Below are positions 1 through 64,000 of a stretch of 64,000 nt of DNA, in pieces. Position 1 is the stretch's first letter. Each line of letters opens with the position of its first letter. Under the pieces are notes generated by a model, which saw only the letters and a list, made by a program, of their open reading frames with translations, did no database searches and was not told the DNA's origin. The stretch is from Asterochloris sp. CNOR1 (taxonomy: Eukaryota > Chlorophyta > Trebouxiophyceae > Trebouxiales > Trebouxiaceae). A program made the translations under genes and the position numbers. The stretch covers positions 1,488,001 through 1,552,000 of the forward strand of contig OZ017759.1 of assembly GCA_963969365.1 (NCBI GenBank), written 5' to 3'.

Positions 1-31
1 AGCTGCAGCCCAGCAACATCCTCCCTCCCAC

Positions 32-2760
32 CTGTAGTAGGCTTCTGACGCCCGTGGCATGAAGTCAAAGCCACCCTGGTGGGTGCGTGCCTTGAGCTCA
101 CGCATGGTGGCAAAGATATCGTCTGTCTTCAGGGCCAGGTGCTGAAGACCAGCCCCTTCATTCTGCTCCAAGTAAGTCTGAATCTGACTCTTTCTGCAGG
201 CAGCTCAGGCCTGTCAGCTACTCAGCCCTCCTGCCTGAATCAGTTCGATCCAGGCTTCAGGAGGCTGCCACAAATAATGCGCTGCCACATGTTATGTCAC
301 AAGCCCTGCTGAAAGCTGGACAATGCTGCCATGCTTAAAGAGGCGCCTGGCTTAGTGCTTGCAGTCACGTCTTACCTGGGTGTACCAAAGGTTGGCTCAT
401 TGATTGGAAGCAAGACCATCTCGTTGTTGCTTGCTAGTACCATGCTATTCAGCCCTGCAATACACAGGCTGATGCTCAGCAGCGCAATGTTTGTTGTGCA
501 ATGCCACTCCAGGCATGCTCTTGACATGTGGGATGCATGGTGCCCAGGGAGTTGTTGCCAGCCCTGTGCGGAGAGTTACAGGCCTCAGGTCAACCAGCCC
601 TGCAGAACCTGGCTGTGCAGAGCGCTAGCAAGAACACCCTCACACATGGGAGCTTACCAGAGTCAAGAGTGCCCACATCCTCTGCAGTGAACTCTGCAAA
701 CTCATGGAACCCGGTGGCATTGGCGATGTAGTCCAGCACGGGCAGCATCTTGGGAGCGTTGCCGACTGCATGGTCCAGCCGCTGCAGGCCATAGCTCTGC
801 TGGTGGGTGTCCTCCACCGGCTGGTATGTGGCCAGGTAGGGGCCCTGCAGGCCAGAAAGCTGCCTCACTTGCACGCTCTGCTGGAGCCGAGAACGCGCAC
901 CCAATTCCGTTGGTTGAATGCTGTTCTGTGTTCTGTGACAAAGCTGCATTGCCTGCAGCTGCGACCCTGCAACAAAAACACTGCAAGCATGCCCATCAGC
1001 TGTCTTTCCTGTGGCTGCTTGCATGCTTGCACATAGGCCCACATGCTGCTGTTGGCACAGCATTGCACCAGCCTTTGCAGCTGCAGAAAGCCCTTCAAGG
1101 CAACTCCAGGGGGAACCTTTCGCTGCATGCTGGTGCTCAACTCCCATCTGCTCAATATGCACTGACTCTTCACCGGAGTGGGGCAAACCTGCTCTACCAC
1201 CCCCTGAGGAAGATTTAAGCGCCCAAGCATTTGGGTCCCCATGGCACAAGCGGCCACACCAGCACAAAGGCTGACAGGGACAGTCGCACTCCTCTTGCTG
1301 CCTAGAAGACTCAGTTTGCAAGCTGCTGCCTAGGCATGCGGCACACACCTGGAAGCTGCCGCTGACAAAGCGCAGCACCACGTCACCATACAGCTCAATC
1401 TCCGACACAGTCTGATCCTCTCCGCTGGGGCTGGTCAGGACAGTTGGCTCCTGTGCGCTGCGTGCCCCATTCCTGACTGCTATGTCGTGAGCCCTGCGGG
1501 CGTCACCCACCAGCACACCTGCAGGCAGCGGGCAGGAAGGGCATGGGTGGATGGGTGCATCTCAAGCTGTGCGAACACGAACCCCCAGCGAGGCTTTAGA
1601 GCAGTCGGGGGAGAGGCAGGACACAGGTTACTGCAGCCAGGCTGCCGCCAAGTCGAGACTTGCCCTGTGCACTACCTATGCAGGGAGAATTGGTAAGTTA
1701 AGTAGGTATGCATGGAGCCCTGGCGGCTTCCTGGCATCTAGCATGCCAGTACTGTGGCTTGCACATGGCTTGCACACTGCATATCTATCTTTTGAGAGCA
1801 GTGCCGTGCTTTACTACAGTCCTTTTTGAGCTCTACAAGGGCCTGCCAAGGGCCTGCCAGAATGAGGGACAGCCACTCTGACTCTGCAGGCACCTACCCA
1901 CAGATCTGACGGCCAGCCCATGCTTGTTGAGAAAAGCATATGCCTCGTCCTGCTTGTACCACGGCAGGGCCGGGCGGGTGTTTGTCTTGTCCACTGTGCG
2001 GGAGTAGGGCGCTGTGAGCACAAAAGTCAGGTCGTTGCTCTTGAGCACGTAGCTGGCAAAGATGCCGTTGCCAGTGCTCTGGTCTGACTTGGCCACAGTG
2101 GGCATGCCCAGGCCCCAGGAAAACCTGCACACAGAGCCCAAACTGCTCACAGGGTGAGGGCACAGAGTGGGCACCGCACACAAATGGCAAGGCATGCAGA
2201 ATTGCATCTTGCTGTGCTGCCTGCAGGTTCTTGCAATGCCTTGGTGCCAGGCACCAGCAGAGACTGCGTGAGGTGCTCAGGAGCCCAAGGCAGCTACACC
2301 TTTTCGCAGAGCTGGTGGCATCAGCTGCCCAGAACTCGATGTGGTGGAACTTGTGGACCTCAAATTTGTCAGAGTGCTGCAACAGTGCAACAAACAGCTT
2401 TGATGCAGGCAAAGGCTGCCCGTTGCATCCACCTCAGCAACTGTGGCACTGATGAGCATGGAATACAACACAGCCACAGCTATGCGAAGTTGCACTCCAG
2501 TAAATAGACTGGCACGTGGGCCTGCATGCTTGTCAAATAGCTGCACCAGGACAGGCTCAGCGCGGGGCAAAACGAGCTGTCAGCTTCTCTGTCAGATGCT
2601 TTCTGCTTCTGAAAAGCTGTGCCACGCTTATCTCAACATCAGCAGATAAATGGGTGCTTACTGGGTTGTGCCTCTGAAACTTTGCATATCCTCTGAGCTG
2701 CAAATGGCGTTGGCTGGTCTCTCCTGGCAGAGCATCTTCTGCTGCACCCCCACGTCCCAT
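32..2760 (-). CDS. HPPD: 4-hydroxyphenylpyruvate dioxygenase (3' part off window)
   Basis: Converts 4-hydroxyphenylpyruvate to homogentisate, the precursor of plastoquinone and tocopherols, using Fe(II) and O2. Seven exons read on the minus strand: 2760-2662, 2376-2300, 2124-1898, 1518-1349, 844-658, 454-376 and 193-32, all GT-AG with matching phases, giving about 333 residues. Family landmarks in order are FHHIEFW, FSWGLGMP, the iron ligand His in RLDHAVGN, LASNNEMVLLPINEP, and the second iron ligand His in GAGLQHLAL. The third ligand (Glu in the FIEIIQR region) and the C-terminus lie beyond base 1. The start ATG at 2760 gives a short 20-residue leader before the conserved GYAKFQRHNP. No clear plastid transit peptide is visible, so location is open. 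The gene is divergent from the lipase. Family assignment is very secure; the start is less so. Confidence 0.95.
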
Positions 2761-2993
2761 CTTGAGGAAAGGCAGAGCACAGCAGTTGTGCTGACGTGGA
2801 TCTGAGCAGAGTATACTTAAAGTTCTCCTTCACCCTCTAGCCATGATGCCTGGTGCACTCACGAGTGCAACAGCCAGCTCCCTCGTGCTGTGGCACATCA
2901 TGGAGCGTGATGGGGAGCACTGGATGCATCTCAGCATCTGATACAGAGGCCTCTGGACAGAGGGAGAGGGGCCAATCAGGCACAGAAGCACGA
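2761..2993. promoter_or_regulatory. Shared divergent promoter region, HPPD / lipase
   Basis: These 233 bases separate the predicted start codons of two genes transcribed away from each other. The stretch holds TGACGTGG at 2792-2799, an ACGT-core (G-box/bZIP-like) element, and an AT-rich TATACTTAA at 2812-2820. Both are motif sightings only. In-frame upstream ATGs exist for the lipase (for example 2853), so part of this region could be 5' coding or leader. Confidence 0.35.
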
Positions 2994-5900
2994 ATGGCTG
3001 CAGTTGCAGCAGCAGGAGCTGCTGTTGCTCTATGTGAGTGAAGCTTAGCATGCATTCCATAGATACCTTGGAAGTGTGCAGCAACAACAGCGTCGGATCT
3101 AATGGGATGCAGAGGGCATCCGATGCATGCCTGTAACAGGCTTCATCCCCTCAACTCAGGAAGCTGTGCTCTGCTCTTGCAGACTTCAGCTGGAGGCGTG
3201 CATCCTGCAAGGTTGCGGGGCAGCAGGCAGACACCGAGGCGACAATGGCAGCGATGCAGGGGACTCATTTCAAGGACAGCTTTCAGGCCCCGAATACATG
3301 GATGGAGGCACTCTACCTCTTTGCAGAGGCACTCAGGTAACCCAAGGCGTGCAGCTCCAGGACACCTTGCCTGTACCAATGTCAGCCCAATGCAAAGCGG
3401 CTGCGCATGTGCCTAGCCTCCCTCGACACGGCTGGCCAGCAGGCCAGGAGGTGGCAGCTGTGCCCAGCGTCTTTATGCCGAGGGCTGCTGGCATGAAGAG
3501 GTTGACGGAAGGTGTCAGTCCAAGCTGCACCTGCAGAGCCTTTCTGCCGCTGTAAGGGCCACTAGATGTAGCCTGTCTCAAATATGAAGCACACTCGCTT
3601 CCTGCAGGTCGTTTCATGGCCATCTGCGCCAGTGTCTATGTGTTTTCATGAAGCGGTACATGACTGGGGCCGCGCTGCAGGCCTGCTGACCTGTCCATGC
3701 ATGCTGCAGCGTACAGCAGCCTGCATGAAGATGAGCCCTGTGCCCCTCGCAGCCTTGTGCATGGCAACAGGACGAATAGCAGACCTGCTGACCACGCTCA
3801 CAGACTGTCCTGCACTGCAGCAAATGAGAAGGTACGCCCCCCTACCTCTGCAGGTTCATGTATGGTGAGACCCTGGGCAGGTGGCGCACTGCAGACCTGC
3901 TGATTGGTCTGGCCTACCTGGCCAAGCGGGAGGGGGAGGGCCATCCGGTGGCAGACATTGCTGCCCAGGGGCGTCCCATTGGGGAGGGGGCATCTGAGGA
4001 GCAGCGGCTCGTATTGCTGGTGAGTGTGTACAGCCCGCTGCCTGAGCAGGCGCAGGCTCATGTGGCAAGAGCCGTCGTGTCTGGCGCTGTGCTCGGCCTT
4101 GTGAGGGAATGCTGCTGCGCCCTGCGCCACACAACCATTGGTGTAGCTGGCATCTTGCAAGCAGCCTGAGGTGCTGCTGACATGTCATACAGCAGCCACA
4201 GATGTCCCACTAGGGGCAAGCAAAGAGGAGCAGTGGCCTGACCAACAGGCCACGGCTCCTGCTGATGATGGGCAAGGTCTGTAAGCGCAGACTCATGTGC
4301 ATGTGCTCAGCCCTGGTGAGATTGGAGATGGCTTGCTTGCCACAGTACATCACTATGCTTTGCAGGACGAAATGAAGACGATACAACGCTTCATGGCTTA
4401 TTGCCTGGCCCTGAGGGAGCGGCGCCCCTCTGCGCAGGTCGCCGTGTTCAAGACACTGGGCATTGGTGAGCTCCTTCAGTGCAGGCACCAGGCGTGCACC
4501 TGCCTGTGGGCTTTCAGCTCACTGATGCATCATCAGCTGTGTCCCCAGTGATGCGTCAATTGTGCCACACCATATGCTGATCAGCAGAGGTACAGAGCTG
4601 CCCCATGGCTAGATGATGAGGCAGAGCACTCTCTGTGCAGAGCCCTTGGACATCCTTCGGCAGGAGCCCCGTGCAGGTGTGCTGCGGCCGGCCTATGTTC
4701 TGGTACGGGACCGGCAGCTGAAGATGATCGTGTTGTGTGTCCGCGGCACTCACTCCCTGAAGGTGAGCCCTGTCTCAAAGAGTCTGAGACAGACTCGGCT
4801 CTGCTGTCAGTGTCAGTCTGTGATGCTACTTTCTGAAGTGTGCAATGCTGGGGCGCTCCCAGCTGCTCAAAGAAGCTGACTGACGGGCATTGCTGCTGGT
4901 ATACGTGCATGCCAGCTCCGACCTGCTTCTGCAGCCTTACTGTTGGGCAGCAGCAGCGACATGGCTTTCAGCTCTCAAGAGGGTGGCATTGCACGGCAGC
5001 AGGTCTGCCTGCGCTGGACACAAAGACAGTGGCATAGCCTGTGGGTGCAGGACATGTTCACCTCCCTGACCGGCGCCTCCAAGCCGCACCACATGGTGGA
5101 CCCTGACTCGGGGGTCGTCCTCGGGTACAGCCACTTTGGCATGCTGGCTGCAGCGCGGTGGCTGCAGCAGCAGCTGATGGGCACCCTGCAGCAGGCCATG
5201 CAGGAGCACCCAGGGTACCAGCTCAAGATTGTGGGGCACTCCCTGGGGGGAGGGACGGCAGCCATGCTGACCATGATGTGAGCTCAGGCAGTTGGTTGCT
5301 CTCTCTTGTCTGCAAAGTTTGCGGGGCACTCTTGAGATGGCAGTTATCATGCTGAGCATCGCATGCATTTGCATGCAGAGCCTGCTTGCTTGCCTGCAGA
5401 CACAACCTGTACTGGGGGCGCAGGGCGGACGGCATGCTTGCATGGTGCGGGCCCTCACCTTCTGCCTGCACTCATGGCTGCTGGGCAGACGTAGTCTCTT
5501 GTGCAGCAGACTGGCTCAGCTGTCAGGCTCCAACAGTGTGTCAGTCTGCAGCCGACATGGCAGGGGTCTGCGGCACAAGCTTTGTGGCAGCAGGTGCTTG
5601 CCCTGGCTGTGTAACCTGCTGCAATGTCGTACCCTGTGCACCCCTGAAGTCCACACAGCAGGCCAGCGAGGGGTGCAGGGCATGCCAGCCCCATCTGCCA
5701 TGTGCTGTGTCTGTCAGGCCTCACAGGGCCCTACAGGCAGCTGACTGTCCCGCCATGACTCAACTGCCCCTGCTGCTCAGTCAGACTGTGCAAAAGGCTG
5801 CAGAGGCTGCCTGCCTGGCCTGAAAACGCTGCTCTTGTGTGCTGCACGCTGCCACTGCTGATTCAACAGCTGTGGCTGCAGGATGCGGGAGACTGTGCCA

Positions 5901-8900
5901 GAGTTCGACGAGGCCACCTGCCTGGCCATCGCGTGCCCCTCCTGCATGACTCTGGACCTGGCTCGCAGCTGCGCGGGGTATGTGACCACCATCATCAACA
6001 ATGCAGACCTTATTCCCACCGTCAGCCCCGGTGCGCTCACTCAAGGGGATGTCTCAGACACACGTGGTCTTGTCATGTCTAGTGCAAACCTCAATCCCAC
6101 TGTCAGCCCAGGTGTATAATACCAGGGAGTTGCCTGAGAAAGATGCAATCTGCCAGTGTCGCCACAAGGTCAACAATGCAGACCTCGCACCCCTTCCAGG
6201 CCCAGGCGCAGTGCCATGAGGGCTTCTGGAGACGCAGAGCTGCCTGCACCTCAGACTGGGGCAGCACCAGCTTTCACAGCAAATTAGAGGCAGCTTCTGC
6301 ACTCTTACAACACTGCATTTGGCAGGTCATGCACACGCAGCTCTCCCACTGCGCAGCTGGTTTGTGGCAGGCCATCCTATCAGCGATGCCAGCAGCTCAT
6401 GCTGTGCACGCTGTGCCTGAGGCCAGTCACCCCTCTGCACCTGGATCTGGCTCTGGTTTATGTAGTCATTGGGGGGCTGTGTTCCTGGACATGCAGGGCA
6501 ATACTTTTTGGGAGCTGGCAACAGGTGTCTGTTGTTCTCATCACCCATGCTGCACTGTTGCACATGTGCAGGTCAAGCCGCTTGCGCAGACATTGCAGCG
6601 CTGGCATGACCCTCAATGTCGCTGTGGCCCCGGCTGCGTCTGCAGGCTCCCTGGCAACACGGCTTCTGCAGGATCTGCGTGCGCTCTGAGGGAGGAGCTT
6701 ATGCGCAGCGGCTGCAATGAGGCCTTGAGGGCCTTGTTACACCATGATGTGCCCGGTTCATGTGCTCATCCCATGCCCCTAGTAGTTTCCCATGGACCTG
6801 GCAAGCTTTGCAGGCTCTCCCACTCGGTGTCTTCTCCTGCAGGCTCTGCAGACGCTCTAAGAGAAGAGGTCATGCGCAGCAGCTGGTATGAGGCCTTCAG
6901 GACTGACATGCGAAGCAGTGTGGTGGTGCGAGCCGTGGAGGACAGCCTGGGGCGTGTGGGGTCAGCCACTGTGGCAGCCACATCCTGGACCACCACACGC
7001 CTGGCACTCACAGGGCAGGGCCTCAGGTGGGGCTTCGAGAGCCTTCTTGCTGGCCAGGGGCGGCGCTGTGATTACTGACAGCCCGGGGTAAGTGGCCCCG
7101 TCTCGGTGGCAGCCACAGCCTGAATGACCACCTATTGTGCTGGCGATGGTGTGAGGATTGCGTGGCAGCGCTTGTTTCCTGCAGAACCTCACGTGCAGCT
7201 ATTTCAGGAGCCCTGCTGCACAGAGACACTGCAGGGGTTGAGACATGTCTCAATGTGTCTTACTCTTGTCTCCATGCCTGCAGGAGTTTCTGCCAGCGTC
7301 GCCCTGCTGGGATGAAGCGTGACCGGGATGGCAGCTTCACAGACCTGCAGGAAGAGATGGCAGCCAACTGCTCTGGTGGAGGTGAGAGCCAGCAGGCTGC
7401 ACGCCCTGTAGACTTTGGGGGTGCAGAGCCCAACAGAGACCTGCGCAAATTGTGAATGCAGCTGGCCCTGCTGCCCATGCTCCTCCTTGCGGAGGCCGTT
7501 TTGCATCTTGGCTGGCGTGCGCAAGGCTGTCAACATGCCTTGCTGCTGGCAAACTTTGCTCTCCGCTGGCCGGCACGCCTCCAGCACTTTGCAGCCATAA
7601 GGTTTGTGTATACACAAAGCTGCCACCATGCCTTGCCTACTGGCCAAATACCCGAGGTGGTGTGTTTTGCTGGCCAACACTTTGCTGCCTTGTTGTGTCC
7701 CCTAGAGGCTGCGCATGCCATGCTGACAATGGCATCTGGTGCAGGGAGTGAGGGGCCAGCCCCTCCAGTCAGTGGCATGGCAAACACTGCTGGGACAGCA
7801 CTTGATCTTGCACAGGGACAGATTGAGGTTGCCAGCAGCTTTGCAGCGGAGGCAGCCTCAGATCAGGTAATCTTGTCTGCTCACTCATTAGCACGGCTCA
7901 TCATCCTGTTGCGCAGGCGTTCCTCAGGCAACTCCTGAGTTGACACGAGACTGCATTGTCTTCACAACAGACAAATGGGGAAATCCACAGCTACGCTGCA
8001 GTTTTGGAAGCCACCCTGACCCACTTGCCATTGCCCCTCTTCACCCTGCATTGTGTCCACAGCATAGCTACCTTTGCTGTCTTGCAGCCTCAGGTGGCCT
8101 GAAGCTTACTCTCAGTACCTTTGGCGACTCAGTCAGTCTGTCACTGGATCTGCAGCCTCTGTGCCAGTCTCACACAGCGAACTGCTTTTGCCTGCCTGCA
8201 GGATGCAGGCTCGCCACAGTCACCACCCACCTGGGGCAGGGTCATGGGGGATCTCCAGTCCTGGGGGATGGCGCCCGAGTCCTCCTCAGAGCACCCCTTT
8301 TCAGCACCCACTAGCCCCGTGCACCGGCCTCAGCCCCTGTCACCGCCTGCAACCCTGCTAGGGCCAGGTCTGAGCGCCCACAGCACGCCTGAGCAAGCTG
8401 GCGCAAGCCTGCAAGAGCCCATCAGCCAGCAGCCGCGCCGCAAATCGCACAGGATTCTGAACTTTGCGCCAGAAACCCTTGGCAGGGTCGAAAACGCCGC
8501 TGCCGAGGCTGCTGCTCTGCAGCAACAGGAGCAGGAGCAGGGAGCTGCACGGCGCAGGGCCATGCAGCGCACCCAGAGCGCCGGCCTCCTGGAGGAACTG
8601 GGCAGCCAGGGTGAGTCTTTGTCTGCCCGAGTCTGGGTTGTCCTGGGAGTGTTTGTGGGTGCCGCATAGTGCTGGCCGGCCAGCAGCCGGCGGGCGCCCC
8701 AAGCAGCACACCCTTCTCACTGTCAGCGCCTTTTTTCAATCTCTTTAGGTGCTGGGGAGCAAGTCTTACACACGAGTCACCACTGTCTTGTGTCGCCAGT
8801 GGCTGACAGTCTCTCCCCGCAGTCTGTCGCAAGTTCCGCCAGCCATGTCGGCATTGTCCTAGCTTCACTGCGGCCTTCCTCTCAGCTCATCTTGATACTG

Positions 8901-11900
8901 CTGCAGGCAGTGTGTCAAGCGTGATTTGGTCTGGGGCTCAGCTTGCCTTTGGAACTGTTGCAGGCAGCGGGTCTGGCACCCTGGGCCGCCAGGGCTCAGG
9001 ACCCAGTGACATTGCAGGGGCAGCACCCTCTGCACCTGGCGGCTGGGGCCTGGGCCGCGTCTCTGCCCTGGGGCAGCAGGCAGGGCAGCTCACGCAGGCA
9101 GCCAGCACCCGTGTTGGCCAGACTGGTCGGACTGCTTACAGGTGGGCTTTTACTAGCAAGCAGCCACCTGGCACACACATGACGCCCTGCTGCTGCTATA
9201 GCTCCGATCTGGCTGATGGCTTCTCCACCGCAGCTTGAATTGTTTGCATGGCTTCACTTGACAAGCATGGTTTCACCTTGATCTCCCGAGGGTAGCCTGC
9301 AACGAGAGTGAGTGGCAAGGAGCAGTGCCTTCCCAGACTGCATGACGTGCAGCTTGGCATGCTTTGAATCCTCCTGGGAGCGCTTGGCGCCCTGCCCCCC
9401 ATGCCCTGGTACACGCAACCCAGCACATTCTGCAGGCACGTGCTACATCTTAGGGCTGCACAGCTGGCAATGAACCCATGCCGTGCACCCTGTTGCAGGC
9501 GAGCTGGGGACCTGGTGTCCCGGTGGTGGCTGCGGGACTGCCAACAGGCACAGTACCAGCCTGCGCTGCAGTGCGAGGGCGACCTCAGCCAGCAGCGGGC
9601 AGCCAGTGGGCTGCTGGCATTAGGAGACTTGCCGTCATCACCTCCGCAGGTGACTGCACCCACCTGGTGCCTGCTGCACACACCATGGCTTGGGATCTGA
9701 TGGTGGTGGGCTGTTGATGCCCCCCCCCCCCCCCCCCCCCCCGGGACACTTTAGCAGGTACCTCCTCATCTGCATCATTTTGAGTGAGGCATCGGTGCAG
9801 GCCAAGCGGCTGAGTCTGCCTGTCAGTGCTTGCGCAGGAGTGGCTTGCCTGTGCTGTTCTGGCACTTGTCATGCAGCATACATGTCCAAATGATCTATTC
9901 CTACCATGTTCAGTAACCAGGCAAGATTTGTGTAGGCTGAGCAGGATGTGGCAGCTTGGGGATGCATATGTCAGCACCTGTGCAGAGGCTCAGCTGTGCT
10001 GTGCAGGCGATGGTCATGCAGGCTGAGCAAGATGTGAACATGGTCCCAGACGACCTGCCCAGCCTCAGCGAGATAGATGCAGACATCTCCACAGTGCGCC
10101 AGGCAGTGGCTGCAGCAGAGGCAGAGGAGGAGCGCTTTGCCACAGAGGCACGACGGCAGCAGGGCTTTGGAAGCGAGGCCCCCTCCAGGCGGTCTGGTGC
10201 GCAATGTTACTGTGTCTGGGGCTCACTGTCCCTGCCTGCCTCCTGTTGTGTGACAGGAGCCTCACAGCGTTACAGCAGTCGTGTTGAGCTCTTCCTTTTG
10301 TTCTGGGGCCAAAGCCCAGCCGCCAGCCTCCCTGCTGTTGGGTGACTGGAACTCCACAGTGTTACAGCAGTCATAATCAGCTGTGCCATTGTCTCTGGGG
10401 CCATGGTGCGCTGCTCTGGCGGCAGGGTTCTGGCCTGCAAGGTACGCCAGTGAGCCTTGCTGCTATTAGGTTTCATGGGGTGCTTGATACAGCAAGGGTC
10501 GGAAGCAAGGGCCCCAGGAGATGTTGTGTGAACCACGCTGCTGTGCCTGAAGCTGTCTATAAAGTCTTTGTTGCAGCTGCGGTGCACATGGTCTGCCAGA
10601 CCTCTCTCTTGTGGTGCAGTCCCTCAGGGTGTTTGGTGCCTGGAAGGTCTACACAGCAGCAAAGACCTGAGTGCTCTTGCTGGGCACCTTTTGCTGGGTC
10701 CTTTCATTGCTTGATGGCTAAGTCCTGCTAACCGCCCTGCTCTCCCGCATCCTGGCTGCTGACATGAGACTCTACCTGCACTGCTCAATGAGTTTTGAAG
10801 TGTCGGCTTGCACTCAAGCTGCATGGACTGTCCTTGCTCCTGCTGTAGTCCTGCTGATGGAAATGTTCAGGCAGAACCCCACGTTGAGTTCAAACTGACC
10901 TCACCATGTGCCTACCTGCACGCAGACCACCTCATGGGCCTTTCAGGGGTGGACAGTCCACTGTGCTTGGAGGATGCTCGTGACTTGGGACACCAGCCTA
11001 CTGCGCAGGAGGAGCTGGCTCGGCGCTGCACCTACCCTGCAGGTGCGCTGCTGCCATGACCAGAGCAGGGTGGTATGCTGCACCACTGTGCATTGGCAGA
11101 GGCAGATGGAGCTGGCTTAGCACAGCACCTACCCAGCAGTTGCGCTGCTGCCCTGGGTAGAGCGGTTCTTTGGGCAGGCAGCCCGTGTGTGCGCCTACCA
11201 TGCATATTCCATGCATGTGCCAAAGACACACTTTGTTGGGCATTCAGGTGTTGCAGGGCAGAGCAGGCTATGTCCTGCATGTGCGTGCATCGGCAGAGGC
11301 AGGGACCTTGCTCGGCGGAGCATTTTACCTAGCAGCTTTGCTGCTGCCATGAGCAGAGCCATGTGACTTATGCAGATGCCAGACCTTCGTGCAGGCAGGG
11401 CATGCATACAGGCACATTGTGGGCAGGCATGAATGCTCCATTTCCATGCATGGCAGCATGACTGTTGCCAGCCCCTTGCACTGGCACAGCAGGTGTGCAG
11501 CTACAATGACAGCCTGACTGTCAAGGCAGTGCCTGGCTGAACTTGATGCTGTGCTGCACTGCAGGCAGGATCCTGCACCTGGTCCCAGCAGCGCTGGTTT
11601 ATGGGCCAGAGGCAGACAGTACAGGTAATAGCCCCTAGCTCCCCAATGGGTGCCCATGCATAGCCACAACTCCCACGAGAATTGCAGCCATTGCCTCTGG
11701 ACTGCACTGACGGCCTCCAGATGATGGATGGTCATGCTGAGGTCTGGGGGAGTGTGATGGAGTGGGAAACAAGCGAATGTGTCAAGCCTGTCATGCATGC
11801 AGCACCGTAGCATGTTGCAAAGCCCATCTGAGGCAACCTTCTGTGTCTGCTGCTGACGGCCACCCTGCTCCTTTCCTGACCTCCTGCAGATGAGCCAATG

Positions 11901-12781
11901 TCTCCCAGCGGCAGGGACACAGGCCTAGATGCTGTGTCTGGTGCCTCTGCCAGTGGGTCTGCGGGCCCTGCAGCAGCCGCTGGTCAGCAAGGGGCTGCTT
12001 CTGCAGAAGGCAGTGGCCCTCAGGGAGGAGCAGTGGCATGGCCACTGCCTCCAACATGGGAATCTCAGCCTACAAACGCACCTTCACGTCAAGTAGCGTC
12101 CAACCACACCGCCAGCTTCGATGCCCATGCTGTGGCCGTTGCTGCTGCCAATTTGGAGTCTGCGGTGGCAGCTGCTGCTGTACAGACAGCTCAGGACCAA
12201 GCGGAGTCAAGTCAGCAGCCTGACGCAGCGGCACATCTGGCACAACATCGTGATTTTCAGTATGACCCCAGCAATGCTGAGCTGGACGGCAGCATGCATG
12301 TCTTGGCTGCTGAGACGTCCCTCAGTGCTGATCAAGCAGCGCTGGTGGCAGGCGCCACTCCTGAGGCGCCCCGAAAGTTTGTCTTGCTAGAGAATGTGCC
12401 GCAGGTGAGGCTGCCTGCAGTTGGAGTGCAGCAGCTGCATGCACTTGGTCCCTGACCTTGTCCAGCTGAATTGTCTGCCCCCGTGCAAGGCTGGTTTTCA
12501 GGTGCCAGCGGCTGCTTGCCTCTGGTTCAGGCTGTGATGAAAGGTGCCTGCAGCCTCCCGTGATAGCCGCATGGCTCCATCACATTGACAACGGGCTGCC
12601 AGCGGTCTGACTGCCACATGACTTCCCTCGCCAGTTTGATCTATGTCCCACTCTGCTGCAGATGGCGTATGGCCGCATCAGGCTGTGCCCAGACATGATC
12701 CAGGACCATTTCATTCCAAGCTACCATGCAGCACTTGAGAGTGCGATGCACTCATTTCTGGAACACCGCAAAGCGCACTGA
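2994..12781 (+). CDS. Class-3 / sn1-specific diacylglycerol-type lipase, alpha/beta hydrolase
   Basis: Predicted membrane-anchored lipid hydrolase of the plant family with an N-terminal Lipase3_N region and a Lipase_3 core. Eighteen exons: 2994-3033, 3183-3336, 3854-4019, 4366-4465, 4641-4762, 5051-5277, 5882-6030, 6843-7026, 7284-7381, 7745-7866, 8202-8610, 8964-9141, 9499-9649, 10007-10196, 10947-11042, 11565-11624, 11890-12404, 12662-12781; 3081 nt, 1026 aa, all phases consistent. The hydrophobic start (MAAVAAAGAAVAL) favours ATG 2994. WMEALYLFAEALR and FMYGETLGRW are typical of the family. The nucleophile elbow is GHSLGGG (Ser about 258), the probable catalytic Asp lies in NNADLIPT, and GRILHLV plus GRIRLCPDMIQDH match the C-terminal core. 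Between Asp and the C-terminal core sits a long Ala/Gln/Ser-rich insert (exons 8-14, and again exon 17), larger than in plant relatives. Small insert exons are the least certain. Confidence 0.88.
6081..6213 (+). repeat. Two decayed echoes of lipase exon 7 end
   Basis: The 3' end of exon 7 (about 5996-6036, including its GTGCGC donor) recurs twice in the following intron. One copy is at 6081-6117 (offset 81, donor-like GTGTAT kept). The other is at 6169-6213 (offset 175), where 15 bases, CAACAATGCAGACCT, are identical to the exon. They lie in the same orientation, which fits tandem duplication of an exon edge. Confidence 0.7.
6672..6740 (+). repeat. Decayed echo of lipase exon 8 start
   Basis: Sixty-eight bases after a TGCAG acceptor at 6667-6671 align without gaps to the first bases of exon 8 (6843 on), offset 171. 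Shared stretches include ATGCGCAGC and ATGAGGCCTT. The echo stays open in the exon's frame for most of its length, but its protein match is weaker than exon 8's, so exon 8 was chosen. Confidence 0.72.
9720..9742. repeat. Poly(C) tract, 23 bases
   Basis: An uninterrupted run of 23 C sits in the lipase intron between 9650 and 10006. It is a likely length-variable homopolymer, and its exact length in any assembly is unreliable. Confidence 0.9.
11097..11345 (+). repeat. Two decayed echoes of lipase exon 15 end
   Basis: Exon 15 ends in a segment reading roughly GAGCTGGCTCGGCGC then CACCTACCCTGCAG, followed by its donor at 11043. Related segments recur at 11097-11157 (offset about 98, CACCTACCC exact) and near 11290-11345. 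Each is followed by a GCTGCTGCC-type segment, as after the real donor. The echoes have lost a usable GT donor. Confidence 0.6.
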
Positions 12782-13737
12782 AGGCCCACCTAGAGCAACG
12801 CATGCTGTCTTTTTATTGCTCATTTGCTTGTTGCAATTAAATACCCTTCTCCTGTGCAAATTTGCTTATCATATGACTGGCTCACTGAGACTGAGTGACG
12901 CAAAAACTGTCAAGTGCATGCAGTCACCACCAGTCACCTCCTGGCACATTTGTAAGCCATTTGCAGATGATCACCACAAGCAGCACTTGGCCCACAGACT
13001 AGGGTGAAGAGGTCCCGGGCACCCAGCAGGATGGCTGCCATCCTGGGGTCTTGCAACCAGGAACAGGTGCCGAATAGGTGGGGGCAAGGGATCCCCCTGC
13101 AGCAATATGCACCATGCAGAGCTGCAGGAAGTGACTCTTCCTGGTTGCCAGTTGAGGTCCATGCGCACCATGTTGCTATGATGCAGTCGCCTGTCAAGCG
13201 TTGCAGCCTCTGGGGCAATTAGCCGCCTGGGGAGGTGAAAAGAGGACAGGGCCATTCTGCATTGCTCGCCATACTTGAGCTGCATGGCAGGGCGACTTTG
13301 AAGGCGAGGTGTCTTGCTCCTTTTGTGAGGCACTCAGCGATAGCACCCCAAGCACCCTGCTGCCAGGGCCACTGAACTGGTGTTGCTGATGGCCCTTGTG
13401 ACGGACATTGATGTCACGGTGTACACATGGGAACCGGAGATATGGTGAGCAATAGTCCCCACTCAGACTCCCGTGATGCATGGTACCAATGCCCATAGCA
13501 TTCTGCCAACCCATCACAATTCTGGCTGGTTCCAGCAGTTGCCATCAGCAGAAATGCTAGCTGCATCTCCTGCGGGTAGCGAGTTCTTGCATATGCATGG
13601 GTTCTATACATACATTTTGGTGTCAATCTCTGAGCTATATTTTCCAGGTTCTATAGACGTCAGTGTGATGTCAGCTAAAACTGAGTCAAACTTGAGCCGC
13701 AGCCGTGGATCTGCCGAACTTTGACCGCTGCACGATT
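12782..13737. other. Unresolved intergenic stretch, lipase to RanGAP
   Basis: The first ~200 bases are the lipase 3' UTR. The rest is less GC-rich than the neighbouring genes and gave no family match. The longest open frames are on the minus strand (about 13517-13194 and 13333-12971). They contain pieces such as RLIAPEAATLDRRLHHSN but show no recognisable domain and no consistent exon phasing. The 3' end should contain the RanGAP promoter. Confidence 0.4.
12951..12955 (+). terminator. TGTAA poly(A) signal candidate of the lipase gene
   Basis: TGTAA, the usual chlorophyte polyadenylation signal, occurs 170 bases after the lipase stop codon at 12781. No other TGTAA was seen nearer the stop. 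Confidence 0.45.
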
Positions 13738-16700
13738 ATGGCAGATCCCGGATGGGGACGCAGCAATGCGCAGAGGCATGACACCATCAAACGCATGGCA
13801 GCAAACTTTGCCGCCATTGTCTTCAGCAATGGAGGCCAGATCAACGATGCTGAAGCCCTTCAGGTCGCCACTGGCATTGAGAGGAAGGCTTATACAGTGG
13901 CTTCAGTAGAAGCAAAGACAACGACGGGGCAGAGGCCTGCTGAGGAGACAGAGCAAGCTTACATTAGGTGCAGCAGCAGCATGCAAACAGCAAAAGCGCA
14001 AACAAACACAAGCTTAGAGGGCCATGGCAAAGTCACTGTGCCTGTGCGCATGGATTGAGAAGGGACTGCTCCTATTACACACAGCAGCCACCACTGCATT
14101 GTGCACTTCTGATGCCATAAGCAAGCAGCCTCAGATTTTGCTTACGGCAGGCAGGGGATGGCTGTCTCCCATGCTGTTGCCCTGCTGCTGTCTCCGTACG
14201 GGTGCGAGCTGTGCCTGTGCCGGTGCAGGACGCTGGCAAAGCTGCTGCAGGACCTCGTGCAGGCTCGCTCTGCAGGCGCACCCGCTGAGCAAGCGAATGG
14301 CACGGCCACTCCCAGTGGCGGCCGTGCAGATGTGAGTCAATGTCTAGCCAACCAATGCTGGGCCAATACTGGCAAAGGGCAGCTTTCAGATCATGTTGAA
14401 CCGGCGCCTAGCTTGCAGCCTCATACTGCCCATTGTCAGCCATTGCTTGATCCTCTCAGCACTGTCCCCTGCATGCAGCTCACTGCTGTCTGTGCTGCAG
14501 AGTCTGGACCTGACTGGTGACCGTGAGTTCCTGACCAGAGAGGGCGCCGAGGAGGCACTGGCACCCATGCTGGTCTCTGGCTCTCAGACTGCAAAGGTGG
14601 GCATCGCAGGCCAGCATGGAGCAGGGGTTGAGTACCACGTTCCTGGCCAGCTATCGTGGGGCGTCGCCCAGGCACCTGACAGGGACAATTTGGAGGCACA
14701 CATTTGTCCTGTGCGGAATGATCGCATACAACAAGCCTTCTACATGGTGGGGAATGGGGGCTGGTGGGGCGGAGGAGGAGTACAGGGTCAAAATTAAGGA
14801 GATGAGCTGCCCCCACAAACATCAGCTTAGCCCTGCAACCATCACCTTGCACTGTAGTCAGCCAGCATTTGCATCAATTGCCCACCAGCAGCACTAAATT
14901 CTCTGCGGAGACCACTGCCCACATGGCTGCCAGGGCCATCTAGATTTGCGCCGCCACTCTCAAAGATGCATATGTGTCTGACAACACAGCTTTGGTGCAG
15001 GTCAAGTTCAGCACCAAAAGCTTTGGAGAGGACGCTGCCCGCGTGGCCGCAAGGGCCATTCAAAACTGCGCAGCCACCCTGAGGGAGGCAGATGTGTCCG
15101 ACATCATAGCTGGCAGACCCGAGAAGGAGGCGCTGGCAGCCCTGCAGATCATCTCAGAAGGGCTGGCCAAGGCAGGGCTCACGCTGCTGGACCTCAGCGA
15201 CAACGCCCTCGGGGAGAAGGGTGTGCTGGCTTGCCAGGCTGCCATCACGAGCCAGGTGGGATGCACAGGGGGTAACCCGCCTGAATGGACACAGCTGGAA
15301 GCCAATAAGACTCTGCAATGCAACGGGTAGCCCTCTGCTTGTCGTCAAGGGAGTGCCAGAGTCAAGCATGGGCCACCTGCCTTGCGAGGCAGATGGGCCT
15401 AACTGTGTTCACTGGGTTGCATCATGCTCCCGTTGTGGCCATTCTGGAGGTAGCGGAAGCCAGGGAGACAGGCCATGACGCTTTGCCTGGCCGCCATCAT
15501 TTGAGGATTGAGACAGACTGCAATATCGGGCTGCCAGCTGGTGTCTGACTCATTTTGGGCAGCCCTTGGGCTTGGCTAAGAGCAATGAGAGGTTGTCAAA
15601 GCCAGTGGCAGGGCAGGCTATTACCTGCCAGGCTAGCATCACATTCAGGCTGCCTCAAACGCCTTGTCAGCTGCAGCATCCTCTGTTGGGCAAAGATGTG
15701 CAAGACCCTGGGCATGCATTGGCAATATGACCCTGTCGGGCTCTGCCTAGCATGAAGGATTCCTCTGGCTGAAAGGCTTTACGTTTGTGGATGTCTGCAG
15801 AAAGGGTTGGAGCAGCTGGCCTTTCAGAATGTGGGCTGCTCTATCAAGGCCTGCCAGGCAGTGGCACGCCTGACGCAGCACCTGAGCAGTCTGAAGGGGC
15901 TGCGCCTGTACAACAACATGAGTGATGATGAGGGGGCCCAGGCCATAGCCCAGGCAAGTGAGGTCTGCAGTGGGAGAGTTCGGCATACAGAGGCGTCACA
16001 GCCCCACCAAAAAGCCTAGAAGTGTACAACACCTGGTACCATCTGGCTTCGCTGCCAGGCGGCCTGAAACATCCAGAGTTCCACCCTCATGTTCTGCATC
16101 TTGCATCTTATGTTTGGGGTCATCAGATGACACCTTAGTGGTCTGCTTGGCCACTTATGTGGAGGCGACCTGACCAGGCCACTTATGCAGCTGCCACGGT
16201 GCCTGCATCACTTGCCGTTGGATGCCATAGGCCTGAGTCCGCTAGAGCTGAGCTGGGTTCTGAAGTGGGAGGTTCACAGCTCCTGAATCCTTGTATGCTC
16301 AGTCTGTGCTCGGTTGTCAAGGTGCTCAGAAAGTTTCAAGGTGCCCAGAAAGCAGGCAGCCAAGTGGGCTAGCTGCCCTCTTTCGATTGCTCAGTTGTCA
16401 GTATTGCTTGGTTTTTGACGAAGCGTCCTGTGCCTGCAGACCATGCAGCTTGTTCATGCCATGTCTAGTTCTGGTGCCATGCCAGGCGTCGTTCACTGCA
16501 GTGGCAAGGCAATTGACGGGTGGAACATGTGCCTGCAGATCATGCAGCGCTCGCCTCGCATTGAGGAGCTGCGTATGGCCTCCTCGCGTGTGGGGGCACA
16601 TGGAGGCATGGCGCTTGCCAAGGGGCTGTCTACAGGTGCGTCACCTCACCTCTGCTGCTGCAGTCCCTCACTGCAACTGCACGGGGACAGTGTGAGTGTG

Positions 16701-19127
16701 CCCCTCTGCCCTTACAGTCTTCAAGACGAGGCCGTCCGCAGGCGTGCAGCGGCCTCCCCTAGACTGAAACAATGTTTGGCAGACCATGGACAAAAGCACC
16801 CATGCTGGCGAGTCGTCCGCTGTACCAACCTGCACACGTTGTGGCATGCGCTGATTGCAGCGAGCTCGCTGCTGTGAGACTCCAGCAGACCAAGCAAGCT
16901 GCCAAGCAGCTGTCTTGGCTGCAGATGAGGCCGATCCTGACTGACGCAGCATGCTCACACCACACCTTCGACTCTCACCATTCATGCGCTGCAGGGTCAC
17001 ACATGATGAGGCTGCACCCACTTGGTCATCAGTGTCTCATCTGTGCAATGCCTGTTGAGAGTACCTGTGCAATACCTGTTGAGAGTAGTGTGCTTGCGGT
17101 GTAGGGTCCCATCTGCTGAGGCTGGATCTCAGCGACAACCCGATGACAGAGGAGGTGGCCCCTGCCCTGGCCCAGATGCTGCAGGGTCAGCAGCAGCTCC
17201 AGGTGCTCAACCTGAACGACACCTCCCTGGGGGAGGAGGGCACTGTCATCATCGCCGAGGCTCTACAGCAGTCAGGTGGGCTTTGCAGAGCACAGGACAC
17301 AGCGGCACATACAGACTTTGCTTTGAGCAGTCAGGCAGGACACTTTTGCCATTCATGAGGCTCTGCAGCAGTCAGGCGGGACTAGGCCTGGGTCCGGGTG
17401 GCATCTGGAGAGATGGAGGCTGCTGCACAGGAGCTGTAACGATGTGCTGCCCTCGCTTGGCTCATGCTGTAGCCGCCAGCAAGTCTGATGGTGGACCACC
17501 CTGCTGAGGATGGGGCTGCCCGCAAATCAGATGGCGCCCTCAATGCTGCTGCCTGCTCGGGCGCCGCGCAGCAGCCTTCTGTCTGGTGGCTGGGCCCGCA
17601 TGCTCTTTGTCAGGCCACCGTGTGCCAGACTTGCTCCCACGTTATACGACGCCGCACCCCTCTGCCGGCCCTGAGCTGGACCCGCTAGATTAGGCCATGG
17701 ACAAGCCCACTGCTTTGCCATTTACTTCCAAGGCCATGTATGACACAATGACATGTGTGCCCACAGTGCCCACCCTGCAGCCCTGGAGCTGCACATATTG
17801 AACTGGCCCTGGACAAAACTCAATGCTGCCGTCCACCTAGGGTGATTGCACAAGGCCTGTGACGACAGCAGGCTGAGCAGCAGCCTGAGCCCGGACGTGA
17901 TGGTGATGCTGCTGCTTCTGTGGCCCCTGCAGCTCCCCCTGAGCAAAGCTATGAGCAGTGTCTTGGCTTTGACCCTGCAGCCCCTGCGCTTGAAGAGCTG
18001 GAGTTGTCCCTGAACGAGGCAGGCGTGGGCGGCGCCAGGGCCCTTGCAGATGCCATTGCTGGCAAGACGCGTCTGAAAAAGCTCAACCTGAGTGAGAACG
18101 AACTGGAGGACCGTGGAGCGCTGCTGATTGCCAAGGCGCTCAAGGGTCTGCCAGCTCTTCAAGTGGTAGACCTCACAATCAACCAGGTAGGTGACCCCAA
18201 TTGCCAGGGCAGTTGCAGGACTGCCAGCTGTGTATGTGCTCGACCTGACGACTTTGGCTGCCCTTGTCAGCTCTGAGCAGAGCAGGCATGGGAATGGCTT
18301 TGCAATATGGCCAAGCTCAACCTGCGTATAGATGTTCTGCCAGCCGCTCATGAAGCTCAAGCTGTGCAGGTGCTGCAAGTAGTAATCTTGGCAGTGTGTC
18401 GAGGCCTCTGGCTGCACTCATGGGAGCGTGCTGTGCAGGTGCGGCGAGCTGGGGCGATGGCAGTGGCCACTGCGCTGCAGGACAAAGAGGGCCTGCAGCT
18501 GCTGGCGCTCAATGAAAACGAGATCTCAGATGCTGCCATTGACGACATGAAGGTCAGTGCTCATTCCAGGTTTCTGCGCATACATGCTGCTGGTAATGCA
18601 CTGCTGCAGAGAGCTCAGCATTTGGCAGCAGTGAAGATGGAGGTCACATAGCCCAGGGGCGACATGGCTAGCCCCTCCCTGGCTGGTACAGCGCAGCTTC
18701 CATCGATGCAGCTGCAGAGCTGGGGCTTAGCAGCTTCTGCCCAGCGGCCGCCTGAAGGGCCTGCTGACACATGACTGTACTGGGGCTGTTCATCCATGCA
18801 GTGGGCAGTGCATGTGACCCTGGCAGCTTTCCTAATGATGCGTCTCCCCGCAATTGCAACTGCTTCTTGCTGCTGCCTGCTTAGGCAGGTGCTGCTGTTG
18901 CACTGGCAAGATGTAGCAGTGTCCAATCAATTGCATCAGGCAGCTTGACAGACTTTTCTGTAAATCTGCAGGATGTACTCAAAAAGGCAGGCAAGCTGCA
19001 GTGTCTGGGCCCCTTGGATGAGAATGACCCAGATGCTGCTGGCGATGAGGATGAAGACGAGGAACCCACTGAAGATGCAGATGCAGACCAGCTTGCCGAT
19101 GCCCTCAGCAAGACAAGAATTGCTTAA
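13738..19127 (+). CDS. RanGAP: Ran GTPase-activating protein with WPP-like N-terminus
   Basis: Stimulates GTP hydrolysis on Ran, giving direction to nuclear transport; in plants it is held at the nuclear envelope by its WPP domain. Ten exons: 13738-13967, 14229-14331, 14501-14596, 15001-15255, 15801-15953, 16539-16635, 17105-17275, 17933-18186, 18439-18552, 18972-19127; 1629 nt, 542 aa (Arabidopsis RanGAP1 is about 535). Residues 1-75 resemble a WPP domain, but the WPP tripeptide is replaced (Trp7-Gly-Arg). Leucine-rich repeats start near residue 144. SDIIAGR (Arg about 182) matches the yeast Rna1p catalytic-arginine segment, DLSDNALG is conserved, and KLNLSENEL follows later. The tail is acidic (GDEDEDEEPTED). 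Intron 5 has a GC donor (15954). ATG 13738 is preferred because it gives the WPP-like start. Exon 8's start is the least certain. Confidence 0.93.
14890..14991 (+). repeat. Decayed duplicate of RanGAP exon 4 start
   Basis: This 102-base intron segment aligns without gaps to 15010-15111 inside exon 4, offset exactly 120, with about 74 of 102 bases identical by hand count. Translated in the exon's frame it keeps many residues (AARAI, CAATL, VSD) and has one in-frame stop, so it is not usable as coding sequence. Many differences are at third codon positions, which suggests it was once translated. Confidence 0.85.
17043..17087 (+). repeat. Two-unit short tandem repeat
   Basis: A 22-24-base unit containing GTGCAAT and CCTGTTGAGAGTA occurs twice in a row in RanGAP intron 6, just before the exon 7 acceptor. 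About 50 bases further left (16993-17020) lies an echo of the exon 7 start, including a TGCAG acceptor, GGTCACACATGATGAGGCTG. Confidence 0.6.
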
Positions 19128-19236
19128 TTGAACTGATGCTCCTGGTCACTCAATGTGAACTCAGAAGCGCCTATGTTGCATGTCCCCATGTCAGTGGTCA
19201 AAACCAAATGCATGTCCCGCCCACCCAATTAATCAT
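19128..19236. other. Short convergent spacer, RanGAP / LYAR
   Basis: Only 109 bases separate the stop codons of two genes read toward each other. No TGTAA was found on either strand here, so their 3' UTRs probably overlap the neighbour's transcript. Confidence 0.6.
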
Positions 19237-20843
19237 CTATGAGGCCAGGCTGACGTACTTGCCCTCGCACACAAACTGCTTGCTGTTGCGTAGCTTAGCT
19301 TCAATTAGGGAGTCAGCTGCAGCATCTTTCCTAAAGCTGGCTGCAGCCCTGACTTTCTGTTGCAGCTTGCCCATCTTCAGGCGGCCACCACTGGCCTGCA
19401 GAATCTTTGTGACGAGCTTCTTGATCTTCAACTGCTTCATCATGGCTGCTGCGCCTGAACCGTCCTGAGCAGGGGATGCGGGAGGCTGCTCATCCGCTGC
19501 AGATGTGATAGCATGGCCAGCCAACTCGCCACTAAGGGCTGCTGTTGCGGGCTCAGCTCCTTTGCCTTTCTTCTTGCTCTCATTGTCTGCACAGGCCGCC
19601 TCCTGCTTCCTTTTCCGAGAGGCGTTGGCTAGCCCCTCTCCAGCAGGCGTGGCTGTTGCCACGCCTCCCCTCGCTGCAGCTGCTGGTGTCTGAAGATCAG
19701 CCTCAGCTGCTGCGCTCTGAGGAGGGGCAGCCACACCTGGCTGCACAGGTGTTGCAGGCCCGCCACCAGCAGCAGCTGTGGCTGCTCTCACCTGCAGCAC
19801 ATTAATGAAATGTGAGAGGCAAGATGGCTGCTTCTGTAGGGCTGAGGAGCAAAATGCAGACACTCGTCCCAGAGCTGATGGGCCCACCGACCTCCATTGA
19901 GCCAAGACGCAGACCAACAGATGCAACGCCCAAACCTCCTGGCTGCAGCGCAGCTGCCTCTGCTGAGCTGAGGAGGCAGAGCAGCAGGGGCACAGCCCAT
20001 GTGCCATGTCTGCATGTATGACGCGAGGCAGCGCTGGTGCTCACCCTGCGTCTGTGCTTCGTCCCCGCAGCATGTGCCTCCAGCGTGGACTGACTAGTGC
20101 AGGTGACACTGCAGATGCTGCACTTCCAAGGGGGGCGCTGAGACAGGAATGCCTTGTCAGCCTCAGCATCTGCGTCTGTCACTGCAGTAGGCAATCGACG
20201 AGATGAGTGTGTGGTTGCAGCTGACTGGCTATTGAGATGCAAGAGGTTTTGAGGTGTTCTGCTGTACACTCAAGAGGCAAGCATGAGAGCCTCGGCTTGA
20301 ACAGGGGCGCTGCAGAAGCTGGCAGTGTGTGCACCATACGATGTGACTGAGCTGCCTCCTTGAGGGCAAAGGCCAATGCCGTCAAGCTGCAGGGACAGGT
20401 AAGTGGCGCACCTCCCTGCTGCTGAGGGGCTGCCAGCACCTGGGTTCCACCTTTAAAGAAGCCAGTGGAGGCAAAGCCGCCAGGCTTTGTGGCGCCCTTG
20501 GCATACTTCTGGTCCTCAGTTACACAGCTGGTGTGTCCCTGCACGGCATCTCTGTATGATCTCTGCAGTCCAGGGCGGTCCCTGCTTTTGCTGCTGTATC
20601 ACCAGAGATTGTGCAGCAGCAGTGGCCCTCACCTTGACTGAAGCCCTGTCAAATGTCCGTGAGCAGTCAATGCATGTGAAGCTCCTGGCAGAGCATTGCC
20701 CGAGGTGGACGGCAACCTTGGGCTGCAGATTTGACAGGCTTCAGACCAGCATGGCCCTGAAACATGTGGGACACAGAGCCGGCCTGAGTGCAGCATACCT
20801 TTTTTATGCTCTCCCCGCAGTCATCACATGCGAACCACGGCAT
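19237..20843 (-). CDS. LYAR-type nucleolar zinc-finger protein
   Basis: Homologue of the LYAR / cell-growth-regulating nucleolar protein family (plants: UBP1-associated protein 1C type), nucleic-acid-binding proteins of the nucleolus. Five exons on the minus strand: 20843-20799, 20722-20633, 20538-20412, 20181-20045 and 19791-19237; 954 nt, 317 aa. The N-terminus starts MPWFACDDCGESIKK and carries the zf-LYAR cysteine pattern (CDDC, later CIDC, then GHTSCVTEDQKY). A C2H2/U1-type finger follows (PPWKCSICSVTCTS then HAAGTKHRRR, about residues 97-131). The middle is Ala/Pro-rich with a basic run (SRKRKQE, SKKKGKG). The C-terminal ~70 residues (KKLVTKIL to KYVSLAS) resemble the small winged-helix-like tail of this family. 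All splice phases fit. The gene is divergent from RlmN. Confidence 0.9.
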
Positions 20844-21113
20844 GCTGATCAGCCTAGATGCCTGCCAATACCGCTCTCAGCTTGGGTGACTCCCAACAAG
20901 ACGGAAAGGGCAACAAGCCAGCTGGTCTGAAGAGGCGGCAGAGAATGCCCGCAGCTGTGCTGACCTCTAAAGCAGACTGCAATTTTTGCCTGCTGAAGCA
21001 GTGCTGGTACATCAGGGGGCTTCAAGTATTTCAGGGACATCACAGGGAGTGCAATGGAGGACTCTGGCGGGCAATCATGAGCTGCAAGCTCCAGTCGCAT
21101 CCTGGGAGCTGCA
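20844..21113. promoter_or_regulatory. Divergent promoter region, LYAR / RlmN
   Basis: These 270 bases lie between two start codons read in opposite directions and must hold both 5' leaders and core promoters. I see no convincing TATA box. Confidence 0.35.
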
Positions 21114-24100
21114 ATGCAGCAGACCTTTGCTACCAGTATGCTGAACAAGGCCGGGAGGAGCTTGAGCCACCATGTGAAACATGCAGTGAGGCTGCAGTGC
21201 TGTGCAAGCAGCACTCAGGCGGCCGTGCCAGCTCTCTCAGCATCAGAGGCCACATCCTCAAGGCGTGTACGCAAGAAGCAACTTAATGACCAGAAGGGGC
21301 GCGTGATGCTGAAAAACATGCCCCTGCCTGAGCTGGAGAGCTGGTGTCTGCAGCAGGGTGAGCTCAGGAATGGCAGACGCCAAAGTCATGGTTGCAACAA
21401 TGCTCAGCCTTCAGAGTACGCCCCGTTGCTGAGACCATTCCAGAGGCAGATGCCCCCAGCAGGCACATTCTGTGTGACATGCACATCATGCTGCCTGTAG
21501 CTGCGAGTGCCAGACAGAGCTGTCACATGTATATCTGCAGGGCCCTGTGCCTCATGGCGAATCATACGCCCCTGCATCTCTTCCCCTCATGCCAACCCAG
21601 CAGATGGTGTACTCATTGCTGCAGGGGAGAGTCCTAATAGAGCCCTGCAGTTGTGGCGGTGGATGTACAGCGACGACCTGTGGATCAAACGTGTCAAGGA
21701 CACCCTTGCTCAGCAAGGTGGCTTCTCTGCATCCTTCATGTGAGCTACTTCTGATGGCTCTCAAGCTGCCAAGAGGCCTGCGCAATGCAGGGCTTGCACA
21801 GGTCCTCATGCTCCTATTGCCTGCAGAGCACAGCTGGAGCCAATAGCCACCGTAGACGGCGGCCTGGAGCTGCAGCGAGTGCACTCAGCAGCAGACGGGA
21901 CGCGAAAGCTGGTGTTCCGTCTTACGGTGAGACATGCACCCAACAGCGGCTTTCAGCTGCTTCTTGGCGGCCCCTGGCTTGGCTGCAGAGCCGCTGCATC
22001 ACCTGTAGGGCCTCTATGGACATACAGGACAGATGCCTGGCATCGCCGTAAGTGCCACTGCATCTCCAAATGTCAGAATTCTCTCCTTCTTCATTGTGGT
22101 GCATTCTGCAGGCCAGTTGGCAGGCCAGCAAGGGGCTGTTTTCGATGCTATAGCCTGGTGGCTGCTGCTCTGCCGCCTGACACCCGCAGGACTGTGACCC
22201 TGCTGCAGACTGGGGAGAGTGCCGGCTTCCACGTGGAGACCGTGCTGATTCCTGTGGTGCGCAGCCAGGGGCGGCGTCCCCGCACAACTCTGTGCATCTC
22301 GTCCCAAGTGGGCTGCGCTATGAACTGCCAGTTCTGCTTCACCGGCAGGATGGGTCTCAAGTGAGCTGACTGCTTTAAGAGTGCTGCTTCTGCCTGTGGG
22401 CAATCAGCAGCAGCACTGGAAGCTTTCCTCAACCTTGTGTTCCCCTGTTGAATGTTTTAGTAGGCTGCTCTCTCACACTAAAAACCAGTCTGCGCAAGAG
22501 GAGAGCAAATGGGGTCAACATTGTGTCTCCTCCACCCTCCTCTTGCGCAGACTGGGTTTTGCACTCAGCAAGGGTGCAGTCTTGCCTGCCTGGCACATGA
22601 ACATCTGTAGGACTGTGACTTCTGTAGTTTCTGGAGGCTATCTTGCTTGCCACTGGGAAGGGAGTACTAGAGCACAAGTGCATCACAGAAGCCCAAGTTG
22701 AAGTCACTCACCCTTGCTCGGGGTGTTGCTGCTTGGCAGGGCAAACCTCAGCACAGCTCAGATCGTGGAGCAGATGGTGGAGGCACAACGCTTCCTGGCT
22801 TTGAAGGCGCAGGCAGCAGCTGCAGTAGGCAAGGCCGCACCCCATGGTGAGCGCTGCGCTTTTGGTCCGGCAGTGTTGATGGCAGACCCAGCTGCTCAAG
22901 GTGCGTGCAGCAGGTGCAGTATGCACTGTCGCACCCATGAGTGTGCGCTGCGCTTCAAGTGCAGTGGTGTTTACGTCAGAACAAGCTGCTTGGGGCGCGG
23001 GGTGCACCTGCCACAGGCAGAGCCAGTTTACAGCTAGTGCTGTGCTGCACCTGCTTGGACTTGCAATGAGTGCGTAGGGCAGGCACGACACAGATGGTGA
23101 CCGTGGCCTGAGCATGCAATGTCACTAGTCAGCACAGCACACAAAATCTCATTAGTTTTCCTGCAGCCACAGCTGCGCTGATGTACTGTGTAATACCGAC
23201 CCCTGACACTCATTCATATGCTCCAGCAGCAGCAGTTGCCTGCTGCCCCCTCATTGTCCCTGCTCCCCCCTGACGCCTGCAGTGTGCTGCAGGACACACC
23301 ACCGCCATCTTTGGGCATGAGGAAGCCCCTGCACAGTATGGAGGCATCCTCCGTGCTCCATGCCCCTGCTGCAGCTTCCCTGATGACCAGCTGCTGTGTC
23401 TGCTGCAGCCCCCATCACCAACGTTGTCTTCATGGGCATGGGGGAACCCTTGCACAACACGGACGCCGTCCTGGCAGCAGTAGACATTCTGTGCCACCCG
23501 CTGGGGCTGCACCTCTCCCATAACAAGGCAAGCCACGGCTGAGTGTGTCTGCTTATCTGTTGCTTCTATCACTCCCATGCTTCCTCCTGGGCAGGCTGCA
23601 CCTGCACCTCCAACCAGGGAATAGGATTTAGGGTGCGTTTGTCACTGTGCAGGTCACAGTGTCCACGGTGGGCCTGGTGCCTGACCTGGAGCACTTTGTG
23701 CGCCACTGCCCCGCGCAGCTGGCCGTCTCGCTGCACGCCACCACTGATGAGGTGAGCGGGCTGCATGCTGTGCTCCGCACTGCCGGCAAGCTTGCTCATG
23801 GCTGTGCAGCATGCACTTGCTGGTGCCAGACATCTGCTTGCCCTGATGTCATGTCCAATCCTCCTTGGAGATCAGTCAGGCCCGCATTTCATCCAAGCCA
23901 CCTGCATGGGAGGCTTCATGCCCATGCTAGCATTGGCTTAGCCTCTGCTAGCACGAATACGCAGGCAGCCGCTTTGTTGTCTCACTGCCTCAGATGCTGT
24001 ATGCATGGTGTCTCCCTGCCAGTCGTGCTGGCGTCAGCCCTCTACAGGACTGCAGTCAAATCCTAAGTCGCATCCTGCCCACCAACAGGCTGCCGCCACT

Positions 24101-25450
24101 GCCTGTGCAGGTGCGCGACTGGATTGCACCAGTCAACCGGCGCTGGCCCTTGAAGGAGCTGCTGGGGAGCCTGCACAGGCACTTCCCTCGGGGGAGCACC
24201 CGTGGCCCCCATGGGCGCCACGTGCTGATTGAGTATGTCATGCTCAGGGGCGTGAACGACAGCCTGGAGGATGCTCACAGGTGAGCTCCAGTGCTGATCA
24301 AAATGTCATGCTGACAGCCTGAAGGGGACGACACTCCCAGGTCAGTCGTGCCCAGCGGCTAGCACCCCACCAGGGCGCTGCTGCATATGTATCGTGCTCA
24401 GGGGTGCGTATCACTGCTCAGAAGGTGTCACAGGTCAGGCCATGTGCTGGATGTTTGAAAGTGGATTGCTGTGATGACTCTGTGACAGGGCGATAGAAGA
24501 GATACTCCCAAGCCACCTGTGCCCACACTACCCTTTGGTACTGATTCAGTATGCTATGCTGCCAGGTGTGCACAGTCTCAAGGGGAGGCGACCCATGATA
24601 GGCCATGCCCAGTTGCTAGCAGAACCAGATGCTGCTGCTGATGGTGTCATTCTTGGCAGGAGCAGCAGCAGCCCTCAGAGAAGGACCTGTGCAGTTGCAT
24701 CCAGCTGATCGTGCTGCCTGCAGCCTCACTTTGGGTGCATTTGGCTCCTGCTCTGTGTCCACAGACATCAGGTCTGCAAGCCTCCAGCTAGTCGCAGTCA
24801 ATCCGCGATCAAGCTTCAGAGACACCACACAGAAAAGCACATTGGCACATGGGCACTCGGACTTACTTGGACTCTGCTGGTCCTGCCCTGCAGGCTGGTG
24901 CAGCTGATGCAGGACATTGAATGCAAAATCAACCTCATCGTGTTCAACCCTCACAAGGGCACCCGCTTCACTGCCACCGGCATGGACCAAGTCATGGCCT
25001 TCAGATCTGTGCTGATCCAGGTGGCTTACTGTAAACAGGCTGGGCGGGCATGGCAGTGCCCCATGAGCCAGAAGGCTGCCAAGAGTTCCTATGAGGCAGG
25101 GGAGTCCCTACAGCATGACAATGCCATCTGCCTGGCAGGGGCTGACATTCAACTGCTTCCAGCCCATGCTGCAATTTGCAAGTCACCTCAGCAAGCCTGT
25201 GGGCTGCACATTCAGCCCACACACAGTCAGCTGTAAGGAACGATTGCAGGGGGAAATCTCCCAGGGTGAGCCCGCATGGACAGGCTGCTGTGCTGTGTTG
25301 CAGGCCGGGCGCATATGCACAGTTCGTGATAGCCGGGGAGATGACGAGAGTGCCGCCTGCGGGCAGCTGGGCGCTCTGGATGCCCAGCAGGGCCAGGCGC
25401 CTGTGCTGAGGCCGCCGACCGCAGCTCTGGCTGCTGCCCTTGCCAGCTAG
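21114..25450 (+). CDS. rlmN: RlmN-like dual-specificity RNA methyltransferase, radical SAM
   Basis: Methylates C2 of an adenosine in 23S rRNA and some tRNAs, presumably in chloroplast or mitochondrion. Ten exons: 21114-21357, 21625-21717, 21829-21926, 22209-22360, 22740-22846, 23409-23527, 23653-23751, 24111-24280, 24894-25020, 25304-25450; 1356 nt, 451 aa. Residues 1-55 are Ser/Ala/Arg-rich without early acidic residues, typical of an organellar transit peptide. The radical-SAM cluster motif is CAMNCQFC (Cys 181, 185, 188). TTLC (Cys about 174) and the C-terminal AACGQL match the two methyl-transfer cysteines of E. coli RlmN. GMGEPL and VSLHATTDE are conserved. The intron after 23527 has a GC donor. 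The acceptor at 21828 was chosen over 21826 because the latter gives an early stop. Confidence 0.93.
22480..22560. repeat. Near-perfect inverted repeat (hairpin) in RlmN intron 4
   Basis: The arm at 22480-22503 (containing AGTCTGCGCAAGAGGAG) pairs with the reverse complement at 22537-22560 with one inserted base, around a 33-base loop. Weaker pairing continues outward. It could be a short fold-back element (MITE remnant) or a small-RNA precursor hairpin inside the intron. Confidence 0.75.
22907..22966 (+). repeat. Decayed echo of RlmN exon 5 end
   Basis: This segment matches the last ~30 bases of exon 5 plus the first ~30 of its intron at an offset of 94. GCGCTGCGCT is shared exactly at 22851-22860 and 22945-22954. 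The GT donor is lost in the echo. Confidence 0.65.
23285..23365 (+). repeat. Decayed echo of RlmN exon 6 start
   Basis: After a TGCAG acceptor the segment parallels the start of exon 6 (23409 on). GGGCATGAGGAAGCCCCTGC lines up with the exon's GMGEPL-coding bases, followed by similar GCATCCTCCGTGC bases. Small gaps are needed. Offset is about 115. Confidence 0.6.
24290..24610 (+). repeat. Ladder of decayed RlmN exon 8 ends
   Basis: At least three segments (near 24293-24346, 24384-24440 and 24543-24605) resemble the end of exon 8 (GAGTATGTCATGCTCAGGGG to CACAG) with its donor. The second is clearest, sharing GTGCTCAGGGG and CACAGGT. They follow the real exon in the same orientation. Confidence 0.6.
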
Positions 25451-25935
25451 GACTGGTGCACTAGTGGCTGGGATGCAGACCTGCGCTGAAGCTGGCCCCA
25501 CCAGCGCTGCTAGCACTTCTCACACCATGGGCCTGCCTGCTTGCTGCCATCTGGGCTCAGCGTGGCAGGGACCCAAGTCCAAACCTGAGTGGTCTGGCAT
25601 GAGGCATTGCAGTGCAATGCCATGGAGCACAGAGGACCAGACAGTATCAGTCAGGCCCACCTAAGCAGACTCTTGGGAGCAGCGCTATCATCACGTGGCA
25701 GAATGCTGCTGCGCCAGCAGCAAGTGTTGGGAAGGGCACAACATGAACAACTTGCTGGCTGCATTGTTACTCAGTAATGTGAGGCAGCCTACTGTCCTGA
25801 ACGCGCAACAGCAATCTGGAGAACAACCTCACAAGCTTACGTTTCTGACACGCATGCGTTTGCAGAACAAGTTCATCAAATAACACATCTGGTTGAGGTG
25901 CAACATGCCTGTGGAAGCTTAATGAAAGATTCTAC
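25451..25935. other. Convergent 3' spacer, RlmN / CDC50
   Basis: These 485 bases between two facing stop codons should hold both 3' UTRs. I see no TGTAA signal for either gene and no coding sequence. Confidence 0.5.
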
Positions 25936-28900
25936 TCATTGTCTTCTCAGCAGTTGTTGAGCAGCTGGCTTGTTCCATGACAGCTGCATGTCATCCCCAA
26001 ATTTCCTGCGCTTGGAATTGAGGTAATAGCAGCAGAAGAATACGATGGCCGTCAGGAAACAAAGCGCGCCAACCACAATGAATATGATCCCTAGTGTATT
26101 GTTCTTGCCGCCCACCCATGACAATGTGCTGAGCACGATGTGCTGCAGGCCAGTGAGGTCAAGCCATGAGCAGAAATAGACGGCGCAGAGCACTTAGGAC
26201 TGCAACATGGGTGCAGGAAGACAAGATGGTACTGCATGTGCTGCATGAGACGATGCAGCACGCATGCTAACACTTTGGAGGCCACCGATATTTGCAGCGC
26301 ACCTTCTGGCCGCTGAAGCCATAGATGTTGTACCGATTCTGGATCTGAAAGGTAACATTGCTCCCTGTGAGGCAGCACAAATAGCTTTGCATGGCTGCGC
26401 AACACAGGCATGGCGCAGCATGCTGAGGGCTCCTGAGCTTGGTCCATCTTGACAGCCCAGACGAGCAGCTGGCACCTTTGCTCTGATGCAGGCTCAGCAA
26501 GGCACGGCCCCATTGGCAGTCCAAAACTGTGCCACGAGTTTGGCCACATTGAAGCCAACCATGCACCTACCTGCTGGAGAGGCTCCACTACATACGCCTA
26601 CTCTAGCAGGCAGCGCTGGCCCCAAAACTGCCCCAAGCTCGCATGCTCAGCAGGATCCAGCCACAGATGGGGTGAGTGCTGGCAAGGACTGCTTAATGCA
26701 TGATTTCATCCTTGCAGCTCAGCTGGTGACCCCTGCCTAGCACTGAGGCCCCTTTTGCTAGCAATCGATCCATTACACAGCCCACTCTCAGGACCTGAGA
26801 GAGATCAAGCTGAGGCTCCCCCAGGCTGCCCAATAGGTAGTCTTCATCAGCAAACAACAGCCTTGTACCCAACCCACCTGCCGTCAGGGGCTGGTCGATG
26901 CGTCCATACAGCTTCTTGAAGGTGTGATAAGCTGCTGGCTTCATCCAGACTAGCAGGTTCTCAGACTGGCTGACGTTCTGGGTGATGGTGCCGCCCCCGC
27001 GGTATTGAGGCTCATCATTAAAGTTCTGCGCATGGTAGTTACCGTACAGGTGTTCCCTATCATACGCCCAGGAGATGTCCTGTGTCTGCAGCCACACGTG
27101 CAGGCCTCCAGCCGAGGGCAGGAAAGATGGCCACAGTTGCAATGATGTGACAGTAAAGATATGGGTACAAACCCAGGGTCAGGCTGCCACTACAGCTCCT
27201 GTTGGAGGCAGCTGCAGACTATTTACAACCCTGCAGATGCCTATGCAAGCTACTGACTCAGTAGTGCAGTCGCTGCATGCATTGAGTGCTGCACAGCCGG
27301 CACTCACATCAATGTTCAGGGGAGTGGTCCCCTGTGTCGCCGCAAAAGTGTCGTTGAACAGTGACCAGGCAATGAGCCCACAGGGGCTGATGACCCCGTT
27401 TTGAGGCTTGCTGGCATTGGGGGCACGCCCCTCATAGATCTCGGGGTTGCATTGGTTCAGGCTGGACGCTGAGTAGTTGGTCCCCCCCGCCTGCTTGCTG
27501 ACCACACTGCGCACAAACCTGCAGACACAGGGCGTTGCTTCCACCTGGAGACCGAGTGCTCAATGCTGTCCAGCCACCTGACCAGGCTGAGACTTGGGTG
27601 CATGGCACGCAGGGATAGACAAGGCCACCAGCAGATGCCACAGAGCAGAGAATGCATCAGCAAGCAGGGGGGGTTTTCCTGACTGCGAACAGCTCACCTC
27701 TTGTGATTCTGAAAGAAGCTCTTCAGCTCATAGTATACATAGATCTGCAGGCAGGCGGGGTCAAGTAAGAGACTGCACATGGCCCAGCAGAGCGCCTGAG
27801 TGGCAGGGTGGTGGGTCACAGTGCGGGAGATTGCAAGGCAAGCTAAGAGCAGAATACCTTCTAAGCTTTCGGGGAGTCATGCAAGTCCTGGAGCTGCCTC
27901 TGAATGTGTCAAAGCAGAGTTCATGGCCGCATAGCACAGATGCAGCCGAGATGCCATGCACATCCTTCACAGGACAGTCATGAGCGCTTGGATGTGTGCT
28001 CAGAAAGAGACCGCAGGCAGCAAAAATGCACTGGCAGGCTCTTGCTTTGTGCAACGGTGAGGGTGCAGCATCTCCCCCAGATATGGCTGAAATCCTGCTA
28101 CTGGCGAGTGCCAGCAGGTTTTGCAGCATGGTGAGGCCGCAGCAAGCCCTCACGTTGATGACTCAAAGGCAACACTGGCACTGCCTTGTTCTGCAAACCA
28201 GTGACAATGACCAGATTTCGCAGCTCGTCCCCTGAACGCTCAGGATGCTCACCGGCGGCGTCATGTTCTGGGGGATTGTGACAGTGACCGTCTGCGGGAG
28301 GCCCGCCCCATTGGTGGCAATCAGAGCCTGGGAGGCGTCCGGGTAGCTGAGCTCAGCTAGGGAGCCCGCATTATCATACCGCTGCTTCACCTCCACCACG
28401 CCCAGGGAGGCAATGAGGATGGGCACCCCCAGCGCGATGCAAACGGCTGTGGCCACCAGGTTGAAAATCAGAACCCCCTTGGCTGCAAGGCAGGGCAAGA
28501 ATGACCTCAGCTCTCTCTTATCTGCATCAACCCCGCCTTTGGGATGGTGGGGATGCAGACAGCAGTGGCCAGCAGGTCAGGGTTCAAGCACACTCCTTGG
28601 CTGTTGGGCAGCGCATGGAACGCCCTCAGCCCTCTCTCTGTCTGCAGCGCAAGACAGCGCCCCCCGCGCAAAGCAGACAGTCGTGGTCAGCAGGACGAAG
28701 GTTGGCATGCCCCCAGCTGCAAGGCAGGGCAGGGGACGACCCCAGCTCTCTTCCTTGCCGCCCTGGGCACGTTCTTCTTCCACCAGGATGCAGGCGGCAG
28801 CAACCAGGAGGTTGAAGAGCAGCATGCCCTGACGACAGCTTAGGGCAGGCAGAGGGTATAATGCTGCAGGGTGCATTCGCAAGAAAGACATGGTCTGCCT

Positions 28901-29237
28901 CTGAAGTTGTCTGCAGAGAGGCTGCAGCAGCAAGCTAGGGTGCTGCCAAGGCAGAGCGATAGAAATGATGGGCATGCAGATGCTTAGAGCCTGGGCAGTC
29001 ATGCACTCGCGTGTGGTGTCTGCAATGGCTTTCACAGATACTGAGGCTGCAACAGTATGCCCCACCACATTCTCGTTGAACATGAGGTGCACCTTTACCC
29101 CAGGTTTAGAAGCACGCACCTGTGATGAGTGGCGTGAGGCCTGCCATCTCCTGGTGTACAAATCGGTCATGGCAGTGGTTGCCTGCCCCATGCCGCCCGC
29201 AGCAGCCCAGGCAGCCATTGCAGCGCCGCATGCGCAT
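25936..29237 (-). CDS. CDC50/LEM3 (ALIS) beta subunit of P4-type flippase
   Basis: Partner subunit needed for ER exit and activity of P4-ATPase phospholipid flippases. Seven exons on the minus strand: 29237-29120, 28482-28253, 27744-27698, 27518-27308, 27085-26878, 26364-26303 and 26142-25936; 1083 nt, 360 aa, as usual for the family. Exon 1 ends in DRFVHQEMAGLTPLIT, equivalent to the family's RFxQQ-LPxxxPxLT segment. TM1 follows (VLIFNLVATAVCIALGVPIL) and TM2 lies near the C-terminus (LGIIFIVVGALCFLTAIVFF). Between them are IYVYYELKSFFQNHKR, ISPCGLIAWSLFND, LYGRIDQPL and LSTLSWVGGKN, plus several N-glycosylation sites (NMT, NYS, NAS, NVS, NVT) expected of an extracytoplasmic loop. Exon 1 and its start ATG are the least certain. 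Decayed TM1-exon copies fill intron 1. Confidence 0.9.
28520..28850 (-). repeat. Three decayed copies of the CDC50 TM1 exon
   Basis: Upstream of the real TM1 exon, similar segments recur at steps of 116, 118 and 117 bases. Aligned anchor bases start at 28451 in the real exon, then 28567, 28685 and about 28802. The copy furthest upstream still reads GMLLFNLLVAAACIL after a CAG acceptor. Only the copy at 28482-28253 continues into the conserved downstream sequence. Confidence 0.8.
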
Positions 29238-29567
29238 GGTGCTGCACGTCTGGCTTGGAGTTCCTGATTGTCCCTGTGGACCTCCTCAGTGAGAGCTGGT
29301 AGCGAAGCTGCTGTCACCTGTGGGATTTTGCTGCTTCCAACTTGGCAGCAAGCAGATGCTTGGCCAAGAGTTAAGTGAAGTGTCAACGTAAACTTTAGGG
29401 CCAGATGGTGCCAGACAAGATCTGCCCTGAACTGGGCCTGGTTGGGATGCCTGAACCCCCCTGGCAACGTCAGCTCAGCTGGACTGAAAACCAGCTGCCA
29501 AGAAGCAGAAGAAGAAACGCTGTTCTTGGCTTTTCGGGTCTGCAGCAGACGTTGTGGTGGGACTACA
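29238..29567. promoter_or_regulatory. Divergent promoter region, CDC50 / kinesin-5
   Basis: These 330 bases lie between two predicted start codons read outward. No diagnostic core element was recognised. If CDC50 starts further upstream, part of this is its leader. Confidence 0.35.
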
Positions 29568-32500
29568 ATGAACACAGCTACGGCGGCTCAGCCTAAGAAG
29601 GGCGACGCATCAGCGGTCAACGTGCAAGTCATCCTGCGATGCAGGTGGGTGGCATTGCCAGCTGAGTGCTAGAAATGTGTGCCTGATCAATCCTTTGCCT
29701 ATATGCTGCTACATGTCAGTCTCATGCGCATGTGACTATGGCTGGCTCAGATTGGCCTGCTGGTCGGCGGGGCCTTGCAGCTGCACTGTGCTGTCAGGCA
29801 CTAGCATCATTGCCTGCCTTTGCCAGGCCTGGGACCCTGGTCATGCGCTGATGCAGGCCGGCACAAGGCTTGTGAATGCCTCTGGCAAGGCAGGGGCAGG
29901 GTAGGCCTGTGGCAACGGCTTGCAGCCCTGCAGCCTGGTCTGAGCAGGTCCTGCCCCTGTAGCACCCAGCTCAAGCCCAGCCCTGCTGTCAGGCGTGGTG
30001 CAGCATGTCTCAACAGCTACCAAACCGATATGATCGACTGGTCCTTGCTGCAGGCAATGCAGCAGTCAGGGAACGATGTTCTCCACCTTTCGGTGCAGCT
30101 CCTGCACTTTCAAGGCCCTGCAGGTCTCTCAGTCACAACTGTAAGCAAACCCCAACAGCATAGGGCCCTTCGTGCTGCAGGCCATGCAGCAGCGAGGAGG
30201 TGGTTGCGCGCATGCCCCAGATCGTGCAGGTCAACGAGGCTGCCAGGGAGGTCGTCCTCATGCAGTCCGTGGCTGGCAAGCAGATGGGGCGCGCCTTTCA
30301 CTACGACAAGGTTGGTTCCAGCCTGCCGTATGTGGTTGCTTTGATCAGGCAGGAGGCCACGGGGCTGACACCACGACATGGCGAATGCCAGCCTACTGGC
30401 TCTGGTGACCTGATCTTGGCGAGCTGTTAACATTCAGATCCTATCAGGCAGAAGGGGCGCGTCCTCCACTATGATGGGCCTGCGGGGTGTGGTGCCTCCG
30501 GTCATGGCTGGCTGCTGCACTCTAGAGGCCACCAAAACAGGCCATGGGCCACCACTGCGATAGGGTCAGCACCAGCCTGCAGTGTCCCTACAGCCCGCAC
30601 TGCCTCTGGCGGCAAGCAGCTGCTGCCTTTTGCAACCCACAGCGTTCCGATGTGGCAAGGCAGCACCAGTCTGCCATGTTCATCCCATTTCGCAGCTAGC
30701 TGCCAGCAGGCCATAGCAGTATGCAACGACATCATCAGCCTGCAGCCCCGTGCAGTCCCTAGAGGCAGCTGGCGGGTGCTGGTCTGCTGAGCAAGTAGTC
30801 CACTCTGACAGAGCCAGCACTTGTGAGAGCACAATCCCTCACGCCTCAGCTGAGCTGTTCACACTGCTGCGCACAGTGCATACTGCCTGCAGCTCATTCT
30901 CAGGTGCAACAAGCATCACTCAGCAAGTCTGTGTCGCACCACCAGTGGTCGTCTGTGGGGAAGCCAGCTGGGCTCAATGGCTGCAGCGCTCTCAGTCTGT
31001 GGGAAGCCTGCTGGTCACAACATCACTGGCGGCTGCGGTGTCATCTAGAGCTCTGCTCCAGCACTGTCAGCCTCCCGCTGTGGCACTGAAGCATGCTGAT
31101 GCTGCCATGTGCTGCTTGAGCTAATACAGCTGTCATACATGTGAGGGCGCGGAATGCAGGCAGATGGGGCTGCCGTCCACGCAGGAGCACCCATGTGCCC
31201 TCTGGCTGCCACTGAGCTGAAGGTTGCGTGATGCTGAGACTTGAGGACTTGGGCTGCTCCGCTTAGCTGTCTACAGCTGTCACCAGTTGGCGGCTACTCT
31301 GCAGGTGTTTGGAACAGACTCGACCCAGGAGCGCTTGTATGACGGGGCTGTGTCCCCCATCGTGTCAGAGGTACTGGATGGATTCAACTGCACAATCTTT
31401 GCCTACGGGCAGACGGGCACGGGGAAGACCTATACCATGGAGGGCGGCGACAGAAATTCTGTGGATGGGGAGAACCTCTCCGAGGTGGCTGGTGAGCACC
31501 ACTAGCATGCTCTTAGGACATGTCCACCCAGCAGCTAGGTGTCTGGTGCTATGCCCAGCAGTGACAGGTAGAGTATGGCATGTAAGCTGTTGTTCACACC
31601 AGGTCCTGTGTTCCACTGTGACACTGAGCAGCGCTGACTGACATGGGCTGCAGGGGCTTGTTAGGAGATGCACTGCAAGAAAACCTGTCTTCTCCAGCTG
31701 GCTGCCTGCTGAGATGCTCAGCTGAGATGCGCAGCAGTAACACTTAAGTGATGGCTGTAGTGGACTCCTCAGAAGCTCTGTACTGCAGTTTGGCTTGACA
31801 GCTAGCCAGTGGTTCATTGTCATGAGACCACGATTGTCCAGCTGAGGTGGCTGATGAGCTGTGGCCTGCCGCTCCACAATTGGCTTGCAGCCCCATGTCT
31901 GCAAAGAAGCTGATCCACAATCTTGAGTTGTGTATTTAATAGGCATGAAGGTGCCTAGACTCAGCTGCCAGCTGTGCCCATGTTGAGCCTGCTGTGCTTG
32001 ACGAGGGGTGCCATACTGCTGCAGATATGACGCTGTGGGCCATTCACGCCCCTCTTTCAGCGAGCACTGCTGCCGGCTCAAAGCTGCTCACGTTGGCTCA
32101 GCTGCTGCAGGTGTGATGTCCTGATGGCAGCCCACTCTGGGCAGCCCTGGGCCATGCCCTGCACCCTGTACACTGCCCCTGCTGCAGGTGTCATCCCTCG
32201 AGCCATTCATCGGTCTTCATAATGTTAAGCATGCTGCAGCCCAGCACCTCACATATATGTGCGTGATGTAGCTTGATCTCCCCACCTCACACCGCGGCGC
32301 CACTGTGTCCTCCCCCCAAGCTGCAGGTGTCATCCCACGAGCCATCCACCAGATCTTTAGCCACCTGGACTCCATCAACAGCGAGTACACAGTCAAGTGC
32401 TCCTTCCTGGAGCTGTACAATGAGGAGACCACTGACCTGCTGGCTGTCGGCGACAGCAAGGCAGGCCAGAAATTGCGCATGCTGGAGGATAAGAGTGGTG

Positions 32501-35500
32501 TCGTGGTGCAAGGTGATGTGCTTTAGGCCATTCTGGAGTGGCCCTTGCATGCTTAGCGCTGCAGGCAGACGGCGCCTATCAACCAAAGCGCAGTGCTCTC
32601 CCTCAGTCAGCTTTTGCTGGGAAGAGCACTGCCGCTCCTGCAGGGCTTGTGTCTTTGGCACAAGGTCTAGAGTCAGATCTTCCAGAGAGATACAAGATTG
32701 TGATCGGTCAATGGGTGCACCCTGCTGGCCTGGGGGACTGAGCAACACAAGAGGCCTGCAGGGCTAGAGCAGATCAGTCAAAGTCTGAGATGGCGTGCAT
32801 CGAGTGACTAGTTCCTTGGAAATGCAGGGCTGGAGGACACAATCTGTAGAGAGCTCAGCTGAAAGTCATATCCTGCTGGCTCCAAATGCTGAGCAACCTT
32901 TGATGCCTGCAGGGCTTGAGGAGATCATCGTGAAGAGCTCAGCCGACATCTACACTCTGCTGGACCGAGGCTCCGCCAAGCGGCGCACAGCCGAGACGCT
33001 GCTGAACAAACAGTCCTCCCGTAGCCACAGCGTATTCTGCATCACGGTGCACATGCGAGAGACAGCCCCTGATGGGGAGGAGGTGATCAAAATTGGCAAG
33101 CTCTACCTGGTGGACTTGGCTGGATCCGAGAACATTAGCAGGTGGGTCTCACAGGCTGTCTGGGGAATGAGAAGGGGCAGGATTGGGGCTGCATTCATCA
33201 GCAGCAAAACCTGTAGATCATGGGCTGGCTGGGCTTCCCAGCAAGGCCACATGTGTGTGTGTGCCTGGGTGACAGCCCAGCAGGCGCAGCGCTAGGCTCA
33301 TTAAGCACTACCTGGGTGGCTTGACCGGATCTGAGGACATCAGCAGGGGCGGCTGAGTGCACCACCCGCTTGCACAGTGTGTGCTGCTCAGACTGACTGC
33401 TTGGGGAGCCTAAAGCTGTCAGGTAGCACTGCTAATGAGAGAGTAGCCTGATTGGACGCCAGTAGTGTGACCACCTTGATGCCAGCAACAAGGCAAAGTG
33501 ACACCGTTGCGCTGCGGTGCCGAAGGCTCAGCTCTGGCAGGTGCAAGGTTTGCTACGCATGTGACCCTCCCTTTCAACAGCCAGCTTGGCAGGAGGAGTC
33601 ACAGCAGACCAGCCTGCTTGTGGCTCATCTGTGGAGCCCTGGGACTTGCAGAGGCCATGGACACTGCCAAACTCCTTCCATGCTCCCCTCTGAGTAGCCT
33701 TTCCAGCCAGGGCGCAGCTTGCAGTCTCGTGTCCAACCACTTGTTCTGCACTTTCAGGTCGGGGGCCGTCGATGTGCGTGCAAAGGAGGCTGGGCTGATC
33801 AACAAAAGCCTGCTGACACTGGGTCGAGTGATCACAGCACTGGTGGAGCAGTCTGGGCACATTCCCTACAGGCAAGCTGCTGGGACACCTGGCTGTGTGA
33901 AAGGCCTGCTTTGCCTGGAGGTCTGACTCAGCCCCTGAGCAGGCTTGCTTGCCACATGAGTGAGGTAGGCAGTCAGCAAAGGTTGCCGTAGGTGGCTATA
34001 GCACTGCCGCATGGCCTGCACTGCACTCATGTTGTTGTTACAGTGTGTGCTCTGTAATCCATCACAGCTGGACTTGGAGTCGCAGTGCGCCTGTGGAGGG
34101 TGCTCTACTGTTGTCTGTCATCTGCTGACAGGTGTGCTGGGGAAATAACTGAACGGATGTACCTAAAAGCTGCGCCACTGCCAGTTTGTGCCAACATTGC
34201 ACTTTGCAGTGCTGCAAGTGCTGCAGGGTGCAGGGACAGCCAGCTGATCTGCACCTTCCTGAGCAGGCCCTTCAAAAAATGCACCACTGCGCCCACTGCA
34301 GCTACTGCCTGGTGCAGGGACAGCAAGCTGACGAGGCTGCTGCGGGACTCCCTGGGCGGGCGCACCAAGACCTGCATCATTGCGACCATCGCTCCCACAG
34401 TCCAGTGCCAAGAGGAGACACTGAGCACGCTGGACTATGCACACAGAGCCAAGAATATTCGCAACAGGTGGGCTTGGGGTCCAGTGGCTGCTGCCATGCA
34501 ATGTTGCCACGCATGACGGGACGATGCTGAGCATGCTGGGGTTCGGGTTGGGCCAGCAAGTGGCACAGGTCCAGCTATCAGTCCTGGCTCCCTGAACAGC
34601 TTTGCAGCAGGCATGATGGGCCAGCGGCAGCTGTTGGCCACCCGACACGCACACCTGCAGCAGGCCTGGCACATGCATGAGTGGCCTGCGACAATTCAGA
34701 AGCGTCCTGCCTGCCCCTGCAGCTTGTATGTTATGCCGGAAGTGCTTCTGTGCATGAGAGTCGCCCTGAATGCCCCCAGCAGAGGTGCGTGCAGTCCCTG
34801 CGTCCCTGACCGGCCCTGCACCTAGATCTCAGCACTTGCTGCGACTGCAGCGCAGCTGATCTGACAGCCCCTGCATGTTCCTTCTTCCAGGCCAGAGGTC
34901 AATCAGCGCATATCCAAGACTGCCCACATCAAGGAACTCAATGGGGAGATTGACAAGCTCAAGGCAGAGCTGTATGCCACACGCGAGAAGAATGGCGTGT
35001 ACCTGCCCTCAGACCAGTATGATGCCCAGATGGTGAGAGTCCAGCATCCAAAAACCAATGTAGCACTCTGTGACAAGCTGGACGGTGTCCAGATCCAGGT
35101 CTGGAAGCCGCTTGCACACTGCGCCACATGATAGGGTGCTGGGGCTCTTGAACCCTCTGCGAGTCAAGCTGCATCCATTGACAGAGCAGTGCGAGTGTCC
35201 CATGAGTCCAGAACTCTCCAGTAGTGAGGCAAGCTGTCCGACGCTGACAACTTGGACACTAACACAAGGCTTCTGTGCAAAATCTGGAGCTACTTGAAAG
35301 GGCGCTCCCATCTTGGCGCATCCAGCCACACTGCCTGCGTGTGGCTTCAGGAGGACCAGAAGTTCCTGAGCCAGCGCGTGGAGGGACTGCAGGCGGAGCT
35401 GGAGGTGTTTGCAGAGCGCAGCCGCCAGGAGAGTGCCCAGCTGACCATCGAGCTGCAGGGCACGCAGCAGGTGGGATTGGACAGGGAAAGCAAGGACCAG

Positions 35501-38500
35501 CAAGGACCAGCAAGGCTCCCAGTCTTAGCACGCGCTGCACTCTGGGGCTCAGTGTGACATATCTGTATCGGTGCGCGGTTCTGAAAAGCACCCAGCCAGC
35601 AGCAAGCGGCAGCCTGTCCGCAGGCAGCCGTAACCTGCATGGTCCTGCATATACCTATGAGGCATGCTGCATACGTACTCCGTGGTGGTGAAATTGAGAG
35701 TGCCAAACGGGATTGCATAGAGCGCCTCCATGCTGCACTCTTCTCTGGCAGCAGCTGCATGCAACGCCAGTGTGTACACATGCGCTTCCTTGGTGCAGGA
35801 GCTGCGCATGTCACACAGCTGCCTCTGCATGCAGCATCAGCTCCCCTGTGTTTGCATGCTGTCTCACTCTGCTGATGGCCCAGCCATACTGTTGGTGCAG
35901 GAGCTGCACACCACGCAGCTGGCACTGCGCCGCGCCAGGGTTGCCATCCAGGAGCGCGACTTCCTGCTGGCTACCCACGAGCGCAGCGAGAGTGCCCTCG
36001 CGTCGCACTCCGTAAACCTGTGCGGAGAGTTGGAGCGCACCGCTGCAGAGTTAGGGGACCTGCATGGCAGGTGAGGCCCAGAGTGGTCTGGGGATGCAGC
36101 ACACAACAGGTGGCATGCATCTGGGGGCCTGGGTTGCAATTGCACAGTCAGCGCCATGTGGGCTTGCTCTTGCATTGACTCTGTGTGGAGAGCTGCAGCT
36201 CATGGGTGGGGATCTCCACCTGCATGGCAGCTGAGGTCTGGCCACAGCAGCGGGAGTCATGAGGCAGCTCTAGAGCTGCAGACCTACCAGGGCAACCACA
36301 GGGGGAGGGCAGCGAGTTGCGTGAACTACAGCATATGGTGACATTTGATGCTGCCAAAAGCTTGTTGCCTGCACCCAGGGCTGCCTGATGCCATGAACAG
36401 CTGCCACAGGAGAGCAGCTGCGGGGATCAGCTTGTGAAGTCAGCCACAACACAGAAGCAACAACTGCACTGACGTGGCAGCCAATGGTTGCCAGCACTTG
36501 CAGTTGAGGTGCCTCTTTTGCTGGTGCTGCTGCAGGCTGCAGGAGACCGCTGACAGGGATGAGGCCAACGCTGCCCTGGTGCAGCACCTTAAGGCTGAGA
36601 CTGACAGCCGCCTGCACGCTTTGCAAGATGCTGTCACTGCAGCAGTGGGGCAGCAGCAGCAGGAGTCCAGCACCATTGGCAGCGCAGTGGCAGAGTTCCT
36701 GCAGCAGAAGAATGCAGACCTGCAGGTTCTCAAGGTCAGGTCTGGGGCTGAGGCTTTCCACATGGAGTCCAGGTGCCTGTAGCAACCTGAAGCCACGCCT
36801 GTCTAGGGCAGTGACAGGCCTGTGCATGCTGACCGCAATGCCCTGGCCAGCCACCAAGGAATGAAGGCTTGCTCGTGGTACAGTTGCTTTGACTATGTAC
36901 GTCCTGACATGCTCCCTGTACCTGCAGGCGCAGATGGCCCAGCTGCAGGGGCAGCTGCAGGATGTGGGTGCTCTGGTGGCCTCGCACACTGAGGCAGCCG
37001 CAAGGGCAGCCACTGATGGACTGGCAGGGGTGGACGGGCTGCAACGCACATATGCATCTGAGGCGCACCAGGTCTGCGGCTGCTGCTGTGCGAGTCCTCC
37101 CAAGTTTGGGCGGCCCATCACCCGCACCCACTCACGCTGCACCGGCTTTACCCTCAGCTGGACGCTGCCCTCCATTTGCATGCTGCCTGATGCAGCTGGC
37201 AATTGTATCTTATGTTGAGCTGGCACTTGCATATGCGGACTACTGCAAGGTGGCCGGTCTCTCAGCAGCACTCAACGTTCCCCCTGCCATGCAGGCCGCA
37301 GAGGCTGCAGCAACAGCAGCAGCAGAGTCCTTTGCTGTACTGACTGGCAGCCTGCAGGCCCAGCAGCGGCAGCTGGAGGCCCATGCAGCTGCCCAGCAGG
37401 CCGCCAGCGATGCCCTGCTGGCCAGGGCTGCCAGCGCTGTGGCCGTTGCTCGACAGCGTCTGCAGGCTGCCGACGCGGTGGCAGCTGAGTGCCGTGGCAG
37501 CGTGGAAAGCACGGTGCAGGCGCAGCAGCAGCAGCTGGCGGCCTTTGAGGAAAGCTTTGCTGCTGGCATGCAGCGCGGGCAGGTGAGGTTGCATGCCTTG
37601 GTGCCTCCAAGGTCCAGCTTCGGCATGTAGCAGGCGATACTTTGGGCTACGTCGCACTGCAAGGTGGCAGCAGCGCGCTTGCAGCGCTGGGACAGAAGGC
37701 CAGCACGCTGCAGATGGGCAGCCCTGATTGTGCAGCATGCCTGCTGGACAATTGTAGGGCTGTCAGGCACCCATCACCAACCCAACATCTGTCCTGATCA
37801 AAATGCAACATGCATGCAGGCCTATCTGCATGCTGCTAGGACCCTGTACCCTGCCTGCAGGAGGGTTTGGTGCAGCAGATTGCTGCCCTGCTGGGCGAGT
37901 TCAGCCAGCGCAAGCACCAGGAGGTGGCAGCAGCAGTGGCAGGCCTCAGAAGCAGCTTGATTGTGGGTGGAAGCGCTGCTGCAGGTCACTTTGATTGCCT
38001 TCAGCAGATGTCAGTGGCCACAATGGAGCAGCTGCAGGTGAGAAATAGGTCTCCGCTGCAGGGTCCTGCACTCGCCTGCAGTGAAGGTGATTGCCACACT
38101 GGAGCAGCAGCTGGCGAGCACCGTACAGGCTACCATCCGCTAGCAATGTCTGACTTGCCTGACAGGCGCCTCACCAACACAGGGCTGTTGGCAGGCAACT
38201 CCTGGACCTGTCTATCACTGAGTTGCAGCACTGAAAGACATGCTGGCACCGTTCTGGACAATGATGCATCTAGCATGTTGAGGCGCATACAGTGTGTGGG
38301 TGGGCGGAAGGACAGTCGTCTTCAGGCAGTCTGGGTGCTGCTGTCAGCAGTGCCAGGCAGCAGTGTGACGGTGCATGTCCCATTGCTGACACAGCAGTGC
38401 GGCCCCTGTTTGCTTCGCTGAGACAGCAGCAGGAGACAGCAGGAGGAAGGGATGTTGAGGCTGCATGGCGCGCAATTTCTATCTTGGGCTTATTGAGTGT

Positions 38501-41500
38501 AGGAAACCTTGAAGTGCGGTCACTGCGGTGCACAGGGCCTTACTGCTGCAACAGCTGCAGAAGACAATATGGAATTGCTGAGGGAAGCAGGTAGTGCGCA
38601 TGATCCACCTCATTACGCACCTCGTTAGTGCACAGTGTGAACCCCTATGGTCTGTGTCACAGATCCCACTGATGCAACAGCAACAGGAGACATTCATGGA
38701 GCAGGACACAATTTCATCATCATTGCCTTCTCAGGCTGCTTGCACTTCCCTTCTCTTGCTGCAGGCTGAGGAGGAGGCAGCAGGCTCCACAGCTGCAAAG
38801 GCCCTGGAGCAGCTGCAGGGCAGCCACAGCAGCATTGTGGGGTGCTTGGACGCCGCTGCAGCTCAAGGTCGGCAGGGGGCTTGCAGTGGCATTTCGGTTT
38901 GTGCTACTTGTACTTTTGGCTCCTGCAGTTGGGTCTGGGCTGGCATGTTTGCTTGCAACCCCTTCACTGTACTCCACCCAAAGCCTGCACCCAACGTTTA
39001 CAATGTCGGCTGGGGTTGTGAAGGATAGGTGTCACCTGCAGCTAGCATGGGAGCCTTTCCGACTTTTCCGATTTGTCTGCTGCAGGGGAGAGCCTGAGGG
39101 CTGCTTCAGACGGCGATCATGCTGCCAGGGCAGGCCGGTTACAGGAGCACACCGTGGCCATGGCTCGCACGCTGGGTGATGTGACAAGTGCTGTGAACAA
39201 TGCTGGCATAGAGGCCCAGCAGCAGTGTTGTGCTGGTGAGAGGACTGCGTTGCGTCAGCTGACTGCCCACTCTGTGCACACCAGCATGTCATAAACCTCT
39301 CACAGTGTGCAGCGCTGCCATGTCTTAACCGCCCGCTGTGTGCACAAACTTCATCCACTTTCCTGCTTTCGCAATGCGGGCACCAGCTGTAAAGGCCTCC
39401 CTGCATGGCTGCAGCATTGAGGACGGTGGCTGAGGGCCAGCAGCAGATGGCTACTGGTGTCGTCAGCAGGCATGAACAAGAAGCAGCTGCTCTGAGCGGC
39501 ATTGCAGCTGCAGCCAAGAGAGGGGCTGAGCAGGCAGATGGTAAGCCTATGAGCCAGTGGCAAGGGCTGTCATTGCCAGGATGTAGGGCTGGCAGGAAGA
39601 TGGTGTCTGTGGCCAGAGCACCTGTGGCACCAGAGGAGCAGCCATACATCTGAGGTGTCCAGGCCTACGGTGCAATGAGAACTGACTTTGTTAGGCCTGC
39701 ATCAACAGCCAGCAAATGAGAGACCAAATATATGTTGTACTTCCGGGGCCAAGGATCCAGGTTGCCTCTGCATGCACCCACAAGCACAGTGCTGCGCAGC
39801 TCAGTCCTAAGCAAGTCTGCCTGATTGCAGAGTTCAAGAAGGCGCAGCATGAGGGGCTGACGGCGCTGAATGCCCATGTGGCCGATGTGACAGGAGGGAG
39901 ATATGCAGTGTCTGATGAGAGTGAGTACCCACAGGCCTGCTGCTGTCGGAGGGGCTACTCAAAGCTATGCTGAATGATGGACATTAGCAGGATTGAGCAT
40001 GCCAGGGAGCTGCATGTTGTGGCTTCTGGTGCATGGTGCGGCAGCAGCCGCAAGGGACAATCAATGCTGAAGAAATGCAGCACGATTGCCTCCTTCTGCT
40101 GTGTGCTGCAGCGAAGCGGCAAAATCACTCCATGCAGTGTGCAACCCTGAGCAGACATGTGCTGCAGCAGGGGGTCTCCCACTGCTGCTACGTGCTGACG
40201 CAGTGCTGCTGGGATTGATGGAGCTGCCAATTGCAGCCGCTGCAGTAGGATTCACGCCTGAAAACCAACCTGCTGCAGTGCTGCCGGAGTTGAGGGAGCT
40301 GCAGGTGCCCCCTGTGTCCTGGATTCATGACATGCGCACCCCACCGCCGCACATCATTCTGGCAGAGTTCCATCGCCAGATGGGGCATTCCACCCGCAGC
40401 GAGGGGGAGTCTGAAGGGGCAGCCACGCAGTGGGCAGGTGATTGCTGTGCACATGTCTGGCATTGTTGAGCAAGAGAGCAGGTCAGTGAGCAGATGCCAA
40501 AAACTATGGGCACATTGGGGAGGTGATTGCTGCCTGCTGAGGTCCTCTGCATGACATGTCTGGCATGTAGCGATGCGAGGGAGTGTAGGGGAGTGCCCGC
40601 ACCCTAGGGACATTCCTCAAGTGGTTGTGGCTATTTGGGTGGCATGTTGGCAGAAACATGCATGGCATGGCAGCAGGGAGCCGTGAAGTGGGCAGGTAAG
40701 ATATGCCTGCCATGTCTGGTAATTGGCAGTGAGAGGGAGCGCGAAGGAGCGCCACACATAACAATGTCTTTGGCGGTCTATGTATAGTGATGGCAGGAGC
40801 ATGCATGGCCTGGCAGCAGCAGGAAGGCTGAGTGGGCAGCCAGGCAGTGGGCATGTCAGTGCTGCCTGGTCATTTGAGGTGTTGATCCGTGGCATTTGTT
40901 GTGCACCAGCCAGTCTCCAGGATGCCTCAGCATAGTGGGCAATGTGAGTGGGGTGCAGGCTGCTTGCCTCTGGCCCAAAAATTGAGCCCTATCATGGTTG
41001 CCGCGGGGCCTGTAGCTGCTACTGACAACAGACATCGACAGGGATGGCCACCTCATGGCAATGTCTGGGGGCTAGATGCTGCAGTACTAGGGGTCAACAG
41101 CAGCTACTCTGGTGGCAGATGTTGAGTTGTCAGATTGTGATATAGCCAGCCATCTCAGGCATGTCAGGCCCAGCTGTGTAAATTGACCTGCAGCCCTGGC
41201 AGCCAGCAACAGCAGCGCTCTTTGTCAATGCAGCCCAGCCCCTCCGATCTGAAGCAGCCAGCAGAGGGCCAAGGGCTCTCCTCTACAAAACGCTGTGTCA
41301 GCCATTGCTTGCAGTCAGCGATTATGTCTCCTGATAAACCCAGCCCTAGACATCGCTGTCCTCCACGCTTGCTACAGACTGTGTGGTACCCTGTCGCTCT
41401 ACAAGCTGAGGCCCAGTGCAACTTCTGCGCATACTATGCTAGCCCAATGCTCTCTGAGCTGAGGCCCTCTGTGACTCTCCTGGCCACCTGCAGAGGGGAA

Positions 41501-41969
41501 GGCCCGCACCAGTCCAACATCTGTAGTTGACCACACACCATCGACAGGCCCTGCCTCCCCCCGCACAGGTCCGCCAGAACGTGCTTCCACATACCCATCT
41601 GACAAATAGTCCTGTGTGATCATCATGCCAGTGTGGGCTTGTGTTTGTGCCCTGGACATGCAGTGCAAGGTGCATCACCTGCACAATGCTTACAAAGTGC
41701 GCATGTTGCCTATGTAGAGAACTCGGGAGCATCTTCGGGACATCAACCACAGGCAGCAGCCAGTGCTGGTGTTGAGGACACCAGAAAGATCATGGAAACC
41801 AGCGGTGAGCAGTGTTGCTCTATTGCTGGAGTGCTGCCTAGATACTGTCTGCTGCTGCTTGCAGCGCTTGACTGACGTCTCCGCATGGCCTGCAGAGAAA
41901 GTGCCGCTAGAGTCCAAGTCGCCCTCTCGCATCAAGGCTGTCTTTGAGCAGTCCACAAGGCAGTCATGA
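29568..41969 (+). CDS. Kinesin-5 (BimC/Eg5) mitotic motor
   Basis: Homotetrameric plus-end motor that slides antiparallel spindle microtubules. Twenty-one exons: 29568-29644, 30181-30310, 31305-31491, 32327-32512, 32913-33141, 33758-33871, 34318-34467, 34891-35032, 35351-35470, 35901-36070, 36536-36734, 36928-37071, 37295-37582, 37861-38037, 38765-38867, 39086-39235, 39415-39540, 39831-39920, 40246-40437, 41718-41804, 41896-41969; about 1044 aa. [11 protein letters not shown] opens an N-terminal motor domain. Motor motifs are GQTGTGKT (104-111), SSRSH (about 228) and DLAGSE (about 261), then the neck PEVNQRISK. Residues ~370-950 are a long Gln/Ala-rich coiled coil. A TP motif (MRTPPP) lies where the BimC box is expected. 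The intron after 33871 has a GC donor. Exon 19 could instead start at 40279 (same frame), and a small exon may be missed at 38038-38764. Confidence 0.93.
30054..30092 (+). repeat. Decayed echo of kinesin exon 2 start
   Basis: CTGCAGGCAATGCAGCAG at 30048-30065 parallels the acceptor and first bases of exon 2 (CTGCAGGCCATGCAGCAG at 30175-30192), offset 127. Similarity then fades. Confidence 0.6.
30442..30640 (+). repeat. Three decayed echoes of kinesin exon 2 end
   Basis: The exon 2 end (AAGCAGATGGGGCGCGCC then TTTCACTACGACAAG) is echoed at 30442-30486 (offset 168; GGGGCGCG and CACTA kept), 30534-30566 (ACAGGCCATGGGCC then CCACTGCGATA) and 30607-30640 (GGCAAGCAGCTG then CCTTTTG). Similarity falls with distance from the exon. 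Confidence 0.6.
32187..32217 (+). repeat. Well-preserved echo of kinesin exon 4 start
   Basis: A GCTGCAG acceptor plus GTGTCATCCC and CGAGCCATTCATC repeats the exon 4 start at 32327 (offset 140) with only a few differences in ~30 bases, after which it is interrupted. It could act as a cryptic acceptor, though no open continuation was found. Confidence 0.75.
32641..32860 (+). repeat. Three decayed echoes of kinesin exon 5 start
   Basis: GCAGGGCT-led segments at 32641, 32759 and 32825 resemble the acceptor and start of exon 5 (32910-32950: CAGGGCTTGAGGAGATCATC). The nearest keeps AGAGCTCAGC as in the exon. Spacings are 118, 66 and 85. Confidence 0.6.
34231..34265 (+). repeat. Decayed echo of kinesin exon 7 start
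   Basis: GGTGCAGGGACAGC-AGCTGA at 34228-34247 repeats the acceptor and start of exon 7 (34312-34331) at an offset of 84, with one substitution in the first ~20 bases. Confidence 0.7.
35799..35845 (+). repeat. Decayed echo of kinesin exon 10 start
   Basis: TTGGTGCAGGAGCTGC before 35806 is identical to the exon 10 acceptor region (35901), offset 102. A second echo, of the exon 10 end (TGCATGGCAG plus degenerate donor CTGAGG), lies at 36221-36236, offset 160. Confidence 0.68.
40438..40860 (+). repeat. Intron ladder after kinesin exon 19
   Basis: Segments built on AGTGGGCAGGTGATTGC plus ACATGTCTGGCAT recur near 40429, 40510, 40685 and 40820 with gaps and decay; other shared words are CATGCATGGC-TGGCAGCAG and GAGGGAG. 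The first unit carries the real exon 19 end and donor. Confidence 0.55.
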
Positions 41970-42207
41970 AGCTCAGGGTCAGCTGCTGATCCAGTTCAAA
42001 CGTGCACAACCTGCTCTTGTGGAGCTTGAACGTCAAGCTCTGCTTCTTAGTGCCTTAAACACAATCTACGTCAAGTTGATAAAGATGCCAGGTCACCATT
42101 CTTGTAGATAAGGTGAGGCATGATCGATGCTGGGGTTTGGCAAGGGCTCAGCAGTTTGCCGAACCGGATCCCGTGGTTGCCTCCCCTCCTGAAGAACGAC
42201 GAACACC
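41970..42207. other. Spacer between kinesin-5 and GapN
   Basis: These 238 bases of same-strand spacer must hold the kinesin 3' UTR and GapN promoter. No TGTAA was seen. An ACGTCA core occurs near 42068. Confidence 0.4.
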
Positions 42208-45200
42208 ATGGGAGGCGGATTCTTTGATGAAGTGCACGGCAAAGATGGACGCCTGAAGTATCTGGTGAACGGGGAGTGGAAGGAGTCGACTAGTGGCCGT
42301 GGCCAGAAGGTCACCAACCCCACCACACAGAAGGCCTGTTTTGAGGTGCAAGGTGAGGTTTGTCAAGGGATCTGCACCATTCCTATCAGATCAGCTATAC
42401 TTTGTGCATGCTTGCTCAAGCAGCTGAGCTGCCAGAAGCAGCTTATCTGCCAGCAGCCAGTCCAGAGAAAGTTCCATAATCGACCTGCAGCGTGCACCCA
42501 GGATGAAGTGAATGGTGTCTTTGACGCCGCAAAGAAGGCGCAGAAGCAGTGGGCACGCACCCCGCTCTGGAAGAGGGCGGAGTACCTGCACAAGGTGTGT
42601 TCATGCACGACTGGGTCAGGCCATGCCGTGCAATGCATGCGCTGGGCAGCTGGTGGTGCTGCAATGTTTGCATCGAGGGGTGCCTGTGAGCGGCACCGTG
42701 CTGGCCAACTAAGACCAATCGTGCAACACCCTGGTGATGCATAGAGTCAGCTAAGGTATCTATCACATGTCCTGTCCTCACGCCCTGCACTTAGGGGAAA
42801 GGGGGGGGCGGCAAGCCCTGCGGCTAGCTAGAATGGCACTTGACATGGAATTGAGCGATGGCATGGGATATGGCAGCAAAGCGGGCAAAACAATTTGTGT
42901 GGCTGTGCACTGAGCACACAGCCCCTTATGCTGCATCGCAACATAGCATCCACATCCATTGCCTGGGTTGATGGAGTCCGTCGGGGGCCGCTGTGCAAAC
43001 CCCTTGATCCAATTCGTAAGCTGGGAAGCTGTGTGCGCTGGATAGCAATGCTCCGCCCGTAGGAGTTCCCTGCATTTTTGCAGCCTTGTGGAGTCAGGTG
43101 GCACCTGCCCAACTTGCAGACACCATCCTCCAGGGGGAAGCAGAAACCCCAGTCGCACTCCTGCTGCTCCAACCAGCAGATTGCATAGCCCTGGCCCACA
43201 TCCTACACAGCCTCCACTCATTTGCCACAAGCTTTCCTCACCACCAGCAACCCGTCGCAACCTCCTGATTGAGGGTTTGCAAGAGAGCGCCCAGCTAGGT
43301 CGTCGCCGGCGTGCATCGTCTGCACCTCACAAGCACCTCTCCTGCAGATGGACAGCCCGCAGGACGATGCACAGCCAGTGTGTTTCCAGAACGAACCTCA
43401 AAAAGTGCCATGGCTGTAGGTGGACGCCCTCCTCAAAGAGAATGCGCAGCCCATTGCGGATGCCCTGGTGAAAGAGATTGCCAAGCCAGCGAAGGATGCC
43501 ATGACAGAGGTCGTGCGCAGCGGTGACCTCATTGCGTACACTGCTGAGGAGGCTGTGCGGTACTACGGGGAGGGCCAGTTCCTGATGTCAGACTCCTTCC
43601 CAGGGCAGGAGCGCAGCAAGCTGTGCCTCTCCTCTAAGGTGAGTAGCCCTGCCTGAGCTGCTTGCAAGGGGGGTCTTGTAGGAAAGGGGGATCCCTGTCC
43701 TTCCTTGGGCAGAAGAGCTTCCCTGTCCTCTCACGTAAGCTCGGCTACGCTTATGTGGGTCATGTGCCGGGCAGGGGTCAGTCTCCATGTCCATCTTGCT
43801 GCCCTGGGCAGGAATTGACCCTCAAGGTGGGCAGCAAGCCTTGTGTGGCATGCCTGGAGTGCCGCTGGCCTGCAGCAACGGACTGGTGTCAAGCCAAGGC
43901 AGCAGCGTGAGCATCCGCCTGAGCCGGCTGCCTCTTTGGAGGTCACATGAACTATCAGCTCAGGTGGCATAAGGTTTGCCTGTCAACATGAGCTCTCTGC
44001 CTGAGCAGCATGCATGCAGGGGCGCCTGCAGCAAGGGGCATGGGCAAGTCTGGCATGCTATGGCGCAGGCAGCGCGCAAATGGCATTTTGAGGAATATCT
44101 CTCTGACGCAGTGTGTCTCTGAGCTTCCCTGTACACACCAGATCTTTTGTGCTGCTGTGCAGGTGCCTCTGGGAGTGGTGCTGTGCATCCCACCGTTCAA
44201 CTACCCGGTGAGCACCAAAGCTTGTCCTCGGTCAAGCTGCTGGCTGAGCACCACCCTGTCATGCGTTTGGCTGCTGCTGGTTCTGAGCATGCTGGAGGAG
44301 GGCGTGTTAACTGCAACTGCTCCCCGTCCCTTGCAGGTCAACCTGGCTGTCTCCAAAATTGCCCCAGCCCTGATGGGTGGCAACACTGTGGTGCTCAAGC
44401 CCCCCTCACAGGGCGCTGCCTCCGCTGTGCTGATGTCGCAGACCTTTGTGAAGGCCGGCATCCCTCCAGGCGTGTTCAACTGCGTGACAGGTGAGGGCAG
44501 TCAACAGCCGATGCTCCACATCTGCAAAGTCAAGCATGCTGCGTTTACCAAACAGTGCAGCCCCTGTGGTGTGGCAGGAGGCTTGCATGCAAGCTTAGCT
44601 GCCGTCCCACACACAGGCTGTGGTCAGCAAGCCAGCTGGATGGCATGACCTGCATTGCCAGTAACGTAAACGATTGATGTTGCCCTGTAGGCAAGGGCTC
44701 TGAGATTGGAGACTTCCTGACCTGCCACCCGGCCGTCAACTGCATCAGCTTCACTGGAGGCGACACCGGCCTCAGCATCAGCAAGAAGGTGAGCAGGCAT
44801 GGGCGGCCAGCTGGCCGTAAGATTGCTGGGCCACAGAGGTGCCCGTCCATGGCAGCACCATGTGTGAGCAGTCTTTGGTCATATACATCAACAGCTAGCA
44901 ACCCGCCTGGTGTGTCTGGGAGTAGCTTTCATGCAAGTGCTGGTGATGCTGCTCCTTCATGAGCTGCCGACAGTCAGCATGATGATGGTTTAGAATCCAA
45001 TTGCGCTGCACTATTGGTTGCCTGCAGCTTTACTTTGGAGCCCTTGACCTTGCTGCTCCCCCCCAAAGGAGACTGCTCTCCTCTGGGGTGATGAGATCAT
45101 CACTCTACGTCGCACACTGGCATGCAAATGCTGCTCTTTCCCCGGGGTGCTGCTGACACATGCATGCGTCTGCAGGCTGGCATGATTCCTATCCAGATGG

Positions 45201-48195
45201 AGCTGGGCGGCAAGGACGCCTGCATAATCTGTGCTGATGCAGACCTGGAGCTGGCATCCAAGAACATTGTGAAAGTGAGCAGCAGTGGCCCTCACCGGTT
45301 GCCGGATCATCCGAGGTGTTGCACAGTTGACATTGTGCTGGCAGCCCCGCCTCCCTTGCCATCACATTGCAGCGCTTGCCGCTCGCTGACGCTCTTTTTG
45401 CTTGTGCACGTTGCCAGCAGCAGTGGGCCTGTGTCTAGTTCATGCCAGCCTTGCCCTTGCATCTCCAGCCATTGCATTGCATGTATGGCTGTGCAGCCAT
45501 TGTGGCTAGCTCTGCTGCCGCACCAGCCCCTGCAGCTCACCGCAGCCTGATGCTCCCTCAATCAGGCCTGGTACTGTTGGCCCTGGCTGCCCTACATGGC
45601 AGACGTATCCCCTGAGGCCATCATGGCTCAGATAGGTTGGCATGTCGAGTCCACAATCAACTGATCGGCTTGAGCAGTGCTCTCATCCGTGACCCAGCAC
45701 ACTGCTGTGTGGCTCTCAGCTTCAGTGCTTGGGGCAGCACGGTAGTCAGCAACCTCTGCATGGACACCTTCGTGCCTGCCTGGCAGGCCTGCCTGGCAGC
45801 TTCCCACAGCAGCACAGATTTGGGTTGACAGCATCGATGCGCCACCCTCCTTGGTGCAGGTTGGCCCCACCCACACCAGATGACATGCTGCTGTAGTCTG
45901 GCGCCGTTGCTCTGGATCAACTGTGTGCATCATGGGCGCCCTGCTGCAGGTGTCCTCACCTGATGCACCCAGTGCTGCACGGCTGTCCCTGAAAGCACTC
46001 TGTAGTATCATGCCTTGGAGGATCCGCCCTTGCAGGAGGCCTCATTTCGAAGCAGGAACTTTTCAGAAGTGTGTGTTATTGCCTGCAGGGTGGTTTCAGC
46101 TACAGTGGGCAGCGCTGCACGGCAGTGAAGGTGGTCTTGGTGCACGAGAGTGTCGCAGATGAGCTGGTGGAGAAGGTGTTGAAGGGAGTCAAGGGGCTGT
46201 CAGTCGGCAAGCCAGAGGTGGGTTCAGCGGGCTAGGTTGTGTACTGCACACTCTCTGCAGAAATGCAAGAAGCTGTCTCAGGTCACGTCAGGAACCAACT
46301 GTGAAGCGTTCAGGGGCAAGCCGTGGGTGGGTGCTGCCTGCAGCAGATCAGAATGTTGCCCATGCCTTGACAAAAGGGGAGGATCTTTGGGCTGCAAGTC
46401 ATGTCATTGCTCCAGACAGCCTCACCAGGAGCTGCACCGGGGCCACCATCTGTCTGCCACCAGTCGCTGTTGTATGAAACCTGCAGGACGACTGCGCAAT
46501 CACCCCCGTGATCAGCGAGTCGAGCGCCAACTTCATTGAGGGCCTGGTGAAGGATGCGGAGCAGCAGGGTGCCAAGCTGCTGACGCCCTACAAGCGTGAG
46601 GGGAACCTCATCTGGCCTGTCCTGATCGACCATGTGACCCAGGTGAGCAGGCTCATGCCCCATGCGTCTGGTGGTCATGCTGGCATCCCTTGCGATTGAT
46701 GCTCAGCAAGCCAGGCGCATGGTCTGTCCTGTCCTACCAGGATCCTAGCCCTCTGTGCTAAAGAAGCGTTGACACAGAAGACAGAGTACATACTACACAT
46801 TTTGCTTGTCTTTGTACACCACTGGATGGACAGCTTGAAGAACTGCAGATGACAGCAGACAACTGCAGCCACAGTCACCTATTCTAGTCTGTTGTCCCTG
46901 TGCTCCTGGTCCTTGTCTGGTCTGCCGTCCCTGTGCTCCAGGTCCTTTCTCAGCAGTAGGGCTCAGTTGCGCATTCTCCTCAGAAGCAGTCCTGTGCCAT
47001 GCTTGACCTTCCTGCAGACTTGGTCAGCCTGTCTCTCCTGTCACGACAGATCACATGTATCCTTGCATTGGACAAGCGCGAACTTGAAGGCAGTGAGGCC
47101 TCCTTGCTGCGGCCATTTGCGCTGTTTCCATTGCAGTTGCAGTGCAGCCTGCGACTGCCAGTTCCACTGCCTCTCTCCATGCCAAGACAGCAGATGATCC
47201 TTGCGCTGCATGACTTCAGCCACGTTGGCTGGTTTGCAGAAAATGCGCATTGCGTGGGAGGAACCATTTGGCCCAGTGGTGCCCATCATCCGTGTGAAGA
47301 CAGTCGAGGACGCCATTGACCACTGCAATGCCAACAACCTGGCTCTGCAGGTCAGTGGCTGCGCTCTAATGCTTGAGGAGTTGAGCTGTGTCCATGTGGG
47401 CACTCCCAGCATGTCCGGCATGTTCAGTGTCGCCTGACGCAAGCCTCTAGAGGGCACACTGAAGGAGGTGCAGCTTGTTCTGCCTGCTTCTGTAAGAGTG
47501 TGGGGCATGAACTTCTGGGCTCCTGCTATGTGTGACACAGGTGTTGCTGCAGGTGGCCTTTTGGCTTCAAAGTCTCTCGTTGCCACGTCTAGGGCATCGT
47601 TGCTGAATTATTCTTTGCGAGAGGCTACAGTCATCTGGTGCTGATGTGCTGACTGAACGCGGCGGCGCCTGCAGGGCTGTGTCTTCACCCGCGACATCAA
47701 CCAGGCCATCCGCATCTCAGATGCCATGGAGACTGGCACCGTCCAGGTCAGCCGGGTTTGCTACGATGAGATTTATGCCTTGGGCTCCCTCTTGCCCTTC
47801 ACAGTTGCTGATTGGAGGCATCTCTGCCCTGTCAATGCTTCTGCCCTGTTGCTGAGCTGTTCATGCTCGGGTGTGCAGGTCAACTCGGCACCTGCTCGAG
47901 GGCCCGACCACTTCCCCTTCCAGGTAAGAGCTCTGTCGAGGTGCTTGGCATTGAACTTGGGGTCCCGAAAATCAACTTCATTACATACAAGTTGGCATCT
48001 TGCAGGGATTCAGGGACTCAGGCATCGGCTCTCAGGGCATCAAGAACTCTTTGGCTATGATGGTGAAAGACAAGACAACGGTGAGCGTTTGCTGCTGGAG
48101 CTCATTCCCTGGTCAACGGACGTCACATAAGCCTGAGGCTCTACCGCTTGCTGCAGGTTCTCAACCTGGACAAGCCCAGCTACACAATGGGTTGA
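42208..48195 (+). CDS. GAPN: Non-phosphorylating NADP glyceraldehyde-3-phosphate dehydrogenase
   Basis: Cytosolic ALDH11-family enzyme oxidising glyceraldehyde-3-phosphate directly to 3-phosphoglycerate with NADP+, supplying NADPH in photosynthetic cells. Fourteen exons: 42208-42352, 42491-42594, 43420-43638, 44163-44207, 44337-44490, 44691-44788, 45176-45274, 46089-46217, 46487-46642, 47240-47350, 47675-47746, 47879-47923, 48006-48080, 48157-48195; 1491 nt, 496 aa, the same length as the plant enzyme. The catalytic Cys falls at 298 in SGQRCTA and the general base Glu at 264 in MELGGKD, matching plant numbering. KPAKD, IPPFNYP, SFTGGDTG, RIAWEEPFGP and SAPARGPDHFPFQ are all present. It ends in SYTMG. 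Every exon is GT-AG and in phase. No transit peptide is seen. Confidence 0.97.
42595..43419. other. Odd-composition GapN intron 2
   Basis: This 825-base intron differs from its neighbours in having fewer TGCAG words and carries a 160-codon open frame on the minus strand (43260-42778) rich in Cys, Gly and Pro. No domain was recognised. It could be an inserted element fragment or chance. No terminal repeats or target-site duplication were found. Confidence 0.35.
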
Positions 48196-49187
48196 GAGAC
48201 AGATGAAAGAAGATGACTTCTGGGCAGCGCCAGAGTGGCGCCTGCCCACGCTTCAATCTTGTTCTGGAAACATGTTCACCCAACTGTGCAGCCCAGGCAA
48301 TCTTCCTGCAGGTGCAGGCCTTGTGAACATGCTGTCGACCACTGAACATCACTATTCTTTTATGCATTGCTGTTACACTTCAATAAGTTGACACGGCCAT
48401 GGGCAGCATGGGGTTGTCAAACAAGAATCCAAAGCATAAGAATACTCAACAAGCTCCTGGAATCCGTTTCAAAGTACATACACGTCAGCCCTCTCCAGCC
48501 AACAGCAGCAAAGTGCTTCGGCCTACTTGCAATTCCGCGAAGAACAACTAGGCAGCTGGGTGAAACTGGCTGCATACTATAGAGTGCCATGTAAGGTGTC
48601 ACATATGGTTGCCAGAGATGTTACAATGATGTGGAACTGGTGTGCAGCATACTCCTCTTGGAGGATTTCCCCTAAACTAGGGTGAAGCTGCACCAATGAG
48701 GACCTCCTGCATGCGTCATGGTAGTGCTGGTGGCCATGCAGCACGCTCTTGTCTGTGCAGCACAACTGCCGCACTGTCAGCCTGAAGGATGCCTGCCGCC
48801 ACAGCTCCAGAGTACCTGCTCTGCAACAGAGCCTTCAGTACCATACTGCTTGCCCTGCAGGTAGAGAAGAGGAGACAGGAATCGCAAGGAAAGTCACGCT
48901 CCAGTGCTGGCCGCTCGCTGCAGTAGGCTACATTCCTTTGCCCATCCCTGAGTGCTCCCATGATTAGTGTTTATTGTTGCACAAGTTTGACTGGCAGGTC
49001 ACCCCATGCATGTGCCCCTTTCAGGCCCTTTAGCACTGCCCCGCTTCTGTTTCAGTCAACAATGCATGCCGTGCAGCAGGTGCTGATAAGCACGTCTCCC
49101 ATGATGATTTGCAATGAACTAGCTTCACAGCCTCGCCGAACAGCAACTACACATGCACACAGACCAGTTTCTTGTATTGATTGTCGT
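48196..49187. other. Convergent 3' spacer, GapN / M3 peptidase
   Basis: These 992 bases hold both 3' UTRs. TGTAA occurs on the plus strand at 48590-48594 (about 395 bases after the GapN stop) and on the minus strand at 48625-48621 (about 563 bases after the M3 stop). The two transcripts may end within a few tens of bases of each other or overlap. No gene was seen. Confidence 0.45.
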
Positions 49188-52100
49188 TTAAGTCGCGTAC
49201 TCATTCTTGATCCACTCTGAAAAGCGCCCGACAGCACTGCCAATGCCTCCTGCGTCTTTACTGTCAACAATGACTGCAGCGCAATTATACCATTTGACAA
49301 GAGCACAACCATCACAAGGCTGACAGCACAAAGACACCAGGGGCAATGCAGTGCACACCTTGGTCACCATGTACCAGCCTAACATACATGTCCAGCTCAG
49401 GCTCCTGCCCTGCAGCAGCAGCGTGATCAGGAGTAAGCAGCAAGCCTTTACACAGTCAGCAGCAAGCCTCCACCCAGGCAGCACTAATAGATTTGGGCTG
49501 CCATGGCAAGGTGGCCATGGGAGCTGGCCTGTGCCCACCTGCTTTCAGCTTCGGGCCCGCTTTGACAGCCTTATGATATTCTTTCTCCTCTTCTCTCAGC
49601 TTGTCTGGGACACTTGTACGCAGCTCAGCCAGCCAAGCATCAGCAGACAAAGGGGCCCCTGCAGTCCCACATGGGGAGTTGCAGGGCAGGCAAGTGTGGT
49701 ATGAGCTCATGTACGCTCTGGTCACGAAGGTATTGGTGCAGGACTCCACCGCCAGGCTGGCACGTGCGGCCGCGGGAGTCTCTACCTTGGGGTTGCAGCT
49801 GGACGGCAGGAGAAGTTACACTGCCCTCATGGGCAGGACAGGATGTGGCCAAGAGCGGCCGCAACTGCACTTTGCTGGCAGTGGGGCAGCTGGTGCCTGG
49901 CTCACCTGTCAGGCTTTGCACGAGTTCAAGGTAGGCAGTCCCATTGCCTGGGCTCCAGTACCCCTCCTCCAGTTCCTTTCCCACCTGCAATTGTTGACAG
50001 AAACATTCATGCACCAATTCATGGGTTGAGCACCTCTGCCGTCAGATTTCTGCTACATACCTTGTCGTTGTCGACGATCTGGTGGTACTTGCGCTTGAGG
50101 TAATGTCGCGTCTGCAGAAAGAAATGTTCTAATGATCAGGGTGATTCAAGCAAGGGGAGTTGATGGCAGCAAGGAGTGGACAAGGCGTCACATCATCAGG
50201 CAATGGAAGCAAGGGTTGGCAGGTGTGCCACTGGCCCGGCATTCAGGTGTACAGCCCTCTCTGTTTGTTCAGCTCACAAAAGCAGCGTGCATGACTTACG
50301 GGCAGCAGACACAAACCTTGGCACCTAAAACCCCCAGCAAGCCTTGCCTGATGCACAGCCATCTCAGCCAAGACATAAGCATGGTAGTAAGCACTGGACT
50401 CATCAGCCAGAATGTGAGGCACAGCCAGAAGAGGCCTGCAGGCAAGCATGAAGCCTATCAGGTAGAGTCTTGCCTGGTGCACAGCCATTTCGGCCAGAAC
50501 ATATGCGTGGCAGTAGGCGCTTGCTTCATCAGCCAAGATGTGGGGCACGGCTGGCAGAGGCCTACACAGGCAACAGTCCAGGCAGCGCTCCAGGACAGCG
50601 CTTTCATGGACAACGCTTTCATGAAGAGGATTAGAGCAGGGGGCTTTGCCTTCATGGCGAGCACTGGGCACACTGCACAGACTTGGCGCGCAAGGCCTGC
50701 ACACTGTACACATAATGTGTGCAGGCACAGACAATACGTCTAGCTTGGTGTGTCACAAGGCCAAATTTTGGGGCTTCAAGCATCTGAAAAGGCAGGCCAG
50801 GCCTCACCTCGGACTGGGGCGTCCCTCAATGTCAATTTCAACCTGGGCAGCCAGGGCCTGTACTTCCTCTGGAGTCACCTGCAGCCAGGGGCAGCATCAA
50901 TGCTGTCAGTGTCCCATGCCAGTCTCACATGGGCTGAAGCAGTAATGGCATTCAATGTTCCAGCTGCTGGAAACTCAACGCCTGCATACCCTGAGCAAGC
51001 CATTGCTGATAACCAAGTGTTACATGTGTGACTGCCAATCTGCAGCTGCAGGCTGCCTTCAAGCTGGAACTCTGGCAGATTGGTCTGAAATTGCCTCTGC
51101 ATGGGAATGCAGGGCAGCCTGCAGCTGCAGCCGGCCAAACCTGCTCCATGCGCCAAACCTCGCTCCGTCCTGGCTTTAGCCCACAGCTGGTACAAAGTCT
51201 GCCAGACGTCAACCAAGTGCCTACCTTCTCCTCTGGCAGCTCATAGAGAGCTTTCTCAAAAAACGGGACCGCCAGCATTGCGCGGAGCCCGAAAACTGAG
51301 AAAGGGTGCGTCTGCTCGATACTGCGCTTGATGAGGTCCCATGGCATGGGGTTGCCCTCGCTGCACGCAGGCATCTGAGGCTACAATAAACACAAACTGC
51401 CTGCCATGCCTGCAGCGAGTGCTGCAAAGGAGTTGATAAGGGCCCCAGCCACACAATCACCCTGGCTGCAAACAGGGAGTCATGCAGGAATTCTGCGGGG
51501 TTGCAGCAGTGCTCTGCAGGTGCTAATCTGGGCTTAGTGCAGCAGCTGCGCTAGCAGCAGGCAGGCAGCAAGCAGGCAGTGCTGTGCAGGTACAGGCTCG
51601 GTTCAGGGGCACGGGACGGCCTTGCTGCTTCAGACTGACCTGTCCAGCGCATAGCGGGCCATCCAGTCCGCATCCGATGCCAGGGAGTCTAGGAACATGC
51701 TTTGTGTCTCAGCATAGGCTACAGACGTCGGTGCACGCTCCTGCAGGGCCCCCGGCACACCAGCCGTCAGCTCATGCGTGGCCTGGAGCTGTGGCCTGCA
51801 CAGTGTCTACTGATGCAAGCTCAGCACAACTCTGCCCCCCCTAGGACCTGCTAGAGGGTTTCAAGAGGCTGTCTGCAATGCGTGCAAACGCTGCCAGCAT
51901 GCCAGGCTGACCTGAGAGAAGAGGGGTGACCCCTGTGTGACGTTTGCAAAGTGGGCTGCATGGCCACCTGCATGGCACCCAGCAAGGCAGCACTGTGACA
52001 GCAAGTTGAGAGGCAAAGGCAATAGCCAAGACCCACTGGAGACCCAAGCAGCAAGCGCTCATGCTGCACGCAGCACATTGCCTAGCTAATGGGTCAACGT

Positions 52101-55100
52101 ACGCTGCAAGTGAGGCTGCCAGCAGCAGCAGTCCTGGCAATGGCAGGAGGACAGGCAGGCAAACGGAGGGCCGCCGCGTCACCACTCAGAATGCAGAGCA
52201 GGCAGAGGCTAGCACTCCAGTAGGTGGTGGCAATGAAGGATACCACCAGCCGTGAGGCGGGTCTCACCCTCATGCAAAAGAGTCACTAGGGCTGTCTTCC
52301 CACTGCCGATTGCGGAGGGATCGGCCAGGCTGGTGAAGTTGGCCTGGCTGGGGGTCCAAGTGCCATCCTCCTGCAGCCAAAGTGGCGAGGTGAGACAACA
52401 TCATGGTGGCCAGATTACTGGTGGTGCATCTGTCATCCTGCTGCAGGCAGCTCGGCAGGTTCTGCTGCGGGCTGCTGTGCAGGACTGGTGCTGTGCTCAT
52501 TGCTAGGTCAAGCACCCAGCTGGAAGGAAGCACATGGCTGGCGAGCAATGCCTTGTCTGGCATTCGAGCACGACAACTGTTGCTGCATTGCACTCTCAGC
52601 GCCAACTTGGCTAAGCAGAGGCATTCCCACCTGCTTCCAGGCACAGCGTGGCCAGTGGCAGAAGCCATTGCTGTACTTTCCTTCCCTGTCGCACAAGTCC
52701 AGCTGCATGGTGGCCCCTCGGTATCTGATGCCCAGCGCAGCAAAGGTTCTTGCCCACACATCCTGCAGGCACACATCACAGCGTCAATCGGCCGTTAAGA
52801 TGTGTTCCTAAGCGGCGCATTTTGACTGGGCACCCACGGCAGGCATAGCAGCCCCAGGTCAGGAAGCCAGCCATGAATGTTGCAATTGCAGAGGAATCAA
52901 TGGCGGCATGGCAGCCTGAGCAGCAGGAGCAGCTGGGCATCCTTTCAGTGACAGCAGGCCCCTGCAGCCAGCAGCGTACAGCTACCATGCCATGACAGCC
53001 TTGCTCATGGCTGAGGGGGCCAGGCTCCGGCAGACATTCAAGTCACTAAATGAAGCGGGCTCTGACAGCCACACGGTGTGGTAGGCATGTCTGCCACTGA
53101 GATCAGCAGGTCTTGACACTCACAAGAGGCTGTAGGCGGGTCTTGGCGCTCAGATCAGGCTGATGGCAGGCAAGTTCGTATGCCACAGCAGGCAGCAGGT
53201 GCAGATTCCAGCCCAGGCTCTTGGAAACTGCGTATGCCAGTTTGAGCCTCAGTCCTGGCAGCCAGTGCACTCTGACCGCAGGCAGGCAGACCAACCAAAC
53301 AAATAGCTCAGGCAGCAGCATTGGATATTTCTGCTGCAGGCAACAGGCTCACCACTGCAGAGATGAACTGGAAGTAGGGGTCCTGCTCGCGGTCAAGGTC
53401 TCCTGCAGTGCAGTCAGAACTGGCACTGAAGCAGATGCTGCCTGTGAAGGGGATCCTGTGCAGCCGTATGCACCCTCCGATGGGCGCGCTTGCTGCACTG
53501 GGGGCATTCCCAGCCTCAACAGCTGGGTTGGTATCGCAGCAAAGGGCACAGAGCAGTCAAAGCTCTGCTGTGGGCACCGCAGCAAGGCTGGCGTGTACTG
53601 CCACAGGTGGCTGCCAAAGGAGGTGCCTAACTGCCGGCACCATCTCACACCATCTAGCTTCTGAGTCCAGGGCTGCCCTGGCAGCCTGACCCTTCTCTGC
53701 ACCAGGAACCCATGCAGCTGCAGCAACTGCATCGACAAGAGAGTCGAGTGCCGCCCCAAAGCCTCACACCTGTCAAAGTACAGGAGGAACAGAGCGGAAA
53801 GGGGGTTTGGGGACACCTGGAAGCATGGTGCTGCCTTGCAGCCCTTGCCACTGCAGGCATGCACTGCCAAGACAGCCAATCCTGCACGCCCAGCAGTAGC
53901 ACCGAGGGCACTGGCACCTGACAGCATGAAGTTCTCGTTCCAAGGCTGCCCTGCCGCCTCTCCCTTGTCGGCAGCCAGGCGCTTGCGGGCGCCCTGCATG
54001 ATGATCCGCGACTGCTCCTCCAGGGGGCTCAGCATCTCAAACAGGCGGCGCTTGCTGAACCCCTCAGCCTGCTGCACCTGCAGCAGTGCAGACACAGGTC
54101 TTGACAGCACCCACACTGCTGAGCTATAATGGGTGCTGTTGCAGCCCTCTGCAAGTGGCATTGCAGCTCCACACAGGCAGCGCTTGCAGAGGGTCTTGGC
54201 AGGGTCTGTTGCCCTAAAGGTGCACACCTTAGCTTGCTCAACCCTCAGCCTTAGCTTGCTCAAGCCTCAGCCTGCTGCACCTGCAGATCCGTGACCAGCA
54301 GCATAGGGCGGGTGCATGTTTAATCAGCCTCTGCCATCGTCAGACTGCTCTGGGCGAAGGTCGCCCCACATGGGTAGAATATGGCTGCAATATCACATGT
54401 CAACCATCGCAGCCAGCGATTTGATGACTGCAGCACCCTCAGTCATGCAGCTGCTCCACCCCATGCTCACCTTCATGTCATAGTAATCCTCAAATCCTGC
54501 AACCTTGGCCAGGCGGTTGCGCAGCTTGACGATCTCGCAGAACTTCCCAACAATGTGGGGGCCAATGGAGCGCATGGCCTGCAGAGCACTCTCAGGAAGG
54601 CTCAGGAGGTGTGAGCTCTGCAGCAGCAGCAGGACAGCCTGGTGGATGAGGTGCCACGAAGCTGGATGCCATTGACTTGTGCACAAACAGCTGGGAAAAG
54701 GCAGGGCTCGCTGTGTGCAAGCATTCTGGAGAGACAAGGCCAGGCTCTGCTTGGGGTGCCTGTCAGCACGTCCTGGTCCATGCAGAACACACAGTCTGCT
54801 GCAGAAGAGGCATACCACTCCATGCACCTGTCCTTCACAATCACATGACATGAGCGCCAGCCTGCATGTTGGAGCAGCCTGCACCCTCCAGCCATATCAG
54901 TGCATCATCGGGGGGTGTGCAGGCGCAGGCTGCTGCCAGGTCCTCTGCAGGATGCAACCTTCAAACACATGTTGCTGCGCAGCACAGCTGCTTGCCTCAT
55001 GGTGGCCCGATTGCGGCTGCTTGTGCAGAGTGCCATGGTGTGTGCCGTGTGGAGCGTGCCTGCTGCATGCCCAACCGCTGAGTCCACCTGCAGGTCACCT

Positions 55101-56675
55101 CTCAGCAGGCTACAAGATGGCCTCCCAGGCAAGCACCCAGATACAGCGCTTACCTCCCAGCAGGCTTTGCGGGTGGCCTCATCAGGGTTGGTCCTCATTG
55201 TGTTGCGCAGCTGCACCGAGGATGCCTTCCGAAACTCGCCGCTCTTTGGGTCCTTGTAGCCCAGCTGCATTTTGTTGCGCCACTGTGCGAGGTCAGCCTC
55301 CAGCTGGTTTAGCCTCTCCTGCAGCAGCAGACAATACAGATCTCCTTGCTTGCACTGTGCCCAGCAGGCTGCCACAACTGCCTGCGCCACTCAGCCAGGA
55401 CCTTACCCTACGGCCAGTTAGATATGGCGTTTCGTTGCTTATATGCTGGTGGCTGGTGGTGCCGCTGGGCCACGCACCACACAGGGCAGCAAGGCCCGCG
55501 GGCCTCCAACTGCACCTCCATCTGCTGCTGTAGCAAGCAAAGGAGCACTGCCATCCACCTGGCGAAGGCAGGTGCTGGCAGAAATGCATCAGTGCAAAGT
55601 CGATGCATGTGCATGCAATAGAGGGCAGAAAGCATGTTCTGTGCTCGCCAGCAGGGCAGCTCCTAATATCTGAGCACGCAAGCAGCTCCTGAAGCACTGG
55701 CACTGAGGCACTTTCTGACGACTGGCACCTGGGCATGCACTGATGCTTGCGCAAGACGCAGGAATCACTGGCACTGTGTTCAACTTGAGCTGCTATACCA
55801 GCTGACGGGACAGGAACCAAGACCTTGCAGGGTACACCACAGCCCTTTCTGGCATCCTACCTGCAAATCCATGTGCCGCGCCTCTGGCTCCCCTTTGATA
55901 TGTTATCGAGCCATCAGGAGAGCAGATGCAGCAGCAGGCTGTCGGCTCCAAAGCAGGCAGCTCAGGTGTCACACCAGATGCACCTTTATCTCTCGCGCCT
56001 CTGGGTCCTCAGTGATGTAGCAGGCAAAGGTCTTGTCAAAAACAGAGAGGACGTGGCGCTGGGCTGGCGTCAGGTCAGGTGTTTTTAGCAGCTCCCTGAC
56101 TCGATTCAGGTTCGCAGGGTCCCCCAACCAGTCATCTAGAGCAGTCTTTGTCTGCGCCAGCTGGGTTGAGCTATTGCCCTGCACACAGAGTGAGCTGTCT
56201 TTGCTGCTACATGTGGAGCATGTCCAGAGTCAGCGGGCAGCATGTGAGGCATCATCCAAGGCACTGTCTGCTTCAGCTTTATTGAGCTGTTGCGCTGAGC
56301 AGTGCAGGTGCAAGCAGATGGAGACCTGAGCGTGACCAGGCAAACTACGTCAGCAGCAAGCTTGCTTTGATGCAGAGTCCTACATCAAGCACTCATTATG
56401 GAAGCCAATAGCTTGTCCAGTATCGGCAGGATGCTGCATCAGAGCATTGGTGCTAGCTCTGCACTGGATGCGGCAGTCACCTTCAGACCCATCTTTGTTG
56501 CCCAGAAGTTGTCTTCAAAGGCTCTATGGCGCACTTCATACTCTTTGTTTAGCTCTTGAATGGTCGTACTGGCAGAGGCCATGGTTGCAACCGTTATCGA
56601 CTTCCTACCTGCCACAGGCTTGATCTTTGAAAGCTTACAACAGAGCTGGGGGTGCAATCTGAGGCCTCTCAACAT
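49188..56675 (-). CDS. M3-family zinc oligopeptidase
   Basis: Thimet-type zinc metallopeptidase of the M3 / oligoendopeptidase F group; probably degrades short peptides in organelles. Seventeen exons: 56675-56481, 56178-55984, 55318-55154, 54578-54471, 54077-53918, 53402-53353, 52762-52631, 52370-52268, 51967-51912, 51740-51640, 51360-51225, 50878-50808, one of 50561-50474 or 50435-50348, 50111-50061, 49984-49906, 49658-49539, 49273-49188; 1896 nt, 631 aa. The zinc motif is HEGGH (368-372), split by an intron, with the third ligand Glu near 399 in AYAETQSMF. The exon 13 region supplies VPHILADE and the Tyr-Tyr-His segment of the active site. The first ATG (56675) adds 31 basic, Ser/Leu-rich residues, likely an organellar presequence; a second ATG at 56582 would give a cytosolic form. 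Exon 13 has GC donors in both copies. Confidence 0.93.
50348..50435 (-). other. M3 peptidase alternative exon 13, copy 2 (Tyr version)
   Basis: This is an 88-nt exon with acceptor CCTGCAG and donor CAG|GCAAGG. It gives the more family-like sequence (PLLAVPHILADESS, then Tyr-Tyr-His). Its start is 126 bases from that of copy 1, leaving only 38 bases between the copies, too short for a normal intron. The frame is open across both copies and the linker. Confidence 0.82.
50474..50561 (-). other. M3 peptidase alternative exon 13, copy 1 (Cys version)
   Basis: This is an 88-nt exon candidate with acceptor GTGTAG and donor CAG|GCAAGA. It starts in phase 2 and ends in phase 0, exactly as copy 2 does. 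Relative to copy 2 it changes Leu494 to Pro, Ser504 to Ala and Tyr508 to Cys, with 15 further codons differing only synonymously. Confidence 0.75.
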
Positions 56676-57643
56676 CACTAGGGAGCCAGACACTAGGTCA
56701 GCCACAGCTGTGGTACCATAACGCTGAGTAATATGAGGGCGGTCCTTGCTGTGTCTATCCCTTTGCAGCCCCACTGTAGATCAGCAGGCAGGCTAAGGTT
56801 GCCTTGCTTCCCTGGTCATAAAACATGCAACAAGCTCTCTGTGGGTGCTAGCATTGAGCAACAACATCGAGACGCCATTCTTCTCCCCTCCAGGGCCAGC
56901 AACGTGGTTTTTGAGCTCAGACAGGTGCGCTTCAGGGCTCTGAAAGTGGGAGGCTCGAGGTCACTGGCATCCAGAGATATAGGATGGGAGACGTTCTACA
57001 GCATGCATCCATGTGGCAAGCACAACGAGAGACATGTCTGAAAAGCAGTGGTGAGTGGCTGTTGTGGTGGCGAATCTGCCATCTCAGGGCTTGAGCTAGC
57101 TGTGCCCTTGGGGATGCTTTTGCAGCCGTCTGCAGCAAACATGCTTCAAGAACGTGATCTGCGCTCAGTTACAATACAGATGCTCTTGCAGAGGGTGTGT
57201 AGTATGCTGAGGGGCTGCATCTGTCCAGACTGCTGCTGGGTTCGGCTGTATGGTAGCTGCAGGGCTCATGAGGGTTGATGTCATATCTCTCGCATGGCCC
57301 TGCCCAGCAGTATCTGCACCATCTGAGGGGAAGGGGCGGGTAAGCAATGCAAAGTAGTTGATGCTCCTACCTCCTCAAATGTGTCCATGCTGCCTTCAGA
57401 CCAGCCCCTTAGCAACATGACCTGCTGTGGACCTCAATCAATCCCTGCCTCTTTTCTAAGTGGTCACAGGTCACTTCCCCGTGCAGCGTTCCTATCACAG
57501 TGTGTCCTGACAACTACTGTGCTATGATGCGGTCATTGACCACTACAAATGACCGCTGGTGCTCATGAACTGTCAGTTTGTGCCAGCAGTTCTGTCATGG
57601 TGTCTGAAAACTGACAGGATATGCATGTGTTTGAGCCAGCCAT
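56676..57643. other. Spacer between GCP5 3' end and M3 start
   Basis: These 968 bases lie between two same-strand (minus) genes, holding the GCP5 3' UTR and the M3 promoter. TGTAA reads on the minus strand at 57173-57169, about 471 bases past the GCP5 stop. No convincing gene was seen. Confidence 0.4.
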
Positions 57644-60600
57644 TCAGAACTTGGACTCCCTGTAGAAGTCATTGAAATTGAGTACAGTGACAAGATTGTG
57701 GAGCTCAGACTGGCCGCTGATCTTCAGTGTCTTCGCCGTCAACACCTTCATGAGGTAGCGATGCCTGTCTCTGAAGGCTTGGTGAAGCTGGACCTGCTCC
57801 TGCTGCATCACGCCGCGCACGCTGTCTGCTAGGCCCTGCATTGCATAGGTAGCAACAGACTCATGCAAAATGTGTAGCTGCAGCCCGCTGCGCACGCTGT
57901 TCGGCGGGCCCTACATTGCATATGCAACGACAAGCTGGATTAGATTGTCTGAATGCGCTGTATCCTGGCCACCACATGCCGTGGCCATCAGCACACGCTG
58001 TCTGACGCGGAGGTGCACACTGGCAGGGTACTTCTAAGCAAGGTGTACACAGGACCAAGGCAGCCATCTTGCCGCCTCACGCCACACGCTGTCTAACAAG
58101 TGCTTCGCTGTTCAACATCAGTAGGTGTAAACTGCCCTGGCCACCAATGTGCTGCAGCATGCTGCGCACGCTGTCCAAAGGGACCTGCTTTGCATGAGCT
58201 TGCAAGGTGTTATTGCCCAAAGTGCCATGACAGGTATTTGGCCGCAACACACTGCACACACCGTCCAGCAGAACCCTCACTGTACCCAGCATCACAATTG
58301 AGGTATGAGAGCGGTGAAAGCATAATGTCAATCCATGCAGACTCCCAGCAGCTGGTGCACACTGCAGCCCTGCTCATGGGGAAGTGAAATAAGTTACCTT
58401 CTGCCTCAGGGCACGCTGCAGGGTGGTAAATTGCAGCACCAGGTTCAGTATTCTGTGCACTGCGTTCTCGATCAGCTTCCAGGTCTTGTCTGGCGCCAGC
58501 AGGCACTGGCGCATGGCAGCCTCCAGGAAGGCGCTGTGGGCTGCCGTCACCTCCTCCAGACTGGTGGCCTGCTCCAGACTCTGCAGGCAGCGCAGCACAG
58601 CAGTGTTGGCAGGAGCTTCTGGTGCACACTGGCCCAAAGGACACCACCTGACCTACCCAATCCTCTGCATTCAGCACAGCATGGCGTTGCTCTTGTCACA
58701 GAAGCTGCCACTCTCGTCAAGGCTGACGCTGCAGGCGGCAAAGCTATTCTATTGCTTGCGCAATTGAAAAGCAGCATCCGGCGCCACTGGCCAACAACAA
58801 AAGCTTCAAGAGTGATGGCCTGCACACACACAGGCCTTGCAGCAAGTCTGCCACCGGTGCCAAAGGGAAGCAGCTGCAGGAGTGCAGCAGATTTGCTTCG
58901 TGGATCAATTCCACATTGAGAGGTCCCACAGACAAGCAGAGACCGCCTCTCCTGCTACTGGACGCATGCTGTGCATTGTTGTGGTGTGGTGCTCACCTGC
59001 TGCTGCTCCAGCCAGGCCCCATGCAGCAGCCGGTCCATCACAAACTGCTGCAGGTTGCTGACAAAGTGGCTCATCTCCTGCAAGAAGGCATCGCTGCATT
59101 CCAGCGGCCGCCCTGCCTCTCCTGCACCTGCCTTCAGGCGCACATGCTGCAGGGCAAAGTTGGCCCACCGCATCTGCAGGCACAGAGGGTCTCAGTTGAT
59201 AGCAGGTGATATCCCCAAGCCCAAAGTTGCAGCCTCCAGAGGGTGGATGTACCTGTGAGGTGGCGCCAGTCAAAAGCTATGTCCAGTTGTAAGGCAGGCT
59301 TGACAACACAACAGAGTGATGCAGGCTAGGACAGAGCTGGTGCTCAGCTGCAGGCCTGGTACGCAGCGGGCAACAGAGAGCAAGCCAGCAGCAGGTCACC
59401 TGCATGAGGAAGATGAGGATCTGGTTGTACTTGCCGAGGACCTGATCGTCCACCACGATGGACAGAGGCCATGATACCTGCAGCACGGTGTCAGCCACGG
59501 CATCAGCACCTAAGAGCCTCAGATCAGGCCATTTATGTACCTGGGGTATGACTGGCAGTTGCGTGGGTGGAATTCAAGATCTGTACTTGCCATGCATGTC
59601 AATGAACAGCTGACTCCTGAACTGTGGCTGCTGCAGCTTGGCATGAGCACACAACCTGTCCTGCAAGCACGATGTGTCCTATTGTGTAGAAGCAAGCTTG
59701 CAGTGCCCCAGCTTGATGCCACCAACGCACCTGCAGCTCCAGCTTGCTGGGTATCTGCTGCGGTTGGGCTGCTGCCTCAGGCGGCCAGCAGCCCTGGCCC
59801 ATGTGAGACAGGCATTGCATCAATTCTTGCTGCAGCCTGACTGCCAAGGCTGCTGCAGCCTGGACAGCTGTTCCAGATTGAGCTATTCCGTGACATGTCA
59901 TGCAGCAGCCACGCAGGTCTTCAGGCACCTTGTAGTCCAGGCGCAGGGGCAGCAGCTCCGCCACTGTGGGTGCCTGTCGGGCGCCTTCTTGTCTGGCGCC
60001 CTGGGTGGGCTGCCCTGGCTCAGCTCCAGCTGGGGCCACTGCAGGCACATATGCCGTTAAAGCAGCACGCCAGGCCACCCACAATCTCAGCCACCCGAGA
60101 CTGCAGGCACAGAGGCTCAGCCAGCAGAGCACAAGTCTGCGCTGCAGGGCACACGGCCTGTTGCAGCAGCGGGCCAGGGCCATCACAGCGTCGACCAGAA
60201 GCTTACAGGCTGTCAAATTGGTCTCTGAACAAGCCTTGCATGTCGAACCGAGGATGCTCAGCAGGAAAGGGTCTCAGACAGTGGCTATGATACGGATAGA
60301 GCAGAAGCAGGCAGGCACTGCCCAGCAAATGGTAGGGGTGTAGGCAGGCAGCATAGGCGCCCCGACATGTTAAGCAGGCTGCCCTGACACTTCAATGAGA
60401 ATCTCGAGCAGGCAACTTCCGATGCATTGGCGCCAGCACCTCTCAGGGCATTGGGGGCAGGTACGTCATAGCCGCCGGCCTGGTTTGGGGTGTCAGCCAG
60501 GCTCTGCTGCAGCAGGTGGTCCAGCTCATATTCGCCCATCCCTGCCAGCACCTGCCCCCTGCAGTGCAGCAGGCATGTCCAGTCAAAACGCAGCGTTGCA

Positions 60601-63276
60601 GCTGGCTTTTGCAGGCCAGCATCGCATGCCCCTGGCCCCCTGCATCGCAACGCTTCCAATTGTTGCTGCAGAGTTGACTTGCTGGTTGCTCCCAAACACA
60701 CATCCAGCAGGCCTCAGCATGCTGTGGCAAAGGACAGTCTTGCGCAAGCAAGCCTTGCCTTGCTCATGTCAGGGCCTGGTGTCCTCACCTGCAGAGGTGA
60801 CCAGGCAGCAATGGGGGAGACCAGATCTGGGATGACAGCAAAAGCCGGCGCTTGAACTCACCTGGCAATGCTGGTGAACAGGGAGTGGCAGAAGGGCGCC
60901 AGCAGGGGGGACCCCAGCAGGAATGTGTTGCGCAGAACGGTGAGCTCCCGCATGAGGCCCCACTCCCCCAGCAGGCGCCCCAACAGCTCTGCCCCGACTA
61001 GGTCGATCTGAGGCAGGCACAGCAAAGGATCAGCTGCCCAACAGCTGTGCTCCCAACAGGTCTGTCTGCATGTAAGCTCAGCAGAGGTTAAAGTGCTCAA
61101 CAGCTGTGCCCCACTAAGGCAGTCTGCAGGCAGGCGCAGCCAAACACCAGCTGCCAAACACCCCTGGCCCCACTAGACAGTCTGTTTGCAGGCGCCGCAC
61201 TACGGCAGTGTCAGTCATGTGGTGCAATTGAGGAGCCAGCATGCGCATAACAGCTCTGCCACTAAAGCTGTCTGCAGAAGGCACAGCAGAGGATTGACGT
61301 CAGCACCGCCTCCTGCGCCGGCTCTGCCAGGCTGTAATAAAATGTCAGGGACAGACCTGGCCTCCATGCATAGGTATGGAGACCAACAAGCCAAAAGCGT
61401 CTGCTCTAGCTTTGCCTCAGCCAGGCTGCTCTACACACAAAACTGTGTGGCAGGCAGGTATGCGTCCCATTCCTAAAGCCATGGAGACAAAAGCCAAGAT
61501 GCAACTGCTGCTGCACAGGCTCTACCAGGCTGTGCTGCATCAACGCCTGCGTGAGGGGCCCTGCCTCCTTGTTTCAGAAGCATGGACATCGGAAATTCAG
61601 ACCAGCACCTCCACTGGCTCAGCCAGGCTGTGCTGTGTCAGACACCGCTTGGGGGACAGGCATGGCACCCTGTTTCCAGCGGCATGAAGACACATTCTTG
61701 CAGCGCACCTGTTCCTGCACAGGCTCTGCCAGGCTGTGGTGCATGAGCACCTGCGTGGGGGGAAGGTCTGCCTCCCCCAGGGCGCTCATCCAGGCGCCAG
61801 CCTCGCTGTCGGCCTGCTCACTGTCTGCTAACCACTCGCTGCTGTGCATGTGGTGGGGCATGTGGTGGTGCCACAGCTGCCCTGTCACGCACCCTGCAGG
61901 GCAGAGTCAGTGCTGTGCTGTGATGAGCCGTTGCACTCTGCACTCACCCAGATACAATCAGCCTATGAGCACTAAGCATGCGTTACCCAGTAATGCGGTC
62001 AGCACACAGCGCATCGACAGGCGGATGGTCACGAGCGCGCGGCATGCAGGCTCTGACCGCAGCAAGCATGCTGATGTGCCTCAGACTGCCTGCGCCTTCA
62101 CACCCCTGAGATCTCCTCTGGGGCAGGGCAGGCACAGGCAATTTAGTACTAGCCACAACCCACCTGAGAATGCTGAGAGCAGCGAGGGCGGCTGGATGAG
62201 CCTCTCCAGAGCTGAGCCTCCACCCCTACTGTTGCTCGGAGGCTGCTGCAGACCAGGAGCCTCCAGCAGCTGCAATGCCTGAGCACTGACCCAATGCTGG
62301 CAGCCAGACACGTCCGGTCTGGCATTAGGGTCTGCTGCTGGCTGCATCGCAGCTGCAGCGTCAAGCATCAACTGGAGCCGCCGTGCATGTCTCCTGCCCC
62401 TGCGACTGGCTATGACATGCTTATGATTGTCAGGCTCCTCCTGTTGCTGCTGTGCCTGGTGCTCTCTGCCTGTGCCCTGCCCCTGCCTGTCAGGCTGCGC
62501 TTGTCTCTCTCTGCCGGTGCCTGGCTCACTCTCCCTTACATACTCCCCTTGCTGCTGCTCCTGGCTGTACGAGCCCTGAGTCGCAGGTTCCAGCCGATCT
62601 GGCCTGCATTTCTGAGCCTCCTGCCGTCCCTGCCTGCCAGCAGGCATGTCTTGTTGCTGCAGATGCCCGTCAAAGTCCGGGCCTGGCATGGCAGGCGCTG
62701 CTACAGCAGGCTCGGCCGGCTGACTCAGGCTGACTAGGGGGGCCAGCTCTGGAGGAGCTGCTTGCTGCGCTGCCTCCATGCGCTGGCCCATGTCAGCCCC
62801 TGATGGCTGTCTGATGTGATCCTCGTCAGGCCTACACAGCACAGGTGAGTAGCAAGGTTGCAAGTGAACTTTGGTTACAGCAAGTGCAGGGCAAGGGTCT
62901 GGCAGCTGCAGGTGCCAAATGTTTGGACAGCGCTGACAGGAGACTAGGCTGGGTGCCAGGACCACACATGAGGTAACCACACATCTGCACTTCCTGCTGG
63001 TGCTGCAGGCTGACGTTTCCAGCTTTAGGGCAGCATATTGATCATGTGCAGGCTCAAGGTGCGCCTGTAGGGCACAGTGACCACACAGCAAGACAGGAGG
63101 CACAGGCTGCAGCTCAACGCCCAGACAGATTGGCTGCACACGTCACACCTGTGAGGCACAGCGCCCACATAGTAAGGACTAGGGTCCAGGACGTCAAGTT
63201 CATGTCCCCGCTGGGAAGGCTGCGCAGCCTCAAAGACAGGTGCCAGCAGCGGCGCCTGACCTGAATAATGGTGCCC
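57644..63276 (-). CDS. GCP5: Gamma-tubulin complex component 5-like (5' part off window)
   Basis: Spc97/Spc98-family subunit of the gamma-tubulin ring complex that nucleates microtubules. Ten exons seen: 63276-63149, 62831-62164, 61893-61709, 61007-60862, 60558-60440, 60038-59929, 59477-59400, 59173-58997, 58580-58398 and 57835-57644, all phase-consistent. The GCP grip core is clear: LRNTFLLGS, DYK joined to VSWPLSIVVDD, LGKYNQILIFLMQ, HFVSNLQQFVMDRLLHGAW, SLEEVTAAHSAFL, QCLLAPDKTWKLI and the end NFNDFYRESKF. The spacing, AW-to-DKxW segment and C-terminus fit GCP5 better than GCP4 or GCP6 (from memory of the families). The long exon 62831-62164 encodes a Gln/Pro/Arg-rich linker of ~220 residues. 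The N-terminal exons lie beyond base 64000 or within 63277-64000. The first listed exon's start is uncertain. Confidence 0.87.
57885..58300 (-). repeat. Five decayed echoes of the last GCP5 exon's start
   Basis: The word GCGCACGCTGTC beside the last exon's acceptor (57815 on, plus-strand spelling) recurs in variant form near 57890, 57991, 58082, 58164 and 58254, each followed by bases resembling AGGCCCTGCATTGCAT. Spacings are about 75, 101, 91, 82 and 90. All lie on the 5' side of the exon, inside its intron. Confidence 0.75.
61030..61300 (-). repeat. Echo ladder 5' of GCP5 exon 60862-61007
   Basis: CAACAGCTCTGCCCC-type segments (plus-strand spelling), each followed by a degenerate acceptor and AGGCACAGC-like bases, recur near 61040, 61100, 61157 and 61250, after the exon's own copy at 60981. 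Step is ~57-93 bases. Confidence 0.6.
61319..61640 (-). repeat. Four decayed echoes of a GCP5 exon end
   Basis: The 3' end of exon 61893-61709 is preceded (downstream in the transcript) by variants of GGCTCTGCCAGGCTGT at about 61616, 61518, 61414 and 61320 (plus-strand spelling), against 61722 beside the real exon. Steps are 106, 98, 104 and 94. Flanking words such as CACCTGCGTG are also partly kept. Confidence 0.75.
63064..63095 (-). repeat. Echo of the end of GCP5 exon 63276-63149
   Basis: Read on the minus strand, this segment (TATGTGG-like, then GCTGTGCC-like, then ACAGGCGC) parallels the exon end and donor at about 63149, offset roughly 85. The donor GT is lost. Confidence 0.55.
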
Positions 63277-64000
63277 CTGGAGCAGGAACGTGCGCATGCT
63301 CAGTGTCACGGGTGTCCAACCTGGACAGCACCTGGCTCATCATGTGCAAGGGCAGCTATTGGCCAGCATTCGGGCAGACCCTTTCCAGGCAAGACCCGGG
63401 GCTCAGCATGTGGCATGGCTGGCAGGTTGCAATAACATGGAAAATGGCACAGAGTCACGCTAAGGTTATCCTGGCCCTGAGGCCAAGGCGATGTGCACAG
63501 AGGCATGCAACTCATCAGCACCTTGACTGCGTCCGGCCCTGCAGGGCTGGTGCACAGAGCTGTGCATCCCATCAGCAGGACCGACAACAAGTAACTGCAG
63601 ACTGATGTACACATTGAGCACACAGCCAGGCCTGGAGTAAAAAGACAGAGCCAACCACCTGCTTGCACCTGGGGCTGCACTGTACACAAAGGTAGGCTGC
63701 TGCCAACCGCAAGTCCAGACAGCTGCCTGCATCTGGCGCTATAGGTTGATGGGATGCAGCGCTTGGCACCCTATCAGCAAAGCCCCGGCATTATGTGCCA
63801 CAGGCTGTCGTATGCACCAAGCACATTGCCAGGCGTCCCATCAGCACCTTGAAACCACCTGCCTGCACCTGACACTGTGGGCCCAGTTGAAAGCAGTTGT
63901 GCAAAAGCCCCAGGCATCGCATTAGCCCATGCCAAACACCTGCCTGCAGTTGTCGTTGCAAGCTAGCCACAAAGCTGTTGTGCAGGCCAGCGTGTTGCGA
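63277..64000. other. Probable GCP5 intron sequence to window edge
   Basis: No exon with a recognisable GCP match was found. CATCAGCACC-like and CCTGCCTGCA-like words recur (near 63512, 63567, 63769, 63835 and 63918), suggesting another echo ladder whose parent exon may lie beyond the window. Confidence 0.35.

Follow-up and report, generated by a model that had tools for sequence, protein, structure and literature searches.

Tandem copies of exon 13 in the single-copy M3 peptidase gene of Asterochloris sp. CNOR1: probable mutually exclusive exons that would exchange an invariant active-site tyrosine for cysteine

In a gene for an M3-type zinc oligopeptidase of the lichen-associated green alga Asterochloris sp. 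CNOR1, exon 13 is present as two adjacent copies (A, the Tyr variant, and B, the Cys variant; Table 1), and the arrangement of reading frames, splice signals and conserved residues makes it probable that the two are mutually exclusive exons, with copy A as the default and copy B as the alternative. The gene lies in a stretch of 64,000 nt (hereafter the window) on contig 14 of a genome of 56.4 Mb in 21 contigs; for comparison, the Asterochloris glomerata genome has been reported at 56 Mb with about nine introns per gene (PMC6652019). A first-pass annotation made from the letters of the window had described two open 88-nt copies at an offset of 126, both running from phase 2 to phase 0, and both copies were recovered with exactly these properties at the positions given in Table 1. 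The underlying repeat is 78% identical over 101 nt with the same offset of 126, and the encoded segments share 26 of 29 residues.

Each copy is preceded by an acceptor AG and followed by a GC donor, as the first-pass annotation had also stated, and both end in CAG|GCAAG. These are the only GC donors in the gene, where the 16 other donors are GT. The acceptor of copy B ends in TAG, compared with CAG for the gene's 17 other acceptors, and for this reason copy A is taken as the presumed default. The linker between the copies contains no GT on the gene strand, so that copy B can be left only through its GC donor or by read-through, and at 38 nt the linker is shorter than the shortest (76 nt) of the 14 intron lengths listed for the gene. 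Because such a gap is too short for a normal intron, copies A and B could not be joined to each other. Splicing with copy A alone or copy B alone yields a product of 617 aa, whereas joining both copies without the linker leads to a stop at 499 aa and omission of both to a stop at 501 aa; a fused 214-nt exon that retains copy B, linker and copy A stays open and gives 659 aa. The frame argument originally advanced for this pair is thereby borne out.

Table 1. Features of the M3 peptidase gene around the duplicated exon (positions are those of the window).
Feature	Position	Strand	Details
Whole M3 peptidase gene	49188..56582	-	exons 1-12, one of 13B/13A, 14-18
Start ATG	56582	-	M3 peptidase gene
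Last exon	49273-49188	-	stop included
Exon 12, shared upstream partner	50808..50878	-	phase 2 end, ...CCGAG|GTGAGG
Exon 13 copy B, Cys variant, 88 nt	50474..50561	-	G|PLPAVPHILADEASAYCHAYVLAEMAVHQ; acceptor ...GTGTAG, donor CAG|GCAAGA
Linker between copies, 38 nt	50436..50473	-	begins GCAAG, ends CTGCAG; fused-frame reading ARLYLIGFMLAC
Exon 13 copy A, Tyr variant, 88 nt	50348..50435	-	G|PLLAVPHILADESSAYYHAYVLAEMAVHQ; acceptor CTGCAG, donor CAG|GCAAGG
GTAAGT donor implied by P0001	50294..50299	-	copy A extended 48 nt, 16 extra residues
Exon 14, shared downstream partner	50061..50111	-	TRHYLKRKYHQIVDNDK, phase 0
Predicted copy-B protein junction with exon 14			...DEASAYCHAYVLAEM... then TRHYLKRKY

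In the mechanism proposed here, tandem duplication of a 126-nt unit carrying exon 13 would have taken place in an ancestor of the present Asterochloris lineage. Exon 12 would then join copy A through the stronger CTGCAG acceptor, probably by default, or alternatively copy B through the weaker GTGTAG acceptor, and the chosen copy would be joined to exon 14 from its GC donor; transcripts with both copies joined, or with neither, would shift the frame. Joint inclusion may be prevented by a steric clash, as the 38-nt spacing, which has the same codon length in three relatives, falls below the threshold of about 50 nt between donor and branch point that is given for steric mutual exclusion (PMC7969005; PMC5740500). 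Human mutually exclusive pairs were recognized by homology, length, frame, spacing under 50 nt and a frame shift on joint inclusion (PMC5740500). In the window the exons are adjacent, homologous and of equal length, their phases are compatible, their joint splicing without the linker is non-productive, and both are under selection and kept in relatives (three, compared as protein sequences only). Mutually exclusive splicing is the most likely reading; the geometry agrees with that of the human pairs and of a green-algal pair demonstrated by RT-PCR (see below).

The two copies have diverged under purifying selection. Of their 29 codons, 11 are the same in both, 15 carry synonymous differences and three change the residue (Leu/Pro, Ser/Ala and Tyr/Cys), the same counts as were obtained by hand at first pass, and the 20 nucleotide differences are distributed 3/2/15 over codon positions 1/2/3. 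The comparison of rates between the copies that had been suggested along with those counts gives pS = 0.76, a saturated value beyond correction, versus pN = 0.046. When the same 20 differences were placed at random, a mean of 11.9 residues changed, and three or fewer changed in 0 of 100,000 trials, which upholds the earlier claim of selection over the pair. Whether copy B is constrained in its own right is a separate matter: were copy B alone neutral, three or fewer changed residues would be expected with P = 0.017, 0.18 or 0.56 if half, a third or a quarter of the changes, respectively, had occurred on it, and since this probability depends on the share assumed, the test within the window is by itself no proof of constraint on B. 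Comparison with homologues places all three residue changes on copy B, making it the more divergent of the two. A scan for short-range pairs over 264 kb (the window plus 20 stretches of 10 kb; sliding windows of 87 nt, offsets 90-799) returned the exon pair at p = 1.8e-4; as this value is uncorrected for 1,027 overlapping candidate windows, the random-placement simulation is the stronger test. Throughout the 264 kb a comparable codon-position signature was found only in polyubiquitin-like repeats, and the eight other families of direct repeats in the window have no signature like that of the exon pair.

Evidence bearing on copy B itself comes from relatives. A search with the two-copy reading frame returned 86 proteins, and the first three of these, P0121, P0122 and P0123, hold both copies in one frame; their source contigs differ (the longest being 44 kb, 4.06 Mb and 677 kb, respectively), and their identities of 93, 97 and 84% suggest that they represent other Asterochloris lineages. 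The comparison with them is at the protein level only. In all three, copy B has Ala and Cys at codons 12 and 16 (counted from 0), where copy A has Ser and Tyr, and the linker keeps its codon length and remains open, reading ARL[YC]L[IL]GFMLAC. Ala-Arg-Leu follows both copies in each of the three, which implies GC as the first two intron bases. Degeneration of one copy in relatives, an outcome that the first-pass annotation had named as speaking against its proposal, is seen in none of them, as both copies are kept in all three. With the three relatives pooled, codon differences from the window number 0/87 in copy A and 2/82 in copy B (where P0121 is without the first four codons and its start residue was excluded), or 2/169 for the exons together. 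Both differences in copy B are at codon 2 (from 0), which is Pro in the window and Leu in P0122 and P0123, so that the residues of the window's copy B are kept at 28/29 positions in P0122, 28/29 in P0123 and all 24 comparable positions in P0121. The linker differs at 4/39 codons (13 per sequence, including one crossing into copy A; Fisher exact 0.012 versus exons), and the intron after copy A at 26/67 (Fisher exact 2e-14 versus exons), a count raised by what looks like a frame shift in P0123 and drawing on only nine codons from P0122.

This pattern bears on the possibility that copy A alone makes the protein, with copy B either unused or regulatory, such that inclusion of both copies or faulty splicing would produce a frameshifted, degraded transcript. 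Such an arrangement would fit the catalogued protein P0001, which carries copy A, as well as the TAG acceptor of copy B among 17 CAG acceptors and the replacement in copy B of a Tyr shared by all 56 sequences of an alignment. However, a dead or regulatory exon would have no reason to keep its residues, and copy B has kept them in P0121-P0123 while the downstream intron diverged; a protein made from copy A alone is regarded as unlikely. Tandem copies are also a classic problem of genome assembly, but an assembly or collapse artefact is scarcely credible for copies that are only 78% identical and that recur as a similar pair in three other sequences.

More distant relatives give some indication of the age of the duplication. 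Reading-frame fragments resembling a Trebouxia protein, P0003 (P0124, P0125, P0128 and P0136), contain one copy with no intron before the next residues. Elsewhere an intron exactly after the HQ at the end of the exon is apparent, with a GT start (Val being read next) in P0157, P0161, P0167, P0168, P0175 and P0203 and possibly with a GC start in P0165; thus either this position predates the duplication or it was targeted more than once. The duplication probably postdates the divergence of Trebouxia-like relatives and predates that of the four sequences which carry it, although Trebouxia may instead have lost the second copy. Viral contigs scanned with the two-copy reading frame gave 26 pattern matches, none of which encodes a relative.

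P0001, a catalogued protein with the source name jgi/Astpho2 that stands for a cluster of six, carries copy A but ends it differently: the window spliced with copy A extended to 50300 reproduces P0001 at 633/633 aa. The DNA is accordingly from the alga behind P0001, whose source name points to Asterochloris, or from a very close strain. GTAAGT, the donor so implied, is a full fit to the donor consensus. Were the P0001 model right, copy A would extend to this GTAAGT, the GC donors would be unused and copy B would be a remnant; the stretch is moreover open in frame in P0121. Against this, the frame of the 48-nt extension is apparently shifted in P0123, and the reading frame of P0122 ends after nine codons. 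Splicing from the GC donors predicts that the motif continues into TR or similar residues, and 203 of 221 motif rows do so; of the 18 other rows, seven come from P0001 and P0121-P0123. The 16 extra residues would also fall inside, and break, helix 485-506 of the structure model described below. Taken together these observations make the P0001 model very unlikely, and they suggest that the catalogued model misplaces the end of exon 13 and that GC donors give rise to such errors; the extension could have been produced by a GT-only rule for donors.

A fused exon, in which both copies and the linker are kept to give a protein with 42 extra residues and a doubled active-site segment, deserves separate consideration, since the frame is open and in phase through the linker and since the three relatives preserve the length and frame of the linker and most of its residues, a fact that fusion explains equally well. 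Nevertheless, 38 nt that contain a donor and an acceptor may be kept for that alone. P0001 does not use the fused exon, none of the 120 proteins listed has two motif rows (P0119 gave no row), and fusion would, according to the structure model, place a second loop and helix in the core of a fold that is predicted well. The fused exon is considered rather unlikely. For mutually exclusive splicing, the predicted copy-B product was also sought directly. Of 689 candidates, 69 proteins matched a spliced copy-B query (205 aa), and in none of them does copy B continue into exon 14; the matches include P0123, with both copies unspliced, while P0265 is a reading frame that spans exon 11 and intron 11 in a close relative. 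This negative result speaks against mutually exclusive splicing, though isoforms would be hidden inside clusters formed at 90%, and so do the use of copy A with another donor in P0001 and the location of all three residue changes on copy B, one of them at an invariant Tyr.

The principal consequence of choosing one copy or the other would be at residue 477 of the 617-aa product, which is Tyr with copy A and Cys with copy B (the first-pass annotation had numbered this residue 508). The motif was compared in 206 proteins, which yielded 205 rows (none for four proteins, two each for three); its second Tyr is Tyr in 198, Met in three and Cys in four, and three of the four Cys rows are the B copies themselves. 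The Ser/Ala change, by comparison, is common among homologues in these 205 rows, and the Tyr/Cys change is not. In an alignment of 56 sequences, P0001 included, the motif Tyr is invariant, as are His475, Tyr484 and Tyr488 (P0002 numbering). The remaining Cys row is P0169, an 83-aa sequence from another lineage but of the same peptidase subfamily, in which the motif reads SSCYCHGY with Cys at the near-invariant Tyr position; this substitution may have arisen independently. Met occurs for the motif Tyr in P0081, P0085 and P0102 (source-named Chytriomyces sp. MP71, Chytriomyces hyalinus and Obelidium mucronatum).

When aligned to thimet oligopeptidase, the switched Tyr falls opposite chain residue 594 of that enzyme, which we take to be Tyr609 provided that chain residues His458, Glu459 and His462 are His473, Glu474 and His477 in the usual numbering. 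Tyr612 of thimet oligopeptidase has a transition-state role, and Tyr605 and Tyr612 matter for catalysis; the equivalents of the Tyr609/Tyr612 pair in ACE are presumably Tyr520 and Tyr523. The first-pass annotation had described this region of M3 peptidases as the source of His and Tyr residues that bind substrate and transition state, and had placed the switched Tyr in the active site. The active-site location stands, but an effect of the switch on transition-state binding is not borne out, as it is the equivalent of Tyr609 that is switched and the Tyr aligned with Tyr612 is the same in both copies. In the structure model of P0002, exon 13 comprises a loop region followed by helix 485-506. The outcome of alternative splicing would be two 617-aa isoforms differing chiefly by Tyr477 or Cys477 in an active-site loop and helix. 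The likely effect would be a change in the rate or in the choice of substrate, or else a thiol-sensitive isoform. The more specific idea that a splicing switch provides a redox-sensitive or substrate-shifted isoform, for example in desiccation or symbiosis, is doubtful; one M3 enzyme, thimet oligopeptidase, is reported to be under thiol control, though via other cysteines (PMC5494303).

Assignment of the gene to the M3 family is based on several observations. It encodes an HEGGH zinc motif with the downstream Glu, and H345, E346, H349 and E376 (P0002 numbering) are invariant in the 56-sequence alignment. With a preliminary 612-aa model as the query (in which exon 4 was begun 39 nt too early and the intron after exon 16 was read into), the Pfam profile PF01432 scored 69.1 bits, above its curated cutoff of 27, whereas two NCBIfam oligoendopeptidase profiles were below theirs (TIGR02289, 25.3 bits versus 442.35; TIGR02290, 21.1 bits versus 561.7). 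The P0002 model (pLDDT 92.5) has the M3 fold and matches neurolysin, Dcp and ACE, with sequence identity of 13-18% between P0002 and solved M3 enzymes. Compared with thimet oligopeptidase, neurolysin and Dcp, the peptidase of the window belongs to a separate subfamily, ACE-like in fold too, with members listed from green algae, chytrids and other protists. The N-terminal profile of this subfamily (alignment positions 4-226) matches ACE and ACE2 sequences in a search of PDB sequences, a link between families M3 and M2. When the genome was searched with the peptidase, 17/17 matches at E<=0.001 among the best candidates scored were inside the same gene; no paralogue that could supply the Cys form was found among them, and by this search the gene is apparently single-copy.

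Mutually exclusive exons are known in green algae, and the Asterochloris pair would be a further case of a known phenomenon. In Volvox carteri, exons 4 and 5 of cyn23 are mutually exclusive, and both isoforms were shown by RT-PCR (PMC4378016); this is the one RT-PCR-verified pair found in the green-algal literature examined. The two systems are alike in that adjacent exons of equal length not divisible by three (106 nt in cyn23, 88 nt here) change residues at a functional site. They differ in that 13 residues change in cyn23 and three here, one of which is an invariant active-site Tyr, in that both donors are GC here, and in that the cyn23 isoforms were verified by RT-PCR while the Asterochloris pair is known from sequence alone. 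Exons 4a and 4b of OGDH are likewise duplicated exons in which a short distance from donor to branch point blocks joining, although the intron separating them measures 118-131 nt across birds and mammals and its branch points are mapped, as against a spacing of 38 nt here (PMC7969005). A GC donor at an alternative splice has a parallel in intron 10 of C. elegans let-2, where regulated alternative splicing is reported to require a weak GC donor (PMC7242645, citing Farrer 2002); that role was shown for let-2, and in the present case GC occurs at both copies in four sequences. Titles and abstract openings on mutually exclusive exons of green or Trebouxia-type algae, or on Asterochloris splicing, contain no mention of the exon pair, which is not proof that it is unpublished. 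If the pair is spliced as proposed, it could be used to test cleanly whether exon choice alters the chemistry of an enzyme in a unicellular alga, for the pair is compact, relatives have retained it, and the one residue that it changes in the catalytic pocket has a role open to assay.

Some other features of this region were observed in passing. The polyubiquitin-like repeats (L014 and L015; contig 14, ~1,449,100-1,455,000), which we take from their sequence to be polyubiquitin, have a unit spacing of 566 nt with further pairs at 396 and 415 nt, and lie about 80 kb from the peptidase gene. Direct repeats of 68-94 nt and 72-79% identity are found in the window at 6663-6730 with 6834-6901, at 22804-22991 and at 10231-10403, and these are probably not coding duplicates. 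A neighbouring gene with many exons on the + strand (window ~45180-48200) is presumably aldehyde dehydrogenase-like, as judged from a motif.
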